From a bacterium (GTDB lineage: Bacteria > Cyanobacteriota > Vampirovibrionia > Gastranaerophilales > Gastranaerophilaceae): a stretch of DNA of 64,000 nucleotides. How positions within the stretch are numbered: the stretch's first letter is position 1; each line of letters opens with the position of its first letter. Both the position numbers and the translations under genes were made by a program. Positions 1 through 64,000 of the stretch are shown piece after piece. The notes below the pieces were generated by a model. It made no database searches, was not told the DNA's origin, and worked only from the letters and a program-made list of their open reading frames with translations. The DNA lies in contig JAFUXT010000008.1 of assembly GCA_017470815.1 (NCBI GenBank), positions 1 to 64,000 on the forward strand, written 5' to 3'.

Positions 1-428
1 ACTTGCGTGTTCTGTCCTTTTGTGAATCATTTTTACGAAATTAACAAGTATTTTTGTCACTTATGAAAATTTTATTCTTCGCTTGCGCTTGAAATTAAAT
101 CCTCATAAATCGTTTTCAGCTATTCTGTTTTCAATGTTCAATTTTTTCGTGTCGCCAACGCTTCGGGTTCTTATACAACCCGTCCGCTGTTGGGGCAAAC
201 AAAAACCAAGTATTTATACCTCGGTTTCTCTATCCTACTACAACAATTTTTATTGTCAAGCAGTTTTTTTAAATAAATTTTAAAAATTTTGCTATTTATA
301 TTTTCAAAAATTTATTCCATGCCAATGCACATTTACTATTTTAATTCAGAAAAAAATGAAAGTCAAGCATTTTTTTTATTTTGTTTATATTAATTATATT
401 AATATATTTATGCTAAAATATTTTCGTT
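1..428. other. Intergenic region upstream of purB
   Basis: No gene is supported here. A 66-codon open frame at 83-283 has no ribosome binding site and its product, rich in Ser, Phe and Gln, looks like chance coding. Around 21-45 there is a short stretch, GTGAAT followed by TTTACGAAATT, that resembles the core of the GTGAATAG repeat family found elsewhere in the window and may be a decayed fragment. The last 20 bases contain the probable purB promoter. Confidence 0.5.
411..419 (+). promoter_or_regulatory. Extended -10 promoter of purB, near-leaderless
   Basis: TGCTAAAAT at 411-419 is an extended -10 element (TGN followed by TAAAAT). Its last base is nine bases before the purB ATG at 429, so transcription would start at about 426-428, leaving almost no leader. 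There is no Shine-Dalgarno-like sequence before the ATG. No good -35 hexamer is seen at the proper distance, which is tolerated by extended -10 promoters. Confidence 0.5.
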
Positions 429-1721
429 ATGATAGACAGATATTCAAGAAAAGAAATGGCTGAAATTTGGACTTTAGAGTCCAAATTTAATTATTACCTA
501 AATGTAGAACTTGCAGTTTGTGATGCGTACGCACAAGTCGGGAGCATTTCAAAAGAAATTGCACAGGAAATTCGCAAAAAAGCAAATTTTAGCATAGAAC
601 GTATTGATGAGATTGAACGTGAAGTAAAGCATGATGTCATAGCGTTTTTAACATGCGTAAACGAAAGTCTTGGAGATTTAGGCAGGTATGTTCATGTCGG
701 AATGACAAGTTCTGATGTTATAGACACTGCTTTTGCTCTGCAAATTCAAGACAGCGCAAAAATTATACTTAAGGATTTGAGTACAGTAATTGGGACATTA
801 AAAAAACTTGCAAATGAACATAAAAATACAATTTGCATAGGCAGAAGTCATGGTATTCATGCCGAAGTCATGACTTTTGGGATAAAACTTTGTAATTGGA
901 TTGATATATTAGAAAGACAAAAAGAAAATTTTGAGCAGGCAACAGAACAAATTCGTGTAGGTCAAATTTCCGGTCCTGTCGGGACATACAGCAATATTTC
1001 ACCTGAAATAGAAGAAATTACATGTAAAAATCTCGGTTTGAAGCCGGCAAGAATTTCAACCCAAATTATTGCACGTGATTATCATGCACATTTTATGCAG
1101 GCTTTGGCTATCATTGCAACAGTAATCGAACAATTTGCAACTGAAATTCGCCACTTGCAAAGAACGGAAGTTCTGGAACTTGAAGAAGGATTTTCTAAAG
1201 GGCAAAAGGGGTCTTCGGCCATGCCTCATAAGAAAAATCCGGTTTTGAGCGAAAATTTATGCGGGCTTTCAAGGGTTGTAAGATCAAATTCGGTTGCAGC
1301 AATGGAAAATGTTGCACTTTGGCACGAAAGAGATATTTCACACAGTTCGGCAGAAAGAATTATTTTTCCTGACAGCCTGACTTTAGTTGATTTTATGCTG
1401 AACAGATTTAACAACATAATGGAAAATATTGTGGTGCATAAAGATAATATGCTTTCGCATAGTGAAGAATTTGGCGGGATTGTTTACTCGCAAAAGATGT
1501 TACTCTCTCTTGTTGCAAAAGGACTTTCAAGAGAAGATGCATATAAAATTGTTCAAAAAAATGCACTTAACGCTTTTGAAAATCATGGAAATTTCAAACA
1601 AAATGTACTTTGTGACAATGAAGTTACAAAATACTTAACACCTGAAGAAATTGAACAAATCTTTAATCCTCAAGAATTTTTGAAAAATATTGACCACATT
1701 TATAAAAGAGTTTTAGATTAA
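429..1721 (+). CDS. purB: Adenylosuccinate lyase
   Basis: This 430-residue protein cleaves SAICAR to AICAR and adenylosuccinate to AMP, both with release of fumarate, in cytoplasmic purine synthesis. The fumarase/aspartase superfamily signature GSSAMPHKKNP is at residues 261-271, in the flexible loop that carries the catalytic serine. The substrate-binding TSSDVIDTA (about 92-100) and GRSHGIHAE (about 137-145) blocks are present. Length is normal for the short bacterial PurB type. The first ATG gives the expected N-terminus (MIDRYSRKEM), although no ribosome binding site precedes it. The gene stands alone and ends in a strong hairpin terminator that converges on the minus-strand gene downstream. 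Confidence 0.97.
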   Translation: MIDRYSRKEMAEIWTLESKFNYYLNVELAVCDAYAQVGSISKEIAQEIRKKANFSIERIDEIEREVKHDVIAFLTCVNESLGDLGRYVHVGMTSSDVIDTAFALQIQDSAKIILKDLSTVIGTLKKLANEHKNTICIGRSHGIHAEVMTFGIKLCNWIDILERQKENFEQATEQIRVGQISGPVGTYSNISPEIEEITCKNLGLKPARISTQIIARDYHAHFMQALAIIATVIEQFATEIRHLQRTEVLELEEGFSKGQKGSSAMPHKKNPVLSENLCGLSRVVRSNSVAAMENVALWHERDISHSSAERIIFPDSLTLVDFMLNRFNNIMENIVVHKDNMLSHSEEFGGIVYSQKMLLSLVAKGLSREDAYKIVQKNALNAFENHGNFKQNVLCDNEVTKYLTPEEIEQIFNPQEFLKNIDHIYKRVLD

Positions 1722-1754
1722 AATACAGGACAGATATTTAACTGTCCTGTATTT
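1721..1754. terminator. Bidirectional terminator between purB and minus-strand gene
   Basis: A perfect 13-bp stem, AAATACAGGACAG at 1721-1733 paired with CTGTCCTGTATTT at 1742-1754, encloses an 8-base loop. It begins within the purB stop codon and lies 22 bases from the stop of the convergent gene, so it can serve both. Confidence 0.85.
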
Positions 1755-1776
1755 ATAATTTATTCTATTTTTATTT

Positions 1777-2124
1777 TTAATTTGCTGCATTTGGAGTATT
1801 GGGACTTTTGTATTCAATCCCCATATCTTTTAAGGTTTTTATAAAGTTTTCGGCACATAATCTCTGCGCTTCAGGAGGCACAATTCTCAATATCTCAACC
1901 GTTTTTGAAATAACAGGATCTTTATCATACCATCTGTTATTTGCATTAACAGGTTTCACCATTGCATAAAATTTATCTATAGTTTCTTTGGAAACTTTTT
2001 CTTCGATTTTTTGTAAGAATATTTCCGCCTGTGCTTTTAATTCGGTTTGATAATTTCTTAACAAATCGATTACTTCCAACAATAACGGGTCATGATCGTA
2101 CCAACGCTTATAAGTAGGACTCAT
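1777..2124 (-). CDS. Small protein with two RWYDxDP repeats, unknown function
   Basis: I do not recognise a named family. The 115-residue product contains the same motif twice: RWYDHDP at residues 7-13 and RWYDKDP at 64-70, each followed by a helix-like stretch (LLLEVIDLLR / VISKTVEILR) and then by an Ala/Glu helix (AEIFLQKI / AENFIKTL). The 57-residue period points to an internal duplication. It has no signal peptide and no membrane segment. A GGAGG site nine bases before its ATG sits inside the 3' end of murA, and the two genes overlap by 17 bases, so translation is probably coupled to murA. The link to cell-wall synthesis is only positional. Confidence 0.75.
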   Translation of the reverse strand: MSPTYKRWYDHDPLLLEVIDLLRNYQTELKAQAEIFLQKIEEKVSKETIDKFYAMVKPVNANNRWYDKDPVISKTVEILRIVPPEAQRLCAENFIKTLKDMGIEYKSPNTPNAAN

Positions 2125-3424
2125 TATGTTTAGCCTCCGTTAGGTTAAGGGGATTTTCGTCTTTTCTTTCTATCTTCCCTCCCAACAATCTTATCTTATT
2201 TTCAAAATTTTCGTATCCTCTATCTATATGATGTATTTTTTCAACGATAGATTCGCCATCCGCCATCAATGCCGCAACAACAAGAGCCGCACCTGCACGC
2301 AAATCGCTGGCTGTCAGGTTTGTACCGGATAACTTCTTCACTCCTTTGATAATTGCATGGTTTCTGTCCTGATGAATATCTGCGCCCATTCTGTTTAAAT
2401 CCGGAACCTGCATAAAGCGGTTTTCATATAAACTTTCGGTAATAATACCCACTCCGTTTGCAGTTGTTAATAACACCATTGCCATTGATTGCAAATCCGT
2501 AGGAAACCCGGGATATGGCTGAGTAATATAATTTATTGAACTCAGTCTGTTTTTACAACTTACTTCCATTGATGTAGGGTCTAAAAGTTTGATATTTGCA
2601 CCCATTTTTAACAACTTATTTGTATAAAAAGTCAAATGAGCAGGATAAATATTTCTTATAATCCCTTTGCCCTTAGTGGCAATAATAGCGGTCATATAAG
2701 TTCCTGCTTCAATTCTGTCTGGAATCGTTGTGTATTCAATCGAATGTAAATGGTCGGGTTTGACACCATTAATAATAATTTCAGAAGTACCTGCACCGTT
2801 TACATCTGCACCCATCGTATTTAAAAAGTTTGCCAAATCAATAATTTCAGGCTCTTGCGCAGCATTTTGAATACGGGTTGAACCTTCTGCCAAAACTGAT
2901 GCGAGCATTATGTTTTCGGTTGCACCTACTGACGGGATATCAAGATAAACTTCCGCGCCGACAAGTCTATTCGCCTTTGCTATTACATAGCCGTTTTCAA
3001 TTTTTATTTTTGCACCCAAAGCCTCAAGACCTTTGATATGAAAATCAACTCTGCGTTCGCCTATTGCACATCCGCCGGGCATTGCAACCTTTGCTTCACG
3101 GCAACGGGAAACTAATGCACCCAAAACTACAAATGATGCTCTCATTTTACTGACAAGTTCATAAGTCGCAGTTACACTTGTTAATTCACTTGCATCAATT
3201 ACAACAGATTTTTCTTTTCTGTTGTAATCTATTTTGGCACCAAGTTGTTCTACAACTTTTAGCATTATATCAACATCGGTTAATTCCGGTACATTATAAA
3301 TTTTAGTCGAACCCTTGACTAACAGAGCCGCTGCAATGAGTTTGAGAACAGAATTTTTTGCTCCGCCTATCTGTACTTCGCCTTTTAATGGGGTTCCACC
3401 TTTTATATAAAACTTTTGAGCCAA
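2108..3424 (-). CDS. murA: UDP-N-acetylglucosamine 1-carboxyvinyltransferase
   Basis: MurA transfers enolpyruvate from PEP to UDP-GlcNAc, the first committed step of peptidoglycan synthesis in the cytoplasm. The N-terminal GGAKNSVLKLIAAALL block carries the catalytic Lys-Asn pair, and AMPGGCAIGERRVD carries the loop Cys (about residue 119), the residue alkylated by fosfomycin, so this is the Cys type, not the Asp type. I place the start at the TTG at 3424, five bases behind a GGAGG site at 3430-3434. The longer frame would put that site inside the gene. This gives 438 residues beginning MAQKFYIKGG, as expected. It is followed by the RWYDxDP gene with overlap. Confidence 0.96.
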   Translation of the reverse strand: MAQKFYIKGGTPLKGEVQIGGAKNSVLKLIAAALLVKGSTKIYNVPELTDVDIMLKVVEQLGAKIDYNRKEKSVVIDASELTSVTATYELVSKMRASFVVLGALVSRCREAKVAMPGGCAIGERRVDFHIKGLEALGAKIKIENGYVIAKANRLVGAEVYLDIPSVGATENIMLASVLAEGSTRIQNAAQEPEIIDLANFLNTMGADVNGAGTSEIIINGVKPDHLHSIEYTTIPDRIEAGTYMTAIIATKGKGIIRNIYPAHLTFYTNKLLKMGANIKLLDPTSMEVSCKNRLSSINYITQPYPGFPTDLQSMAMVLLTTANGVGIITESLYENRFMQVPDLNRMGADIHQDRNHAIIKGVKKLSGTNLTASDLRAGAALVVAALMADGESIVEKIHHIDRGYENFENKIRLLGGKIERKDENPLNLTEAKHNESYL

Positions 3425-3556
3425 TTTCGCCTCCAAAAGAAATCATCTACATATCTTACAATATATCATAATACAATCTTATGAGTTTGATGTAAATAAA
3501 TTACAATATGTAAAGAAAAAAGACATTAAGACGATGAGTTTTAAAATTCTTATCAG

Positions 3557-3576
3557 GTTATTTGTGAATCGTGAGT
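3557..3576. repeat. Fragment of GTGAATAG repeat family
   Basis: GTGAATCGTGAGTCGT just downstream of the GH57 stop is one end of the GTGAATAG-type repeat; no matching inverted arm follows, so it is a half or decayed copy. Confidence 0.4.
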
Positions 3577-3581
3577 CGTAT

Positions 3582-6080
3582 TTAAACACTAACCAACTTA
3601 TCAAGTTTCATACGATAAAAGTCTACATTGATGTTAAGTTTTTCTCCGATAGATAAAAGCACATTGACAAAATCCACATCCTTTTGATTTGGTTCATGAG
3701 AATAATTATCTATAATATCGCCAATTCTGTGGTAAATTTTGTTGTAATAAATATTTTGCGCCTCAGCCATATCAATATTGAGTTCAAGTTTTTCAATAAT
3801 TGAGAACAAGTCAGCAACCGCATCAGCCTGACGGGCTTCAAAACTCTTTGTCAGACGATTGAGATTTGTAATAACTTTTTTTGCAAAATTCTTGTTAGAT
3901 GGGGTCTTGTCAATATCAATATCCATCTTTTTGGCTTCATAATTTATCGCCATAATCTGCTGAATGACATTTTCATCAACAAAACCGGAACTATCCTGCA
4001 AAAGTTCATTGTACCTGTGGCTCAATGTATAACCGGCACTGATTTTAAATTCTTTCGGAATTTCAAGCCCCAAACTTTGCATATGATAAATGGAACTCTT
4101 GCCCTGATCATACATTTCTTCATATCTTGTAGCAAATTTCTTCAATTGGTCTTTCAAAAGAATCTGCAAAATTTTCTTTCTTTCTTCAATAAATATATCT
4201 TTTAATGTGAAATATTCTTTGCCGAATTTTTCGTCTAATGCACGAATAATTTCTGTTTGAGGATAAAGAACAAATGTTTTTATCAAAGTATTTTTAAGTT
4301 CGTTATAATCCTCATTGGAAGAAAATTCTTTTATTGCGCAGTGGAAATCCCCGTCAGCATACTGCATTAAAGCAAATACAAGATTTGATTTTTGCAGGGT
4401 AATTTTTGATGTAACCTCAATATTACCCACAACAAGATTAGAATTTCCTTTTTCAACTGTCTGGTAATTATTGCGCTGAACTTTGTAGCAATAAACATCT
4501 TCTTCATCTTCAAATTCCTGATACAAAGATGAAATAGCCCACAATGCTGCAACCTCTTTCAGACTTACAACAGACGGTTTTACCCATTTTTCGTATATAT
4601 TTTTGCCTGTACCGTGTTCTTTTATGTTGCTTTTTGCCTCATCAAGAATATTTAAAAACGGTGTTTCTATATCTTCACTGCTGAAGTTTGATGCAAGTTG
4701 CATTGCTCTTGCCGCATATTTCATAATCTGAACGGTTTCAATTCCGGAAATTTCATTAAAGAACCAACCGCAACTTGTATACATAAGCATTGCTTGTCTT
4801 TGCATTTCCAAAAGTTCCATCCCTCTGACTTTTTCGGTTTCAGTTAAATCAGGACGGAAATTTGCTTTTTGAAAACTTTTTATGACAGAGTTATTACGGT
4901 TTAAAACAACATCAATGTATTTGTTGCGAACTTCCCACGCACTATCATTGAAATACTTTTTACCCTCATTTTCAAAAATGATTGCAAGTTTATCTCTCAA
5001 AAAATCAAGCGCTTCTCTTAAAGGTTTTCTCCATTTTTGGTTCCACCCCGGCTGACCGCCTGTTGAACATCCGCAGTCCTCTTTCCACCTGCCGACGCCA
5101 TGGAAACAACTCCATGATGATGCCTGTTTTATGTCTGCTTCATAATCGCTTTCATATTTTTCAAGATATTCACCATAATTGGTAATCTTAAATCCTTCTG
5201 ATTCAGCCTTTATTTTAAGGACATAAGATAATGCCATATCGCCAAATTTTGTATGATGCCCGTAACTTTCGCCATCCGTTGCAATATTAACTAACTGCGG
5301 ATAATCTCTTGACTCCGATATACCCTCTTTTAATCTGCGGATAAATTTGTTTCCGTCTTTTAAAAGTTCGTCAAAAGCAACCGAACGTGAAATTGCACCG
5401 TCATAGAAAAATAAATTTATTGATTTTTCCGGTGCAGATTTGATTATATATTTGTAACTTCTTGCAGGGTCGATATTGCCCCAACTGACATCCTGCCAGT
5501 CTTTATTACCGTTTTTGCGGATTTTTAAAGCCTGATACGGAGAAAGTACGGTAAATTTAATTCCGTTATCGGCTAAAATTCTCAATGTATCATCATCTAC
5601 GGCAGTTTCAGCAAGCCACATTCCTTCGGGTTTTCTGCCAAAACGATATTCAAAATCACGAATTCCCCATTTTATTTGAGTTTCTTTGTCATGTTCATTT
5701 GCAAGAGGCATAATTATATGGTTATAAACCTGTGCAATTGCGTTGCCATGCCCGTTGTGTTCGGAAACACTTACGATATCCGCCTTTATAATTCTTTCAT
5801 AAGTCAAAGGTGCATAAATTTCCATCCATGACAAAAGCGTAGGACCGAAATTGAAACTCATTCTTTCATAATTATTAACGATATCAAGAATTTTATTTCT
5901 GCTGTCAACAACTCTTGACACAGAATTAGGCGTGTAACATTCGCTACAAACCCTTTCATTCCAATCGTGGCAAGGCAACGCACTTTCCTGCAACTCTATT
6001 GCTTCAAGCCAGGGATTTTCTCTCGGCGGTTGATAAAAGTGACCATGTATCGTTAAAAATATCTCTTTTTTTTCTTCCAT
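3582..6080 (-). CDS. Glycoside hydrolase family 57 protein with DUF3536 domain
   Basis: The 832-residue protein begins with a GH57 catalytic (beta/alpha)7 barrel: HGHFYQPPRENPW at residues 12-24 is the classic first motif, WLAETAVD at 155-162 carries the predicted nucleophile Glu158, and TDGESYGHH at 268-276 carries the predicted acid Asp269. The region after about residue 300 matches the DUF3536 type of extension. GH57 enzymes act on alpha-glucans as amylases, 4-alpha-glucanotransferases or branching enzymes; which activity this one has cannot be read from the sequence. No signal peptide is seen, so it probably acts on cytoplasmic glycogen-like polymer. The TGG motif surroundings (CGCSTGGQPGWNQKWRKPL) are intact. 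It is monocistronic, with only a weak GGA ribosome site. Confidence 0.9.
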   Translation of the reverse strand: MEEKKEIFLTIHGHFYQPPRENPWLEAIELQESALPCHDWNERVCSECYTPNSVSRVVDSRNKILDIVNNYERMSFNFGPTLLSWMEIYAPLTYERIIKADIVSVSEHNGHGNAIAQVYNHIIMPLANEHDKETQIKWGIRDFEYRFGRKPEGMWLAETAVDDDTLRILADNGIKFTVLSPYQALKIRKNGNKDWQDVSWGNIDPARSYKYIIKSAPEKSINLFFYDGAISRSVAFDELLKDGNKFIRRLKEGISESRDYPQLVNIATDGESYGHHTKFGDMALSYVLKIKAESEGFKITNYGEYLEKYESDYEADIKQASSWSCFHGVGRWKEDCGCSTGGQPGWNQKWRKPLREALDFLRDKLAIIFENEGKKYFNDSAWEVRNKYIDVVLNRNNSVIKSFQKANFRPDLTETEKVRGMELLEMQRQAMLMYTSCGWFFNEISGIETVQIMKYAARAMQLASNFSSEDIETPFLNILDEAKSNIKEHGTGKNIYEKWVKPSVVSLKEVAALWAISSLYQEFEDEEDVYCYKVQRNNYQTVEKGNSNLVVGNIEVTSKITLQKSNLVFALMQYADGDFHCAIKEFSSNEDYNELKNTLIKTFVLYPQTEIIRALDEKFGKEYFTLKDIFIEERKKILQILLKDQLKKFATRYEEMYDQGKSSIYHMQSLGLEIPKEFKISAGYTLSHRYNELLQDSSGFVDENVIQQIMAINYEAKKMDIDIDKTPSNKNFAKKVITNLNRLTKSFEARQADAVADLFSIIEKLELNIDMAEAQNIYYNKIYHRIGDIIDNYSHEPNQKDVDFVNVLLSIGEKLNINVDFYRMKLDKLVSV

Positions 6081-6091
6081 AATTATTCCAT

Positions 6092-6180
6092 TTCGTGAAT
6101 CGTGAGTTGTGAGTTGTGAATTGACCTTTACAAATTTGTTGGTTGTAAAATGTGAGATAGCACTGATAACTACTATTCAC
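6092..6180. repeat. GTGAATAG-family inverted-repeat element
   Basis: The spacer between the GH57 gene and the secreted protein gene starts with GTGAATCGTGAGTTGTGAG and continues with the shared core GTGAATTGACCTTTACAAA. It ends with ACTGATAACTACTATTCAC. The two ends are imperfect inverted repeats of each other. The same core and ends recur near 15563, 57725 and 63340. Confidence 0.65.
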
Positions 6181-6184
6181 ATTT

Positions 6185-6685
6185 TTATTCTAACACATTT
6201 TCCTCTTTTTTAGGCGGATTTTTCTTTGTAATGACTTTTAAGCCATCAACATCAAGCCACGCATCACCAAGCGCAGTCGAGAATACACGCCCCGTAAATT
6301 CGATTTCATCACCTGCATCAAGACTTATATTTTTTTCTGCAAGTTCTTTTTTGAGAAAAATTTTCATTTCCGACAGCGGTATATTATGATTTTCGACATC
6401 AGGTCTTTGGATGAGAATAGAAATATACTTATCTGAAGCCCTCAAAGCCGCAGGATAGTCAAGACCTAAGGTTGAAAACTTATCAAATTTTGCTTTTATG
6501 CGAATATTTCGGTGCAGATATCTGAACGGACTTGCCACAACATCAAGCGCATTGACAGTGGTATATTGTACCGCCGAATTTGCCGCAACCGTTTTTGAAA
6601 CGGTTGAAGATGTTGTCTGAGAATAAACTCCCGCACCAACTCCTAAACTTATAACCAATGCTAAAATTATACTGATTTTTTTCAT
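6185..6685 (-). CDS. Secreted OB-fold-like protein, function unknown
   Basis: The 166-residue protein starts with a signal peptide (KK, then a hydrophobic run IILALVISLGVGAGVYS), so it is exported. The mature part begins with a Ser/Thr-rich linker, followed by a domain in which an early strand (RNIRIKAKFDKF) and a late pair (DEIEFTGRVFS, AWLDVDGLKVI) are arranged like the nucleic-acid- or ligand-binding OB folds found in bacterial secreted proteins. No catalytic residues can be assigned. GAGG lies six bases before the ATG. It stands alone, transcribed away from the restriction-modification gene. Confidence 0.75.
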   Translation of the reverse strand: MKKISIILALVISLGVGAGVYSQTTSSTVSKTVAANSAVQYTTVNALDVVASPFRYLHRNIRIKAKFDKFSTLGLDYPAALRASDKYISILIQRPDVENHNIPLSEMKIFLKKELAEKNISLDAGDEIEFTGRVFSTALGDAWLDVDGLKVITKKNPPKKEENVLE

Positions 6686-6886
6686 ATTAACCTCTTATTT
6701 AATGTCTATATCCCACAGTTTAACACACAAATAACAATAATTGTACTGCCTTATTATATATTATCTTTTTTTCCTAAAAAGTCAAAGGGGTAAAAAAGTG
6801 AACCGTTACTTTTTACATTAAGATTATCTGATTAATTTATGATATTATTGTATATAAATTTAGTAAAATTATAGGAACATTCGAGA

Positions 6887-9800
6887 ATGGCGACACTTAT
6901 AAATCAAAAGTTACTGAAAAGTTGTGTGGAAAAGTTTAATTTTCCTGATAACAATAAGCGACAAAGGATTGATGAAATCATATCAGCGTGGCAAACGGCA
7001 TTTAAAGACCACGATTTAAGCAAAGCAAAAGAAACATCATTACAGGGCAAATTTTTCTCAAAATTCTTTTGCGAAATTTTAGGTTATACAATGCAAGATG
7101 ACGGACAGGAAGTGTGGACATTAAAACAAGAAGCCAAAACCGAAGTGGACGGCAAAGAAGCAGACGGCTCTTTGGGGTATTATTCCAAAACATCTGCAAA
7201 AACAAGATGTGTCATTGAGTTAAAAGACGCTCAATGTAATTTAGACAGTAAACAACAATCAAGAGAAAGCAAGCAAACACCTGTTGAGCAGGCTTTTCAA
7301 TACCTTTATAAATTTGCGGATTGTGATTGGGTAATTGTATCAAATTTCAGATATACAAGACTTTATCACAAATCCAAAGGGCAGACGGCTTATGAAGAAT
7401 TTGACATTTTGAACTTGCACGAAGAAAAAGAGTTTAAAAGGTTTTATTATTGCTTATGCAAGGAAAATCTTTTAAATGAAAATTCTTGCTCTCAAATGGA
7501 TTTGCTGATAAAACAATCGGGCGAAGCCGATATTGATATTACAAAAGAGTTTTACGCAGAATTCAAAACTGTAAGAAAGATTTTATTTGAGCATATTATA
7601 GAAAATAACCCCAATTTTGACAAAAAATTATTATTGGAAAAAACTCAAAAATTATTGGATAGATTTATATTTATTTTCTTTTGTGAAGATACCGCAGGAC
7701 TTTTACCGCATAATACGGTTGAAAATATTTATAAAATGGCTCAAAACTCGTTTTCACTATCTGAATGTAAGATATGGGAGCAGTTCAGAGGTTTATTTGT
7801 TGCAATAGATAAAGGAAACAACAATGTAAATCCGCCTATAAACGCATATAATGGCGGTTTGTTTGCTTATGATGAGATTTTAGACAAACTGATAATAAAA
7901 GATGAAATGTTTACTCATATCAAGGAATTAGCACGCTATGACTTTGAAAGCGACTTGAATGTAAACATTTTAGGACATATTTTTGAACAATCATTATCGG
8001 ATTTGGAACAAATAAAAAATGAACTTGACGGAATACAAGAGGATAAAAAGAATTCCAAACGCAAAAAAGACGGTATTTTTTACACTCCCGAATACATAAC
8101 ACACTATATTGTAGAAGAAACAATCGGTAAATATTTGGAAGAAAACCCCGACAAATTAGAAACTATCAAGATTTTAGACCCTGCTTGTGGTAGCGGTGCA
8201 TTTTTAAATCAAGCACACAGTTTTTTGCTGAAACAAAGACAAATCCAAGTAGAAGAAAATATCAAAAATGCCGACAAAAGCCAATTAAACCTATTTAAAC
8301 ACACAAACCAAGCGGAGCATGACCGCTCAATCCTTTTAAATAACCTTTTTGGAGTGGATTTAAACAAAGAGAGTGTAGAAATTACAAAACTTGCCCTATG
8401 GCTCAAAACCGCTAATTCAAAATGTAAACTCAATAACCTTGATGAAAATATCAAATGCGGAAATTCTTTAATAGATGATGAAAATATCGCAGGAGATAAG
8501 GCTTTCAAGTGGGAAAACGAGTACAAAGATATTATGCAAAACGGTGGCTTTGATGTAATAATCGGCAATCCACCATATGGGGCAAGTTTGAATGATGAAT
8601 CAAAACAATATATGCAATTAAATTATAAAGATGTAATTGTCAGATATTTGAATACGTATAATTTCTTTATAAAAAAATCTATTGATTTATTGAAAGAAGG
8701 TGGGTATCTATCTTTTATATTGCCTAATACAATGTTATATCAATTAGAAGATAAGAATACAAGAGAATATTTATTAAAAAATTGCGAAATAAAAACAATT
8801 ATAAATTTAGGTGATGGAATTTTTGATAGTGCTGATGTACCAACATGTATATTCATTGTTAAAAAGATAAAAAATAGTGATTATCAAAATTATAATTATG
8901 CAGATTTAAGGATATATAAATTTTCGGATATAGAATTAGATTTTAATAATTATGTAACAAGTTACAATATTGATTGCACTAAGAATGATAATTTTCATTG
9001 TTTTGGTATTAATGATAACTTCGAAAAAATTTATCAAAAAACAAATATAAATAAAACTATAAATGATATTGCTGAAACTGTATCACAGGGAATTATAACA
9101 GGCGGAAATCCTATATATATTTTTGATGATATTAGAAAAATCCAAGATACAAATATAGATAAGGAGTTATTAAAACCTATATTGAGAGGAGAAAACATTT
9201 TCAAATATTTATATGAATATAAAAATAGTAAAATTTTATATGTAAATAAATTTACTGATATTAATAATTATCCAAATACATTAAAATATTTAGAACAATT
9301 CAAAGAGAAACTTTCACAAAAGCGGGAAACAAAAAAAGGAACTTTACCATATTGGAGTTTATGGTGGGCGAGAACAGAAGATTTATTTAATGGAGAGAAG
9401 ATTTTATTAAGACAAACAGGGGATAGATTAATTGCAACTTATGATATTAAAAATTATTTTGCTTTAGATAGTTTACTCATATTAAAATTAATGCCTAATC
9501 AAAATTATAAATATATATTAACATTATTAAACTCAAAATTATTACAATATATTTATACAAATATTACGCAAGAAAGTGGTAGAACTTTTGCTCAAGTAAA
9601 AGCAACAAATATTAAACGTTTACCAATCCCAAATGCAACGGAAGAACAACAAAATTCGCTATCTCAAAAAGCCGATAGAATGATTGAGTTAAATAAATCC
9701 TTGAAAGAAGAAAGCCAAAAGGCAATAGAACTTATAGAACTTGAATACAAACCCAAAAAGGTTTCTCAAAATCTTATGTCTTTTTACACTTTGGGCTTGA

Positions 9801-10009
9801 ATCCGTTTATAGAAGAACTTGAAAAACAGGGGGTAAAATTATCACTAACGCAAAAAGAGGATTTAATAAGTTGGTACAAAACCAAATCTGACCAATTAAA
9901 CAAGATAAAATCCGAAATAGATACTCTTGACCGACAAATCGACCAAGAAGTCTATAAACTCTATAACCTAACCCCCGAAGAAATCCAAATCATTGAGGGG
10001 CAGGGGTAA
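6887..10009 (+). CDS. Type IIG restriction-modification enzyme (Eco57I-type, single chain)
   Basis: The 1040-residue chain has the order of fused type IIG enzymes. An N-terminal PD-(D/E)xK-like nuclease ends in VIELKD (Glu111, Lys113). A helical linker follows, then the amino-methyltransferase core with the SAM motif LDPACGSGAF at about 429-438 and the catalytic NPPY at about 561-564. The C-terminal half is a TaqI-like target recognition domain with coiled coil at the end. FYTPEYITHYIVEETIG before motif I is typical of N6-adenine methylases in restriction systems. The segment from about 8600 to 9600, encoding recognition, is visibly more AT-rich than the ends, consistent with exchange of specificity. 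It would methylate and cut the same site. A DUF3800 gene follows. Confidence 0.9.
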   Translation: MATLINQKLLKSCVEKFNFPDNNKRQRIDEIISAWQTAFKDHDLSKAKETSLQGKFFSKFFCEILGYTMQDDGQEVWTLKQEAKTEVDGKEADGSLGYYSKTSAKTRCVIELKDAQCNLDSKQQSRESKQTPVEQAFQYLYKFADCDWVIVSNFRYTRLYHKSKGQTAYEEFDILNLHEEKEFKRFYYCLCKENLLNENSCSQMDLLIKQSGEADIDITKEFYAEFKTVRKILFEHIIENNPNFDKKLLLEKTQKLLDRFIFIFFCEDTAGLLPHNTVENIYKMAQNSFSLSECKIWEQFRGLFVAIDKGNNNVNPPINAYNGGLFAYDEILDKLIIKDEMFTHIKELARYDFESDLNVNILGHIFEQSLSDLEQIKNELDGIQEDKKNSKRKKDGIFYTPEYITHYIVEETIGKYLEENPDKLETIKILDPACGSGAFLNQAHSFLLKQRQIQVEENIKNADKSQLNLFKHTNQAEHDRSILLNNLFGVDLNKESVEITKLALWLKTANSKCKLNNLDENIKCGNSLIDDENIAGDKAFKWENEYKDIMQNGGFDVIIGNPPYGASLNDESKQYMQLNYKDVIVRYLNTYNFFIKKSIDLLKEGGYLSFILPNTMLYQLEDKNTREYLLKNCEIKTIINLGDGIFDSADVPTCIFIVKKIKNSDYQNYNYADLRIYKFSDIELDFNNYVTSYNIDCTKNDNFHCFGINDNFEKIYQKTNINKTINDIAETVSQGIITGGNPIYIFDDIRKIQDTNIDKELLKPILRGENIFKYLYEYKNSKILYVNKFTDINNYPNTLKYLEQFKEKLSQKRETKKGTLPYWSLWWARTEDLFNGEKILLRQTGDRLIATYDIKNYFALDSLLILKLMPNQNYKYILTLLNSKLLQYIYTNITQESGRTFAQVKATNIKRLPIPNATEEQQNSLSQKADRMIELNKSLKEESQKAIELIELEYKPKKVSQNLMSFYTLGLNPFIEELEKQGVKLSLTQKEDLISWYKTKSDQLNKIKSEIDTLDRQIDQEVYKLYNLTPEEIQIIEGQG

Positions 10010-10149
10010 ATGAAAAAACAAACAATAATACACAATAAGAATAATTAATAAAAATCAATAAATCTATTAGTAACTATTGACTTTTATTGAAAAATCGTAA
10101 ATAATGATTTTAGACTAAGGTATTCTTTGAAATACATGGTCTGTCGTCG

Positions 10150-10168
10150 GCGGGGAATTCCTCGCCAT
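10150..10168. repeat. GC-rich palindrome before the DUF3800 gene
   Basis: GGCGGGGAATTCCTCGCC forms a near-perfect palindrome in an otherwise AT-rich spacer. It may be a remnant of a dispersed palindromic repeat. Confidence 0.35.
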
Positions 10169-10189
10169 TTTTATATTCTGGGATGGAAG

Positions 10190-10885
10190 ATGAGTGAACT
10201 TGGTATTTTTATTGATGAATCAGGGATTTTTGAAACAAATCAAATTCTTAATCCGAATTTAAGCGATTTATATATTGTTTCATTTCTCTTTCATAATAAA
10301 TCATTATCAATAGATGAAGATATCCTCAAATTTGAAAATTTTTTAGTCGCTAATAATTTACCAAAAGAATTACCTATACACACAATGCCCTTAATAAGAC
10401 AACAAAAACCCTATAATGAATTAAATTGGGAAATGAGAAGAAAAATATTTTATAATCTTTTTCAACTTATGCGTAAATTAAAGTTGCAACATAAAACTTT
10501 TGTTTGTAATAAAAAATACTGTCCTAATAAACAGACAATTAAACAAAATTTAGATAACTTTATTACGCAAATGGTCGTAAATAATTTAGAATATTTTAAA
10601 AAATTTAATAATATCGTAATTTATTATGACAAAGGTCAAGATTATCTATCCAAAATATTGCATAAAGCATTTTCGACAAATTTAAATAATTACAGATTTA
10701 AAGAAGATGTATGTCAGGCAGAATATAGATTATTACAATGTGCAGATATGATATGTTCTATTGAACTAACAAAACAAAGAAAGAAAAATAATGAACATAT
10801 TAAATCTTTGGATAAATTTTTCATTTCTGATAGTAAATTTAATAAAAATTATAGAAAATCATACGATGATTTAGAATTTGTATAA
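10190..10885 (+). CDS. DUF3800 domain protein
   Basis: The 231-residue protein opens with IFIDESG (residues 6-12), the hallmark acidic motif of DUF3800, and has LLQCADMIC near the end, the second acidic motif. The family is thought to have an RNase H-like fold and often occurs beside restriction or other defence genes; its activity is not established. The open frame extends upstream to 10127, but I choose the ATG at 10190 because family members begin right before the DESG motif and a purine-rich GGATGGAAG precedes it. The gene is very AT-rich. It lies 180 bases behind the type IIG gene on the same strand, which suggests a shared defence role. Confidence 0.8.
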   Translation: MSELGIFIDESGIFETNQILNPNLSDLYIVSFLFHNKSLSIDEDILKFENFLVANNLPKELPIHTMPLIRQQKPYNELNWEMRRKIFYNLFQLMRKLKLQHKTFVCNKKYCPNKQTIKQNLDNFITQMVVNNLEYFKKFNNIVIYYDKGQDYLSKILHKAFSTNLNNYRFKEDVCQAEYRLLQCADMICSIELTKQRKKNNEHIKSLDKFFISDSKFNKNYRKSYDDLEFV

Positions 10886-11358
10886 TATATTTGATAACCG
10901 CAAAGATTACCACAAGAGATAGAAAAATTAAGGTGATTATATATTATTTTACTGTAGCATGTCATTGCGATACAAAGCGAACAGGCGAAATAATAATGAG
11001 CCTTGTGAGCCTGTATGTGTCGGCGAAGCCGTTAACTGCCCGTAGGGCGTGGCAATCCAGCCGTTTAAATTGTTAATAACCCTAAATATCCGAGTTTTCG
11101 TTGAGCAATCCGTTGCCTCCTCGCAATGACAGACATATTACTGTAACTCTGTGTATAGTTACCAAAATCAAAATTTTAATACTAAATTACTAACCAACAT
11201 CAACCATCCACTATTAATTCTCACTATTCACAATAAACACCCCACTTGCATTTTGTAAAATTTGCATGTATAATCGTTGTGAAGGGTGAAGAGATTATAG
11301 ATTTTCAAATTATCTATTAGGTTATTTACAGCCCTTGGAAAGAGATATACTCCGGTAG
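10886..11358. other. Gene-free region between DUF3800 and SNF2 genes
   Basis: This 473-base stretch holds a 172-bp element with terminal inverted repeats at 10960-11131 and, at about 11200-11235, a half copy of the GTGAATAG family (CACTATTAATTCTCACTATT). The 61-codon frame at 10891-11076 runs through the inverted-repeat element and has no ribosome binding site, so I do not call it. Confidence 0.6.
10960..11131. mobile_element. Small element with TGTCATTGCGA terminal inverted repeats
   Basis: TGTCATTGCGA at 10960-10970 and its exact reverse complement TCGCAATGACA at 11121-11131 bound 172 bp with no gene. Inside is GTGGCAATCCAG, a segment that accompanies this kind of terminus in dispersed repeats of many bacteria. 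TTACTGTA occurs on both outer sides (10949-10956 and 11138-11145) and could be part of a target duplication. I infer a non-autonomous MITE-like repeat. Confidence 0.55.
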
Positions 11359-14300
11359 ATGAGTACAACAGAATTTAATTACAAGTATATTAAAGAAAAT
11401 TCAAGTGCGGGAAGTTGGCGCAGAGGCTACGAATACCATTTAAAAGACATGGTATATGACAATTATCCCGAAAAGAATTTTTATATGGGCAAGGTCAAAG
11501 GAAACTTTCAGGACCACTATAATACTGACCTGATTTTTAAGAAAAATAAAGTTGAAGCAAGATGCAACTGTCCGCTAAAGGAAGAATGGTGCAAACATGC
11601 CGTTGCGGTAGCACTAAAAGCCATTGATGCTCACGCTTATGAAGATTGGCTTTCTACAAAATTCGGAATGGAATTTGATTTTCCTGATGAAAACACCGCA
11701 CTGACAAAACAACCGCAGGGAAGTTATATTTTCCACTTTAATTCAAAACGAAAAGCAAACTTTTTCTCTGTTTTGGTTCGTTCAAGAGAAACAGGCAAAA
11801 TCATAAGACAGATAGAACCGCTTTTCAGAGCAATTTTAGAGGCGCAAAAACAGGATAAAAATTTTGAACTGAATGATTCTCAAAAAGTCGAATTTTTGAT
11901 ATTCAAAGAACTTTTGCAGATTTCAAGACAGGATAAAAAAGCAGGCTGGTATGATGTTCCGATAGCAAAGTTCGGTTCGATTTTCCCGCTTCTTGCAAAG
12001 GCGGACGAAGTGTTAGACGAACGCACAAAAGAGCGTCTGAAATTTATGGATGAAGAATGGAAACTCGTTCTTTATGTCAACAAATCGCAAACTCCGGGGA
12101 CATTATTATTATCTTTGGAATGGCAAAGACCTGACAGAGATGATATTTATCCGTTTGAAGAAGTCAGATATTTTTCAAGACATTTGAAATGGGGAAGATA
12201 CAAAAATGTAATGTTTCCGACAAATGTTGCCATTCAGTCTTTACCTCAAAGCATTACAAAAGCATCATTTACTGACTTAAAAGATGCAGAATGCGGAAAA
12301 TTTATCTATGAAGATTTGCCAAAACTTCGTGAAGTGATGGATGTTGTAATAGATGATGAAATTTCAAAACTCATGCTTGAGGAACGCCCGCCAATCAATG
12401 TTGTAACGATGGGTATAGATTATGACCAAAGTTTAAAAGCAGAATTGAATTTTGAATATGATGGTGTTAGAGTACCGTATTCAAAGACTGCGCAGGACAA
12501 AGCACCGTATATTACGGTCAAAAAACCTGATTCTGATGTAATTTATTGGGTAAAGAGAAACTTAAAACACGAAAACGAAGCCTACGCAATGCTTTTGGCA
12601 TGTAAATTTGTTCCTATGCAGACAAATAATTTGGCATTGGAAAAAGAAACTGCGATAGATTTTTACAACTATTATTTAAAACAGGCAGGTGAAGGCTGGA
12701 AGTTTGAAGAAAAAGACGATATGTCGTTTTTCAAAATTATGGAAAATCCTTTCAAACTTTGTGCACAGATTGATTTTTCAAAGGAACAACCGGACAGTTT
12801 TGATGTAAAAATATTCGGTCAGGTCGGAGAGGAAATCATTGATTTTGACGAAATTTATGATACCGCTTTAAAAGACGAAAAATATTCAAGAATCAGAAGC
12901 AACGGTTTTGTTGAATATCCTGTTCAGAGCATTTATGCAATGATGCGTACATTCAACTCGTTTGATGTTTACCGCAACGAAGATAACACCTTTACGGTAA
13001 AAACATTCAGAGCAGGTTTGATTAACGAACTCAAAAATCTTGGTATTGAACTGATTTTGAGTGATAAATTTAAAGAATTTTGGGACCAGATGTCCACATT
13101 CTCAACTTCTGAAAATCTTGAACTGCCTAAAGGAATCAATGCTGATTTCCGTGAATATCAGTTAAAAGGTTTTGGCTGGTTGTGGTTTATGTATAAATAC
13201 GGTCTGAACGGAATTTTGGCTGATGATATGGGTTTGGGTAAAACTTTGCAGGCTCTTACCGCAGTGCAAAAGGCAAAAGAAGTTGACGGACCGATGCCGA
13301 CACTTGTAATTGCACCTACAACGGTTGTATTTAACTGGGAAAACGAAATCCAAAAATTTGCACCCGAACTTACATGTTTAAAACTTCAGGGGGGAGAAAG
13401 AAAACAATTCTTCAAAAAAATTCCTGAGTATGATGTCGTAATTACAAGTTACGCACTTGTCCGACGAGATATTGAAAAATTAAAAGATATCAATTTCAGA
13501 TATATAATTCTTGATGAATCGCAAAATATTAAAAATGCGACTTCTCAAACTGCAATGGCGGTAAAACGACTTCAATCAATGCATAAATTGGCACTTTCAG
13601 GTACACCGATTGAAAATAAACTTGAAGAATTGTGGAGTGTATTTGATTTCTTGATGCCCGGATTTTTGTTTTCAATGGCTGATTTTAATTCGCATTATGT
13701 CAATCCGATTATGGAACGCCATGACAAAGTTGTTGAAAAGCGTCTTAAATTGCAGATTTATCCGTTTATTCTGCGTCGTATGAAACGAGATGTTGCAAAA
13801 GATCTTCCTGATAAGGTTGAAAACGTTGCATACTGCGAAATGACAGATGATCAAAGAGATTTCTATTTGCAGGTTCTTGATTCAACTAAAGAAGAATTGT
13901 TCAAATCTATTGAGCAAAACGGACTTGAAAAGAGCAGAATGTCTATCTTCTCGGCACTTTTGCGTATGCGTCAGATTTGCTGTCACCCGAGACTTTATGA
14001 TAAAGACAATGTTAAAAATATTATTTCATCAGGTAAATTTGAAAAACTTAAATCAATGCTTGAGGAAATTGTATCGGAAGGTCACAGAATTTTGTTATTC
14101 TCCCAATTTGTCAATATGCTTGATATTATTAAGGCTTGGCTTGACAGGGAAGGCATCAAGTATGAATATCTGACGGGTAAAACAAAAGACCGTAAAGAAG
14201 CCGTTGACAGATTTAATAATGACCCGACAATACCGATATTCTTAATCAGTTTAAAAGCCGGCGGAACAGGTTTGAACCTGACAGGGGCAGATTATGTAAT

Positions 14301-14541
14301 CCACTACGACCCGTGGTGGAATCCTGCTGTTGAAGATCAGGCTACAGACCGGGCATATCGTATCGGACAAACCAAAAAAGTATTTGTTTATCGACTTATT
14401 ACGAAAAATACGGTTGAAGAAAAAATTCAGAAACTCAAAGGGGTCAAACGCGACCTTGTTGACAGCGTAATTTCCGTTGACAGAAATATCACCAAATCAC
14501 TTACAATGGATGATATTCGTGAAATCTTCTCGGTTGATTAA
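11359..14541 (+). CDS. SWIM zinc-finger SNF2-family helicase
   Basis: The 1060-residue protein carries a SWIM finger near the N-terminus (CNCPLKEEWCKH, about 70-81), a long middle region, and a SNF2 ATPase in the C-terminal 470 residues. Walker A is DDMGLGKT at 622-629, the DEAH-box equivalent is DESQ at 719-722, and motif III/IV blocks LSGTPIENKLEELWS and GGTGLNL (from 969) are present, with the ending DRAYRIGQ. Such proteins translocate on double-stranded DNA and remodel bound proteins, as RapA does with RNA polymerase; a precise role is not known. The start ATG follows a weak site. The gene ends directly in a strong terminator. Confidence 0.93.
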   Translation: MSTTEFNYKYIKENSSAGSWRRGYEYHLKDMVYDNYPEKNFYMGKVKGNFQDHYNTDLIFKKNKVEARCNCPLKEEWCKHAVAVALKAIDAHAYEDWLSTKFGMEFDFPDENTALTKQPQGSYIFHFNSKRKANFFSVLVRSRETGKIIRQIEPLFRAILEAQKQDKNFELNDSQKVEFLIFKELLQISRQDKKAGWYDVPIAKFGSIFPLLAKADEVLDERTKERLKFMDEEWKLVLYVNKSQTPGTLLLSLEWQRPDRDDIYPFEEVRYFSRHLKWGRYKNVMFPTNVAIQSLPQSITKASFTDLKDAECGKFIYEDLPKLREVMDVVIDDEISKLMLEERPPINVVTMGIDYDQSLKAELNFEYDGVRVPYSKTAQDKAPYITVKKPDSDVIYWVKRNLKHENEAYAMLLACKFVPMQTNNLALEKETAIDFYNYYLKQAGEGWKFEEKDDMSFFKIMENPFKLCAQIDFSKEQPDSFDVKIFGQVGEEIIDFDEIYDTALKDEKYSRIRSNGFVEYPVQSIYAMMRTFNSFDVYRNEDNTFTVKTFRAGLINELKNLGIELILSDKFKEFWDQMSTFSTSENLELPKGINADFREYQLKGFGWLWFMYKYGLNGILADDMGLGKTLQALTAVQKAKEVDGPMPTLVIAPTTVVFNWENEIQKFAPELTCLKLQGGERKQFFKKIPEYDVVITSYALVRRDIEKLKDINFRYIILDESQNIKNATSQTAMAVKRLQSMHKLALSGTPIENKLEELWSVFDFLMPGFLFSMADFNSHYVNPIMERHDKVVEKRLKLQIYPFILRRMKRDVAKDLPDKVENVAYCEMTDDQRDFYLQVLDSTKEELFKSIEQNGLEKSRMSIFSALLRMRQICCHPRLYDKDNVKNIISSGKFEKLKSMLEEIVSEGHRILLFSQFVNMLDIIKAWLDREGIKYEYLTGKTKDRKEAVDRFNNDPTIPIFLISLKAGGTGLNLTGADYVIHYDPWWNPAVEDQATDRAYRIGQTKKVFVYRLITKNTVEEKIQKLKGVKRDLVDSVISVDRNITKSLTMDDIREIFSVD

Positions 14542-14568
14542 AAAAGCGGGATAAAAATCCCGCTTTTT
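14541..14568. terminator. Bidirectional terminator, SNF2 gene and lpxA
   Basis: A perfect 12-bp stem, AAAAAGCGGGAT at 14541-14552 and ATCCCGCTTTTT at 14557-14568, with an AAAA loop and T runs on both strands. It touches the stop codons of both converging genes. Confidence 0.92.
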
Positions 14569-15381
14569 TTACTCTTCTTCATCACTCAGAGATTGATGTC
14601 CTGATTTGTGAGTTTTTAGCAAAACTCCCCGTTTTGAACTCTGAATGAAATCTATCATTTTTTCAATATATTCATTTGTCGGAATTTCCGCTTTAATCTT
14701 TTCTATTGCCTGAGTTGTATTATAGTCTTCACTAATAAGTAATTTGAACGCTTCATTCAGGTGAGTTCTTGTTTCCAAATCAACCCCTCTGCGTTTCAGG
14801 GCAATAACATTAATTGTTCTCGGAACAGGCGGACGGCCTTCACCTTTTGAATACGGTAAAATATCCTGTCTTGATGCACTAAATCCGCTTACGATAGACA
14901 TTGTACCGATTCTGATATTTTGGTGGAATACACTCATTCCGCCGACAAATGCACCAAATTCAACATGCACATGCCCGCCAAGTGTAACAAGGTTTGCCAA
15001 AATAACCTGATCTTCCAGCACGCAGTTATGCGCAACATGCGCACCTACCATTATTAAACATTTATTACCGATTCTTGTGGTAAAATCACCACAAGCGGCC
15101 GCTCTGTGAATGGTTACATTTTCTTTGATAATTGTTTCATCACCGATTATAACCTTTGTTTCTTCACCCTTGTAACCCAAATCCTGCGGTTCTGAACCGA
15201 TTGTTGCAAATGGGGAAATCGTACAATTTTTACCGATTTCGGCATACTCAATATGAGCGTTTGAAATTACTCTTGTTCCGCTTCCGATTTTTACATTCTT
15301 TCCGATTACAACATAAGGTCCGATTATGGCATCATCTGCAATTTGCGCTGACGGATCAATTATTGCGGTTTTATCTATCAT
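14569..15381 (-). CDS. lpxA: Acyl-[ACP]-UDP-N-acetylglucosamine O-acyltransferase
   Basis: LpxA adds the 3-O acyl chain to UDP-GlcNAc, the first step of lipid A synthesis in the cytoplasm, so this organism should build an outer membrane with lipid A. The 270-residue chain is a left-handed beta helix of hexapeptide repeats over the first 180 residues. GAHVAHNC at 113-120 contains His118, matching the catalytic base His125 of E. coli. The C-terminal helical region begins after VPRTINVIALKRRG. A GAGAGGG site lies eight bases before the ATG. It is not next to fabZ, lpxD or lpxB, unlike the usual proteobacterial cluster, but the next minus-strand gene upstream, a GT9 transferase, also belongs to surface polysaccharide synthesis. 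Confidence 0.95.
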   Translation of the reverse strand: MIDKTAIIDPSAQIADDAIIGPYVVIGKNVKIGSGTRVISNAHIEYAEIGKNCTISPFATIGSEPQDLGYKGEETKVIIGDETIIKENVTIHRAAACGDFTTRIGNKCLIMVGAHVAHNCVLEDQVILANLVTLGGHVHVEFGAFVGGMSVFHQNIRIGTMSIVSGFSASRQDILPYSKGEGRPPVPRTINVIALKRRGVDLETRTHLNEAFKLLISEDYNTTQAIEKIKAEIPTNEYIEKMIDFIQSSKRGVLLKTHKSGHQSLSDEEE

Positions 15382-15400
15382 GTTTTATACCCTCTCAATT

Positions 15401-15485
15401 GTCGGTATCACAACCCTCACCCGCCCTGCGGGCACCCTCTCCCAAAGGTAGAGGGAATGTTACATTTTAAAATTGGAATACCGAC
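15401..15485. repeat. CCCTCACCC palindrome flanked by GTCGGTAT inverted repeat
   Basis: GTCGGTAT at 15401-15408 and ATACCGAC at 15478-15485 enclose CCCTCACCCGCCCTGCGGG and CCCTCTCCCAAAGG-TAGAGGG, a copy of the CCCTCACCC/GAGAGGG family. ACCGACCTAC also lies beside repeats at about 25401 and 41649, so the two motifs may belong to one element. Confidence 0.55.
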
Positions 15486-15561
15486 CTACTATCCATTATG
15501 TCAATTATAGTATAAAACCCTGAAATATCAGAAAACTTTATATTATTTTAATATCTGTTTT

Positions 15562-15668
15562 ATAGTGAGCAGTGAATCGTGAAAAGCGAATAGACCTTTA
15601 AGAATTTACATTGATATAATAATGCGAAGCAATGAAATAAACTATTCACCACTCCCCTCACTATTTAC
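15562..15668. repeat. GTGAATAG-family inverted-repeat element
   Basis: GTGAGCAGTGAATCGTGAA, the core GCGAATAGACCTTTAAGAA, and the inverted end AACTATTCACCACTCCCCTC mark a copy of about 105 bp. Its right end reaches into the stop-codon region of the GT9 gene at 15661. Confidence 0.65.
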
Positions 15669-16656
15669 TTAATACCATCTCCACAATCTTTGACGGTGTA
15701 ATTTTCAGGCAGTCCAATTTTTCGCATGTTGTCATGCGTCTTGCCCAAAGACATGGTTTTAATTCACAATTATCATTAGCCTTAATTGGCACGACTTGCG
15801 GAGTTTGCGGAATTAATGTTTTGTCATTTGTCGGACCGAAAATCGGATAAGTTTTAACACCTAACGCAACCGCAATATGTAACGGAGCAGAATCAGAACA
15901 CAAAAACTTTTCTGCGGATGAAATTAATTGAGCCAATTCATTTAAATTCTTTGTTGTTCCGTATAAATTTTCAAAATTTTGGGTACGGACATTTTCAAGG
16001 ATTTCTTTTATGCAATTATCATCATCAGGGCCGCCTGTAAGCATGACTTTTTTACCTTCGGCAACAAGCAAATCAATAACTTTTGCCCATGTTTTCGGCG
16101 GAATTGTCTTAATACATTTTTTTTGCAAACTCATTTTGCTCACTCCGGGGTGAATTAGTACGGAATTATATACAACTTCGCGTCTTTCAACCTTGATTTG
16201 CGGAAGTTCAGTATTATGCGAAGTTATTGTTCTAATCAAATCATGATACATTGAGCATGCATATTGATTTTTGTTTAACGGTACGGCATGAGTTAAAAGT
16301 AAGGAACTCAACTTGCCTGTATAATAGCCGTAACGCTCTTTTATACCAGTTAAAAACAATAAAATACTTATCAATTTATTTCCGCCGGAACTTATCACCA
16401 TGTCAAAATGTCCTTTTCTTGCATCAAGCAATAGTTTGAACATTTCAGAATACTTATTTTGTCCTTTTACATCAACAAGTATTACATCATCAATAATATC
16501 AGTCAGGTCTTTAATCCCTTTGCTTCTCGGTTCAAGTGCAAGAGTAATACGGCTGTCTGGAAATTCTTTTTTTAAAGACAACAAAGTCGGCAAAAAGAAT
16601 ATCTCATCACCTATCCCTCCAAAATTTATTGCAAGTATTTTCTTTGTCTTTTCCAT
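15661..16656 (-). CDS. Glycosyltransferase family 9 (heptosyltransferase-like)
   Basis: The 331-residue protein has the two Rossmann domains of GT-B family 9. The N-terminal glycine loop NFGGIGDEIFFLPTL matches the acceptor-side start of WaaC/WaaF-like enzymes. DSAPLHIAVALG beginning at residue 255 followed by FGPTN at 273-277 is the nucleotide-sugar binding motif, with Ala in place of the usual Gly in DSGPMH. Members add heptose or related sugars to lipopolysaccharide cores at the inner membrane. The substrate here cannot be told. Its C-terminus contains three Cys close together (CELKPCLW, TTCEKLDC), typical of the subgroup. It lies upstream of lpxA on the same strand with a repeat-filled 280-bp gap. 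Confidence 0.87.
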   Translation of the reverse strand: MEKTKKILAINFGGIGDEIFFLPTLLSLKKEFPDSRITLALEPRSKGIKDLTDIIDDVILVDVKGQNKYSEMFKLLLDARKGHFDMVISSGGNKLISILLFLTGIKERYGYYTGKLSSLLLTHAVPLNKNQYACSMYHDLIRTITSHNTELPQIKVERREVVYNSVLIHPGVSKMSLQKKCIKTIPPKTWAKVIDLLVAEGKKVMLTGGPDDDNCIKEILENVRTQNFENLYGTTKNLNELAQLISSAEKFLCSDSAPLHIAVALGVKTYPIFGPTNDKTLIPQTPQVVPIKANDNCELKPCLWARRMTTCEKLDCLKITPSKIVEMVLSK

Positions 16657-16809
16657 GCTTATATTTTACTATAAATAAGACATTCCTCTACATGCATTAG
16701 AAAACTTTAGTATTAAAATTTCCTTTTCATACTTTTAAATGATGTTAAAAATTTTCAATATTATAAAATTAAAATGTAAGAAGGAAGAAAGACAAAAGGG
16801 CGAGGGTTA

Positions 16810-17634
16810 ATGGAACAGGATTTTGATTTTTCCTCATACAGCCACATAAAACGCTTATCTGAAGAAGAATTAACAAATCTTTGGACAAAATATCTTGCTG
16901 ATAAAACAGACAAAAAAACAAGAGATTTGCTTATTGTTCAATATATTTATCTTGTGAGATATGTAGTAGGTCGTGTAAAAGTTTCGCTTCCTGCGACAAT
17001 TTCTGTTGAAGATATTGCAGGTTACGGGGTTGAAGGTCTGATTAATGCGGTAGAGAGGTTTTCTCCGCAGAAAAATTCAAGATTTGAAACTTACGCTTTG
17101 ATTAGAATCCGTGGTTCAATTTTAGACAAAATCCGTTCGCAAGACTTTTTACCAAGAAGTGTTCGGAAAAAGATTAAAGAAATTAAACAGGCGATAGAAG
17201 TTTTAAAACAAGAATACGGCAGAGTACCGACAACAAACGAAATTGCGCAGTATCTTGATATGGAGCCTGCAAAGGTTACCCAAATTATGTCTGAAGATGT
17301 AACTATAACATCAATTTATGATAAACGCGGAGCATCAGATGACAGCATGGAAATTATTGATACCATAGAAGACGAAGATAAATTAAACCCACATGAAGCG
17401 GCGGAGGAGAAAAATGTTAAAAGCGAATTGCAGAGGGCTCTTATGAGATTACCGGAAAGAGAGAGAGTGCTAATGGTCTTGTACTATCAGGAAAACATGA
17501 CAATGAAAGAAATCGGTGAAACTCTTAATATGTCAGAGTCAAGAGTTTGCCAACTGCACGCACAAGGGTTGATGAAACTCAAAAATATTCTTAATGAGAA
17601 CAGAAGTGAAAGATTAAATAAATCTATTGTTTAA
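16810..17634 (+). CDS. RNA polymerase sigma factor, FliA/WhiG (sigma-28) type
   Basis: This 274-residue sigma-70 family protein lacks region 1 and has region 2 at about 30-110 (VRYVVGRVKVSLPATISVED and ALIRIRGSILDKIRSQD), a region 3 block (LPRSVRKKIKEIKQAIE, GRVPTTNEIAQYLDM) and region 4 with the helix-turn-helix MTMKEIGETLNMSESRVCQL near 230-250. RIRGxxLDxxRSQDxLPRSVRKK is specific for the FliA/WhiG/SigD group. These direct flagellar or differentiation genes, and are usually held by an anti-sigma factor such as FlgM; neither flagellar genes nor flgM are in the window. GAGGG lies six bases before the ATG. A strong terminator follows. Confidence 0.9.
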   Translation: MEQDFDFSSYSHIKRLSEEELTNLWTKYLADKTDKKTRDLLIVQYIYLVRYVVGRVKVSLPATISVEDIAGYGVEGLINAVERFSPQKNSRFETYALIRIRGSILDKIRSQDFLPRSVRKKIKEIKQAIEVLKQEYGRVPTTNEIAQYLDMEPAKVTQIMSEDVTITSIYDKRGASDDSMEIIDTIEDEDKLNPHEAAEEKNVKSELQRALMRLPERERVLMVLYYQENMTMKEIGETLNMSESRVCQLHAQGLMKLKNILNENRSERLNKSIV

Positions 17635-17656
17635 TCTTGATTATTTATAAAATTTA

Positions 17657-17687
17657 AAAGGTGCGTAATAACTTATTACGCACCTTT
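17657..17687. terminator. Terminator after the sigma factor gene
   Basis: AAAGGTGCGTAATA at 17657-17670 pairs perfectly with TATTACGCACCTTT at 17674-17687. It lies between convergent genes and can serve both. Confidence 0.88.
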
Positions 17688-17707
17688 ATAGTATGTGTGA
17701 CCAAATT

Positions 17708-18154
17708 TTATTTTACTGTAATCTTCTTTACTGAATCTTTTTCTTTTTCAAGTTTTGGTGCTTTAATTTTTAATACACCATGTTCAAGTGTTGCATCTAT
17801 ATGCTCTGCATCAACATCTTGAGGAAGATAGATACTTCTTGAAAATTCACCGTACTTAAATTCTGATTTTTTATAAGAGCCGTCTTTTTCTTCTTCTTTG
17901 TGTTCTTCAACTTTTTTGGCTCTTATAGTCAAATAGTTTTCGTTCAGGTCAATGTCTAAATCCTCTTTTTTTACTCCCGGCAATTCGGCACGATTATCAT
18001 ATTCGCCTTTTTTGTCACAAATTTCTACGGGCATAGTCATTTTATCCTCGTAATCAGGATAAATATCGTCAAAATGTCTGTTCAAAATGGTGCTGATTTC
18101 ATCATTGACGGATTTAATAAAATTGTCCGGTGTCTGTCTTACTAAAAATCTCAT
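17708..18154 (-). CDS. Hsp20/alpha-crystallin small heat-shock protein
   Basis: The 148-residue protein has an alpha-crystallin domain from about residue 48 to 140: AELPGVKKEDLDIDLNENYL and the closing GVLKIKAPK strand are diagnostic. Small heat-shock proteins form large oligomers and hold unfolding proteins for refolding by DnaK/ClpB. The linker between strands is rich in Glu and Lys (KKVEEHKEEEKDGSYKKSE). AAAGGAG lies nine bases before the ATG. It is a single gene; no CIRCE inverted repeat is seen in the upstream 100 bases. Confidence 0.93.
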   Translation of the reverse strand: MRFLVRQTPDNFIKSVNDEISTILNRHFDDIYPDYEDKMTMPVEICDKKGEYDNRAELPGVKKEDLDIDLNENYLTIRAKKVEEHKEEEKDGSYKKSEFKYGEFSRSIYLPQDVDAEHIDATLEHGVLKIKAPKLEKEKDSVKKITVK

Positions 18155-18667
18155 AATCTACACTCCTTTCAATTTTCATATCGGATAACTTTTAACTACA
18201 TTTATATTATTTATCTGTTTTTCTAAAAACAATGATTTTTTAACAAAAAAATAACAATTGTGAAAAAAAGAAAGCGCATAGTCACGTCGATGGCAAGCAA
18301 CCAAGCAATCATCGACACGCTTCGTTCACTAATAATTTGCACACTGTATGGTAATCTGGATATATAATTACCATACAATATTATCCGATTGGCTAATAGA
18401 ATTTTTATCAAAATTTTATTATCTTTTATATATCAGAAAGGCGGAAGTTTTAAGGAGAAAACGATAAAAATAAAAAAGTGTATCTTAGTATGAAAAAGAC
18501 ATATTTTATTCTATTTTTATTTTTTAATCCGGCATTTTCACTTTAATATTTTAAAGGCATATTAAATGCATTAAACCAAAATAAACTTCCTATAACTACA
18601 TAAAGGTTTAATAAGCATATAAACATGCCTGAAAAAATAGAAAATGCCGGTTTCTTCTTTTTAATTA
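18155..18667. other. Gene-poor region with inverted repeats and tiny frames
   Basis: No firm gene is present in these 513 bases. GTATGGTAAT at 18346-18355 and ATTACCATAC at 18367-18376 form a hairpin. A second, larger inverted repeat has arms CCGGCATTTTC near 18533 and GAAAATGCCGG near 18640, with further pairing inside. An 18-codon frame on the plus strand (about 18490-18546) and a TM-like frame on the minus strand (stop at 18543) overlap this structure. Confidence 0.5.
18543..18623 (-). CDS. Possible tiny membrane peptide (weak)
   Basis: On the minus strand, downstream of the 760-residue gene, an ATG at 18623 opens 26 codons giving a mostly hydrophobic peptide (MFICLLNLYVVIGSLFWF...). The frame is open 15 codons further upstream without ATG, GTG or TTG, through a KKKK stretch that would suit a membrane anchor. 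There is no convincing ribosome site. Because it coincides with an inverted repeat it may be chance; I list it only as a possibility. Confidence 0.15.
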   Translation of the reverse strand, partial: FICLLNLYVVIGSLFWFNAFNMPLKY

Positions 18668-20950
18668 TTAGTTAGAAAACATTGAGAATGTTTTTTCAAT
18701 AGATTTGGCAATAATATTCTGAACTGAATTTATTTCAGTATTAAGTTCAGTTATTTCAGCATCTAATTTTTTGGTTTTAATATCAATTTGGTCTTCTTTG
18801 AATGTTATTTGTGATTTTTTAGTTTGATAATCCGCTTCCGCTCTTGCAATAGCATCTTGATCCTGAACTTCTTCCATATAACCGATTTCGTTATATCTCA
18901 TCTGATAGAAATAACCGTCATTATTCAATGCCATAAGTTGATATCTTCCGTCTTTAACAGCACTTTCAAGATATTCACTATCCTGAACCATATCATCATA
19001 TCGCCATCCGTGTTCACAGATATTGTTATACAATTCGTTGAAGAAATCTGCTATTTTTTCATCATTAGTAACCCCTTCAAGAGTATTGGTAACATATACA
19101 TAGCCGGTATCATCAGTGACAAATGTTGTTTTCCCGTCTGTATTACCTCTTCCGACAACATACCCAGAATCTGAACCTCTCAAATAATTATCAAAATAAG
19201 TCAGGAATGCTGATACCATATTTGAAAGATTGACTGCAGCATAATCACCGTTTTCGTTTGAACCTATACGATTGAAATTATTACAATTTACATACGCTGA
19301 GTTATTTAACAATGATTTATCATTAGTCTCACCGCCATTTTTTATAGCATTACCGGCTTTAAGAAATTGTTTCTGAACAGATGCCAATGCCATTTTTAAT
19401 GCCGAATCGGATTCAGGATCAACATTTAAACCTGTACCCATGTGACCATAACCGAATACAGAAGCAATATATTCCATTAAATATCCTGCAGACTCGGAAA
19501 CACTATTTATTGCATCAGAGCCTTTTGCCATCAAAACAATATTCTGGCTCAACAAATCGGATATTGTCAAGGATTTTAATTCTGCCTCATCTCTACATAC
19601 AACATCATTCATAGCAACCGTCAGTTTTTCAATTGTTTTGCCATTTGTTGTATATGTACCGTCTGCGATTTCCTGGGATGCAGTCTGAAACATATTGCCA
19701 AAATTGGCTTTATAACTTGCTTCATCAGCAGATGGACTACCTTCCCATGCTATTCCGTTAGCAGAACTTGCCTTACTTGCTTTTGCCTGTTCATAAACTG
19801 ACCAATATAAAGGACATTTATACAAGTTTTCATTATCACCGTTTAAGACACCGTTAGTATCATAACCGTTTTTCAATTTTTCCAATGCATTTACGAACTG
19901 CAATCTTTGTGATTCGTTTTGACTTAAATTAATTTGAGCCTCAAGATGGGCAAATTTACCCATTATCAAAAACGCATCTTTATCTATTGCTTCATTTTCG
20001 GTTGAAATTACAGCATTACCGGCATTATAACCAAATGTTTTCATATCAATAATTTTTTGTTCGTTACTAACACCTGAACCACTAATTGCTTTCCATTGGT
20101 CAATTAATTTTTCTGCCTGCTTCTGCGCTTCAATAGCATAATTATTAACCTTTGCTGAATCCATAGAAACACCAATATTATTGTTAATATAATTCAATTT
20201 TGCCTGTGCTACGTTATTACGATAACTATCCATGACTTCTTTCATCTGAGCATCAGTCATGCCTTCATTTATGCCAAGCCCTAAAAGACCACGTTCAATT
20301 TGAAGCCAATCTAACGCTCTGCCGCCAATTGTACTGTCTACCATTATATCAACCAAATGAGTAGCATCAGCAACCCCTTTATCTTTAGGTGCAGCACCCA
20401 TGCCGGCTGCCGAATGCCATGCAACATCTGCAGAAGATCCGGTTAAAATATTATAAGTCGTTTTAGTAATAACATTATCGTGACTATCAGAAACCACAAG
20501 TCCATTTGCATCTGTTATAATATTTCCGTTTTCATCAAACTTACCATTTGCCAAACTTGCGAGGAATTTATTTCTGCCATCTGCAGACGGAGTTCCGCCT
20601 CCCATAGAAATACCTGCATCTTTTGCAGCCTGTGCATATTTAGAATTTAAGACTATTGCACCTGTTCTTGTTGAAACCATGTAAGGATTGTAATCGTTTG
20701 CTGCAGAAGGCATCATAAGCAAACTGTAAGATAATCCGAAATCTGTCGGATTTCCGAAACTATCGCAAACAGCATCATTGTGCCATACCAATTTGGTTGA
20801 ATTTAAGGCATTAGCATATTCCTGAGAAATATCGGTCATTTGATTCGTTAATTCCAGCCTCTGTTGTGCCAATTCAGTTGACCTGAATTCACAGTTGGCT
20901 TTTCTTAACGTAATGCCGAGGAATCTTGCTTGTGATGCGGCTAATCCCAT
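18668..20950 (-). CDS. Large MGLAASQARFL-type protein, function unknown
   Basis: I recognise the opening MGLAASQARFLGITLRK as one shared by several long hypothetical proteins of gut Melainabacteria, but no function is known to me. The 760 residues have a helical, coiled-coil-prone N-terminus (about 15-50, rich in Glu, Gln, Leu) and C-terminus (about 705-755, DQIDIKTKKLDAEITELNTE), with a long middle rich in Asn, Gly, Asp and Ser. No signal peptide, membrane segment or catalytic motif is seen. Helical ends around a variable middle resemble flagellar axial and hook-associated proteins, and the ASQAR opening is reminiscent of them, but this is only an analogy. It is the last gene of a block with a terminase and a small membrane protein. 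Confidence 0.8.
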   Translation of the reverse strand: MGLAASQARFLGITLRKANCEFRSTELAQQRLELTNQMTDISQEYANALNSTKLVWHNDAVCDSFGNPTDFGLSYSLLMMPSAANDYNPYMVSTRTGAIVLNSKYAQAAKDAGISMGGGTPSADGRNKFLASLANGKFDENGNIITDANGLVVSDSHDNVITKTTYNILTGSSADVAWHSAAGMGAAPKDKGVADATHLVDIMVDSTIGGRALDWLQIERGLLGLGINEGMTDAQMKEVMDSYRNNVAQAKLNYINNNIGVSMDSAKVNNYAIEAQKQAEKLIDQWKAISGSGVSNEQKIIDMKTFGYNAGNAVISTENEAIDKDAFLIMGKFAHLEAQINLSQNESQRLQFVNALEKLKNGYDTNGVLNGDNENLYKCPLYWSVYEQAKASKASSANGIAWEGSPSADEASYKANFGNMFQTASQEIADGTYTTNGKTIEKLTVAMNDVVCRDEAELKSLTISDLLSQNIVLMAKGSDAINSVSESAGYLMEYIASVFGYGHMGTGLNVDPESDSALKMALASVQKQFLKAGNAIKNGGETNDKSLLNNSAYVNCNNFNRIGSNENGDYAAVNLSNMVSAFLTYFDNYLRGSDSGYVVGRGNTDGKTTFVTDDTGYVYVTNTLEGVTNDEKIADFFNELYNNICEHGWRYDDMVQDSEYLESAVKDGRYQLMALNNDGYFYQMRYNEIGYMEEVQDQDAIARAEADYQTKKSQITFKEDQIDIKTKKLDAEITELNTEINSVQNIIAKSIEKTFSMFSN

Positions 20951-21067
20951 TTTTTCGTGAAATCCTTTCGATTATAGTAATCCTTTACTTACCCATGTTT
21001 ACGGCATTTTTATTTAAAAACTTGATACATGATTAAATTCTCTGTAACAAAAGTTTACATAAAATTA

Positions 21068-21298
21068 TCATTTTGTAATTATCAGACAATCATAAATTTT
21101 ATCAATTTTTTCCTTTATTTCACTAAATTGTGATTTTAAATCTTCATAACTGTTAAGAGTCACAAATCTTGCTTCAACCTCCTGCAAAATCTGTCTGTGT
21201 TTACGCTCTAATTCTTCGGGAGTGACAACAATTCTCTGCTGAATAAGAAAAATTACAACTGCAACTATTACAGGGGAATAATAAATTAATGTATCCAT
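21068..21298 (-). CDS. Small membrane protein with coiled coil (holin-like?)
   Basis: The 76-residue protein has one N-terminal membrane segment (LIYYSPVIVAVVIFLI, about 4-19) followed by a charged helical tail with heptad-like spacing (LERKHRQILQEVEARF, LKSQFSEIKEKIDKIYDCL). Size and topology fit phage holins or spanin-like accessory proteins, but no family was recognised. It is 12 bases downstream of the terminase gene on the same strand, so the two should be co-transcribed. Confidence 0.6.
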   Translation of the reverse strand: MDTLIYYSPVIVAVVIFLIQQRIVVTPEELERKHRQILQEVEARFVTLNSYEDLKSQFSEIKEKIDKIYDCLIITK

Positions 21299-21310
21299 GA
21301 TTTTCTCCTT

Positions 21311-22600
21311 TTATAAAACTATCGGCCAATAAAAATCTACAAGATAACTTGCAGCATCAAACGGATGGGATAAAAATTTTAGTTCTTTAGACTGTTTTAT
21401 CTGTCTGTAATTCGGAACATCTATTTTTGATGTCCCTTCAATATATTTAAGATTTCTTATGTTATACAAAAGTTTTTCGCATTTGGGACTGACATACAAA
21501 CCTATATCTCCGTTTGCATTGTGAACTTTTGCGTTAAATGCCGCAACTCTGTTTTTTATAGGGGGATTAAAGGCTTTTATTTTAATATCAACATCATATC
21601 CAAACGATAATAATTTTTTCTTTATTATTACATAATTTGTGTATTCACTTGTGCAACTTCTATTATCACCAGAGGCATCACCGTTTATAATTATTTTACC
21701 CTTATGCTCCGGATACCTGCGGTGAAATTCTTCACATGCCTTTGCAGTTGTCGTATTTTCAAGTACAATTTCGTCAAAATAAAAAACTTTATCCTCGGTT
21801 TTGTACGCTAAAACCCAAGCCATAGGGTCAACATTAAAATCACAGCTTATATGAACATCAAAATCATCATGATAGGCAATATCTTTTATATTTTCTTCCG
21901 TAAAATCTTTGACAACAAGATTATCATCATAATTTCCGGTCTGACCGAGGACAAAAGTATTATAATATTTTTCATCATAAAGTTGTTTTAACTCATCACA
22001 AAATCCTTTAGGCAGGTAAATATTTTGAGTTGTAGGAGCACAAATTAATCTATAATTAGGATTCGGATTTACAAAAAAAGTTTTATAAATCCAGCCCTGC
22101 ACAATTTCAGGATTCGTATGTCCAAAAATTCTGTATTGAAAATTTTTCCAATTTTTATGTGGCTTTTGCCTTAATCTTGCTAATAACATTTTAAATGTTT
22201 CATAAGGGGTATCTGACATTTCTTCAATCTCAACAAATCCGACATTTAAAGATTTCAGTCTGTTCGGTTCGTCAAAATGCCTGAAAATAATTTCCGAGCC
22301 GTTATAAAAAGAAAGTTTTTGCTCTGTTGATGACCACCTAAAATCTTTTCCTTCAACAAATCCCATGCCCTCAAGATGCTCAAAATATGTTTGCAAAGTA
22401 GTATCTCGCACAAGCGTATAAGTTTGTGCTCCAACTAACCCTCTTATCTTTGGATATTTTAAAGCAAGCAAAATTCCCAAAAGTGCTCCTGCAAAAGTTT
22501 TACCTGAACCATAACCACCCTGATATACCGCAACATCAAGAGTATAATCGTGAGGAATTTCCAAAAATTCCCGTTGGGCATCCAACAGTTTATATTTCAT
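21311..22600 (-). CDS. Phage terminase large subunit
   Basis: The 429-residue protein has both terminase domains. The packaging ATPase shows Walker A GGYGSGKT at 28-35 and Walker B ending in the Glu pair FVEIEE at 122-127. The RNase H-like nuclease shows the three acidic positions expected: Asp254 (CDFNVDP), Asp308 (INGDASGD) and Asp415 (HPFDAASY). In phages it cuts concatemers and pumps DNA into the prohead. It appears intact, yet no portal, capsid, small terminase, integrase or lysis gene is nearby; alaS lies upstream. It is therefore a prophage remnant, a satellite fragment or a recruited gene. Confidence 0.9.
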   Translation of the reverse strand: MKYKLLDAQREFLEIPHDYTLDVAVYQGGYGSGKTFAGALLGILLALKYPKIRGLVGAQTYTLVRDTTLQTYFEHLEGMGFVEGKDFRWSSTEQKLSFYNGSEIIFRHFDEPNRLKSLNVGFVEIEEMSDTPYETFKMLLARLRQKPHKNWKNFQYRIFGHTNPEIVQGWIYKTFFVNPNPNYRLICAPTTQNIYLPKGFCDELKQLYDEKYYNTFVLGQTGNYDDNLVVKDFTEENIKDIAYHDDFDVHISCDFNVDPMAWVLAYKTEDKVFYFDEIVLENTTTAKACEEFHRRYPEHKGKIIINGDASGDNRSCTSEYTNYVIIKKKLLSFGYDVDIKIKAFNPPIKNRVAAFNAKVHNANGDIGLYVSPKCEKLLYNIRNLKYIEGTSKIDVPNYRQIKQSKELKFLSHPFDAASYLVDFYWPIVL

Positions 22601-22701
22601 AAATCACCTCTTAAAGAACCACGAGTAAATGTATAAAAAAATTATACGATTTTAGGGATGATTTGAAAATTCCTCTTTTCAGTCACTACCATTTGTAGGC
22701 A

Positions 22702-22737
22702 AAAAGACAGGGTAAAATAATTAAAACCCTGCCTTTT
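22702..22737 (-). terminator. Terminator of alaS
   Basis: On the minus strand AAAAGGCAGGGT pairs with ACCCTGTCTTTT across a 12-base loop, with one mismatch, followed by a T-rich stretch. It lies 20 bases after the alaS stop. Confidence 0.75.
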
Positions 22738-22756
22738 AACCTTATTAATTTTATCA

Positions 22757-25366
22757 TTATTTTGCTTTAATATCGCTTTCAATTTTAGCGAGAATTTCGT
22801 CTAATTTTGACGGGTCTTTTACACCGCCCTGTGCAAAATTCGGTCTGCCGCCGCCGTTTGCACCTGTTGCTCTTGCAATTTCTCCGACAATAGCACCTGC
22901 ATTGATTCCTTTCGCAATAAAACTATCAGATACTTTTGCAGCAACCATTTTTTCTCCTGCAAGAACGACAATATTATCTTTACCTAATTTGTGTGATAAC
23001 AATTCAAGACCAATCTTAATTCCTACGGATGTAAGATTAGAAACTTTAGAAATAAATAATTTACCGCCATCAATATCCTGTGCTCTGTCAACAAATGCGG
23101 CAAATTTTGACTTCGCATTTTCTTCCTGAAGTTTTTCAACTTCTTTTTGCAAAGATTTATTTTCTTCCTGAATTTTATCAATTCTGTCTATTACTTCATC
23201 ATAATGCGCTTTGAAGCGATTTGAAAGACTGTCTGTAACCTCAACCTTTGCATTTACATAGTTAAGAGCAGATTTTGATACAACAACTTCAATTCTTCTT
23301 GTACCTGCTGCAATAGCACCTTCCGAAACTATTTTAACAAATCTCAAGTCCTTGAGTTCTCTTGCGTGAGTACCTGCACAAAATTCCTTTGAAATTGACT
23401 GCCCGTCTTTTTCAATACTGACAACACGAACAGTATCACCGTATTTTTCTCCAAACAATGCCGTTGCACCTGTCAGTTCTGCTTCTTTTATACCCATAAC
23501 TTTGGTATTAATAGTATAACCTTCGCCAATCCATTTATTCATAAGATTTTCGGTCTTTTTGATTTCGTCAGGTGTCATTGCTCTTGAAAAAGTAAAGTCA
23601 AATCTCATTCTTTCATTATCGACATAAGAACCTGCCTGTTTGACTTCATCTCCGACAACCTTAATCAACGCAGCCTGCAATAAGTGTGCAGATGTATGGT
23701 GAACTCTGATTTCTTCACGTCTTTCTACATCAATTTTTGCACTGACCTTTGCACCGATTTCTACATCACCATTGAGTATTGAACATCTGTGAACATACAA
23801 ATCATTAACTTTGAAAGTCGTCAAAACTTCCGCTTTAAATGTATCGTTTTCTATATAACCGCAATCCCCGACCTGACCGCCACATTCAGCGTAGAACGGA
23901 GTTTTGTCTAATACTATATCGACATATCCTTCACCCTCAATCTGAGCAAGAATTTTAGCATCATCACATTCATTCTCGCTGTAGCCGATAAAGTTTGTCG
24001 AACCGACTTCTTTTTCTACCTGTGCATATTTAATGTCACCTGTAACGGAAATCTTTGCGGTTGCGGCTTTTGCTCTGTCTTTTTGTTCCTGCATCGCAAC
24101 TTTATAACCGTCTTCATCAACATTTAAACCGTTTTCCTGCGCAATTTCTTTGGTTAATTCAAGCGGGAAACCAAATGTATCATAAAGTTTGAATGCGCTT
24201 TCACCGTCAATATCTTTTTTGCTTTCAATAAATTCTTCCAACAACTTATACCCTCGGTCAAGAGTTTTATTGAATCTTTCTTCTTCGGCTTTAATCGTAT
24301 CAATAACTTTTTGTTTGTTTTTTACAAGTTCAGGGTACGCTTCGCCATAGTTTTCAACAACCGTATCAACCAATTTATACAAGAATGGCAATTCCATACC
24401 CAAAATTTTGCCATGTCTTAATGCGCGTCTTAAAATCATTCTCAAAACATAACTTCTGCCTTCATTTCCCGGAATTACACCGTCAGAAATAAGGAAAGTG
24501 ACGCATCTTGCGTGGTCAGTAATAATTCTCAATGAAACATCGGTTTTTTCAGACTGCTTATAAGGAACACCACACATTGAAGAAACTTTGTCTAAAATCG
24601 GTCTTAACAAATCTGTTTCAAATGTTGATGCAACCCCTTGGCAAACCATTGTAATACGCTCTAAACCCATACCTGTATCAACATTTTTCTTGCCCAAAGG
24701 CGACTGATTACCTTCTTCATCCTGATAGAGTTCTGTAAATACCAAATTCCAAATTTCAACCCATCTGTCACATTCGCAGGTATCAATGCCGCAATTCGGA
24801 TGACCGCAGGAATATTCTTCTCCCAAGTCATAATGAATTTCGGAACATGGTCCGCAAGAACCTGATGCCCCCGGAGGACCCCAAAAATTGTCTTTTTTAC
24901 CTTTTCTTTTAATTCTTTCTGCCGGAACACCAACACTGCGCCAAATATCGAACGCTTCATCATCAGTTTCAAAAATTGTTATCCAAAGTCTGTCTTTGTC
25001 TAATTTCAAAACTTCTGTAACAAATTCCCATGCCCAAGGGATAATTTCTTTTTTATAATAATCGCCAAAAGAAAAATTACCGAGCATTTCAAAGAAAGTA
25101 TGATGACGAGGAGTTCTACCGACATTTTCTATATCGGAATCTTTACCGCCCGCCCTTGCACATTTTTGGCATGAAGTTGCTCTTGCCGGTTCATAAGGAC
25201 AAGGCTGAATTTCCAAAAATATCGGTAAAAACTGCAACATTCCTGCAGTTGTTAAAAGCACTGTCGGATTATCCGGCACAAGACTTGAACTTTCTACAAC
25301 AGTATGCTGATGTTTTTCTTTAAAAAAGTCTAAATATAATTTTCTTATTTCATTTCCTTTTAGCAT
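22757..25366 (-). CDS. alaS: Alanyl-tRNA synthetase
   Basis: AlaRS charges tRNA-Ala in the cytoplasm. The class II catalytic core opens with EIRKLYLDFF, and the Cys cluster CGPCSEIHYDLG and GLERITMV motif 3 are present. The editing domain that clears Ser and Gly has HHTSAH near residue 554 and CAGTHA near 662, so its zinc site is complete. The C-terminal domain ends with GANGGGRPNFAQGG. The open frame reaches 25402, but I take the ATG at 25366: it gives the usual N-terminus (MLKGNEIRK), follows AAAGGA, and leaves 869 residues. The extra codons would run into an ACCGACCTAC repeat. Confidence 0.96.
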   Translation of the reverse strand: MLKGNEIRKLYLDFFKEKHQHTVVESSSLVPDNPTVLLTTAGMLQFLPIFLEIQPCPYEPARATSCQKCARAGGKDSDIENVGRTPRHHTFFEMLGNFSFGDYYKKEIIPWAWEFVTEVLKLDKDRLWITIFETDDEAFDIWRSVGVPAERIKRKGKKDNFWGPPGASGSCGPCSEIHYDLGEEYSCGHPNCGIDTCECDRWVEIWNLVFTELYQDEEGNQSPLGKKNVDTGMGLERITMVCQGVASTFETDLLRPILDKVSSMCGVPYKQSEKTDVSLRIITDHARCVTFLISDGVIPGNEGRSYVLRMILRRALRHGKILGMELPFLYKLVDTVVENYGEAYPELVKNKQKVIDTIKAEEERFNKTLDRGYKLLEEFIESKKDIDGESAFKLYDTFGFPLELTKEIAQENGLNVDEDGYKVAMQEQKDRAKAATAKISVTGDIKYAQVEKEVGSTNFIGYSENECDDAKILAQIEGEGYVDIVLDKTPFYAECGGQVGDCGYIENDTFKAEVLTTFKVNDLYVHRCSILNGDVEIGAKVSAKIDVERREEIRVHHTSAHLLQAALIKVVGDEVKQAGSYVDNERMRFDFTFSRAMTPDEIKKTENLMNKWIGEGYTINTKVMGIKEAELTGATALFGEKYGDTVRVVSIEKDGQSISKEFCAGTHARELKDLRFVKIVSEGAIAAGTRRIEVVVSKSALNYVNAKVEVTDSLSNRFKAHYDEVIDRIDKIQEENKSLQKEVEKLQEENAKSKFAAFVDRAQDIDGGKLFISKVSNLTSVGIKIGLELLSHKLGKDNIVVLAGEKMVAAKVSDSFIAKGINAGAIVGEIARATGANGGGRPNFAQGGVKDPSKLDEILAKIESDIKAK

Positions 25367-25438
25367 TTCTCTTTTCCTTTTAATTTGCTGGCGTCGCAAC
25401 ACCGACCTACTTTATTAATTTTCCTTCCTCGACATTTT

Positions 25439-25471
25439 TAACAGAGGGCTGGGGTGAGGGTTAAACCCTCT
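25439..25471. repeat. CCCTCACCC-family palindrome copy
   Basis: AGAGGGCTGGGGTGAGGG followed by TTAAACCCTCTG gives paired GAGGG/CCCTC arms. The sequence matches the family seen at 34666, 35114 and 40690 in the opposite orientation, beside an ACCGACCTAC motif at about 25401. Confidence 0.55.
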
Positions 25472-25586
25472 GATAACAATATTACTCTCATATCATACCC
25501 CAAACATAAAAATTAAAACATACTAAAAGAATACAAAACAAATATATATCTTTTTAATTTGTTACATAAATTTATCTTTTGAAGGG

Positions 25587-25615
25587 TTGAAATGCCATGA
25601 AAGGTAGTTTATAAT
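25587..25615 (+). promoter_or_regulatory. Sigma-70 promoter of a candidate small RNA
   Basis: TTGAAA at 25587-25592 and TATAAT at 25610-25615 are separated by exactly 17 bases. No start codon with a ribosome site follows before a terminator. Confidence 0.65.
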
Positions 25616-25621
25616 ATTAAT

Positions 25622-25690
25622 AGCAGTTAAAAATACTGTATTTTTGTTCATTTTAGAATGGAAAGGGCCGACGAGGCCCTTTCTATTTTT
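25622..25690 (+). ncRNA. Candidate small RNA of about 65-70 nt
   Basis: Transcription from the promoter at 25587-25615 should start near 25622. The transcript would contain a short A/U hairpin (AAAATAC/GTATTTT around 25630-25646) and end in a strong GC hairpin, GAAAGGGCC at 25661-25669 with GGCCCTTTC at 25675-25683, followed by TATTTTTT. This promoter-short RNA-terminator layout is typical of small regulatory RNAs. It matches no family that I recognise. A 19-codon frame beginning at the ATG near 25658 overlaps the hairpin and lacks a ribosome site. Confidence 0.5.
25661..25690 (+). terminator. Terminator of the candidate small RNA
   Basis: A 9-bp perfect stem (GAAAGGGCC/GGCCCTTTC) with a GACGA loop is followed by a run of six T. 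Confidence 0.85.
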
Positions 25691-25756
25691 TGTGTAATTA
25701 TTAAATATTTATATTGAGTTGTAAATCAACCGGAGTAAATTTGCAACTTATATTTT

Positions 25757-25785
25757 TTGACACTCAAGGTCTTTTTTGTTATAAT
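25757..25785 (+). promoter_or_regulatory. Consensus sigma-70 promoter of the TolC-fusion gene
   Basis: TTGACA at 25757-25762 and TATAAT at 25780-25785 are perfect hexamers with a 17-base spacer. Transcription would start near 25792, 38 bases before the ATG, and AAGGAG follows at about 25815-25820. Confidence 0.85.
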
Positions 25786-25829
25786 TAACATTATTATTTT
25801 AAAAAAGTGTTTATAAGGAGTTTAGGGAT

Positions 25830-28385
25830 ATGAAGAGATTATTGTGCACATTTTTGGCATTTATGATTACATTTGTGTTTAGCGGATGTGCTTTGGCTGT
25901 GCAGGAATCCCCCATGCAGGCACAGGCAAGACTAAAACAAGCAAAAATTGAACAAATGCTGAAAAATGCAAAGCCTATTGAATTGGCATTTGTTTTTGAC
26001 GGTCCGTCAGACAAAAATTTAGAAGTTTTGAAAACTTTCCAGCAGACTATTACGATATCATTACTGCCCGATTACAGAGCGGTATTTCCAAAAGATTTAA
26101 TTTTTGTGGGCGACTGGACTGAAAAAGGTGCAAAGGCTGCATCTGATAAAGCGCTTAATTCAAGAGCAAGAATGATTATTTCTTTAGGGTACATGTCAAG
26201 TAATTATTATTCTGATAAAAAAGATAAGAAAAAATATGTTGTAACTATTGAACAGTATGGTTTAAGAGATTTCGGGAATAAGTTTTTTAATCCGATTCAG
26301 CAAACTGCAAATGATTTTTATACTTTCAAAGTGTTAGTTCCGTCAATAAAAAAAGCGGCAATTTTGATGAATGAGAATTATTATAAAACTGAAACAAACT
26401 GGAAAGCAAGTGTTCAGCAAAAATTGAAAGAAAAAAATTGCGATTTGAATTTTGTAATTGTTCCGGTTAATTCAAATTTAAAAGCATCTTTGGCAAAAAT
26501 ACCATCTGATGTTGATGCAATTTTTGTTACACCGCTATACAACCTTACAACTGCGCAGAGAAAAGAAGTTTATGATTATGCTATCAGCAGGAAACTTCCG
26601 TCTTATTCCATCGTAGGTAAAGAAGATGTTGAACTTGGTGCAATGCTTGGTACTTCTACAATGGATGTTGATAAAAAGATTGCTGAAGCTACATCATTCA
26701 ATATTCATGGTGTTTTGCACGGTAATGCCGTTAAAAATGAAAGAATACCTTTTTATGATGATAAGGTAATTTTCTATAACTCTGATACAGGTGAGGCTGT
26801 TGATTATACTCCGCCTTTAAGACTTTTAAATAATTCTGTTACGATTACACATAAACAACTCCCAAAATATTCTTTGGGAACTTTGATTGATGCATTGGAT
26901 GAAACGAACTTGGATATAAAAAGAAAGCAATTCTTAATTAGTGCGGCTCGTCGTTCAGTTGCAAGTGCATATTTAAGATATTTGCCGACATTAAGACTGG
27001 ATTTGGGTTATCAGTCTTATAATGATGCTTATGCACGTTCATATTCGGGGGTTCCGACTCATGCAGGGCAGTTTACTGTTGCAATGGATCAGATTTTATA
27101 TTCCCCTGATTTGGTTACGAACATAATTGTAAAACATAAAAAACTGAAATTTGATAAAGCGGAAGAACTTTTGACAAGAGCAAACACCGAATATCATGTA
27201 GGAAATTTGTTCATAGAAACTCTGATGCTTGAAAATATGATAAAAGTTCAGGAAGAATCTTTGCAGGAAACAAGAGAAAATCTTGCTATGGCAAGAGTCA
27301 GAGAAAAGACAGGTAAATGCGGTTATGAAGAAGTTTTTCGCTGGGCAGGAGAAGTCAGCGAGCAGGAAAAGAAACTTCTTGCTATGCAGGCAGATTATAA
27401 AAATTTAAAAGTTACAATAAATAAACTTTTAAATAAAGATCAAAAATCTGATTTCGCATTTGTGCCTTTGACGGCAAGTGACCCAGCATTTTTTACTACC
27501 GATTTGCATATCATTGATCATGTCCGAGATCCTAAAAAACTTGGAAAATTTACCGATATGTTGGTTGAAGAAGCAATTTATCTGTCACCGGAAACAACAA
27601 AATTAAAAGCCGCTATTGCAATGAAAAAAGCAGAAATGGCTAATTATATTCAAAAATTCGTATTACCTAATGCAAAAATGTCATTAGAATACGGGACAAT
27701 GTATGACAGAGCACTGCCTTATGAGGATGCTGCACATAATCAGTTGCGTTCCGGTACGGCATCAGCTACCGCAGGTGCTACTCAGGCACAAACTTTTGCT
27801 GAAACTTATGCTGCAACGGGTAATGCCACTGCCGCTGCAACCGCAGGTGTTGGGGCAGGTTCACAGGCTTTTGGGAATGCGTGGAACAGTTCACCTTATT
27901 TGAATCTTGATAAAACATCTTTAAGATTCTTTATAGGTGCTCAATGGAAACCAATCGAAGGTGGTCACAAGTTTGCTGAAATAGCAAGATGTAAGGCTGA
28001 ACTCAATGAACTTAACGCATATTTAGAAGAGGTTAATACCGAAATTGAAATGCAGGTTCGTTCGGTTGTAAACAGAGCAATCTCAAAATATTTTATGATT
28101 GAAAAATCTTACAAAGCAATGTTTGCTCAAAGTGAAAACTATCAGATGGTTAAGGCTAAATATTTAAGAGGGGAAGTTCCGATTAACCAAATTGCTGATG
28201 CTCATAAACTTTATTACGATGCAAAACTTGATGCTATGAATTCTCAATATGAGTTTTTTAAAGAACTTATTTGGGTACAGAGAGGTTTGTTATCAGTCAA
28301 CTGGTCTAAGGCAAGTGATGAAGCTAAACGCTGGATAAAATCTATTCCTTCAATCTTACCGGCAGAAGAAGATTTTACATTATAA
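25830..28385 (+). CDS. Periplasmic-binding-protein/TolC outer-membrane fusion protein
   Basis: The 851-residue protein joins two modules. After a signal sequence with a lipobox-like FVFSGC, residues about 45-310 resemble ABC-type periplasmic substrate-binding proteins of the type I (TrpX/LivJ-like) fold: IELAFVFDGP, a middle KKAAILMNENYY strand, and ELGAMLGTSTM. Residues from about 345 form a TolC-type outer-membrane factor, with the long helices (ETLMLENMIKVQEESLQETR, QMVKAKYLRGEVPINQIADA) and two beta regions (RLDLGYQSY, NAKMSLEYGTMY). An Ala/Thr-rich insertion (about 643-683) lies in the second beta region, likely a surface loop. It would sense or bind a ligand and form an export channel. 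No pump partner is adjacent. Confidence 0.82.
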   Translation: MKRLLCTFLAFMITFVFSGCALAVQESPMQAQARLKQAKIEQMLKNAKPIELAFVFDGPSDKNLEVLKTFQQTITISLLPDYRAVFPKDLIFVGDWTEKGAKAASDKALNSRARMIISLGYMSSNYYSDKKDKKKYVVTIEQYGLRDFGNKFFNPIQQTANDFYTFKVLVPSIKKAAILMNENYYKTETNWKASVQQKLKEKNCDLNFVIVPVNSNLKASLAKIPSDVDAIFVTPLYNLTTAQRKEVYDYAISRKLPSYSIVGKEDVELGAMLGTSTMDVDKKIAEATSFNIHGVLHGNAVKNERIPFYDDKVIFYNSDTGEAVDYTPPLRLLNNSVTITHKQLPKYSLGTLIDALDETNLDIKRKQFLISAARRSVASAYLRYLPTLRLDLGYQSYNDAYARSYSGVPTHAGQFTVAMDQILYSPDLVTNIIVKHKKLKFDKAEELLTRANTEYHVGNLFIETLMLENMIKVQEESLQETRENLAMARVREKTGKCGYEEVFRWAGEVSEQEKKLLAMQADYKNLKVTINKLLNKDQKSDFAFVPLTASDPAFFTTDLHIIDHVRDPKKLGKFTDMLVEEAIYLSPETTKLKAAIAMKKAEMANYIQKFVLPNAKMSLEYGTMYDRALPYEDAAHNQLRSGTASATAGATQAQTFAETYAATGNATAAATAGVGAGSQAFGNAWNSSPYLNLDKTSLRFFIGAQWKPIEGGHKFAEIARCKAELNELNAYLEEVNTEIEMQVRSVVNRAISKYFMIEKSYKAMFAQSENYQMVKAKYLRGEVPINQIADAHKLYYDAKLDAMNSQYEFFKELIWVQRGLLSVNWSKASDEAKRWIKSIPSILPAEEDFTL

Positions 28386-28406
28386 CTTGAACAATAATCA
28401 AAACGC

Positions 28407-28438
28407 AAAACAGGAGAGTATAAGTGCTCTCCTGTTTT
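28407..28438 (+). terminator. Terminator after the TolC-fusion gene
   Basis: AAAACAGGAGAG at 28407-28418 pairs perfectly with CTCTCCTGTTTT at 28427-28438, loop of eight, followed by more T. Confidence 0.9.
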
Positions 28439-28458
28439 TATAATATATGTTATATGCA

Positions 28459-28745
28459 TGTTCATTTCTTTTCTTTTGTTTGCGAGGCAAAAGAAAAGAA
28501 ATGAACCAAAGAAAAGAAAACTTCGCTGATTACAATACCGCCTGCGGCGGCATAAGACTGCTAACGCAGTAATATGTGTTTTCGCCTATCGGCAAAAATC
28601 TCTTAGCGCGCCTAAAACTACGGCGCGCGCTTGAATAACGACCTTTACGCAGTTAGCAATCATTGTTTGCGACACAACAATCGTAAGTTGGGGTTTCTAC
28701 CCCAACATTTATTTTGCTGGGCTGAAAGCCCAACTTACTTATTTG
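28459..28745. repeat. Multi-hairpin repeat module, copy A
   Basis: The first 147 bases match 61675-61821 with three mismatches that I count. In order: an 18-bp perfect hairpin (28461-28478 with 28488-28505), CCGCC/GGCGG, CTGC/GCAG, GCC/GGC with flanking T4/A5, and GCGCGCC at 28606-28612 paired with GGCGCGC at 28622-28628 around a TAAAACTAC loop. After about 28630 it differs from the other copies and ends in a GTAAGTTGGG/CCCAACTTAC stem with an inner GTTGGGG/CCCCAAC hairpin (about 28683-28742). No coding frame or ribosome site is visible. Confidence 0.75.
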
Positions 28746-28752
28746 TATAATA

Positions 28753-30429
28753 TTATACGCAGAGCATTTCTCTCACATTTTTACGCTTAACTTTTAAAGT
28801 TGTTGTTTTTGGCAACGGCTCTTTTGAAATTACAACCGAAGTCGGTCGTTTATACGGTGCAAGTTGCTGAGAGAGAGTTTTGATATCAAGTTTAATCATT
28901 CTGTCAATATCATCATCTGAGTATGTGTTGTACATCTCTGCTTTTGGAACAACAACAGCAGTAACTTCTTCCGCACCGTCTTTAGCCCCGAAATTTCTTG
29001 AAACCCCCAAAACGCAGACTTCTGCAACATAATGACTGTTCTCAAGTACCGATTCAACTTCTTCAGGAAATACTTTTTTGCCTCCCTGTAAAACAATCAT
29101 ATTTTTAATTCTGCCTGTAATATATATATGACCGTCTTTGTCAATTTTTGCAATATCTCCGGTATGCAGCCAGCCGTCTTGGTCAATAACTTCTGCAGTC
29201 ATTTCAGGCTGGTTGTGGTAACCTTTCATAACAGACGGACCTCTTAACCATAATTCACCTGTTGATTCGTCAATCTTTGCTTCAAAATGTCTTAACGGAT
29301 GTCCAACTGATGCGAGTTCGCCGCGCTTGTCGTAATTTACTGATACAACAGGGCTTGTTTCTGATAATCCGTATCCCTGATATACTCTGATACCGATTCT
29401 TTCAAAAAATTCTCCGACCTCAACATCTAACGGCGCACCGCCTGATATACATCCGAAGAATTTTCCGCCCCAACTTTGATGAATTTTTTTGAATAATTTT
29501 CTTCTCATCTTATATGACGGAATAAATTGTGCCGCAAAATACATTATTTTAAATAAAATTTGCACAAATTTCGGTGCGGTAGAAAGTTCTTTTTCTATCC
29601 CTGCTTTTAAAAGTTTTAAAAATGCAGGAACGGCAATCATAAACTGAATACCTTTTTCTTTCATTACCCCTGTGATGTCTTTTGGTTTGAAACTGCTTGT
29701 ATAATAAACCGAAAATCCTGCATTTAAAAATGTAGAAAATCCGACTGTCATTTCAAATAAATGATTCATCGGTAATATTGAAAGCATATTAATTTTTTGA
29801 TTTTTAGGCAGAATAATATCAACAACTTCCATCAAATCAGCAAGTTGGGCATTGACATTCTGGAATGAAATTTCAACACCTTTGGGCGCACCTGTTGTTC
29901 CGGATGTATAAATAATAAATGCCGTTGATTTTGAACTTCTCTGACGCCATTTGCCGTCATAATTGTCAGGGAAATCATAAATATTCTGAACATTTGTATC
30001 ATTTGTATGTTCATCAATCACATAAATATATTTAATTTCCGGAATCATTTTTTGCAATTCGAGTGCTGTCGGCAAATAATGTTGTGATGCAAACATTACT
30101 GTCGGTAAACAATCTGACAGAATAGATTTTAATTCATATTTTGAAAGTTTAATATCCAAAGGAACAGTTGTTGTACCTGTCAAAACAGATGCAAATACAC
30201 ACGCACCGTATTCGGGTTTTGATTCTGATAAAATTGCAAGGCATTCACCTTTTTTGATACCGACATCTTCAATCAGGTGTCTTGCAATTTTTCTTGATAA
30301 AAGCCCAAGTCCTTTGTAAGTAAATTCTTCCCAGCCGTATTGACCTTTTATACCAAGTGCAACCCGTTCTTCGTAATCCGCTGTCTTATTTTGAATATGA
30401 GACAAAATGTGACTATTCCGTAATTCCAT
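28753..30429 (-). CDS. AMP-forming long-chain acyl-CoA synthetase
   Basis: The 558-residue enzyme belongs to the adenylate-forming ANL family. YTSGTTGAPKG (about 172-182) is the P-loop, GYGLSETSPVVS the A5 motif, and WLHTGDIAKIDKDGHIYITGR the A7/A8 hinge region. The C-terminal LPKTTTLKVKR replaces the usual LPKTxxGKxxR, leaving Lys546 as the probable catalytic lysine but without the preceding Gly. It should activate fatty acids as acyl-AMP and then acyl-CoA (or load another carrier) at the membrane. GGGG before a seven-base spacer precedes the ATG. It is transcribed away from recJ from a clear sigma-70 promoter. Confidence 0.9.
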   Translation of the reverse strand: MELRNSHILSHIQNKTADYEERVALGIKGQYGWEEFTYKGLGLLSRKIARHLIEDVGIKKGECLAILSESKPEYGACVFASVLTGTTTVPLDIKLSKYELKSILSDCLPTVMFASQHYLPTALELQKMIPEIKYIYVIDEHTNDTNVQNIYDFPDNYDGKWRQRSSKSTAFIIYTSGTTGAPKGVEISFQNVNAQLADLMEVVDIILPKNQKINMLSILPMNHLFEMTVGFSTFLNAGFSVYYTSSFKPKDITGVMKEKGIQFMIAVPAFLKLLKAGIEKELSTAPKFVQILFKIMYFAAQFIPSYKMRRKLFKKIHQSWGGKFFGCISGGAPLDVEVGEFFERIGIRVYQGYGLSETSPVVSVNYDKRGELASVGHPLRHFEAKIDESTGELWLRGPSVMKGYHNQPEMTAEVIDQDGWLHTGDIAKIDKDGHIYITGRIKNMIVLQGGKKVFPEEVESVLENSHYVAEVCVLGVSRNFGAKDGAEEVTAVVVPKAEMYNTYSDDDIDRMIKLDIKTLSQQLAPYKRPTSVVISKEPLPKTTTLKVKRKNVREMLCV

Positions 30430-30473
30430 AAATAAACCCCAAATCTTTTACTAAATCATACTTTTATCCCTAT

Positions 30474-30502
30474 ATTTTATAATTTATACATGTAAATGTC
30501 AA
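30474..30502 (-). promoter_or_regulatory. Sigma-70 promoter of the acyl-CoA synthetase gene
   Basis: On the minus strand TTGACA (30502-30497) is followed after 17 bases by TAAAAT (30479-30474). The start of transcription would be near 30467, some 37 bases before the ATG. Confidence 0.75.
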
Positions 30503-30556
30503 TTATTGAAAAAGTATATATATTTTGAATGAAATATGGCACAATTCCTTAATAAT

Positions 30557-30585
30557 TTTAACGCATCTTAAATTTATGCTATCAT
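30557..30585 (+). promoter_or_regulatory. Promoter of recJ, extended -10
   Basis: TTTAAC at 30557-30562, a 17-base spacer ending in TGC, and TATCAT at 30580-30585. The TGC extension recurs in other promoters of this window. Confidence 0.55.
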
Positions 30586-30609
30586 TGTAATTAGACAAGG
30601 ATTTTGAGT

Positions 30610-32961
30610 ATGAAAAAAGAATGGTTTTTGAAAAATAACGGGGATATAAAGGGTTCTTTGATAGAAAAACTTTTGATTTCAAGAGGAATTTCAACTCCTG
30701 AAGAAATTAAAAATTTTCTTAATCCTTTAGAGATGGAACTTACTTCTCCAAATGTTTTTACTGATATGGAAAAAACGGTCGAAAGACTTTCAAAAGCCAT
30801 TGATAATAATGAACCGATTTTGATATACGGAGATTTTGATGCTGACGGAGTGACTTCAACCTCAGTTTTGTATAAGACCTTCAAATATTTAGGCGGAAAT
30901 GTCAATTATTTTATTCCCGACAGAGAAGCCCAAGGGCACGGTTTGGATACAAAAGCATTGACTTCTATAATGATAAAATTAAAGCCAAAAGTTATTATTA
31001 CTGTTGATTGCGGAATTTCCAATGTTACGGAGGTTAAATTTGTAAACAGTTTTAAAACGATTGATGTAATTATTACTGATCATCACGAAGCACCTGAAAT
31101 TTTGCCTGACGCTTATGCAATTATTAATCCGAAAGCGCCAAATGCGTTGGATGAAAAATTGAGTGCAAAACAAATTGAACATCTTACATGTCTTGCAGGG
31201 TGCGGTGTTGCGCTAAAAGTTGCGCAGGCGCTTTTAACGCACTATGGTAAGAGTGCATTTGTGAATGAAATTTTGCCGTTCACTGCTGTCGGAACTATTG
31301 CAGATATTGTTCCGCTTTTAGGAGAAAACAGATATTTTGTCACAAAAGGGCTTGATTTGATTTCACAGGGCAAACATGAGGGTTTGAAATTACTTTTAGA
31401 GAGTGCAAATTATGATATAACAAAAGGTATAACTTCCGAGAATATCGCTTTTGGTGTTGCCCCGCGAATTAACGCATCAGGCAGGCTTGATAATGTCGAT
31501 AATGCCGTAAAAGTCTTGATTTCTGATAATATTTCGGAAGTAAAAGTTGCAATAGAAAATCTGAACCAATTAAATTCTGTACGCCAAAGGCTTTGTGATG
31601 ATACATTTGAACAGGCGGAGCAGATGTATCTGAAAGAGGGGACAAAAGAACCTGCAATTATTCTTTATAACGAAGATTGGCATATCGGGATTATCGGAAT
31701 TGTTGCTTCAAAATTTGTTGAAAAATATTACAAACCAACATTTTTAATGACCAAAAAAGACGGAGTTTATCGCTGCAGCGCAAGAAGCATAGAGGGTGTA
31801 CCTTTGTATGATGTAATAAGTGAAAATGCCGAATTATTAGACGGTTTCGGGGGGCATAAACTTGCTGCAGGATTAAGTTTCAGCGAAGAAAAATCAACTT
31901 TTGCAGATGTAAAAAAAGCATTAAACGAAACAGTTTCACACTATGTTTCAGGGCAAGATTTAAAACCGTTTATAAATATTGATTTGAAACTTGAAGCACC
32001 TGATATTTCGCTTGATTTTATCGAACATTTATCAGAACTTGAGCCTTTTGGAGCGAATAATCCCAGTCCGGTTTTTGAAACAGATGATTTTGTTGTTTCT
32101 GAAAAACGGCTTATGGGTGAGAATGGCAAACATTTAAAACTTATGGTATCCAAAGACGGTTACACTTTCCCTGCTATATGGTGGAGCAGGGGCGATGTTC
32201 CTTTGGGAGTCGGTGACAGGCTTGATTTGGCTTTTCATCCGCAAAAAAATGAATATAACGGGAATGTTTCAATTCAATTAATTGTTGATGATATTCATAG
32301 CGATAAATTGATTGAAAATGAATCGTCTGAAGAAAAACTAAAGATTTATGATTATCGCCAAAAGACAGATTTTTTGAATAATGTGAATGATTATTTAAAA
32401 AATACGAGTGCAAAAATTGGTGTATTTGCGGAATGTAAAACTGTTTTAGATAGTATAAAACCTTATCCTGCAATAAGTTCAAGAGTTTTTACAAGAGAAA
32501 ATGTGGATGAATATGATTTTGTAATGTTTTTTGATTATCCGTCAGACAGAGAAACTTTTGATTTTATTATAAAAAGTGCCAACCCGAAAGGTTTGCATTT
32601 TATGAATTTTGAGCCGAAAATTTTTGATGAAACAACTTTGCTTAATACTTTTAACGGAATGATAAAATTTGCGATAAATAATAATAACGGAAAGGTTGAA
32701 TTTGTGCGTTGCGCAAGTTTTTTGGGCAAATCGTTTGAGGTTGTAAAATCTTTGCTTGATTTGTTTGTGGAGTTTGGTTGTATAGAAATTTCTCAAAATA
32801 CGAACAGTTATTGCATTATTTCCGCTAAAAATTTGGATAATGCATCAAAGATTTTGAATAGTTCCCAATATGAACAAATATTTGAACTTGCGCAGGAATG
32901 TGATATGTTCCGCCAAAGTTTGCTGGAAGATGATTTGGAACAGGTTGTTTACGGCAGGTAA
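30610..32961 (+). CDS. recJ: Single-stranded-DNA-specific exonuclease RecJ
   Basis: RecJ degrades single-stranded DNA 5' to 3' in recombination, base-excision and mismatch repair. The DHH phosphoesterase core shows YGDFDADG (about 73-80) and TDHHE (about 156-160), and the DHHA1 domain shows DGFGGHKLAAG near 411-421, followed by an OB-fold part (HLKLMVSKDGYTFPAIWW). The final 220 residues are a divergent C-terminal region as in the longer RecJ proteins. I place the start at the ATG at 30610, nine bases behind AAGG; the TTG six bases earlier is too close to that site. This gives 783 residues. An MmeI-like gene follows with its own promoter. Confidence 0.95.
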   Translation: MKKEWFLKNNGDIKGSLIEKLLISRGISTPEEIKNFLNPLEMELTSPNVFTDMEKTVERLSKAIDNNEPILIYGDFDADGVTSTSVLYKTFKYLGGNVNYFIPDREAQGHGLDTKALTSIMIKLKPKVIITVDCGISNVTEVKFVNSFKTIDVIITDHHEAPEILPDAYAIINPKAPNALDEKLSAKQIEHLTCLAGCGVALKVAQALLTHYGKSAFVNEILPFTAVGTIADIVPLLGENRYFVTKGLDLISQGKHEGLKLLLESANYDITKGITSENIAFGVAPRINASGRLDNVDNAVKVLISDNISEVKVAIENLNQLNSVRQRLCDDTFEQAEQMYLKEGTKEPAIILYNEDWHIGIIGIVASKFVEKYYKPTFLMTKKDGVYRCSARSIEGVPLYDVISENAELLDGFGGHKLAAGLSFSEEKSTFADVKKALNETVSHYVSGQDLKPFINIDLKLEAPDISLDFIEHLSELEPFGANNPSPVFETDDFVVSEKRLMGENGKHLKLMVSKDGYTFPAIWWSRGDVPLGVGDRLDLAFHPQKNEYNGNVSIQLIVDDIHSDKLIENESSEEKLKIYDYRQKTDFLNNVNDYLKNTSAKIGVFAECKTVLDSIKPYPAISSRVFTRENVDEYDFVMFFDYPSDRETFDFIIKSANPKGLHFMNFEPKIFDETTLLNTFNGMIKFAINNNNGKVEFVRCASFLGKSFEVVKSLLDLFVEFGCIEISQNTNSYCIISAKNLDNASKILNSSQYEQIFELAQECDMFRQSLLEDDLEQVVYGR

Positions 32962-32967
32962 GTATAT

Positions 32968-32996
32968 TTGAGTATAAATCTATATTATGCTATATT
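32968..32996 (+). promoter_or_regulatory. Promoter of the MmeI-like gene
   Basis: TTGAGT at 32968-32973 and TATATT at 32991-32996 are 17 bases apart, with TGC directly before the -10. AGGAGTAAGG precedes the ATG at 33019. Confidence 0.7.
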
Positions 32997-33018
32997 TTAA
33001 GCATAGGAGTAAGGTTTA

Positions 33019-36000
33019 ATGGCGGAAGTAAAACAAAGAACTGCAGCGAAAAAATTTGTTGAAGATTGGACAGGGAAAGGCTATGAAAAAGGTGAGAGCC
33101 AAAAATTTTGGCTGCAACTTTTAAGAGAGGTTTTGAATGTTGAAAATCCGGAACAATTTATATCTTTTGAAGACCAAGTTCACCTTGACCACACAAGTTT
33201 TATTGACGGCTATATTCCTGCAACAAAAGTTTTGATTGAGCAAAAGAGTGTTGATAAGGATTTAAATAAAGCGATAAAACAATCTGACGGAAGTTTATTA
33301 AATCCGTTCCAACAAGCAAAAAGATATATTACAGAACTTCCGCTCTCACAACATCCTCGTTGGGTTGTAACCTGTAACTTTCAAAAATTCTGCGTTTACG
33401 ATATGGAAAGACCTAACGGCGAACCGCAGGAAATTTTGCTCAAAGATTTGGAAAAAGAATACTATAGACTTTCATTTCTCGTTGATACCGGTAACGAACA
33501 TCTAAGAAAAGAAATGGAAGTTTCAATAAAAGCCGGAGAAATAGTCGGACTTTTATATGATGCACTTTTGAAACAATACAAAGACAGTAATAATGAAGAC
33601 TCCCTCAAAGCCTTGAATATTTTGTGCGTAAGATTGGTATTTTGCTTGTACGCTGAAGATGCGGGAATATTTGGCAAACACGACATGTTTTTGGATTATT
33701 TGCGTCAATATGATGCCTCAAAAATGCGCAAAGCACTGATTGAACTTTTTGAAGTTTTGAATACAAAACCTGAGGACAGAGATCCTTATTTAGAAGATGA
33801 TTTAAAGGCATTTCCTTATGTAAACGGCGGTTTGTTTGCACAGGAACATATTGAAATACCGCAGTTTACAGATGAAATCAGAGATTTGCTATTAGAAAAA
33901 GCGAGCGCAAACTTTGACTGGTCAGAAATCAGCCCGACTATTTTCGGTGCGGTATTTGAAAGCACTCTGAACCCTGAAACAAGACGTTCAGGCGGTATGC
34001 ACTATACTTCAATTGAAAATATTCACAAAGTTATTGACCCTCTGTTTATGGACGATTTGAATGAAGAATTTAATAATATTAAGGCTTTACCTCAAAACAA
34101 AACAAGGGATAAGAAACTCGAAGAATTTCAGGATAAAATTGCTAATCTGAACTTTTTAGACCCTGCTTGCGGAAGCGGAAACTTTTTAACGGAAACATAT
34201 ATTTCACTCCGCAAACTTGAAAATGAAATCCTTTTTGAACTTTCAAAAGGTCAAATTACAATGGGATTAGTTACTAACCCGATAAAAGTTTCAATTAAGC
34301 AATTCTACGGAATAGAGATTAACGACTTTGCCGTGACTGTTGCAAAAACGGCTCTATGGATAGCAGAATCTCAAATGATGAAGAGAACGGAAGACATTGT
34401 TCACATGGATTTAGATTTTCTGCCATTAAAAACCTATGCAAATATAGTGGAAGGCAACGCTCTTCGCTTAAATTGGGAAGAAGTCATACCAAAAGATAAA
34501 CTCAACTATATCATGGGCAATCCACCTTTTGTAGGCGCAAGATTAATGGATGCAAAACAAAAAGAGGATGTCTTGCATGTATTTGGTAATAAATGGAAAA
34601 ATGTAGGAAACTTGGATTATGTATCTTGTTGGTATTTAAAAGCATCTGAAATGATGTCAAATACTCCCTCGCCCCTTGTGGGAGAGGGCAGGGGTGAGGG
34701 GTTAAAAGCAAGCCACTTCTACACAAAACAATCTCTTGAGTATTCAAAAGAATTACGTAAAAATATGACTAATGCTGAGCAAATATTGTGGCATTATTTG
34801 CGTAATAGACAATTAGCTGGCATGAAGTTCAGACGACAAGAAGCTTTTGATAAATATATTCTTGACTTTGTTTGCTATGAACATAAATTAGTTATTGAAC
34901 TTGACGGTAGCGGACATCTTGAAGAAAGGCAAAAAGAACATGATATTGAACGTGACAAGTTTATTGAACAAAACGGTTATAAAGTTATAAGAATTTTTAA
35001 TAACGATATTATAAATAATATTAATGGGGTAATTGATTATATATTACAAAATATTTCTTCATATCCGCCCGCCCCTTGTGAAGAAATTTCAGAAAATAAA
35101 ATAAACACAAACACCCTCGCCCCTTGTGGGAGAGGGCAGGGTGAGGGGTTAATGATGAAAACCTCAGTGGATTATGCCCCCTCCCGAAAATCAAAGATTT
35201 TCACCCTCCCACAAGGGGAGGGTAAGCATAACATAAAGTGTGCTCTTGTATCTACAAACTCAATAACTCAAGGTGAACAAGTACCTATTTTATGGGAACC
35301 TCTATTTGAACATGGAGTTCATATTGACTTTGCACACAGAACATTCCGTTGGGATAGCGAATCAAATTCAAAAGCACATGTTCATTGTGTTATTGTTGGC
35401 TTTAGTTGTGCTAAAAACAAAAATAAAAGAAAATTATACACAAATGAACGAATGCAATTTGTTGAGAATATCAATGCATACTTGATTGATGCTGAAAATG
35501 CATTTATTGAAAGTAGAAATCATCCGATATGTGATGTACCGGAAATTGGAATTGGTAATAAGCCTATAGATGGTGGAAATTATCTGTTTGCAAAAGAGGA
35601 AATGGATGAATTTATAAAAGCAGAGCCTATGTCAGCTTATTATTTCAGACCATGGTATGGAGCAGAAGAATTTATTAATCAAAAATCTCGTTATTGCTTG
35701 TGGCTTGGGAATTGTTCTCCTGCAGAACTTAGAAAAATGCCACATTGTCTAAAGAGAGTTGAAAATGTCAGAAATTTAAGACTTGAAAGCAAAAGCGAAG
35801 GCACAAGAAAAATTGCAAATAAACCGACAAGATTTCATGTTGAAAATATGCCAATTTCAGAGTACATAATTATTCCTAGTACCTCGTCTGAAAGAAGAAA
35901 ATATATACCAATGGGATTTATGACACCAAAATGCATAAGCAGCAATGCTGTTCATATTATACCAAACGCAACATTGTATCACTTTGGAATATTAGAATCT

Positions 36001-36369
36001 AATGTTCACATGGCTTGGATGAGAGCAGTTTGCGGAAGACTTGAAATGCGTTATAGATACTCAAAAGACATTGTTTATAATAATTTCCCATGGTGCAATC
36101 CAACAGATGAGCAAAAGGCTAAAATCGAAAAAACTGCTCAAGCGATTTTGGATGCACGTGCATTATATCCTGATTGTTCATTAGCTGATTTATATGATGA
36201 TTTGACCATGCCGCCGGAACTTCGAAAAGCACATCAACTTAATGATGCTGCAGTAATGGAAGCATACGGATTCAGGATAAAAGATGAACAAACTGGCAAA
36301 TCCCGTTGGCTTACAGAATCCGAAACCGTCGCACAATTAATGCAAATGTATCAGGAATTAACAAAATAA
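33019..36369 (+). CDS. MmeI-like (type IIL) restriction-modification enzyme with nested DUF559 cassette
   Basis: The 1116-residue frame is an MmeI-type single-chain restriction-modification enzyme with an insertion. The N-terminal nuclease has Asp63, then Glu74-Gln-Lys76 (D-x10-EQK). A helical spacer follows, then the adenine methyltransferase with FLDPACGSGNF at 379-389 and NPPF at 501-504. At residue 550 the normal sequence is interrupted by about 187 residues, encoded by 34666-35226, that hold a DUF559 endonuclease and translated palindromes. The methyltransferase resumes with IKCALVSTNSITQGEQ at 739, followed by recognition and C-terminal domains. Without the insert it would be about 929 residues, the usual MmeI-like size. 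Whether the interrupted enzyme still works is unknown; no stop or frameshift is present. Confidence 0.88.
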   Translation: MAEVKQRTAAKKFVEDWTGKGYEKGESQKFWLQLLREVLNVENPEQFISFEDQVHLDHTSFIDGYIPATKVLIEQKSVDKDLNKAIKQSDGSLLNPFQQAKRYITELPLSQHPRWVVTCNFQKFCVYDMERPNGEPQEILLKDLEKEYYRLSFLVDTGNEHLRKEMEVSIKAGEIVGLLYDALLKQYKDSNNEDSLKALNILCVRLVFCLYAEDAGIFGKHDMFLDYLRQYDASKMRKALIELFEVLNTKPEDRDPYLEDDLKAFPYVNGGLFAQEHIEIPQFTDEIRDLLLEKASANFDWSEISPTIFGAVFESTLNPETRRSGGMHYTSIENIHKVIDPLFMDDLNEEFNNIKALPQNKTRDKKLEEFQDKIANLNFLDPACGSGNFLTETYISLRKLENEILFELSKGQITMGLVTNPIKVSIKQFYGIEINDFAVTVAKTALWIAESQMMKRTEDIVHMDLDFLPLKTYANIVEGNALRLNWEEVIPKDKLNYIMGNPPFVGARLMDAKQKEDVLHVFGNKWKNVGNLDYVSCWYLKASEMMSNTPSPLVGEGRGEGLKASHFYTKQSLEYSKELRKNMTNAEQILWHYLRNRQLAGMKFRRQEAFDKYILDFVCYEHKLVIELDGSGHLEERQKEHDIERDKFIEQNGYKVIRIFNNDIINNINGVIDYILQNISSYPPAPCEEISENKINTNTLAPCGRGQGEGLMMKTSVDYAPSRKSKIFTLPQGEGKHNIKCALVSTNSITQGEQVPILWEPLFEHGVHIDFAHRTFRWDSESNSKAHVHCVIVGFSCAKNKNKRKLYTNERMQFVENINAYLIDAENAFIESRNHPICDVPEIGIGNKPIDGGNYLFAKEEMDEFIKAEPMSAYYFRPWYGAEEFINQKSRYCLWLGNCSPAELRKMPHCLKRVENVRNLRLESKSEGTRKIANKPTRFHVENMPISEYIIIPSTSSERRKYIPMGFMTPKCISSNAVHIIPNATLYHFGILESNVHMAWMRAVCGRLEMRYRYSKDIVYNNFPWCNPTDEQKAKIEKTAQAILDARALYPDCSLADLYDDLTMPPELRKAHQLNDAAVMEAYGFRIKDEQTGKSRWLTESETVAQLMQMYQELTK
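34666..34701. repeat. Left palindrome of the DUF559 cassette
   Basis: CCCTCGCCCCTTGTGGG followed by AGAGGGCAGGGGTGAGGGG folds back on itself (CCCTC/GAGGG, CCCC/GGGG). The copy at 35114-35148 differs by one missing G. Confidence 0.85.
35114..35148. repeat. Right direct copy of the cassette palindrome
   Basis: Same sequence and orientation as 34666-34701 except for one G fewer in the GGGG run. A truncated third copy, CCCGCCCCTTGTG, lies at 35067-35080. Confidence 0.85.
35186..35223. repeat. Hairpin pair at the right edge of the cassette
   Basis: GAAAATC/GATTTTC (35186-35202) is followed by ACCCTCCC and GGGAGGGT around ACAAG (35203-35223). The second hairpin reads as an inverted relative of the other cassette palindromes. 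Confidence 0.7.
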
Positions 36370-36417
36370 ACTGTATCAAATAATTCACATATATCATTTT
36401 TATACTAAAATAATTTT

Positions 36418-37510
36418 ATGGAAACGGAATTGAAACAGGAATTGAATATAATTAAACCTCGATTTGAAAAAATCAAGGAGTGTCTTTGACCCGAAAAATC
36501 TTGAAAATGACCTGGAAAAATTAAATTCTCAAATGCAAAATCCTGATATTTGGAATGATAGCGAAAAGGTTTCAAAAATCGGTCAGGAAGTCAAAGAAAA
36601 AAAAGAAATTCTTGATAAATTAAACGCTTGGGAACAGGTTATTGATGATGCTTCAACTTCTTTGGAATTAGGGGACGGGGAACTTATATCATTAAGTTTT
36701 GACGGGTTAAAAACTCTGTCTAAAGAACTTGAAAAATTTGAACTTCAACAGATGTTGTCAGGGGAATACGACAGTGCAGATGCGATTTTGACAATAAATT
36801 CAGGCGCAGGCGGAACTGATGCGCAGGATTGGGCGAGTATGCTTTTGCGAATGTATATGCGCTGGGTGGAAAATCGAGGCTGGAAGTGTGAACTTTTAGA
36901 CAGACTTGACGGTGAAGAAGCAGGAATTAAATCCGCTACCATAAAAATTACGGGGAAATATGCTTTCGGGTATGCAAAGGCAGAAAAAGGGGTGCATCGT
37001 TTGGTCAGAATTTCTCCGTTCAATGCTAACGGAAAGCGTCAGACAAGTTTCGCCTCAGTTGATGTTTCGCCTATTGTTGAAAATTTTGAAAAAGAAATTG
37101 TTATTCCTGCTGAAGATTTGGAAATTACCACAATGCGCTCAGGCGGAGCAGGCGGACAAAATGTTAATAAAGTCGAAACTGCTGTACGAATTTTACATAA
37201 ACCGTCAGGAATTGTTGTAAAATGTCAGCAGGAACGCTCTCAACTTCAAAACAAAGAGTATGCAATGCAGATTCTTGTATCAAAACTTCTTGCAATAAAA
37301 GAAGAAGAACAGGAAAAGAAAATGGCGCAATTGCGAGGAGAAACTGCGAATATTGATTTTGGTTCGCAAATCCGTTCTTATGTTTTTCATCCGTATAAAA
37401 TGGTCAAAGATCACAGGACAGGGTTTGAAGTCGGAAATGTTGACAGCGTAATGGATGGCAATTTGGACGGGTTTGTTGAAAGTTGGCTGAGAAGTAAGGT
37501 TGGAGAATAA
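36418..37510 (+). CDS. prfB: Peptide chain release factor 2, programmed +1 frameshift
   Basis: RF2 ends translation at UGA and UAA. The gene starts at ATG 36418 and reads 23 codons ([14 protein letters not shown]...KECL) to an in-frame TGA at 36487-36489. An AAGGAG sits just before TGT CTT TGA C, the classical RF2 autoregulatory site, so ribosomes slip +1 on CTT, skip T36487 and continue with GAC at 36488. The joined product is 363 residues, the normal length, with the catalytic GGQ in [13 protein letters not shown]. Low RF2 causes more shifting, which restores RF2. No ribosome site precedes the ATG and TAAAAT ends only six bases before it, so the mRNA may be leaderless. Confidence 0.95.
36475..36490 (+). 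promoter_or_regulatory. prfB programmed +1 frameshift site
   Basis: AAGGAG (36475-36480), then TGT CTT TGA C: an internal Shine-Dalgarno-like stimulator three bases before the slippery CTT and the UGA stop followed by C, a poor termination context. Skipping T36487 joins the two frames. Confidence 0.93.
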
Positions 37511-37513
37511 ATT

Positions 37514-38602
37514 ATGGAAGTTACAAATAAAGATATTTTAAAACATTATTTATCATCAATTTTGGTTTACGGAATTGTTCTTTTAATTCTTTTTGTCAGT
37601 CCGCTATTCAATCAAAACATTGAAAATCCTTGGACAAGTTATTTTGCGGTTTTGCTTGTATATTATATTTTGTATGTAATTTTTGCCTATCCGATTTTTA
37701 AAAAGTTTAGGCCGCAATCAATTTTAGAATCAAGAAATGTTGTTATCGTTGATTATTTTAAACGCCAATTTTCAAAAGGCAGAAATATTGAGCAAAAATT
37801 GACGGATATGAATTTAAAAGACAATGAAAAACAGGCATTTGTAATTCTTTTTATAAAGACATTTTTCGGGGTGTATTCGATTAATCTTTTGTGCAACAAA
37901 TTTTTACCGCAAATGAGTTACAATTTTGATTTTTTGAGCGAAATGTTTTCTCAAAGTGCGCAATATATTCAGACAAGCGGTGTATTCGGCGGAATGATGC
38001 AGTTTCTTGATGATACCGCAGATATGTGGCTGACTTTTATGTTTACAATCAGTGCGTTTATCTTTGCGTTTAGTTATTTAACGGAAGCCGATTTTTTGAA
38101 AAACAGAATAAAATATGCCGATACGACACCTTTGGGAATTTTGAGCTGCATAATGTGTTTTTATCCGTTCACTTTGATAACGGAAAGGCTTTTCCCTGTT
38201 AATATGCGTGAACTTGTACCGATAGAAGATTTATATTTGAGAATAGCCGTTTACACTTTTGCGATTTTAGTCAATTTTATTTCAATGTTAGCAATCTTAA
38301 GGCTTGGCACAAAAGCAGGGAATCTCACAAACAGAGGGATTGTGACGGGTTTTCCGTATAATATTGTAAGACACCCTGATTATGCTATGCAGATATGTTA
38401 TGTAATTTTAACTTTTGTTCCGTTATATGCAGCGGGAGAGTTAAACATCTTAGGCAATATTGTTTTGACAGTCGGAATGATATTGTGGATTGGGGTCTAT
38501 ATCTTGCGTGCAGTTACGGAAGAACGAAATCTCATTAGAGATGATGAGTACAAAAAATATTGTGAAAAAGTAAAATACAGATTTATACCAAAAGTGTATT
38601 AG
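37514..38602 (+). CDS. Membrane protein with ICMT/PEMT-type methyltransferase domain
   Basis: The 362-residue protein has about seven hydrophobic segments. The C-terminal 100 residues contain GFPYNIVRHPDYAMQICYVI and, near the end, EERNLIRDDEYKKYCEKVKYR, the pattern of the isoprenylcysteine carboxyl methyltransferase / phospholipid methyltransferase superfamily, in which RHPxY and the Glu-Glu pair help bind SAM. The N-terminal 200 residues are extra membrane helices that I do not recognise. The substrate is unknown; bacterial members methylate lipids or small hydrophobic compounds. It begins three bases after prfB and uses a GGAG inside the prfB end, so it should be translated from the same message. 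Confidence 0.78.
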   Translation: MEVTNKDILKHYLSSILVYGIVLLILFVSPLFNQNIENPWTSYFAVLLVYYILYVIFAYPIFKKFRPQSILESRNVVIVDYFKRQFSKGRNIEQKLTDMNLKDNEKQAFVILFIKTFFGVYSINLLCNKFLPQMSYNFDFLSEMFSQSAQYIQTSGVFGGMMQFLDDTADMWLTFMFTISAFIFAFSYLTEADFLKNRIKYADTTPLGILSCIMCFYPFTLITERLFPVNMRELVPIEDLYLRIAVYTFAILVNFISMLAILRLGTKAGNLTNRGIVTGFPYNIVRHPDYAMQICYVILTFVPLYAAGELNILGNIVLTVGMILWIGVYILRAVTEERNLIRDDEYKKYCEKVKYRFIPKVY

Positions 38603-38663
38603 TCGGTTATTGAAAAAGATAGAAAAAACTGTTAAACTTAAACATAATTGTAAAGGTAAAATT

Positions 38664-39716
38664 ATGGAAAAATTCAGATTTTTAACGGCAGGCGAAAGCC
38701 ACGGCAAATGTTTGACTGCGATAATTGAAGGTGTACCTGCAGGAGTTGAGATTGATATTGATTTTATAAACTCGGAACTTCACCGCCGACAGCAAGGATA
38801 CGGGCGCGGGGACAGAATGAAAATTGAAAGCGATACGGTTGAAATTACTTCAGGGGTTCGTTTTGGTAAAACTTTAGGTTCTCCGATTACATTGTCAGTT
38901 AAAAATCGTGATTTTGAGAACTGGCAAAAGATTATGAGTGTTTCGCCAAATGACCAAACAGATGATAAGGCATTTTCTGTGTATCGCCCAGGACATGCTG
39001 ATTATGCCGGTTCTGTAAAATATAACCAAAAAGATTTGCGCAATATTTTAGAGCGTTCAAGTGCAAGAAAAACCGCAATAGAAGTTGCAGTCGGAGCGGT
39101 TGCAAAACTTGTTTTGAAAACGCTTGGTATAACGGGAACAAGTGAAGTTACGCAAATCGGAACGGCTTGTTGTCCTGATAAATTTCACCAAGAAATCGAC
39201 CTGACTAAAGAAAAAGGTGACAGTGTAGGGGGAAAATTTACGGTTGTTTATAAAAATGTTCCTGTCGGATTGGGTTCATTTGTGCATTGGGACAGAGGAA
39301 TTGACGGCAGACTTGCACAAGTCTTGATGAGTATTCCTGCAATAAAAGCCGTTGAAATCGGGGATAATCCTTTGGGGGTTTGCGGTAGTGAATATCATGA
39401 CGAATTTGAAATAAAAGACGGAGAAGTTTGCAGGAGTACCAATCACGCAGGCGGAGTTGAGGGCGGAATGACAAACGGTCAGGATTTGGTTGTTTCTGCG
39501 GTAATGAAACCTATTCCGACCATGTTAAAGCCTTTAAATTCGATTGACTTAAATACAAATGAAATCGCTCAGGCGCACTATGAAAGGTCTGATGTTTGTG
39601 CGGTTGAATCCTGTGCAGTAGTTGCCGAATCAAGAGTAGCATGGGTACTTTTAAATGAAATCTTGCTAAAATACGGCGGAGACACTATTGAAGAATTAAA
39701 AGCAAGATATAGTTAA
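38664..39716 (+). CDS. aroC: Chorismate synthase
   Basis: AroC converts 5-enolpyruvylshikimate 3-phosphate to chorismate, the last shared step of aromatic amino acid synthesis, using reduced FMN. The family signatures are AGESHGKCLTAIIEGVPAG near the N-terminus, RSSARKTAIEVAVGAVAK in the middle and GVEGGMTNGQDLVVSAVMKP in the last third. The frame is open from 38610, but the ATG at 38664 after AAAGG gives the usual beginning (MEKFRFLTAGESHG) and 350 residues. It follows the methyltransferase gene and precedes the convergent end of the ribosomal operon. With pheA at 50560 it shows that at least part of the phenylalanine route is kept. Confidence 0.96.
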   Translation: MEKFRFLTAGESHGKCLTAIIEGVPAGVEIDIDFINSELHRRQQGYGRGDRMKIESDTVEITSGVRFGKTLGSPITLSVKNRDFENWQKIMSVSPNDQTDDKAFSVYRPGHADYAGSVKYNQKDLRNILERSSARKTAIEVAVGAVAKLVLKTLGITGTSEVTQIGTACCPDKFHQEIDLTKEKGDSVGGKFTVVYKNVPVGLGSFVHWDRGIDGRLAQVLMSIPAIKAVEIGDNPLGVCGSEYHDEFEIKDGEVCRSTNHAGGVEGGMTNGQDLVVSAVMKPIPTMLKPLNSIDLNTNEIAQAHYERSDVCAVESCAVVAESRVAWVLLNEILLKYGGDTIEELKARYS

Positions 39717-39772
39717 AACTTGCAGAGAGTTATAAATAATCCAAAATAAATTCAGATTGATATAAAACACAC

Positions 39773-39805
39773 AAAAACAGGCATAGAAACCCCATACCTG
39801 TTTTT
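39773..39805. terminator. Terminator between aroC and the ribosomal operon
   Basis: AAAAACAGG at 39773-39781 pairs with CCTGTTTTT at 39797-39805. It is placed to end both aroC and, from the other side, the S10 operon just after rpsN. Confidence 0.82.
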
Positions 39806-39830
39806 ATCAATTACTAATATGGCATGCAAA

Positions 39831-40037
39831 CTACCAGCTTGCTTTGGTTACACCAGGCAATAAACCCTGATGTGCCATTTTTCTTAAACAAATTCTGCAA
39901 AGACCGAAATCTCTATGGTATCCGTGTGGTCTGCCACAAATGCTGCATCTGTTATGTAATCTTACTGCAGGGTATTTACCTGCCGCAACAAGTCTTTCAC
40001 GTTTTGCTTCTTTGTCTATCATCGCTTTTTTAGCCAT
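39831..40037 (-). CDS. rpsN: 30S ribosomal protein uS14, zinc type
   Basis: The 68-residue protein assembles late into the head of the small subunit. [20 protein letters not shown] gives the CxxC...CxxC zinc site of the short Zn-binding S14 form, and the end ([11 protein letters not shown]) is the conserved tail. It has a few more N-terminal residues than the usual 61. It is the last gene of the S10 operon here; rpsH, which normally follows, is missing and a terminator and aroC come instead. Confidence 0.95.
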
Positions 40038-40079
40038 GAATTTCTCCTTTATCTTTATTGTGTATTATTTTCTGATTTA

Positions 40080-40637
40080 TTATTTGTTTAAACCTTTGAA
40101 TGGCATACCCAAAAGTCTTAACAATTCTCTTGCTTCGTCATCTGTTTCCGCAGTCGTAATAACTGAAACATTCATACCCTTGACTAAATCTACTTCTTCA
40201 TAAGAGATTTCAGGGAACAAAGCCTGTTCTTTCAAACCTAATGTATAGTTTCCTCTGCCATCGAAACTTTTTGCACTAACGCCGCGGAAGTCACGGATTC
40301 TTGGCAAAACTACACAAATTAGTTTTTGTAAGAAATCATACATTCTTTCGCCTCTCAATGTAGCCATTGCACCAACAGGCATACCTTCTCTTAATTTATA
40401 AGATGCGATAGATTTTTTAGCCTTTGTTACAACTGCCTTTTGACCGGCAATTTTTGTCAATTGATGTTCAATTGCTTCAGCAATTTTTGAGTTGTGAGAA
40501 GCCTCACCTACACCCATGTTCAAAACTATTTTAACTAATTTTGGAACTTGATGGATATTTTTATATCCGAATTTTTCTTGCATTGCAGGAACTACTTCAC
40601 TTGTATAACGTTCCTTTAAATTTTTTGTTACTGTCAT
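40080..40637 (-). CDS. rplE: 50S ribosomal protein uL5
   Basis: L5 (185 residues) binds 5S rRNA and contacts the P-site tRNA and the small subunit (bridge B1b). Conserved blocks include [17 protein letters not shown]-like [17 protein letters not shown], and the carboxyl region [14 protein letters not shown] and [15 protein letters not shown]. It lies between rpsN and rplX in the minus-strand operon, with a repeat-filled spacer of about 100 bp separating it from rplX. Confidence 0.96.
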
Positions 40638-40689
40638 TTTTTCTTTCCTTTACTATTGGTATTAATGTCGTAAATCACTCGGAGCGAGA

Positions 40690-40727
40690 ACCCTCACCCC
40701 TACCCCTCTCCCAAAGGGCGAGGGAAA
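40690..40727. repeat. CCCTCACCC-family palindrome in the rplX-rplE spacer
   Basis: CCCTCACCCCTACCCCTCTC followed by CCAAAGGGCGAGGG, with GAGGG/CCCTC pairing. It sits inside the transcribed spacer of the ribosomal operon. Confidence 0.65.
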
Positions 40728-40739
40728 AAGTTTCACACA

Positions 40740-41078
40740 TTAAGCATCTAGTTGCTCACCGCATTTTTTACAAACGCGTACTTTTTTGCCGTCAATAACT
40801 TTCATTGCCGGTCTTGTTGCCTTGTCACATGCAGGACAAACAATCATTACATTTGACGAATCAATTGGTGCTTCCAATTTGATAAGTCCACCCTGAATAC
40901 CGGCAGCAGGCTGCGGCTTTTGGGCTTTAGTAATCATATTTGCACCTTCAACAGTGACTCTGCCTGTTGTACGGTCAACTTTTTTTATGTTACCGATTTT
41001 TCCTTTGTCTTTACCTGCAATAATGATAACTCTGTCACCATTTTTTACATGTAAATCTTTCTTATCTGTGTTTGTCAT
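40740..41078 (-). CDS. rplX: 50S ribosomal protein uL24
   Basis: L24 (112 residues) starts large-subunit assembly by binding the 5' part of 23S rRNA. The KOW motif is DRVIIIAGKDKGKIGNIKKV, and the C-terminal CPACDKATRP...CKKCG carries two CxxC pairs that probably bind zinc. Both flanking spacers contain palindromic repeats. Confidence 0.96.
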   Translation of the reverse strand: MTNTDKKDLHVKNGDRVIIIAGKDKGKIGNIKKVDRTTGRVTVEGANMITKAQKPQPAAGIQGGLIKLEAPIDSSNVMIVCPACDKATRPAMKVIDGKKVRVCKKCGEQLDA

Positions 41079-41108
41079 TTTTCTTTCCTTTTTGTTTTAC
41101 TAACCTGT

Positions 41109-41153
41109 ACCCTCGCCCCTCCGGAGAAAGGGTATGGTGAGGGTGGTTCCCTC
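41109..41153. repeat. CCCTCACCC-family palindrome in the rplN-rplX spacer
   Basis: CCCTCGCCCCTCCGGAGAAAGGG and TGGTGAGGG form another degenerate family copy, adjacent to the CCCGAA hairpin repeat at 41161. Confidence 0.6.
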
Positions 41154-41160
41154 ATTTGCT

Positions 41161-41220
41161 TGAGATCCCGAAACAAGTTCGGGATTATTTATCCATAAAT
41201 TCGCCTGACGGCTCATTAAG
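41161..41220. repeat. CCCGAA hairpin repeat, copy 1
   Basis: ATCCCGAA at 41165-41172 pairs with TTCGGGAT at 41178-41185, followed by AAATTCGCC, TGAC, GGCTCATTAAG. The same unit occurs at 41701-41760 with the outer pair changed from A-T to G-C. Confidence 0.75.
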
Positions 41221-41222
41221 GG

Positions 41223-41591
41223 CTAAATAACTTCAGGTGCAAGAGAAACTATCTTCATATATCCCTTGTCTCGCAATTCACGAGCGACAGGTCCGAATAC
41301 ACGAGTTCCTCTCGGATTGCCGTCTTTTGCAATAATTACTGCCGCATTTTCGTCAAATCTGATTACTGAACCATCCTGACGCTTAATATCTGCTTTAGTT
41401 CTTACGATTACTGCACGAACAACTTCACCTTTTTTTACGGTCATATTAGGGGTTGCATCTTTGACTGAAGCAACAATTTCGTCCCCGACTGCCGCAAATT
41501 TTTTATTTGAACTACCCATAACACGGATACATAATAACTCTTTTGCACCTGTGTTATCGGCAACTACTAATCTGGTCTCTTGTTGTATCAT
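41223..41591 (-). CDS. rplN: 50S ribosomal protein uL14
   Basis: L14 (122 residues) lies on the subunit interface, binds helix 95 region of 23S rRNA and is the docking site of RsfS. Conserved blocks are [20 protein letters not shown] at the start, [20 protein letters not shown] in the middle and [14 protein letters not shown] near the end. Spacers of 144 and 172 bases on its two sides each contain the CCCGAA repeat, which is unusual within an S10 operon. Confidence 0.96.
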
Positions 41592-41700
41592 TTTTCTTTC
41601 CTTTTCTTGTGCCGGATTTAATAATCCGACTTACTTTGCCGGTAATATAACCGACCTACTGCCTCTCATTACTCTATGGTAATGCTGCTTTGTTTGAGGT

Positions 41701-41760
41701 TGAGGTCCCGAAACAAGTTCGGGACACGTTCCTACTAAATTCGCCTTTTAGGCTCATTAA
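41701..41760. repeat. CCCGAA hairpin repeat, copy 2
   Basis: GTCCCGAA at 41705-41712 pairs with TTCGGGAC at 41718-41725; then AAATTCGCC and GGCTCATTAAG as in copy 1. ACCGACCTAC lies just upstream at about 41649. Confidence 0.75.
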
Positions 41761-41763
41761 GCA

Positions 41764-42009
41764 TTAACGTGCTTTTTCAACTACCTCTGCCACTGCCCAT
41801 CTTTTATCTTTTGACATTGGCTTAGACTCAACGATTCTGACTATGTCACCTTCATTGCAAACATTATTTTCGTCATGTGCTTTATAGTGTTTGTTAGATT
41901 CCATAATCTTTTTGTATCTTGGATGCGGTTCGTAATCTGCAACTTTAACAACAACCGTTTTGTCCATTTTATTGCTTATAACCGTTCCTTGTTTTTCTTT
42001 TTTAGGCAT
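41764..42009 (-). CDS. rpsQ: 30S ribosomal protein uS17
   Basis: S17 (81 residues) is a primary binding protein of the 5' domain of 16S r[22 protein letters not shown] and the [19 protein letters not shown] block are the signatures, ending in [20 protein letters not shown]. Its start overlaps the end of rpmC by eight bases, so the two are translationally coupled. Confidence 0.96.
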
Positions 42010-42199
42010 TTTCTTTACCTTTCTCAGTTATAACTGTCTTTGCTTGTGCGATAAGTCTTTTTGTTTTTGAAATTGTTGCTGTATTTTCCAATTTGTTAGT
42101 AGCAAGAGCAACTCTTGATTCTAACAATTGCTTTTTCCAATCAACAATTGCATTTTGCAACTCATCGACTGTTTTTTCACGCATTTCACTTAATTTCAT
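42002..42199 (-). CDS. rpmC: 50S ribosomal protein uL29
   Basis: L29 (65 residues) is a two-helix protein near the exit tunnel beside L23. [20 protein letters not shown] and [10 protein letters not shown] correspond to its two helices. It follows rplP and overlaps rpsQ by eight bases. Confidence 0.93.
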
Positions 42200-42217
42200 T
42201 TTTATTTTCCTTTTTAA

Positions 42218-42631
42218 TTATGCTTCTGTCTTTTCGACAATCTTAGTCTTGATAGGCAATTTTTGTGCTGCAAGTTCCAAAGCATGGACTGCAACTGCTC
42301 TATCAAAGTATTCAAGTTCAAACATGATTCTGTTTGGTTTTACTACTGATACCCAATATTCCACATTACCTTTACCCGAACCCATACGAGTTTCAGCAGG
42401 TTTTGCAGTAATAGGTTTATCAGGGAATATTTTAATCCATACATTACCGCCACGTTTGATTTCACGAGTCATTGCACGACGAGCAGCCTCTATCTGACGG
42501 CTGGTAATCCAACCCGGTTCTACTGCCTGCAAACCGTAATGACCGAATTCAAGTTTTGTACCTCTTGTTTCAGTACCTTTCATTCTGCCTTTCATCATTT
42601 TGCGGTATTTTGTTTTTTTAGGCTGTAACAT
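42218..42631 (-). CDS. rplP: 50S ribosomal protein uL16
   Basis: L16 (137 residues) helps position the A-site tRNA and organises the peptidyl transferase centre. [20 protein letters not shown] at the start, [20 protein letters not shown] and [17 protein letters not shown] are typical. A spacer of 35 bases separates it from rpsC. Confidence 0.96.
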
Positions 42632-42666
42632 TTTATATTGCTCCTATTATATTATTTATACCTTAA

Positions 42667-43413
42667 TTACTTAGTTTCTTCCGTTGAAATCGCTGCTTTT
42701 GCGCGTCTTGGGCGTCTTGCAGTTCTTTCGGAATTGTTTTCTCTGTTACCTTTGCTTGATTTGATGTTTTGATCCGCAAGTTCACCCGGCATCAAGTTGC
42801 CTTTGAAAATCCAAACCTTAACACCAATCCTACCCATGATTGTGTCTGCTTCCGCAAAACCGAAATCAACATCTGCTCTTAATGTCTGCAAAGGAATTCT
42901 TCCTTCTTTAGCCCATTCTGAACGAGCAATTTCAGCACCGCCCAAACGACCTGATACCATAACTTTGATACCCTGAACACCTGAACGCATTGTTCTTTGC
43001 ATTGCTTGTTTCATAGCACGGCGGAATGCAATACGTTTTTCAAGTTGTTGAGCAATATTTTCTGCAACCAATTGTGCATCAGCATCAATTCTTGCAACTT
43101 CAACAACATTGATGACAACATCTTTGCCAATGTATTTTGATACATCTTTACGAAGATCATCAATACCCTGACCGCCTCTGCCTACAACAATACCCGGTTT
43201 TGCTGTAACAACCGTAATTGTTATTTTGTCACCTTTTCTTGCAATCCAGATTTTTGAAATTCCGGCTGCATAAAGTTTTTTCTTAACGAATTTTCTGATT
43301 TTAGCGTCTTCCGCTACGAATTCTCTGTAGTCTTTTGCTTTAGCAAACCAAGTGCTTGCCCATTTTTGAATGATACCTACTCTGAATCCGGTTGGATGTG
43401 TTTTTTGTCCCAT
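42667..43413 (-). CDS. rpsC: 30S ribosomal protein uS3
   Basis: S3 (248 residues) forms part of the mRNA entry channel and its helicase. [20 protein letters not shown] opens the protein, the KH domain has [14 protein letters not shown], and the C-terminal domain has [15 protein letters not shown] basic tail rich in Arg, Lys and Ala follows after [11 protein letters not shown]. It lies 11 bases behind rplV. Confidence 0.97.
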
Positions 43414-43424
43414 ATCATTATTTC

Positions 43425-43766
43425 CTATTTTTTAGTTACGTCACTTACTACTAATGTAAGGTGTGATGTACGTTTCATTCTTGAGTACATACGACCTTGT
43501 GCTCTTGTTCTTGCGCGTTTATAAGTTGTACTTTCATCAGCAAAGATTTGTGAAATCTTCAATGATTCAGGAGCAACACCATACTGTTCTCTTGCATTTG
43601 CAACTGCGGCTTTCAAATTCTTTTCAACCACTCTTGCGGCAAAATATGGCATAAAACGCAACATATCCTGAGCTTCAATAACAGATTTTCCGCGAACTTC
43701 GTTGATTACTCTGCGAAGTTTACGTGCTGTCATTTTTATGTCTGTTTGTTTTGCTTTTGCTTCCAT
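43425..43766 (-). CDS. rplV: 50S ribosomal protein uL22
   Basis: L22 (113 residues) lines the exit tunnel; its beta hairpin is the macrolide-related constriction with L4. [20 protein letters not shown] and the hairpin region [20 protein letters not shown] are diagnostic. It lies between rpsS and rpsC. Confidence 0.96.
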
Positions 43767-43811
43767 TGTTTTTATCCTTTTTGTTTAATAAATATTACTT
43801 TGGATTTTGTA

Positions 43812-44093
43812 CTAACCTCTTTTTGCAGTTTTATCAGAACCTGCATGACCTTTGAAAAGTCTTGTTGGAGCGAATTCACCTAATTTATGTCCAACCATTT
43901 CTTCAGTAATATAAACCGGAACGTGAGTTTTTCCGTTATGTACTGCTATTGTATGGTTTAACATATCAGGTACAACCATTGATGCTCTTGACCAAGTTTT
44001 TATAACTTTCTTTTCAGAGTTAGCATTCATTTTGTCTATTTTCTTTTGTAGAGATTCTTCTACATATGCACCTTTTTTCAATGAACGTGCCAT
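43812..44093 (-). CDS. rpsS: 30S ribosomal protein uS19
   Basis: S19 (93 residues) sits in the head of the small subunit and contacts S13 and the A-site tRNA bridge. [38 protein letters not shown] and [10 protein letters not shown] are the conserved blocks. It follows rplB in the operon. Confidence 0.96.
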
Positions 44094-44131
44094 TTATTTC
44101 TCCTTTATGTTTATTGAGTATTTATTGTTTA

Positions 44132-44962
44132 TTAACGTTTGTTGCGTCTTCTTACGATTAATTTATCAGACGCTTTGCCTTTTTTACGAGTTTTGTAACC
44201 AAGTGCCGGTTTACCCCAAGGAGTCTTAGGATTACCACCAGGACCTGTTTTACCTTCACCACCACCGTGCGGGTGATCGCAAGGGTTCATTGTTACACCA
44301 CGAACTGTAGGTCTTACACCCAAATAACGTTTTCTGCCGGCTTTACCGATTGACAAGTTTTTATATTCGGCATTACCCAATACACCGATTGTTGCCAAAC
44401 ATTCTTTTCTTATCATTCTCATTTCGCCTGAAGGAAGTTTTACTGTAACATAATTGCCTTCTTTTGCCATTACTTGAGCACTGTTACCTGCTGCTCTGAC
44501 TAAAATTCCGCCACGACCGGGGGTCATTTCAATATTGTGAACAAATGTACCTAACGGAATAAGTTCAAGCGGAAGCGCATTACCTGTCTGAACAGGTGCT
44601 TCAGGACCGCTTATAATTTTATCTCCTACGTTTAAACCTTCCGGAGTCAAGATATATCTCTTTTCACCGTCAGCATAGAAACATAATGAAATTCTGACAT
44701 TTCTGTTCGGATCATATTCAACAGTTTTTACTGTTGCAGGAATACCGAATTTTTCTCTTTTAAAATCAATAACACGATACGCTTTCTTTACGCCACCGCC
44801 TTTGTGACGGCAAGTGATTCTACCTGTGTTATTTCTGCCTGATTTTTTATTTAATGATCTAAGCAATGATTTTTCAGGAGTTGAAGTAGTGATTTCTGAA
44901 TAATCACTTCTTGTCATGCCTCTTTGTCCCGGAGACGTCGGATTAATTTTTCTTATTGCCAT
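44132..44962 (-). CDS. rplB: 50S ribosomal protein uL2
   Basis: L2 (276 residues) is needed for subunit association and peptidyl transfer. [19 protein letters not shown] at the N-terminus, [20 protein letters not shown] in the middle, and [19 protein letters not shown] with the functionally important His near residue 230 are all present. A spacer of about 97 bases separates it from rplW. Confidence 0.97.
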
Positions 44963-45059
44963 TTTATTTCTCCTTACGGCTTTCTACTACTTTTCAGGAC
45001 TTATGCCGTTTACGCCCTGTTATTTACGAGGGTAACACCCTCACACTAATTAGAATTTA

Positions 45060-45350
45060 TTACACCTGCATAAATTCTAATGGTTCGCCTTCGATTGTTA
45101 CGATGGCTTTTTTAGAAGAATCTGTTCTTCCGAATTTATAACCCATTCTCTTTGAGTGAGATGGCATATAAACTGTATTTACACTTTTTACCTTTCTGCC
45201 AGGAAAAGCCAATTCAACTGCTTGCGCAATTTCTATTTTTGTTGCATTTTTCTTTACTTCAAACGTATATTGACCGTTTTCGGTTGCTGATACTGACTTT
45301 TCTGTTATTAAAGGTTTTTTGATTACATCATATAATTTTTCTTTACTCAT
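45060..45350 (-). CDS. rplW: 50S ribosomal protein uL23
   Basis: L23 (96 residues) sits at the tunnel exit and docks trigger factor and SRP. VIKKPLITEKSVSATENGQY and FPGRKVKSVNTVYMPSHSKR are typical. Its ATG overlaps the rplD stop by one base, giving translational coupling. Confidence 0.95.
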   Translation of the reverse strand: MSKEKLYDVIKKPLITEKSVSATENGQYTFEVKKNATKIEIAQAVELAFPGRKVKSVNTVYMPSHSKRMGYKFGRTDSSKKAIVTIEGEPLEFMQV

Positions 45351-45976
45351 TATTGCAACCTTTCTGTAATTTCATTTACGGCAGATTCGGTCATTATGAC
45401 AAAATCAGCCTCAAGTAAGTCTTTTACGTTTAAATTGTTTGGTAATAAAAGTTTTACGCTTGGAATATTTCTTGCTGATAATTCAAGATTTTTGTTTTCA
45501 TCAGCAGCAAAATTAGCAACGATTAAAACTTTTCCGCTAACATTTAATGATTTCAATGCACTGACCATCAATTTAGTTTTCGGTTCAGAAATTGTTGAAA
45601 AATCTTTAACAATAACTAATTGAGATTCTCTTGCACTCAAAGCAGATTTTAAAGCCAACTTTCTTGCTTTTTGAGGCATATTGAAAGCATAACTTCTTGG
45701 TTTTGGCCCAAAAATTACGCCACCGCCTGCAAACAACGGAGAACGAAGTGAACCTGCTCTTGCACGACCGGTACCCTTTTGTTTCCACGGTTTTCTTCCG
45801 CCGCCTGAAACTTCTGCTCTTGTTTTTGTGCAAGCGTTACCTGAACGCGCATTATTTAATTGTCTTCTTAATGCCAGGTGCATTACATGTATATTAGGTT
45901 CAACACCAAATACTTCTTTGGCTAAGGTAATTTCACCTAATTTTTCACCGTTTGTACTTAAAATTTCTTTTGACAT
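45350..45976 (-). CDS. rplD: 50S ribosomal protein uL4
   Basis: L4 (208 residues) reaches into the exit tunnel; its extended loop is the conserved KPWKQKGTGRARAGSLRSPL and GGGVIFGPKPRSYAF region. In enterobacteria L4 represses its own operon through the leader; nothing here shows whether that applies. It is separated from rplC by an unusually long 234-base spacer. Confidence 0.96.
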   Translation of the reverse strand: MSKEILSTNGEKLGEITLAKEVFGVEPNIHVMHLALRRQLNNARSGNACTKTRAEVSGGGRKPWKQKGTGRARAGSLRSPLFAGGGVIFGPKPRSYAFNMPQKARKLALKSALSARESQLVIVKDFSTISEPKTKLMVSALKSLNVSGKVLIVANFAADENKNLELSARNIPSVKLLLPNNLNVKDLLEADFVIMTESAVNEITERLQ

Positions 45977-46210
45977 TTTTCTTTCCTTTTCTTTTTACTA
46001 CTACTTGTTACCCCTTTCGCAACTTGCGTTTTATATGGCAACCTGAGGATTTTTATAACTTGTCTGTTACTGTTATTCCGCCTGTCAAATCAAAGATTTG
46101 TTCGTTCATTTCGCTTATGCTTCATTCACAACGACGGAGATATTATGTTTCGTGCCCTGCTCGCTTCGCTCTCGCGAACCGACACCGGCACTTCACATCG
46201 GCTTAGCCTT
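45977..46210. other. Long repeat-bearing spacer between rplC and rplD
   Basis: The 234 bases hold small palindromes such as CAAATCAAAGATTTG (46087-46101) and CGCTTCGCTCTCGCG, and no gene. The AAATCAAAGATTT core resembles the hairpin at 35186-35202. Ribosomal genes here are normally only tens of bases apart. Confidence 0.5.
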
Positions 46211-46846
46211 TTAATTCCATTTTGTTCTTGTAGGAACGATTGTAACCAATCTTCCTTCGCAACCCGGAACTGAACCTTTTACTAAAACTAAACCGTTGTC
46301 AGCATCAACTTTAACAAGTTTAAGTTTAGTAATTGTAACTCTTTCATTACCCATGTTACCTGCCATTCTTTTGCCTTTGATAACACGAGAAGGAGTTGTA
46401 CCTGCGCCGATTGAACCCGGTTCTCTGTGGTTTTTAGAACCGTGAGCCATAGGTCCTCTGCCAAAGTTCCATCTCTTTACTGTACCTTGGAAGCCTTTAC
46501 CTATTGATTTGCCTGTTACATCGACTTTTTCAACATTATCTAATACAGAAAGTTCAACTTTATCACCTACTTTAAAATCAGCAGGATTATCAATTCTAAA
46601 CTCTTGTAAGTGTCTGTAATTTGATAAGTTGTTTTTCTTGAAATGACCTAATTGAGCCTTTGTCAAATGTTTTTCTTTGGCTGCAATCGTTCCTACCTGA
46701 ATAGCATTGTAACCGTCAGTTTCAACTGTTTTTACCTGAGTAACGACAGTTTCATCAACTTTGATTACGGTTACCGGAACTGCCAAACCATTTTCGTCAA
46801 AGATTTGAGTCATTCCGACTTTTTTACCAATTACACCTATTGTCAT
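46211..46846 (-). CDS. rplC: 50S ribosomal protein uL3
   Basis: L3 (211 residues) starts large-subunit assembly and its loop reaches the peptidyl transferase centre. GVIGKKVGMTQIFDENG opens it, and the central loop FGRGPMAHGSKNHREPGSIG and TTPSRVIKGKRMAGNMGNER is complete. A 230-base spacer precedes it after rpsJ. Confidence 0.96.
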   Translation of the reverse strand: MTIGVIGKKVGMTQIFDENGLAVPVTVIKVDETVVTQVKTVETDGYNAIQVGTIAAKEKHLTKAQLGHFKKNNLSNYRHLQEFRIDNPADFKVGDKVELSVLDNVEKVDVTGKSIGKGFQGTVKRWNFGRGPMAHGSKNHREPGSIGAGTTPSRVIKGKRMAGNMGNERVTITKLKLVKVDADNGLVLVKGSVPGCEGRLVTIVPTRTKWN

Positions 46847-47076
46847 AATTTTTCCTTTCCATGCTCATCCTACTTGGTGCAGAATATATCTGCCTCTTGG
46901 ACTTTACTACCTTTTTAGGTATTCTTATAAAATCCGTTTTTTCAGAATTGCACATTTTTCGCTTGTGAGCGCTACCTTTTTCTTTACCTTTTGAGGATTT
47001 AACCTCACACCGCTACGGGTGCCGTAGATCACATTATGTTGCATAATGCTATTAAATTTTCAATTTCGGCTGTTGA
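46847..47076. other. Long spacer between rpsJ and rplC
   Basis: No gene or clear terminator is seen in these 230 bases. Short palindromic bits such as GGGTGCCGTAG and the paired CCTCACAC region are present but I cannot assign them to a family. Confidence 0.35.
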
Positions 47077-47397
47077 TTATAATTTTACTTCAATATCAAC
47101 GCCTGCAGGTAAATCTAATCTACTTAACTCTTCAGTTGTCTGTTGAGTCGGATCGTATATATCAATAATACGCTTATGAGTTCTCATTTCGAAATGTTCA
47201 CGAGATTTTTTATCAACGTGTGGTGAACGCAAAACGCAATATATACGTCTTTTTGTAGGTAAAGGAATAGGTCCGGCTACTTTAGCGTCTGTTCTTTTCG
47301 CTGTTTCAACAATTTTTTCAGCGGATACATCAATAAGTTTGTGGTCATAAGCCTTTAAACAAACTCTGATTCTTGATTTTTTTGTGCTGTTTGCCAT
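47077..47397 (-). CDS. rpsJ: 30S ribosomal protein uS10
   Basis: S10 (106 residues) belongs to the small-subunit head and, as NusE with NusB, takes part in transcription antitermination. [39 protein letters not shown] and [14 protein letters not shown] are the signatures. The open frame extends to 47439, but the ATG at 47397, with AAGGA upstream, gives the normal N-terminus ([11 protein letters not shown]). It is the first gene of the operon and has its own promoter 120 bases upstream; tuf, fusA and rpsG, often upstream, are absent. Confidence 0.96.
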
Positions 47398-47515
47398 CTT
47401 TAGCATTCCTTTATATTTTCTATGTACTACTTGAACCAAAAGCCCCGAAAAAGCCTTTGTTTCGTACCCAAAATTGCTATTTTACATACTTCGGACATTA
47501 TTTTTGAGTATAATT

Positions 47516-47544
47516 ATACTATGACAAACAAAATTCACTGTCAA
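47516..47544 (-). promoter_or_regulatory. Promoter of the S10 operon
   Basis: On the minus strand TTGACA (47544-47539) is followed after 17 bases by TAGTAT (47521-47516); a TATAAT follows three bases later as an alternative -10. Start near 47509 would leave a leader of about 110 bases before rpsJ, long enough for regulation, but I see no recognisable L4-binding structure. Confidence 0.7.
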
Positions 47545-47573
47545 CAAGCATTTTACATGATTGTAAAGAATTA

Positions 47574-48041
47574 TTAAACAATCGAACGTTCTATTTTCTC
47601 AACAATATCAACTGCTTCTCTTACATTAGCAGGAAGTTTGTAATAAGGATTTATTATTTTTTTTGCTTTTTTAAGCGAAAATAGATTTTTTAAAAATTTG
47701 AAAAATAGACCATCGGATTTTTTTGGATATTCCGCAGAAATATCCCCGATATTATGAATCTGACTATAATGTTCACTCTGCGGAAGCCAAATATAATGAC
47801 CGTTTGGCAGATATTTATCAACTTTTTTTTCTTTTGGAATTATTCTTACGGCATTATTCTCCGATGAAAAAATTATATCAAAAAACTTGTGCTTAGAACA
47901 TCTTTCGTCCAAAATCTCAAGAGCCTTGTTAAATCTCATCTTGTTTCCGTCAAAATTTTTCTCCAAATAGTGCATACATGGAGGAGAATGTCTGAAAAAT
48001 GCTTCAAATGAAATATTTTGTGTTTTTTTTTTAATTTCCAT
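47574..48041 (-). CDS. Hypothetical protein, 155 residues
   Basis: I do not recognise a family. The protein is soluble-looking, basic (many Lys), with Cys-containing early region (SPPCMHYLEKNFD, DERCSKHKFFD), a central Tyr/His-rich stretch (PNGHYIWLPQSEHYSQIHNI) and a helical C-terminus (NVREAVDIVEKIERSIV). No signal peptide. It lies upstream of the S10 operon promoter on the same strand and downstream of the phosphohexomutase gene; functional linkage is not implied. Coding is supported by the absence of a better overlapping frame and by similar AT-rich codon use. Confidence 0.6.
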   Translation of the reverse strand: MEIKKKTQNISFEAFFRHSPPCMHYLEKNFDGNKMRFNKALEILDERCSKHKFFDIIFSSENNAVRIIPKEKKVDKYLPNGHYIWLPQSEHYSQIHNIGDISAEYPKKSDGLFFKFLKNLFSLKKAKKIINPYYKLPANVREAVDIVEKIERSIV

Positions 48042-48098
48042 AATTATTCCGTTTTCATTATAAAAAACAAAAAGAATATTTTTGCCATGAAAACCGAA

Positions 48099-49547
48099 TT
48101 AATTTACAAAACACTTAATATTATCCACTTTTTCCTGACTGTCGCTTTCGATATAAATTCTCAAAAGTGGTTCTGTGCCTGACGCTCGCACCAAAATCCA
48201 TGTTTTATTATCTTCAAGATACAGTTTAATCCCGTCTTTATCATCTTTTCTGATAATATTCATGCCGGCAATATCGTTCATTTGGGCAAATTTTTCAATA
48301 GTAGGTTTGACTTCATCCATATTATCAAGTCTTTTATCCACTCTTGTGTTAATAAATTCGCAGCCGACAAAATCTCTTAAATCTTTTTGCATTTGAGCAA
48401 GTGAAACCCTCACCTCTCCCAAAGGGCAAGGGGAAATATTATTATAAGCCATAGCCTCAAGTATCAAAAGATTTGCCAAAATTCCGTCTTTTTCCGGTAT
48501 ATGTCCCTGAATACTCAGTCCGCCTGATTCTTCACCTGCAATAATCGGATTATATTTCCTCATTGCTTCGCCTACATGCTTAAATCCGACTGCAGTTTCA
48601 ACAACTTCAACCCCGAGTTTTTGAGCGATAATATCAAGCATAAGACTTCCTGCTACTGTTTTTACAAAACACCCTTCATAACCTTTGTTCTGCTTAAGGT
48701 GCATCAGTAAAATTGCCATAACTTCATTTGGAGTAACATATTCACCGTTTTCATTAATGACACCAAACCTGTCGGCATCACCGTCATTTGCAAATGCAAC
48801 ATAACCGCCTTCAAGCGCAAGTTTACCTTCTCCCAATGTTAATGGATTATTGTGAAATTTTACATAATCTATTGCTTCCCCCATATATTGTGGCTTAGGC
48901 TCAGGCATACCCCCGCCAAAATTTGGGTCATGATACATGTGAATACTGTCAAATTTTATATCGTGACTTGACAATAATTTATCAAAATAACCTATACTTG
49001 AACTGTATAAACCATCAAAAAGTATATGAGTATTTTTTAATCCTGTCTTTATTTTTTCAAAATCAATAATTTGATTAATTTTTTTGAAATAAGCATTTGA
49101 AAAATCGGTCATAATTAGTTTGCCTTTGACATTTGTTTCAAATTCGCAACCGATATTAGACACAATTTCATCAGTTATTTCTTTTGTCGCAGGTCCTGCA
49201 TAATCCGGTATAAATTTTATCCCAAGATACTCCGGCGGATTATGAGAAGCAGTAAACATAATTGCACACGCATCAAGATGTTTTGCATTAAAAGCAAGCA
49301 CAGGTGTCGGAACAACCTTATCGCTATACAATACTTTAAATCCTAAATTTGCAAGAGTTTGAGCACAAAGCATTGAAAATTCATCAGCCATATTACGCGG
49401 GTCATAACCTATAATTATGGTTTTGTAAATTCCGTAATTATCAAAAACATATTTGCCTATCGCTCTTGATACGAGTTCCACATTCTCTCTTGTAAAATCT
49501 TCTCCGACAATTGCTCTCCAGCCATCTGTTCCAAATTTTATATTCAT
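48099..49547 (-). CDS. Phosphoglucomutase/phosphomannomutase family protein
   Basis: The 482-residue enzyme belongs to the alpha-D-phosphohexomutase family. TASHNPPEYLG holds the phosphoserine Ser101, DGDADR at 255-260 the metal site, GEESGG at about 338-343 the sugar loop, and RASGTEPLLRIY near the end the phosphate-binding loop. It interconverts 1- and 6-phosphates of glucose, mannose or a related sugar; the exact sugar is uncertain. Residues 372-382 (SPCPLGEVRVS) are encoded by a CCCTCACCT/CCCAAAGGG palindrome at 48402-48434 and lie between normal domain 4 segments, so this gene has absorbed a repeat in frame. Its ATG overlaps the stop of the M48 gene by one base. Confidence 0.92.
   Translation of the reverse strand: MNIKFGTDGWRAIVGEDFTRENVELVSRAIGKYVFDNYGIYKTIIIGYDPRNMADEFSMLCAQTLANLGFKVLYSDKVVPTPVLAFNAKHLDACAIMFTASHNPPEYLGIKFIPDYAGPATKEITDEIVSNIGCEFETNVKGKLIMTDFSNAYFKKINQIIDFEKIKTGLKNTHILFDGLYSSSIGYFDKLLSSHDIKFDSIHMYHDPNFGGGMPEPKPQYMGEAIDYVKFHNNPLTLGEGKLALEGGYVAFANDGDADRFGVINENGEYVTPNEVMAILLMHLKQNKGYEGCFVKTVAGSLMLDIIAQKLGVEVVETAVGFKHVGEAMRKYNPIIAGEESGGLSIQGHIPEKDGILANLLILEAMAYNNISPCPLGEVRVSLAQMQKDLRDFVGCEFINTRVDKRLDNMDEVKPTIEKFAQMNDIAGMNIIRKDDKDGIKLYLEDNKTWILVRASGTEPLLRIYIESDSQEKVDNIKCFVN
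48402..48434. repeat. CCCTCACCC-family palindrome inside the phosphohexomutase gene
   Basis: ACCCTCACCTCTCCCAAAGGG followed by CAAGGGG is the shortest family copy. It is translated as part of residues 372-382 on the minus strand without breaking the frame. Confidence 0.7.
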
Positions 49548-50497
49548 TAAATTTTATCAGCCTCTACATCATTTTTATTTTTTTTACTGTTTTTAATGTT
49601 AGTTTGTTTTATACTATATTGTGATTTTCTTTTCATAATATATTGCAATGCTCTTTGATAAGAAATAGTATCATAACCACCCTCTATATATTTTGGATAT
49701 TTCATTTGAATATAATTATAAGCCGCAATCATTCTCTTATCGCCTGACGGATGATCGGAAATAATATCCCAATTTCTGTTTAAAATTTTATTCATCATAG
49801 AAATCGCTGCAAGGGGATTATAACCTGCTTTTACCATAAAATCAATTCCGCTGATATCGGCGCGCGCTTCCTGAATTTTGGTAAGTTTTCCTTCTGCTAA
49901 AGCACCACCGCCTCCGGCAATAATTAAGCCTGTTCCTGTTTTTCTTGCACCGCCGGAACCTGCGGATGCGAGCACAATTCCTGTTGCCAATGCCCCAATC
50001 TCAACACCACGGCGAATTAATTTTGTTCTTGAATCTTTTTTATATATATGACCTAATTCATGTCCCAAAACGTATGCCAATTCATCTTCCGTTTCCACAT
50101 AATCTAATAAACCGCGATAAACTTGAATTACCCCATTGTATCCTGCAGTAGCATTTACAACTTCTTTTCTTGAAACGGAAAATCGGACAAAATCATCTAA
50201 ATTATTCGCTAAAAGAAGTTTTGTTCCAATATTATTAATCTTAGCCTGTGCCTGTTTTGTTGTCCAACTGTCAAACAACGGAACAATATTAACAGACATA
50301 GATGCCGAAGAAGAATATGCCTGTTTGGCAGATTCCCTTGCCTCTAACTGTTCTTTTGTTACTTTTACTTTATAAGTTTTATTTCCGGCTGATGAATAAT
50401 CTCTTGGAGATTTATTATATTCTACTTCCACCACTTCAGCAAAAGCAAAATTAACAGATAATAAAAGACCTAAAGCAAAAACAAATATTTTTTTCAT
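49547..50497 (-). CDS. Secreted M48-family metalloprotease
   Basis: The 316-residue protein has a signal peptide (KKIFVFALGLLLSVNFAFA, cut near residue 20) and the zinc motif HELGH at 146-150, with the third ligand Glu in EARADISGIDFM. These features match M48C enzymes such as BepA and LoiP, which survey outer-membrane protein assembly in the periplasm. A glycine-rich helix (about 165-200, GALATGIVLASAGSGGARKTG) follows the active site. The C-terminal tail is Lys/Asn-rich. It is the first gene of a pair with the phosphohexomutase gene (TAATG overlap). Confidence 0.9.
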   Translation of the reverse strand: MKKIFVFALGLLLSVNFAFAEVVEVEYNKSPRDYSSAGNKTYKVKVTKEQLEARESAKQAYSSSASMSVNIVPLFDSWTTKQAQAKINNIGTKLLLANNLDDFVRFSVSRKEVVNATAGYNGVIQVYRGLLDYVETEDELAYVLGHELGHIYKKDSRTKLIRRGVEIGALATGIVLASAGSGGARKTGTGLIIAGGGGALAEGKLTKIQEARADISGIDFMVKAGYNPLAAISMMNKILNRNWDIISDHPSGDKRMIAAYNYIQMKYPKYIEGGYDTISYQRALQYIMKRKSQYSIKQTNIKNSKKNKNDVEADKI

Positions 50498-50559
50498 ATA
50501 AAACTTCCTATTTTGCTATTATTCTGGTACAATTCTAAATGAAAACAGGATTTTTGTAA

Positions 50560-51426
50560 ATGATTAATTTCCAGAATGTAAAAAATATTGCATATTTGGA
50601 ACCCGAAACGAGTTTCAGCGCAATGGCAGTTGATGAATTTTGCTCAATGTATAATATGAACTGTTTTACAACTCCTTTAAATAATATTAAACAAGTTGTC
50701 GAATATGTAGAACAAAATCCTGATACTTTGGGAGTTTTGCCGGTTGAAAATACTTTAGACGGAACTATCAGGGAAACTTTCGATTATATTATGGCGACAA
50801 AAAATCCCAATATTAAAATTTTATCAGAAATTATCATGCCGATAGAATACTGTCTTTTGTCAAAAACAACGGAATTATACAGTATTACAAATTTAATCGC
50901 ATCTCCCCGTATGATTTCAAAATGTCAGGATTTTATAAATAATGAACTTCCTATGCATCATACAATTATTGAAGCCGCATCAATGTTTGAAGCCGCTGAT
51001 GAACTGCGCAATTACAACCTAACATACGCATCAATAGGAAACCGAAAAATTGCGCAGGAAAATATGTTGAACATTTTAAAAGAAAATATTCACGATGATA
51101 AGAATAACAAAACAAGATATATATTAATAGGTGATATGGAAACAACACCGACAGGCAAGGATAAGACAACTATTGCCTTTCGTACAAATCATACTCCGGG
51201 GGCATTGTTAAAAATCCTGAGTATATTTCTTGAACACAATATTAACCTGACATATATTTCATCCCAGCCGTCACGCTCGAACCCCGATGAGTACATATTT
51301 ATCGTAAATTTTGACGGACATGTTCAGGGAACAAATATGTTAAAAGCAATCAACGAAATTAAACCAAAAACCTCGTTTTTCAGATACCTTGGCTCATACA
51401 AAACAGGAGTAGAAGTTAAACTGTAA
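50560..51426 (+). CDS. pheA: Prephenate dehydratase
   Basis: The 288-residue enzyme converts prephenate to phenylpyruvate in phenylalanine synthesis. The catalytic part shows GVLPVENTLDGTIRETFDYI and the Thr-Arg pair in NNKTRYILIG; the regulatory ACT domain begins with TTIAFRTNHTPGALLKIL and has SSQPSRSNPDEYIFIVNFDG, where the usual ESRP is replaced by SSQPSRS, so feedback binding of phenylalanine may differ. No chorismate mutase domain is fused. AGGA lies before the ATG, and TGGTACAAT at about 50527-50535 could be an extended -10. Confidence 0.93.
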   Translation: MINFQNVKNIAYLEPETSFSAMAVDEFCSMYNMNCFTTPLNNIKQVVEYVEQNPDTLGVLPVENTLDGTIRETFDYIMATKNPNIKILSEIIMPIEYCLLSKTTELYSITNLIASPRMISKCQDFINNELPMHHTIIEAASMFEAADELRNYNLTYASIGNRKIAQENMLNILKENIHDDKNNKTRYILIGDMETTPTGKDKTTIAFRTNHTPGALLKILSIFLEHNINLTYISSQPSRSNPDEYIFIVNFDGHVQGTNMLKAINEIKPKTSFFRYLGSYKTGVEVKL

Positions 51427-51430
51427 GATA

Positions 51431-51590
51431 AAGTATTATCGGGTTTCACCCAACATACTTTTTTATCGTTGAGCAAGTATGCCCAACCTACGATTCTACA
51501 AATCTTGTGTTTGGGTGTTGGGTTTTACCCAACCTACAGGCTGTAAGATAGACCTTGTGTCGGGCAGATATGCAAAACCTACATTCTACT
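51431..51590. repeat. CCCAACCTAC hairpin repeats downstream of pheA
   Basis: The spacer holds GGGTTTCACCC, TATGCCCAACCTAC, GTTGGGTTTTACCCAAC (a hairpin near 51518-51534) and CGGGCAGATATGC, all variants of the same palindrome. CTGTAAGATA occurs at 51421-51430, spanning the pheA stop, and again at 51541-51550. Confidence 0.6.
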
Positions 51591-52539
51591 CACTTAATTT
51601 TAGAGCAAGTTTAATTGCCTCAATCATACTATCAGGATTTGCAACACCTTTTCCTGCAATATCAAATGCCGTACCATGCCCCGGAGATGTTCTTATGATA
51701 TCAAGTCCGATAGTTGTATTAACAGTCTTTTCGCCCGCAACCGTTTTAATCGGAATCAATCCCTGATCGTGGTAGCAGGCAATATAACAGTCATAATCGT
51801 CTTTTTCATTATTATAATAGTATCTGCCGGCATTAATAAATAAAGTATCAGATGGTTTTGGATAAGTAATATCAATCCCCTCATCTTTTAAATATTCAAC
51901 TGCAGGAATTAAAATTTCAATTTCTTCTCTGCCTAAAATCCCGTCCTCGCATGCGTGGGGATTAAATCCGCAAAGTGCAAATTTCGGGTTCTCAATTTTA
52001 AAAACAGTTTTAAAAGTTTTGACAAGATTTTCAACCTTTTTTATAACGATTTCCTTTGTTAAATTTATTTCTTTTAGCGCACAATGTCTTGTTAAAAGCA
52101 AAACCCTGAAATTGTCCGCTACAAATAGCATCTCTGCAAGTTGACCGTCATGCGAGAGATATTTTTGCAAAACTTCAGTCTGACCGTTGAAATTATATCC
52201 TGCAAGATGCAGGGCATTTTTTGCAACGGGGGCGGTAACAATTGCCTTTGGCTTTAGTTCACACACTTTTTTTAATGACTGAAAAGAAAATTCCCCTGCC
52301 TGAGCGGTAACTTTTCCTGCCTGAATATCTGCTTTAGTATAAGGAATTTCTATAACTTCATACTTAACAATGTCGGCATAGTTATGCAAATCTGCCAAAT
52401 TATTATAAAAATTGAGTACTTCACTATTAGATATCAAAACAATTTTATCTGTGGTTAAATTCAAAATTTTTAGCGCTTTGAGAGTGATTTCAGCCCCGAT
52501 TCCGTTTGGGTCACCTGTCAGAATTGCGATTTTATCCAT
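51586..52539 (-). CDS. pdxA: PdxA-family dehydrogenase (PdxA or PdxA2)
   Basis: The 317-residue protein has the PdxA fold: AILTGDPNGIGAEITLKAL at the start, ITAPVAKNALHLAG in the middle, metal-binding His in NPHACEDG and CYHDQGLIPIKT, and RTSPGHGTAFDIAGKG at the end. PdxA oxidises 4-phosphohydroxy-L-threonine in vitamin B6 synthesis, while PdxA2 oxidises and decarboxylates 4-phospho-D-threonate or D-erythronate. The gene starts three bases behind a DUF1537 kinase gene, the usual partner of PdxA2, so the catabolic reading is at least as likely. No pdxJ is in the window. Confidence 0.92.
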   Translation of the reverse strand: MDKIAILTGDPNGIGAEITLKALKILNLTTDKIVLISNSEVLNFYNNLADLHNYADIVKYEVIEIPYTKADIQAGKVTAQAGEFSFQSLKKVCELKPKAIVTAPVAKNALHLAGYNFNGQTEVLQKYLSHDGQLAEMLFVADNFRVLLLTRHCALKEINLTKEIVIKKVENLVKTFKTVFKIENPKFALCGFNPHACEDGILGREEIEILIPAVEYLKDEGIDITYPKPSDTLFINAGRYYYNNEKDDYDCYIACYHDQGLIPIKTVAGEKTVNTTIGLDIIRTSPGHGTAFDIAGKGVANPDSMIEAIKLALKLSE

Positions 52540-52542
52540 AAA

Positions 52543-53862
52543 TTAACCCTCATGAGTTTCAAAATAACGCAAAATATCCATTATAGTTGTATCTTTACCC
52601 AAATTACCTGATTTTGTGACAATGTACTGGGTAGAATCAATATTTTTACTCAATGCAATGGCTGGCAACACTTCATCAACAAGGCTCAACTGACAAACAC
52701 CTAAAGCATCACAACACTTATAAGATGTTTCGCCGCCTAAAGTTATCAAAATAGCACAAATTTTTGATAAAACTTTTTCTGTCAATTCTGCCAAAAAATC
52801 TGTTATCATATCGGCTAAGCCTGATTTTGTTAATTCCACATTTATTGAAGAAGAATCAAAACCGTTAAAATTTTTAAATAAATTTGAGGTATGAACAAGC
52901 ACAATCCCTGTATCATGCAAGTCTTTTACAATTTTATCAACAAATTCCTCACTTACACCTTTCATAATCGTATCCATATCAAGTTCATAGACTTTTGATT
53001 TTTCGCTGTAAATACAATTGTTTTCAAGTGCATGAATCTGATTTGCCGTAATATGTGTCGCACTGCCCGATACAATAAATTTTGGCATCTTCGGAACCGT
53101 TACATTTTTTCTTTCAAGTTCGTTTTCTTTAGGGAACCAAATATTACTCAAAACTTTTGCCGCTGCAGCATTACCCACAGGCAAAATTTTATATTCAGAT
53201 TTTTGAACCGCAAGAACAGTTTGTTCAATATCTGTATTTGATGCAGAATCAACAATTATAATCCTTTTACCATCTTCAATAAGTTCGTTTATTCGGCGCA
53301 AAATCGGACCTGCACCGTCAAGAACTGTTTTTAGTTCAACAAGACCGACAAGTTTTTCCAAATTTTCACCCAACTGATGCTTTAATAATGTCGGTAAATG
53401 AGATTCTGTTATCGGGGAATGAGGGTCAGCCGCCATTTCCGTTCTTTCAATAGGTGAACCTTTCAAAAGTTGGTATCCACCGACAGTTATTCTGCCCTCG
53501 TTTGGAAACGCAGGCATAACAACCGCAGCATCCCAATCCAAAACTTCTAATGCAGAAATAATTTCAACCGCAATATTTCCTCTGACTGTTGAATCTATTT
53601 TTTTATAAAAAAAATCAGGATGAATTTTTTCAGTAAAAAGTTCAACTGCTTTTTTGACCTTTTCAAATGCACATTCCGGTGTTCCGTTTCTTGATTCTGT
53701 TGAAATCGCCCATGCCTGAGGAATATGTTCATTTATTCCCGCAACATTTTCATTAAGCAGAATGTTAGTATCCGCACCGTTTAGTTTAAACTGCAAAGCG
53801 GTATCATTCGCACCTGTCAGGTCATCTGCAATTATTCCGACAATATTTGAATTAGTAATCAT
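52543..53862 (-). CDS. DUF1537 four-carbon acid sugar kinase family protein
   Basis: The 439-residue protein begins with GIIADDLTGANDTALQ, the nucleotide-end signature of this kinase family, and has FIVSGSATHITANQI and ILITLGGETSYKCCDALGV, which bind phosphate and ATP in the C-terminal domain. Characterised members phosphorylate D-threonate, D-erythronate or 3-oxo-tetronate at the 4-OH. It overlaps ssb by one base and is followed by the pdxA-like gene after three bases. The pair forms a plausible tetronate pathway ending in dihydroxyacetone phosphate; the exact acid is not determined by what I see. Confidence 0.87.
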   Translation of the reverse strand: MITNSNIVGIIADDLTGANDTALQFKLNGADTNILLNENVAGINEHIPQAWAISTESRNGTPECAFEKVKKAVELFTEKIHPDFFYKKIDSTVRGNIAVEIISALEVLDWDAAVVMPAFPNEGRITVGGYQLLKGSPIERTEMAADPHSPITESHLPTLLKHQLGENLEKLVGLVELKTVLDGAGPILRRINELIEDGKRIIIVDSASNTDIEQTVLAVQKSEYKILPVGNAAAAKVLSNIWFPKENELERKNVTVPKMPKFIVSGSATHITANQIHALENNCIYSEKSKVYELDMDTIMKGVSEEFVDKIVKDLHDTGIVLVHTSNLFKNFNGFDSSSINVELTKSGLADMITDFLAELTEKVLSKICAILITLGGETSYKCCDALGVCQLSLVDEVLPAIALSKNIDSTQYIVTKSGNLGKDTTIMDILRYFETHEG

Positions 53863-54206
53863 TATACTGCTTCTTCTACATCTCTTTTTGAACCTAATAA
53901 CCTGATGTTATTAGCAATTATATAAAATGTTTCTCTTTCGTTTCCGGTTGCTTTATCTGTCCAGCGACGATTTGCAATTCTGCCGTCAACTGCTACAAGT
54001 CTGCCTTTTTTAACATATTCAGACGCAAATTCAGACTGCTTATCCCAAACATCAATATTAAACCAATCCGTAACTTCGGCTTTTGTTTTGGCATCCCATC
54101 TGTTTACTGCAACAGAAAAATTTGTCTTTGTTTTGCCTGATTCAAAAGATGTGAAATTTTCTGATGCATCTCTGCCAACTCTGCCTACTATTGTAACCGT
54201 ATTCAT
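53862..54206 (-). CDS. ssb: Single-stranded DNA-binding protein, no acidic tail
   Basis: The 114-residue protein is an SSB OB fold: TVTIVGRVGRDASE at the start, FSVAVNRWDAK and WFNIDVWDKQSEFASEYVKK in the middle, and VDGRIANRRWTDKATGNERE near the end. It ends at GSKRDVEEAV and lacks the flexible tail with DDDIPF-like acidic tip through which most bacterial SSBs recruit partners such as RecJ, RecO and PriA. A second, full-length SSB may be encoded elsewhere. Its stop overlaps the start of the DUF1537 gene (TAATG). Confidence 0.9.
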   Translation of the reverse strand: MNTVTIVGRVGRDASENFTSFESGKTKTNFSVAVNRWDAKTKAEVTDWFNIDVWDKQSEFASEYVKKGRLVAVDGRIANRRWTDKATGNERETFYIIANNIRLLGSKRDVEEAV

Positions 54207-54221
54207 AATTCTTACCTCTTA

Positions 54222-55223
54222 TTATTTATAAATTTTTACCAATTCCTTTACACCGTCAAGAACCTGACTCGCTTTTTCTTTTGCTTTTGCTGAACCCTCT
54301 CTTATTATATCATCAACTTCGTCAAGATGTTCTTCATAATATTTTCTGCGTTCTCTAATCGGTGCAAGAATTGAGTTTATCTTATCGCCCAACTGTCGTT
54401 TACACTGTGCACAGCCTCTTAATCCCTGCTCACATTCACTTCTGACAGTCGCAATTTCATCATCAGCACCAAATATTTTCCAATACTTGAATGCAACTTC
54501 ACACTCATCAGGATGCCCCAAATCGTCTTTGCGCAATCGTGAACGATCTGTTATTGCCGTCATAATTTTTTTGGAAGTATCATCTTCTGAGTCTGAAATT
54601 TTTATATCATTATGATAAGATTTGCCCATTTTATTGCCATCTAAACCGCAAATTAAAGAACATTCGTTTAATAACGGTTTTGCTTCATGGAAAAACTCAC
54701 CGTAAAGGTTATTAAATCTTCTTGCAATATCTCTTGTAATTTCAATATGAGCAACCTGATCAATTCCGACAGGAACCAAATCAGCATTCATCATCATAAT
54801 ATCCGCACTCATCAAAACAGGATATCCCAAAAGCCCGTAATTCATTTGTTGTCCCTGACCTTCTTTTGTTTTCAGGATTTTGACCATATCTTTTAAGGTC
54901 GGGTCACGCTCGACCCAATTTTGCGGTGTAATCATGCTTAAATATACATTAAGTTCCGCAACTTCAGGAAGTAATGATTGAACATATATAACGGATTTTT
55001 CAGGGTCAATACCGCAAGCAAGCCAATCCAAAACAACATCATAAGTGTTTTGTTTTAGTTCGTCGGTTTTATCATATTTTGTAGTCAAAGCATGCCAATC
55101 TGCAACAAAATAATAACAATCATATTTGTCCTGCAAATTCACCCAGTTTTTGATTACTCCAAGATAATGTCCAAGATGTAATTTCCCTGTCGGACGCATA
55201 CCCGATACAATAACCTGTTTCAT
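54222..55223 (-). CDS. trpS: Tryptophanyl-tRNA synthetase
   Basis: TrpRS charges tRNA-Trp. The class I signatures are TGKLHLGHY (HIGH-type, near residue 12) and GNKMGKS (KMSKS-type). The anticodon-side helices end in LDGVKELVKIYK. The open frame runs up to 55286, but the ATG at 55223, behind AAGGA, gives the normal N-terminus (MKQVIVSGMRPTGK) and 333 residues. The cysteine pair CAQCKRQLGD in the C-terminal part is seen in many bacterial TrpRS. It follows the mlaE-like gene on the same strand. Confidence 0.96.
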   Translation of the reverse strand: MKQVIVSGMRPTGKLHLGHYLGVIKNWVNLQDKYDCYYFVADWHALTTKYDKTDELKQNTYDVVLDWLACGIDPEKSVIYVQSLLPEVAELNVYLSMITPQNWVERDPTLKDMVKILKTKEGQGQQMNYGLLGYPVLMSADIMMMNADLVPVGIDQVAHIEITRDIARRFNNLYGEFFHEAKPLLNECSLICGLDGNKMGKSYHNDIKISDSEDDTSKKIMTAITDRSRLRKDDLGHPDECEVAFKYWKIFGADDEIATVRSECEQGLRGCAQCKRQLGDKINSILAPIRERRKYYEEHLDEVDDIIREGSAKAKEKASQVLDGVKELVKIYK

Positions 55224-55278
55224 AAAAATCCTTTCTATATGAAAAGTATTATATAACAAACAGAAATAAATAAAAAAC

Positions 55279-56013
55279 TTAAGCAATATAGAAAAGCAAA
55301 TTGATTAGAAAATCAGTGACAAGCATATAAATTGTTGAAAGAATAGCCGCTTTAGTAGTTGATGTACCGACCTCTTTTGCACCACCTTTTGTTTCATAAC
55401 CCTTAGATGCACAAACAAGAGCGATTAAACCGCCAAAAATACACGCTTTCAACAGACTTATATAAATATCTTTTGTATGCATCCATGCCCAAACAGAATG
55501 CCAATATCTTGCAGGATGAAGTCCTATTGTACCTTCTGCAACAGCCATACCTCCCGCAATTCCGATAAATTCCGCTATCAAAACAACCATTGGAACCGTT
55601 ATTGCCGCACCTAAAATTCTCGGAGTAAAGTAATACCCGACAGGATCGATTTTCAAAGTCTTTATTGCATCAACCTGAGAAGTGACCTGCATATTGGCAA
55701 TTTCAGCTGAAATTGCCGTTCCGGCTCTTGCGCCGATAGCCAAAGCAACAAACCCCGGAGCAATTTCTCGTATCATTACAATAGCGATAGTTCCTCCGAT
55801 ATACGCTTCCGCACCGGTCATTAAAAATTCTTTTGAAACCTGAATTGTTATAACCGCAGCCGCAATAAACGCAATTACAAGCGAAATTACCAAAGAATCA
55901 TAACTGACAGCCGCTGCCTGAGATATAACGGTCTTAAATCTCTGATTACCGCCAAAAAGATACTTGATACAAGTTATTAAATTTTGAACACAAACACCTA
56001 AAAATCTAATCAT
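55279..56013 (-). CDS. MlaE-family ABC transporter permease
   Basis: The 244-residue membrane protein has about five helices and the MlaE/YrbE signature (ALAIGARAGTAISAEIANM, EVDAIKTL-like SQVDAIKTLKIDPVGYYFTP, PMVVLIAEFIGIAGG). In Gram-negative bacteria the family moves phospholipids between the two membranes; in chloroplasts the homologue TGD1 imports lipids, which fits a cyanobacterial lineage. The ATPase and substrate-binding subunits are not adjacent. I choose the ATG at 56013: the longer frame to 56058 would run back through the terminator of the neighbouring gene and through this gene's own promoter. Confidence 0.9.
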   Translation of the reverse strand: MIRFLGVCVQNLITCIKYLFGGNQRFKTVISQAAAVSYDSLVISLVIAFIAAAVITIQVSKEFLMTGAEAYIGGTIAIVMIREIAPGFVALAIGARAGTAISAEIANMQVTSQVDAIKTLKIDPVGYYFTPRILGAAITVPMVVLIAEFIGIAGGMAVAEGTIGLHPARYWHSVWAWMHTKDIYISLLKACIFGGLIALVCASKGYETKGGAKEVGTSTTKAAILSTIYMLVTDFLINLLFYIA

Positions 56014-56021
56014 TTGTAGTA

Positions 56022-56050
56022 AATATAGCACAAAAAAAGTCGTTTGACAA
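56022..56050 (-). promoter_or_regulatory. Promoter of the mlaE-like gene, near-leaderless
   Basis: TTGTCA (56050-56045), 17-base spacer ending in TGC, TATATT (56027-56022). The ATG at 56013 is eight bases after the -10, so the leader would be about two bases. The -35 lies in the loop of the neighbouring terminator. Confidence 0.65.
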
Positions 56051-56069
56051 ACTGCCAAACGACTTTTTT
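56033..56069 (-). terminator. Terminator of the Ycf23-like gene
   Basis: AAAAAAGTCGTTTG at 56033-56046 pairs perfectly with CAAACGACTTTTTT at 56056-56069 over a nine-base loop. It starts 13 bases after the stop of the upstream gene. Confidence 0.92.
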
Positions 56070-56081
56070 AAATCTTTGAAG

Positions 56082-56840
56082 TTATACCATTTCCGGAACT
56101 TTAACTGCATTTCTTTGAGCAATTTCAACTAATGCAGAGATTGTAGCCATCATAGAAAGTTCTGAAGACAATTTATTGATACAAGAACCGCAGCCGATTG
56201 CACTTGCACCTGCTGCAAAAGCAAACGGTGCAGTGGTCGGGTTAATTCCTGTTGCTGTCATAACAGGAATTTCAACATTTCTGCAAAGTTCAATTGTATT
56301 TGAAATAGTCAATTCTGCTCTGTCCATCAATGCTCTTGCACCTGTCATTTCAGAATTTGCATGATAATGTCCTTCTGTTTGGATTAAATCAATACCCATT
56401 TCTTCTAAATGATGAGCAAGTTCAATTTGTTCTGCGGTAGAAATTTCACCCGGAACAGTAACGCAGAAAAATATATCGCTATCACCGATTAAAGATTTTG
56501 TTTCTTTAACGATATCCAAAACTTCCTGTGCGCTGAATGAACGACCTTCTTTGTATAAAGTATCAAAATTTCCTACTTCAAGACCGTCTGCGCCAAGTTC
56601 AACTGCTCTTGCAAGTTCAGATGGAACAACTGATGATACAAAAATCGGCATATCAGTCATTGAACGAACTTCACGGATTATATCTTCTCTTGCACAGATA
56701 TCAACTGCACTTGCGCCTGATTTTTCTGCTGAAGATACAACTTTTTTAATATTTTCGATATCAAAATTATCAATACCTGCGATAACTTTTACTGCTCTTT
56801 TTTCTTCCAAATGATGTTTGAATAAATCAATTCTTGACAT
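56082..56840 (-). CDS. ycf23: DUF561 / Ycf23 family TIM-barrel protein
   Basis: The 252-residue protein has the sequence pattern of DUF561: RAVKVIAGIDNFDIENIKKV at the first strand, GADGLEVGNFDTLYKEGR in the middle, DLIQTEGHYHANSEMTGARA and PVMTATGINPTTAPFAFAAG with the phosphate-binding Gly toward the end. Ycf23 is encoded in some red-lineage plastids and in cyanobacteria; its function is unknown, though the fold suggests a phosphate-containing ligand. It is a main lineage marker for this window. The gene stands alone, with GGAG before the ATG and a strong terminator. Confidence 0.9.
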   Translation of the reverse strand: MSRIDLFKHHLEEKRAVKVIAGIDNFDIENIKKVVSSAEKSGASAVDICAREDIIREVRSMTDMPIFVSSVVPSELARAVELGADGLEVGNFDTLYKEGRSFSAQEVLDIVKETKSLIGDSDIFFCVTVPGEISTAEQIELAHHLEEMGIDLIQTEGHYHANSEMTGARALMDRAELTISNTIELCRNVEIPVMTATGINPTTAPFAFAAGASAIGCGSCINKLSSELSMMATISALVEIAQRNAVKVPEMV

Positions 56841-56860
56841 AATTTTCTCCTTTTATAATT

Positions 56861-56890
56861 TCATGTTGGGCAAATATGCCCAACCTACAT
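56861..56890. repeat. CCCAACCTAC hairpin
   Basis: GTTGGGCA at 56865-56872 pairs with TGCCCAAC at 56877-56884, followed by CTACA. Same family as the repeats at 51431-51590. Confidence 0.6.
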
Positions 56891-57027
56891 CCGTTTTTCA
56901 ACTAACAAGGCAATTATACATTATTATTTTAATATTTGCAAGAACGCTATTTACCGTAAACAAATCGGTGAATACAATAAACAATAAATAAAAGTAAAGT
57001 TAGTTAAGTGAATAAGGTAAATATACA

Positions 57028-57684
57028 ATGAAAAAATTTATAACAACATTAGCAATAATATTTTGTCTTTGTACTCCCGGTTACGCACAAAACTATGACA
57101 AAGACGAACTTATAAATATCAATGTTTACGAAAAAATTTCGCCTGCAATAGTTTCGGTTGTTGCGCAATTATCTGACGGAGTATCAGAGGGAACAGGCTG
57201 TATAATCACAACTGACGGACAAATCCTGACAGGATGGCATGTTGTTGAAGGCGCAAAAACCATTGATGTCACAACCTCAAACGGTCAAACCTACAAAGCA
57301 AAATTAATTGCCAAAATGAAAGATTCAAGAGATTTGGCTCTTTTAAAAATTGAACCTAATGAAAAACTTTCAACCGTGTCATTTGGCGATAGTGAGGAAG
57401 TAAAAGTAGGGCAAAAAGTCCTTTCTATCGGCAATCCGTTTGGGTTTTCAAATACGCTTACACAAGGAATTATATCAAGAATAGATTATGTAAAAAACCG
57501 TTTTCAGACTGATGCTGCCATTAACCCCGGATGCTCGGGCGGTCCGATACTCAATTCTACAGGCGAAGTCATTGGAATAAGCCAATCAATTTATAACCCT
57601 GACCATAACATTTCAAATATTGGAATCGGCTTTGCCATACCGTCTAATGAAGCAGTAAAATTTATTGCTTCTCAAAAAAGGTAA
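57028..57684 (+). CDS. HtrA-like secreted serine protease without PDZ domain
   Basis: The 218-residue protein has a signal peptide (TTLAIIFCLCTPGYA) and a trypsin-like fold with the triad His71 (TGWHVVEG), Asp102 (DSRDLALLKI) and Ser170 (NPGCSGGPIL). The usual GNSGGP reads GCSGGP, which keeps the serine but changes the oxyanion-side residue. SIGNPFG and GFAIPSN are typical of DegP/DegQ. There is no PDZ domain, so it lacks the family's peptide-sensing module and length. It would act in the periplasm on misfolded proteins. It stands alone; a GTGAATAG repeat follows. Confidence 0.9.
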   Translation: MKKFITTLAIIFCLCTPGYAQNYDKDELININVYEKISPAIVSVVAQLSDGVSEGTGCIITTDGQILTGWHVVEGAKTIDVTTSNGQTYKAKLIAKMKDSRDLALLKIEPNEKLSTVSFGDSEEVKVGQKVLSIGNPFGFSNTLTQGIISRIDYVKNRFQTDAAINPGCSGGPILNSTGEVIGISQSIYNPDHNISNIGIGFAIPSNEAVKFIASQKR

Positions 57685-57723
57685 TAAGGTATTGTGACAA
57701 CAAGACAGTAAGACCCTTAAAAA

Positions 57724-57838
57724 TTTGTGAATTGTGAGTCATGAATTGTGAGTAGTCTTTTACGATAATTTTGCACTTTTATGACACTGAAAATTGTAAA
57801 GGACAATTCACTATTCTCAGTTCACTATTCACATAAAT
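57724..57838. repeat. GTGAATAG-family inverted-repeat element
   Basis: GTGAATTGTGAGTCATGAA, GTGAGTAGTCTTTTACGA in the left part and TTCACTATTCTCAGTTCAC plus TATTCAC on the right form inverted ends around about 115 bp, between two convergent genes. Confidence 0.65.
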
Positions 57839-57851
57839 TATATTATCATCT

Positions 57852-58973
57852 TTATTGCAACTTTTTCACAAATTCCCCTATATCCGAAGCGTCTTTTGTT
57901 CCTTCGACAAATTCAAAATCGGGGCATTGTGCGTTCAGTTCTTCTATCATATCCGACACAAGTCCCGGAATAATAATCTTTCGGGTTTTGATTGTATTTT
58001 TTATATCAAGTTCATCCAAAAATTTTGACACAATTTCGGGTGTAAAAGTTTGCGCAGACCACGCTGTCAGAACACTCATTCCGTCAGCAGGAACGATTAT
58101 CAGATATGTCGGAATTTCAAGATTTTCAAGTTCATTTGCAACCGCAAAATAGGTCAGCGCAAAATTTGTGGTCATGAAAATAATAGAATTTTCATCAGGA
58201 TTATTGTATTTGTATAACCCGGAATCAACCTGCAAAGTCTTTTGAGGGTCTGTAAAAATATTGTGCCTTAATGTAATTAATGTTGAAAATAAATCTTTAT
58301 CAAACTCCTCAAAAATGAGCATATTTGCATACTTACACAAATAATAACTTGCTCTTGCGCATTGACTATAAATATCATCATTTTTCATAACAACACAAAC
58401 AGGCGCAGAACAAGATTCGTCTTTATCCAAAATCGCCTTTTTTCTTGTTTCGATTAAATAATTTTTTGTAGTTTGAAAGTCTTGTTCCTCAATGATATTT
58501 AAACCTGATGCTTGTAATTGTTCATAAGAAATTGATGTAATCACAGAATAATTTGTCGATTTGTCATTATTTTTCAAAATAATTAAATCAACCCCAAAAG
58601 TTTGTCCGACATGGGTGTATTCAAATTCACAAATCTCTTTAATTTTTTGCTCATAATCAGGTTTTGAACAGTCAACCATGACTGCTAAAGTCGTGGGATT
58701 TATAAAAGTTTTTTCGTGGCGATACAAAACATTTTCGCCCCCGATTTTTAAATCCCCGATTTCAACAGTATTTTGCGGATGTTTTAAACTTTTGCAATAA
58801 TTTTGCCTCAATTCCTCACATACATAAGGACATTTATCAATTTCAATCTGCTGTTTTGCAAGTTTGAGAGAATAAACCATACAAGTCGGACAGCCACACT
58901 CTTTGCAATTACTTTGCGGAAGTTTTTTTGCGGCAGGCATATATTTAAAAATTTGTAACCCTGTCATTTCCAT
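57852..58973 (-). CDS. AcsC/CdhE-like corrinoid iron-sulfur protein subunit
   Basis: The 373-residue protein resembles the large (gamma) subunit of the corrinoid iron-sulfur protein. It starts with MTGLQIFKYMP and a [4Fe-4S] motif C23-x2-C26-x4-C31-x16-C48 in NCKECGCPTC...KCPYVCEEL, as in AcsC. A TIM-barrel region (TTLAVMVDCSKPDYEQKI) follows, and the end (TLAYFAVANE-like ALTYFAVANELENLEIPTY, TAWSAQTFTPEIVSKFLDE) matches the B12-binding part. Family members are about 440 residues, so this is shorter. In acetogens it passes a methyl group from methyltetrahydrofolate to acetyl-CoA synthase, which is not seen here. It begins one base after the AcsD-like gene, behind ftsH. Confidence 0.85.
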   Translation of the reverse strand: MEMTGLQIFKYMPAAKKLPQSNCKECGCPTCMVYSLKLAKQQIEIDKCPYVCEELRQNYCKSLKHPQNTVEIGDLKIGGENVLYRHEKTFINPTTLAVMVDCSKPDYEQKIKEICEFEYTHVGQTFGVDLIILKNNDKSTNYSVITSISYEQLQASGLNIIEEQDFQTTKNYLIETRKKAILDKDESCSAPVCVVMKNDDIYSQCARASYYLCKYANMLIFEEFDKDLFSTLITLRHNIFTDPQKTLQVDSGLYKYNNPDENSIIFMTTNFALTYFAVANELENLEIPTYLIIVPADGMSVLTAWSAQTFTPEIVSKFLDELDIKNTIKTRKIIIPGLVSDMIEELNAQCPDFEFVEGTKDASDIGEFVKKLQ

Positions 58974-58974
58974 A

Positions 58975-59655
58975 CTACAAAAGCCCTCGAATTACACCAA
59001 CATTATCGGGGTTTTTTACCACAACAATATTTGCACCTGCTGCCAATGCACCGGATACCGCAGTGAGTTCTATCATTTTTGCGCGCTTTTCACCACCATA
59101 TTTTGCTTCTTTTGTCTTTAAAGACTCTAATCCCGCTTCACTTATTAACGGCAAATTCAAATACTCATCATCACTTTCAAGACGAATTTTTTCCATTATA
59201 CTGTAACCGTACTCATATCCGTAACCAAGCCCGCCAATATCAGTGTTCATAAGTATTTTACCCTTGTCTAACCCCATATCTATACACAAAATATTTAGTT
59301 CTTTGGCTAAATTTATATCAATCGGTGTTTTTAAGACAACATGATGACCACCCTGAATTACAGACGGAATAATATCTTTGTAAGTTTTTTCTGTAACATA
59401 AGAAATAATACAAACTCTGTCAGCAATTTTGATAAGTTCAGGCAGCAAAATTCTGTCTGTATCATCTTTTCCGCATCCGCAAATCATTAGTGGTTTATCT
59501 GTTTTAGGCAAAATATTTTTAAAAAATTCCTTTGATTTTTCAATATCTTCGTCAAATTTAATTGCCAAAATATCACAATCAACCTTGTGCAAAGGTTGAT
59601 TGTCTGTATTTATATTTAATGCAATTAATTTTGATTTATTGTTTACATTAATCAT
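58975..59655 (-). CDS. AcsD/CdhD-like corrinoid iron-sulfur protein subunit
   Basis: The 226-residue protein resembles the small (delta) subunit of the corrinoid iron-sulfur protein, a TIM barrel. The best blocks are KPLMICGCGKDDTDRILLP, MNTDIGGLGYGYEYGYSIME and the final LTAVSGALAAGANIVVVKNP. Usual members exceed 300 residues; here the N-terminal part is short. It starts three bases after ftsH and is followed by the AcsC-like gene, so the three genes should share a message. With its partner it would form a corrinoid methyl carrier; the methyl donor and acceptor are unknown. Confidence 0.82.
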   Translation of the reverse strand: MINVNNKSKLIALNINTDNQPLHKVDCDILAIKFDEDIEKSKEFFKNILPKTDKPLMICGCGKDDTDRILLPELIKIADRVCIISYVTEKTYKDIIPSVIQGGHHVVLKTPIDINLAKELNILCIDMGLDKGKILMNTDIGGLGYGYEYGYSIMEKIRLESDDEYLNLPLISEAGLESLKTKEAKYGGEKRAKMIELTAVSGALAAGANIVVVKNPDNVGVIRGLL

Positions 59656-59658
59656 GAA

Positions 59659-61560
59659 TTATGCTCTTGAGTTTTTCACTCTGTCCATAATTTGTGCAAA
59701 TTCTTGTTCATCAATTGTTTCTTTGTCTAAAAGTTCTTTTGAAATTGCTTCGAGCATATCACGGTTTTCGGTCAATAATCTCTTGGCAAGTTCGTATCTT
59801 TCTTCAACAATATTTTTAATTTCTTCGTCTATTTCGTAAGCAATTTGCTCGGAGTAATCCCTCTGGTGCCCAAAATCTCTGCCCATAAAGACATTTTCCT
59901 GATTTTTGCCGTAAGCCATAGGACCTAATTTGTCAGACATACCCCAAGCAGTAACCATCTTACGAGCAATATCCGTTACATTGATTAAATCCTGCGAAGC
60001 CCCTGTTGAAATTTCATTTTTGCCGTAAACAATTTCTTCTGCAGCACGACCGCCCAATGATACGGCAATTTTTGCCAATAATTTTGCTTTACTTACATGA
60101 ACGCTCTCATCTTTTGGTCTTGTCCATGTTACCCCCAAAGCCATACCGCGGGGAATAATTGAAACCTTATGAAGTTCGTTTGCATCAGGCAAAAGTTTGT
60201 CTATCAAAGCGTGTCCTACTTCGTGGTAAGATGTGAGTTCTTTATCTTTATCAGTCAGAACTCTGCTTTTTTTCTCAACACCCGCTATTACACGGTCAAT
60301 TGAAACATCAACATCTTCCATGCTTATTTTATCTTTATTTTTTCTTGCAGCAAGTAATGCCGATTCATTCAACAAGTTCTGCAAATCCGCACCGGTAAAC
60401 CCCGGAGTACGCTTTGCAAGAATTTTCAAATCAACATCACTATCAAGTTTTTTATTCTTTGCATGAACCTCTAAAATTTGTTCACGACCCTTAACATCAG
60501 GAGCATTGATATAAATTTGTCTGTCAAAACGACCTGGGCGCAAAAGCGCATTATCCAAAATATCAGGTCTGTTTGTTGCCGCAATAACAATAATATTTGT
60601 ATTTGCGTCAAAACCGTCCATTTCAACAAGTAATTGGTTAAGAGTCTGCTCTCTTTCGTCATGTCCGCCGCCTAAACCTGCACCACGCTGACGACCGACA
60701 GCATCAATTTCATCAATAAATATTATACAAGGCTGATGTTTTTTTGCCTGTTCAAATAAATCACGAACACGGCTTGCACCGACACCGACAAACATTTCAA
60801 CAAAATCAGAACCCGAAATTGAGAAGAAAGGAACATTTGCTTCCCCTGCAACTGCTTTTGCCATCAATGTTTTACCTGTTCCCGGAGGCCCGACAAGCAA
60901 CACTCCTTTGGGAATTTTTGCCCCGAGTTTCATATATTTTTCACCGTTTTTAAGAAAATCGACGATTTCCTCAAGTTCTTTTTTCTCCTCATCAATTCCT
61001 GCAACATCTTTAAAAGTTGTTTTAACTTTGCTGTCTAAAAGCATCTTTGCTTTGCTTTTACCAAACGACATAGCCTGAGAGCCACCTGCCTGTATGGCTT
61101 TAAACATAAGTGCAAGCGATATAATTGCAAAAAGAACAATCAAACCTGTTCCGATATTACCAAGCAACTGCCCTGATTCTTGTGCCTTTTTGACAGTAAT
61201 ATCAGCGCCTGAGGCGTTCAACTTATCCATAAGCGTTTCGTCTTTTGAAGGAATCTGGACTTTATACTGAAACAACGGAGCCTGCCCGTTTGTATTGTCA
61301 GGCAATAAAAATGGAGAGTTTGTATTCGTATCTTCTTTTGATTTTTCTTCCTGTTTTGGCTGAGCAGCCGGAACTGCAATAATCATATCGTCATATTTTT
61401 CAATACGGGAAAACTCTTTATTTTCGAGCATTGATAAGAATTTTGTATAAGATATTTCTGAAGTATTTGTAACAGGTCCTGTCATAAAAATTGTTGATAA
61501 AAACACCGCAACAATAATTGCAAGTATCACATATAACCCCGTTGACTGACTTTTATTCAT
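59659..61560 (-). CDS. ftsH: ATP-dependent zinc metalloprotease FtsH
   Basis: FtsH (633 residues) is a hexameric inner-membrane AAA protease that removes membrane and some soluble proteins. There are two membrane segments (about 8-28 and 128-148) around a periplasmic part. Walker A GPPGTGKT is at about 222-229, Walker [12 protein letters not shown] and the second region of homology [19 protein letters not shown] follow, and the zinc motif HEVGH is near 445-449, with a C-terminal coiled coil. GGAAAGG precedes the ATG. It leads an operon with the two corrinoid-protein-like genes. Confidence 0.97.
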
Positions 61561-61674
61561 AAATATATAACCTTTCCAAAAAATAAAATATAACTGATAA
61601 AATTATAACTTAAAAAGAATAAAAAGTATACATAAATAATATTATGCGAATATCACGCTAAGATATTCTTATTA

Positions 61675-61846
61675 TGTTCATTTCTTTTCTTTTGTTTGCG
61701 AGGCAAAAGAAAAGAAATGAACCAAAGAAAAGAAAACTTCGCTGATTACAATACCGCCTGCGGCGGCATAAGACTGCTAACGCAGTGATATGTGTTTTTG
61801 CCTGTCGGCAAAAATCTCTTAGCGGGGCTAAAACAACGCCCCGCGT
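61675..61846 (+). repeat. Multi-hairpin repeat module, copy B
   Basis: Hairpins in order: TTCATTTCTTTTCTTTTG (61677-61694) with its complement (61704-61721); CCGCC/GGCGG (61754-61766); CTGC/GCAG (61774-61785); TTTTTGCC/GGCAAAAA (61795-61814); GCGGGGC/GCCCCGC (61822-61844) around TAAAACAAC. Nearly identical to copy A over 147 bases. Confidence 0.8.
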
Positions 61847-61851
61847 TAACC

Positions 61852-61921
61852 CCTCATCCCTTGGGAGATGGAGCAGTAGTAGGCGAATTTATGAGCCGTA
61901 CAACTGCGGGTGAGGGTGAAA
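61852..61921. repeat. CCCTCACCC-family copy between modules B and C
   Basis: CCCCTCATCCCTTGGGAGAT on the left and GGGTGAGGGTG on the right, with AGGCGAATTTATGAGCC between, link this to the CCCTCACCC and CCCGAA repeat families. Confidence 0.55.
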
Positions 61922-61925
61922 TCAA

Positions 61926-62106
61926 AGGCGCCGTAGTTTTAGGCGCCTGATTGATTTTTGTCCGTAAGGACAAAAACGAACGAACATTTTATACTTATAT
62001 CTTATGCGCGGGGCAATGCCGTCAGGCATTGCAGTGAAATAGCGTATTTTCTCTTTCTTGGTTCATTCTTTCTCTTTTCATCGCAAGAAAAGAGAAAGAA
62101 TGAACA
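61926..62106 (-). repeat. Multi-hairpin repeat module, copy C (inverted)
   Basis: Read on the minus strand the order matches copies A and B: an 18-bp hairpin (62062-62079 with 62087-62104), GCAATGCC/GGCATTGC (62013-62032), TTTTTGTCC/GGACAAAAA (61955-61976), and AGGCGCC/GGCGCCT (61926-61948) around TAAAACTAC. Stem sequences differ from A and B but remain fully paired. Confidence 0.75.
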
Positions 62107-62160
62107 ATAAGTGCGAAATTAAAACCTACTGCCGATAATATTATTTATGTAAACTTGTTC

Positions 62161-62189
62161 TTGACAAATGTGTACTTACATCCGACAAT
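62161..62189 (+). promoter_or_regulatory. Promoter of the gcv operon
   Basis: TTGACA at 62161-62166 and GACAAT at 62184-62189 are 17 bases apart. Transcription would begin near 62196; AGGGGA precedes the gcvT ATG by 12 bases. Confidence 0.7.
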
Positions 62190-62216
62190 AAAAACAGTTT
62201 AGGGGATATTAAAATT

Positions 62217-63317
62217 ATGGTTAAACAAACTTATTTACATGACAAACATGTAGCACTCGGGGCAAAGATGGTTGATTTTGCAGGATGGCACATGCCTGTT
62301 CAGTACACATCAATTATTGAAGAACACAAAACAGTAAGAGAAAATGTCGGAGTTTTTGATGTTTCTCACATGGGCGAAGTTTTTGTATCAGGCAGCGATG
62401 CAACGGATTTTTTAAACAAAGTCGTTCCGCAAAATATTGACAAACTGCCTTACGAAAAAGCAGTTTATTGTCAATTGACAAAAGAAAACGGCAGTTTGAT
62501 TGATGATTTGATTATTTATAAAATAGGGATTGAAAATTATTTGATTATCTGCAACGCATCACGAATTGATGAAGATATAAATTGGCTTTCATTAAACGCA
62601 AAAGGTCTTGATGTTGAAATAGATAATCAATCACATAATTATTCACTGCTTGCAATACAGGGACCAAAAGCGATAGATTTGATGCACAAAATGGGTTATG
62701 ATATTCAGGAGCAAAAATCTTTTACAATAAAACCTGCGACTATTGAGGGTTTAAAACTTTGGGTATCAAGAACAGGCTATACAGGTGAAGACGGATTTGA
62801 AATTCTTGTAGAAAATGATTTATCCGAATTTTTATGGGACAGAATTTTGGAAAAAGGACAGGAATTTGAAATTAAACCTATCGGGCTTGGGGCAAGAGAT
62901 ACCCTCAGACTTGAAGCGGGTTTACATCTTTACGGAAATGATTTAAACGAAACCACTACACCAATTGAGGCAGGATTAAGTTGGTCTGTTCCGAAAGATA
63001 AAACACAAAATTACAACGGCAAAGATGTAATTATGAACCAAATTCAAAACGGAGTTGAGAAAAAACTTATCGGATTTGAGATGTTAGACCGTAACATTCC
63101 GCGTCACGAATACGAAATATATTTTAAAGGTGAAAAAGTCGGAGAAGTTACAAGCGGTGGAGTTGCTCCGACTGCAGGCAAAAATATCGGTATGGGTTAT
63201 GTAAAGAATTTACCTGAAATTTGCACGGATTCCATTGTTCAAGTTATGATAAGAGAAAAATTACATGATGCAAAAGTGGTCAAAAGACCGTTTGTTCAAA
63301 AAAGAAATAGAGTATAA
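62217..63317 (+). CDS. gcvT: Glycine cleavage system T protein (aminomethyltransferase)
   Basis: GcvT (366 residues) moves the methylene carbon from the lipoyl-bound aminomethyl group on GcvH to tetrahydrofolate, releasing ammonia. MVDFAGWHMPVQY opens it, FDVSHMGEVFVSG and LLAIQGPKA follow, and SRTGYTGEDGFEI and GLGARDTLRLEAGLHLYGND carry the folate-site Asp. The C-terminal barrel contains YVKNL. Length is normal. It leads a T-H-P1 operon; the P protein is of the two-subunit type. Confidence 0.97.
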   Translation: MVKQTYLHDKHVALGAKMVDFAGWHMPVQYTSIIEEHKTVRENVGVFDVSHMGEVFVSGSDATDFLNKVVPQNIDKLPYEKAVYCQLTKENGSLIDDLIIYKIGIENYLIICNASRIDEDINWLSLNAKGLDVEIDNQSHNYSLLAIQGPKAIDLMHKMGYDIQEQKSFTIKPATIEGLKLWVSRTGYTGEDGFEILVENDLSEFLWDRILEKGQEFEIKPIGLGARDTLRLEAGLHLYGNDLNETTTPIEAGLSWSVPKDKTQNYNGKDVIMNQIQNGVEKKLIGFEMLDRNIPRHEYEIYFKGEKVGEVTSGGVAPTAGKNIGMGYVKNLPEICTDSIVQVMIREKLHDAKVVKRPFVQKRNRV

Positions 63318-63329
63318 TTAAAAAGTCAA

Positions 63330-63432
63330 TAGCAAATAGTGAAAAGTGAATAGACCTTTACGAAATTGATTATTATTAAATCGTGCGTTACCACCGATAA
63401 TGACTATTCACTACTCACTTTTTACTATTCAC
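63330..63432. repeat. GTGAATAG-family inverted-repeat element
   Basis: AATAGTGAAAAGTGAATAGA, CCTTTACGAAATTG, then GATAATGACTATTCACTAC and TTTTTACTATTCAC give a copy of about 100 bp between gcvT and gcvH, in the transcribed spacer. It is the most regular copy in the window. Confidence 0.7.
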
Positions 63433-63451
63433 TAAGATAAGGAGTATGATG

Positions 63452-63832
63452 ATGAGTTACAAAGATGAAATGTATTGCACAAAATCTCACGAATATGTTG
63501 TAAAAGAAGACGGGAAATATGTAATCGGCTTAACTGACTACGCTATTGAGCAATTAGGCGATATTGTATTTTTGGAATTACCCTCTGTCGGAGATGAATT
63601 TGAAAAAGGTGAAACTTTTGCAAATATTGAATCAGTCAAAGCCGCTTCTGAAATATATATGCCAATCAGCGGAAAAATTGTTGAAATCAATGAAACACTC
63701 CCTGATGCACCTGAGAAGTTAAATGAGGACTGCTACGAAGGCGGATGGCTTGTGAAAATCGAGTCAAACGCACAGGAAAACGAATTTGACGATTTATTGA
63801 CTTATGATGAATACAAATCAGAATTGGATTAA
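63452..63832 (+). CDS. gcvH: Glycine cleavage system H protein
   Basis: GcvH (126 residues) is the lipoylated shuttle of the glycine cleavage complex. The lipoyl Lys lies in ESVKAASEIYMPISGK, and LGDIVFLELPSVG and DCYEGGWLVKI are typical. Three ATGs in a row (63446, 63449, 63452) follow AAGGAG; I choose the third because it has the right seven-base spacing and gives MSYKDEMYC. The gene is two bases ahead of gcvPA. Confidence 0.96.
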   Translation: MSYKDEMYCTKSHEYVVKEDGKYVIGLTDYAIEQLGDIVFLELPSVGDEFEKGETFANIESVKAASEIYMPISGKIVEINETLPDAPEKLNEDCYEGGWLVKIESNAQENEFDDLLTYDEYKSELD

Positions 63833-63834
63833 TT

Positions 63835-64000
63835 ATGAAAAATTTTTTAGTACATAACGAAGAAACAATAAAGCAAATGTGTACCGAAATCGGTATTAAC
63901 GGTGTTGAAGATTTATTCAGACAAATTCCTCAGGATATAAGAATGAAGGAACTTAATTTGCCTGACGGATTGAGTGAAATGGAAACTCAAAGACAGGTAA
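63835..64000 (+). CDS. gcvPA: Glycine dehydrogenase (decarboxylating) subunit 1, partial
   Basis: Only the first 55 codons are in the window. The start MKNFLVHNEETIKQMCTEIG with VEDLFRQIPQDIR and LNLPDGLSEMETQ fits the N-terminal subunit of the split, pyridoxal-phosphate-dependent P protein. The gene begins two bases after gcvH and continues past the window edge. A subunit 2 gene is expected downstream. Confidence 0.9.
   Translation, partial: MKNFLVHNEETIKQMCTEIGINGVEDLFRQIPQDIRMKELNLPDGLSEMETQRQV

What the first reader, a model, noticed from the sequence alone, without database searches (positions are those of the whole stretch)
28459..28745. Multi-hairpin module with compensatory stem changes, three copies
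The modules at 28459, 61675 and (inverted) 61926 share order, spacing and loops but differ in stems in a pair-preserving way. The stem around the TAAAACwAC loop is GCGCGCC/GGCGCGC, GCGGGGC/GCCCCGC and AGGCGCC/GGCGCCT; the earlier stem is CCGCC/GGCGG in two copies and GCAATGCC/GGCATTGC in the third; the T-rich stem is TTTTTGCC/GGCAAAAA versus TTTTTGTCC/GGACAAAAA. Covariation is strong evidence that folding, as RNA or single-stranded DNA, is kept by selection. I do not recognise the element.
Basis: seen in the sequence. Interest (0 to 1): 0.75.

Follow-up and report, generated by a model that had tools for sequence, protein, structure and literature searches.

The report
Invertible dif-flanked hairpin-array repeats
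The three hairpin clusters belong to a family of short non-coding DNA elements, dozens per genome in gut bacteria of the cyanobacterial order Gastranaerophilales, that are bounded by inverted copies of what looks like the cell's own chromosome-resolution site (dif) and flip in place between related genomes, which points to the host Xer recombinase acting on repeats.

Summary
The module occurs about 26-32 times in this 2.2-Mb Gastranaerophilales (rumen MAG) genome and in 26 of 59 genomes searched. Intact elements end in inverted dif-like sites, ACATAA-N6-TTAT. The arms match a single-copy site that looks like the host chromosomal dif (spacer TATATA), but the spacers differ. Within an element the two spacers match (63 of 69 exact) while at least a dozen different spacers are used. 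At four orthologous loci the interior with its XerC-side arms is inverted while flanks and XerD-side arms stay, so the crossover lies in the spacer. The genome encodes XerC- and XerD-like recombinases. Similar elements reach 32-87 sites per genome in other genera and another family. The interior is an array of hairpins with strong pair-preserving change but few wobble intermediates, plus a purine strand that mirrors the hairpin's own arm (an intrastrand-triplex motif). Best reading: non-coding 'dif modules' (otherwise described in Acinetobacter), inverted by host XerCD and structured as DNA. How they insert, and what the hairpins do, is not shown.

The parts
61629..61650 (.). left dif-like site: XerD-side arm (TACATAA) outside, spacer ATAATA, XerC-side arm (TTATGCG) inside
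   Evidence: inverted repeat 61630-61645 / 62135-62150; same arms as the single-copy order-wide TATATA site
62131..62152 (.). right dif-like site, inverted, same spacer (TATTAT on +)
   Evidence: in RUG12020 this end's XerC-side arm lies at the left flank instead
61630..62150 (.). complete element: two hairpin modules head to head inside inverted dif-like sites (C type)
   Evidence: folds as one closed structure with the ends paired, z about -13 to -14 on either strand
61648..61668 (+). end hairpin GAATATC..GATATTC
   Evidence: shared by many copies
61676..61736 (+). hairpin H1 (GTTCATTTCTTTTCTTTTG / CAAAAGAAAAGAAATGAAC) followed by mirror-repeat purine strand AAAGAAAAGAAAA (61724-61736)
61754..61844 (+). 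hairpins A (CCGCC/GGCGG), B (ACTGC/GCAGT), C (TTTTTGCC/GGCAAAAA) and GC-rich D with loop TAAAACAAC
   Evidence: alignment A1 and pair counts
61850..61917 (+). central CCCCTCATCCC..GGGTGAGGG hairpin, resembling G/C-rich triplex (BoxC/PIT-like) motifs
   Evidence: sequence and fold; resemblance only
61926..62105 (-). second module, inverted: GC stem, T stem, GCAATGCC stem (62013-62032), mirror strand (62047-62060), H1 variant (62061-62105)
28460..28628 (+). module copy of the finding: H1 (28460-28506), mirror strand (28508-28520), stems A, B, C and D (to 28628)
   Evidence: 95% identical to the 61675 copy
28439..28458 (.). decayed left end (ATAA-TATATG-TTAT) of the 28-kb copy; no intact dif-like pair around this copy
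   Evidence: one search finds no ACATAA-N6-TTAT pair here
28683..28738 (.). unrelated GTAAGTTGGG..CCCAACTTAC hairpins at the right of the 28-kb copy (a separate repeat also found alone)
   Evidence: separate matches to query positions 281-344 elsewhere in the genome

Best explanation
These are non-coding dif modules: 0.3-0.7-kb arrays of DNA hairpins bounded by two inverted dif-like sites that keep the host's XerC and XerD arms but use a private, matching 6-bp spacer. Host XerC/XerD pair the two sites of one element and exchange strands in the spacer, which flips the interior; spacers different from the chromosomal dif (TATATA) keep the element from recombining with dif, and inverted orientation keeps it from deleting itself. 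The hairpins and the H1 triplex-like motif most likely act at the DNA level, as cruciform or single-strand folds that bring the two ends together. Shown by sequence: ends, matched spacers, in-place inversion, XerC/XerD-like genes, covariation, mirror repeat. Inferred: that XerCD is the enzyme, that the fold helps synapsis, and how the elements spread.
For: Ends: 57 matches of TACATAA-N6-TTATV in the genome against 9 for the reversed control; in a longer form 50 against 2. Matched spacers: 26 of 29 complete elements identical, the other 3 with one mismatch; shuffled mean 3.4, maximum 12 in 20,000. Own genome only: 11 of 14, shuffled mean 2.7, 0 of 20,000 reach it. All fetched loci: 63 of 69 inverted pairs identical, 5 with one mismatch. 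Inversion in place: G003 C6:47700 vs G015 C13:9875 (score 598 inverted, 91 same), G003 C9:45819 vs G015 C1:237118 (226, 47), G000 C77:88700 vs G003 C13 (318, 61), and window 61630 vs RUG12020, one end seen; the other scorable loci keep the same orientation. The flank, XerD-side arm and spacer stay while the XerC-side arm and interior flip; for example CTATGTAAA stays at the right flank of C77. Enzymes: 304-aa and 290-aa proteins over the NCBIfam tyrosine recombinase cut-off, best hits XerD/XerC. Host-dif homology: one TATATA site in most genomes across families; none of the 29 elements uses TATATA. Direct pairs are nearly absent: 1 of 70; the unselected lists of G043 and G076 show about 27 D-inside and 13 C-inside pairs against one direct pair. 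DNA-level structure.
Against: No recombination assay; XerC/XerD could be replaced by another tyrosine recombinase (12 PF00589 loci in the genome). XerC/XerD score just below the curated XerC and XerD equivalog cut-offs. Insertion is unexplained: the comparisons with empty sites differ, one showing a solo dif-like site (G015 C8), one no clear site, one an extra outer inverted repeat (C36:61848). The chromosomal dif candidate of G000 lies inside an ORF. Matching spacers could also arise from selection on end pairing without recombination.
Confidence: 0.72

Rival explanations
1. Ordinary MITEs: terminal inverted repeats recognised in trans by a DDE transposase; the likeness to dif is chance or capture.
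For: Inverted ends, high copy number, no genes, mosaic interiors. The AAAATA subclass has an additional outer inverted repeat and one near-clean empty site in G003, GTCATT/ACGAGC (not tested further). True MITEs do exist in these genomes (R2).
Against: Ends vary in a 6-bp spacer that matches within an element, with arms equal to the putative host dif. The same locus carries the element inverted with flank and outer arm unchanged. C-inside and D-inside forms both exist. No common target duplication was found.
Confidence: 0.13
2. Phase-variation switches (invertons): inversion turns neighbouring genes on or off, perhaps through a small FimB-like recombinase.
For: In-place inversion; the elements lie close to genes, 20 in tandem and 7 in divergent gaps against 1 convergent; ~190-aa tyrosine recombinases are encoded.
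Against: Dozens of near-identical copies next to unrelated genes (ftsH/gcvT in the window); interiors differ at the same locus; no promoter was demonstrated. The gene-gap background is 511 tandem, 158 divergent, 133 convergent, so the positional bias is modest.
Confidence: 0.12
3. A structured non-coding RNA family or terminator array.
For: Strong folding and covariation.
Against: Few wobble intermediates, both orientations at orthologous loci, about equal folding of both strands, no Rfam match.
Confidence: 0.05
4. Covariation without function: template switching perfects palindromes, and assembly error or strain mixture makes the rest.
For: C-G to G-C swaps in stem D (33 against 23 copies) with almost no intermediates; contigs often end in the repeats and the genome is listed with 7.29% contamination.
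Against: The spacer match joins ends that are about 500 bp apart. The inversion junction repeats are about 16-17 bp, shorter than usual assembly k-mers, and inversions are seen in several independent genomes.
Confidence: 0.06

Closest known systems
dif (pdif) modules of Acinetobacter plasmids and chromosomes (PMC13141974, PMC11705084, PMC12907356)
   Same: Segments between inversely oriented XerC/XerD sites; C modules and D modules; conserved ATAA-spacer-TTAT motif; recombination needs like spacers; inversions between like spacers are reported; one D module without predicted ORFs is reported.
   Different: Here the elements are non-coding hairpin arrays dispersed over the chromosome in tens of copies, in another phylum; the two spacers of one element nearly always match, whereas in A. 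baumannii plasmids the pairs are often divergent; modules stand singly, not in alternating arrays.
Folded attP(+) of phage CTXphi (PMC3089051)
   Same: Two dif-like sites in opposite orientation that pair in single strands into one Xer site.
   Different: No phage genes; the sites are about 300-700 bp apart, not ~90; integration through a folded strand was not shown here.
Intrastrand triplex / PIT / BoxC repeats (PMC4666352)
   Same: H1 plus its mirror purine strand follows the purine-motif triplex rule; intergenic, many copies; Holder et al. link such motifs with genome rearrangement.
   Different: Here the A/T-rich motif is one part of dif-bounded elements; triplex formation was not measured.
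Invertons / invertible elements of gut bacteria (PMC11892184)
   Same: Short DNA between inverted repeats that inverts.
   Different: A repeat family at unrelated genes with host-dif-like ends; no known promoter or dedicated invertase.

Membership tests
dif module (Xer-site-bounded module) | two complete XerC/XerD-type sites in inverse orientation at the ends | tested here: met
   69 of 70 adjacent pairs inverted; part of this set was chosen as inverted pairs, but the unselected lists agree
dif module (Xer-site-bounded module) | arms match the host dif arms | tested here: met
   same arms as the single-copy TATATA site found order-wide; identity of that site as dif is inferred
dif module (Xer-site-bounded module) | host XerC and XerD present | tested here: met
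   two Xer-type recombinases, over the NF001399 cut-off, just under the XerC/XerD equivalog cut-offs
dif module (Xer-site-bounded module) | rearrangement depends on XerCD and on like spacers | not testable with these tools
   in-place inversions with the crossover in the spacer are seen; dependence on the enzyme needs an experiment
MITE | target-site duplication of constant length | tested here: inconclusive
   no consistent duplication in the empty/filled comparisons; R2 repeats of the same genomes do show 8 bp
MITE | autonomous relative with transposase and the same ends | not tested
   no such copy was met among fetched loci, but no dedicated search was made
CTXphi-like folded attP / integron attC | integration of a folded single strand into a dif or attI site | not testable with these tools
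   the ends do pair in the predicted DNA fold
Intrastrand triplex (PIT) repeat | pyrimidine arm, purine arm and second purine arm in mirror symmetry | tested here: met
   mean mirror match 11.0 nt against shuffled mean 8.34, maximum 9.5; also in other genera and another family
Inverton regulating a gene | orientation-dependent expression | not testable with these tools
   no expression data
Known structured RNA | match to an Rfam family | tested here: not met
   0 matches at gathering cut-offs in the window

The most novel reading that the evidence does not exclude
A class of mobile element with no transposase of its own: it moves as a folded single strand whose two inverted ends pair into a double-stranded dif site for host XerCD (as in CTXphi attP(+) or integron attC), with the conserved hairpin/triplex array as the scaffold; it has expanded separately, with different private spacers, in several Gastranaerophilales lineages.
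Probability: 0.25. Interest if true: 0.92.

Novelty: new variant of a known kind. Interest (0 to 1): 0.78.

Why it matters
Xer/dif is normally a one-site-per-chromosome system for resolving dimers, occasionally borrowed by phages and by plasmid modules. Here tens of dif-like sites per chromosome, each pair with its own spacer, are tolerated and active enough to flip elements between close relatives. That gives a natural test of how XerCD chooses partners, a route for genome rearrangement (one 61-kb rearrangement has its breakpoints at two same-spacer elements), and possibly a way in which selfish DNA uses a housekeeping recombinase. It also puts intrastrand-triplex repeats, widespread and without assigned function, inside a recombination element.

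Tried and rejected
Rfam search of the window: nothing. Blast of the element against phage and plasmid collections: no match. Third strand of H1 as an antiparallel alternative partner of the pyrimidine arm: weak, inside the shuffled range; the mirror (triplex) relation fits better. The C83:52138 site as the chromosomal dif: its surroundings are not conserved through the site in relatives. R2 as a carrier of the elements: R2 proved to be a separate MITE with 8-bp duplications, and none of the complete R2 copies found held a dif-like pair. Empty sites of G003 C14:32369 and of G000 C44, C26, C11, C40 and C36:25258 in relatives: too diverged or of other content to give a clean junction. Literature searches for Gastranaerophilales/Melainabacteria with Xer or invertible DNA: none; only the held open-access library was searched.

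Full report
OBSERVATION. The regions fold far better than shuffled sequence. The claim of three copies is an undercount: a search with the module gave 26 matches in the own genome and matches in 26 of 59 genomes, and 32 copies were extracted and read from the own genome. The organism is a rumen Gastranaerophilales MAG: its ftsH protein is 99% identical to those of MAGs RUG12020 and RUG13741, with further relatives titled Candidatus Gastranaerophilales, Melainabacteria or Cyanobacteria.

BOUNDARIES. Reading outward from the aligned copies showed that the modules are interiors of larger elements. The left end is TTTACATAA-NNNNNN-TTATCGG (or TTATGCG, TTATAGG and the like) and the right end is the inverse. 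ACATAA-N6-TTAT has the build of an Xer recombination site: XerD-side arm, six-base spacer, XerC-side arm. The ATAA-spacer-TTAT core is named as the conserved motif in PMC11705084. In the window the modules at 61675 and 61926 are the two halves of one element, 61630-62150. The 28-kb copy has decayed ends. A scan of the genome gave 57 sites against 9 for the reversed control; with a longer pattern 50 against 2.

MATCHED SPACERS. In 29 complete elements from five genomes the two spacers are identical in 26 and differ by one base in 3, whereas 12 different spacers are in use; shuffling gives a mean of 3.4 matches and a maximum of 12 in 20,000 trials. Within the own genome alone 11 of 14 match, shuffled mean 2.7, none of 20,000 reaching 11. 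Over all fetched loci, 70 adjacent pairs 150-1100 bp apart comprise 55 with XerC arms inside, 14 with XerD arms inside and 1 direct pair, which does not match; of the 69 inverted pairs 63 match exactly and 5 differ by one base. Some of those loci were picked because they were inverted pairs, so this ratio is biased, but the unselected lists for G043 and G076 show the same: about 27 D-inside pairs and 13 C-inside pairs against one direct pair with unlike spacers.

HOST DIF. The same arms with spacer TATATA occur about once in most genomes listed, across families of the order, the pattern expected of a chromosomal dif. In this genome the site is at C15:17719, inside a 423-aa ORF, which is unusual, so the assignment is an inference. 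None of the 29 elements uses TATATA. The genome encodes two Xer-type recombinases of 304 and 290 aa; both pass the general tyrosine recombinase cut-off and have XerD/XerC as best families, just below the equivalog cut-offs.

INVERSION IN PLACE. Flank comparison between genomes gave about 11 pairs of orthologous elements that can be scored, counting the RUG12020 case. Three are inverted with both ends seen: G003 C6:47700 vs G015 C13:9875, G003 C9:45819 vs G015 C1:237118, G000 C77:88700 vs G003 C13. A fourth, window 61630 vs RUG12020, is seen at one end because the RUG12020 contig stops in the element. In each the flank, the XerD-side arm and the spacer stay and the XerC-side arm and interior change sides, so the crossover lies in the spacer. 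The repeats at the junction are about 16-17 bp, shorter than usual assembly k-mers, so an assembly artefact is unlikely (inference). At the same locus interiors can also be of different content, which suggests exchange of cassettes. Two elements with spacer AACATA, C26:21369 and C26:82162, are the breakpoints of a rearrangement of about 61 kb relative to G015, where their outer flanks are joined the other way; one G015 junction holds a solo dif-like site TACATAA-AATATA-TTATAAG.

INTERIOR. Four stems counted on 57 distinct copies: 95.1% of cells paired (shuffled 90.2 +/- 0.3), 87 double-change cells (21.1 +/- 3.3), covariation score 0.167 (0.079 +/- 0.004), and no slid register comes near. The number of pair types and of pairs with a double change does not clearly exceed the shuffles, and cells count sequences, not events. 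One-sided (wobble) changes are rare, about 19 cells, 9 of them at one pair, which speaks for DNA rather than RNA, or for template-switch correction of palindromes. Hairpin H1 is followed by a purine strand that is the mirror image of the hairpin's own purine arm: mean mirror match 11.0 nt against 8.34 shuffled, maximum 9.5, in this genus, in other genera of the family and in another family. That is the rule for a purine-motif intrastrand triplex; repeats of this type are described in many bacteria and linked with rearrangement (PMC4666352). The whole element folds, on either strand, into one closed structure with its ends paired.

DISTRIBUTION. High copy numbers occur in scattered genomes: 50 sites in this genome, 57 in G003, 35 in G062 (same genus), 54 in G076 and 32 in G100 (other genera), 87 in G043 and 19 in G052 (another family), against 0-3 in the reversed control for these genomes. 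Each has its own favoured spacer: CCCATG in G076, AAACTA in G100, AAAATA in G043, where the pairs have the XerD arms inside. The interiors there are again hairpin arrays with H1-type motifs.

MECHANISM. The best-supported reading is host XerCD acting on the two sites of one element and flipping its interior. It accounts for the dif-like arms, for matched spacers that differ from dif, for inverted orientation (direct pairs would delete themselves) and for the observed inversions. That the hairpins and H1 help to bring the sites together, or expose a folded single strand as in CTXphi (PMC3089051), is a proposal. How elements insert is not settled: the informative empty sites differ from one another.

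KNOWN RELATIVES. The closest described systems are the dif modules of Acinetobacter plasmids and chromosomes, with C and D modules, inversions between like spacers and even one module without ORFs. The present elements meet the anatomical criteria; dependence on XerCD was not tested. They differ in being non-coding, structured, dispersed, high-copy and in another phylum. I therefore file them as a new variant of a known kind.

Noticed in passing
window 10931-11163: Copy of a separate MITE ('R2', ends GGTAACTATATACAATGTTACAG / inverse) found in many copies in G003 and G015, with 8-bp AT-rich target duplications in several copies and REP-like GTCATTGCGAGG inside; one copy sits inside a dif-like end (L361).
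   Followed up: partly
G000 C39:37206 (L338 around 9706): Phage contig (terminase large subunit, phrog_38) with a dif-like site of the same arms, spacer TATTTA, where gene direction and GC skew switch; possibly a phage that uses Xer.
   Followed up: partly
G000 C15:17719 (L339 around 9721): Probable chromosomal dif of the order (spacer TATATA, one per genome), lying inside a 423-aa ORF.
   Followed up: partly
G043, about 27 loci (e.g. L368, L372): D-type elements: XerD arms inside, roughly 240-620 bp, almost all with spacer AAAATA.
   Followed up: partly
G000 C36:61848 and other AAAATA elements: This subclass has an extra outer inverted repeat (TGTACATGTCAAGYAATTA) and one nearly clean empty site in G003 (GTCATT/ACGAGC).
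   Followed up: partly
G000 C26:21369 and C26:82162: Breakpoints of a roughly 61-kb rearrangement relative to G015, both at elements with spacer AACATA.
   Followed up: partly
window 61850-61917: CCCCTCATCCC..GGGTGAGGG segment in the centre of the element, similar to G/C-rich triplex (BoxC/PIT) repeats; related segments are present in several other copies.
   Followed up: no
G000 C36:15002, C51:32844 and 34859, C76:8126, C41:9275, C5:35561: Several ~180-200-aa tyrosine recombinases of unknown target.
   Followed up: no
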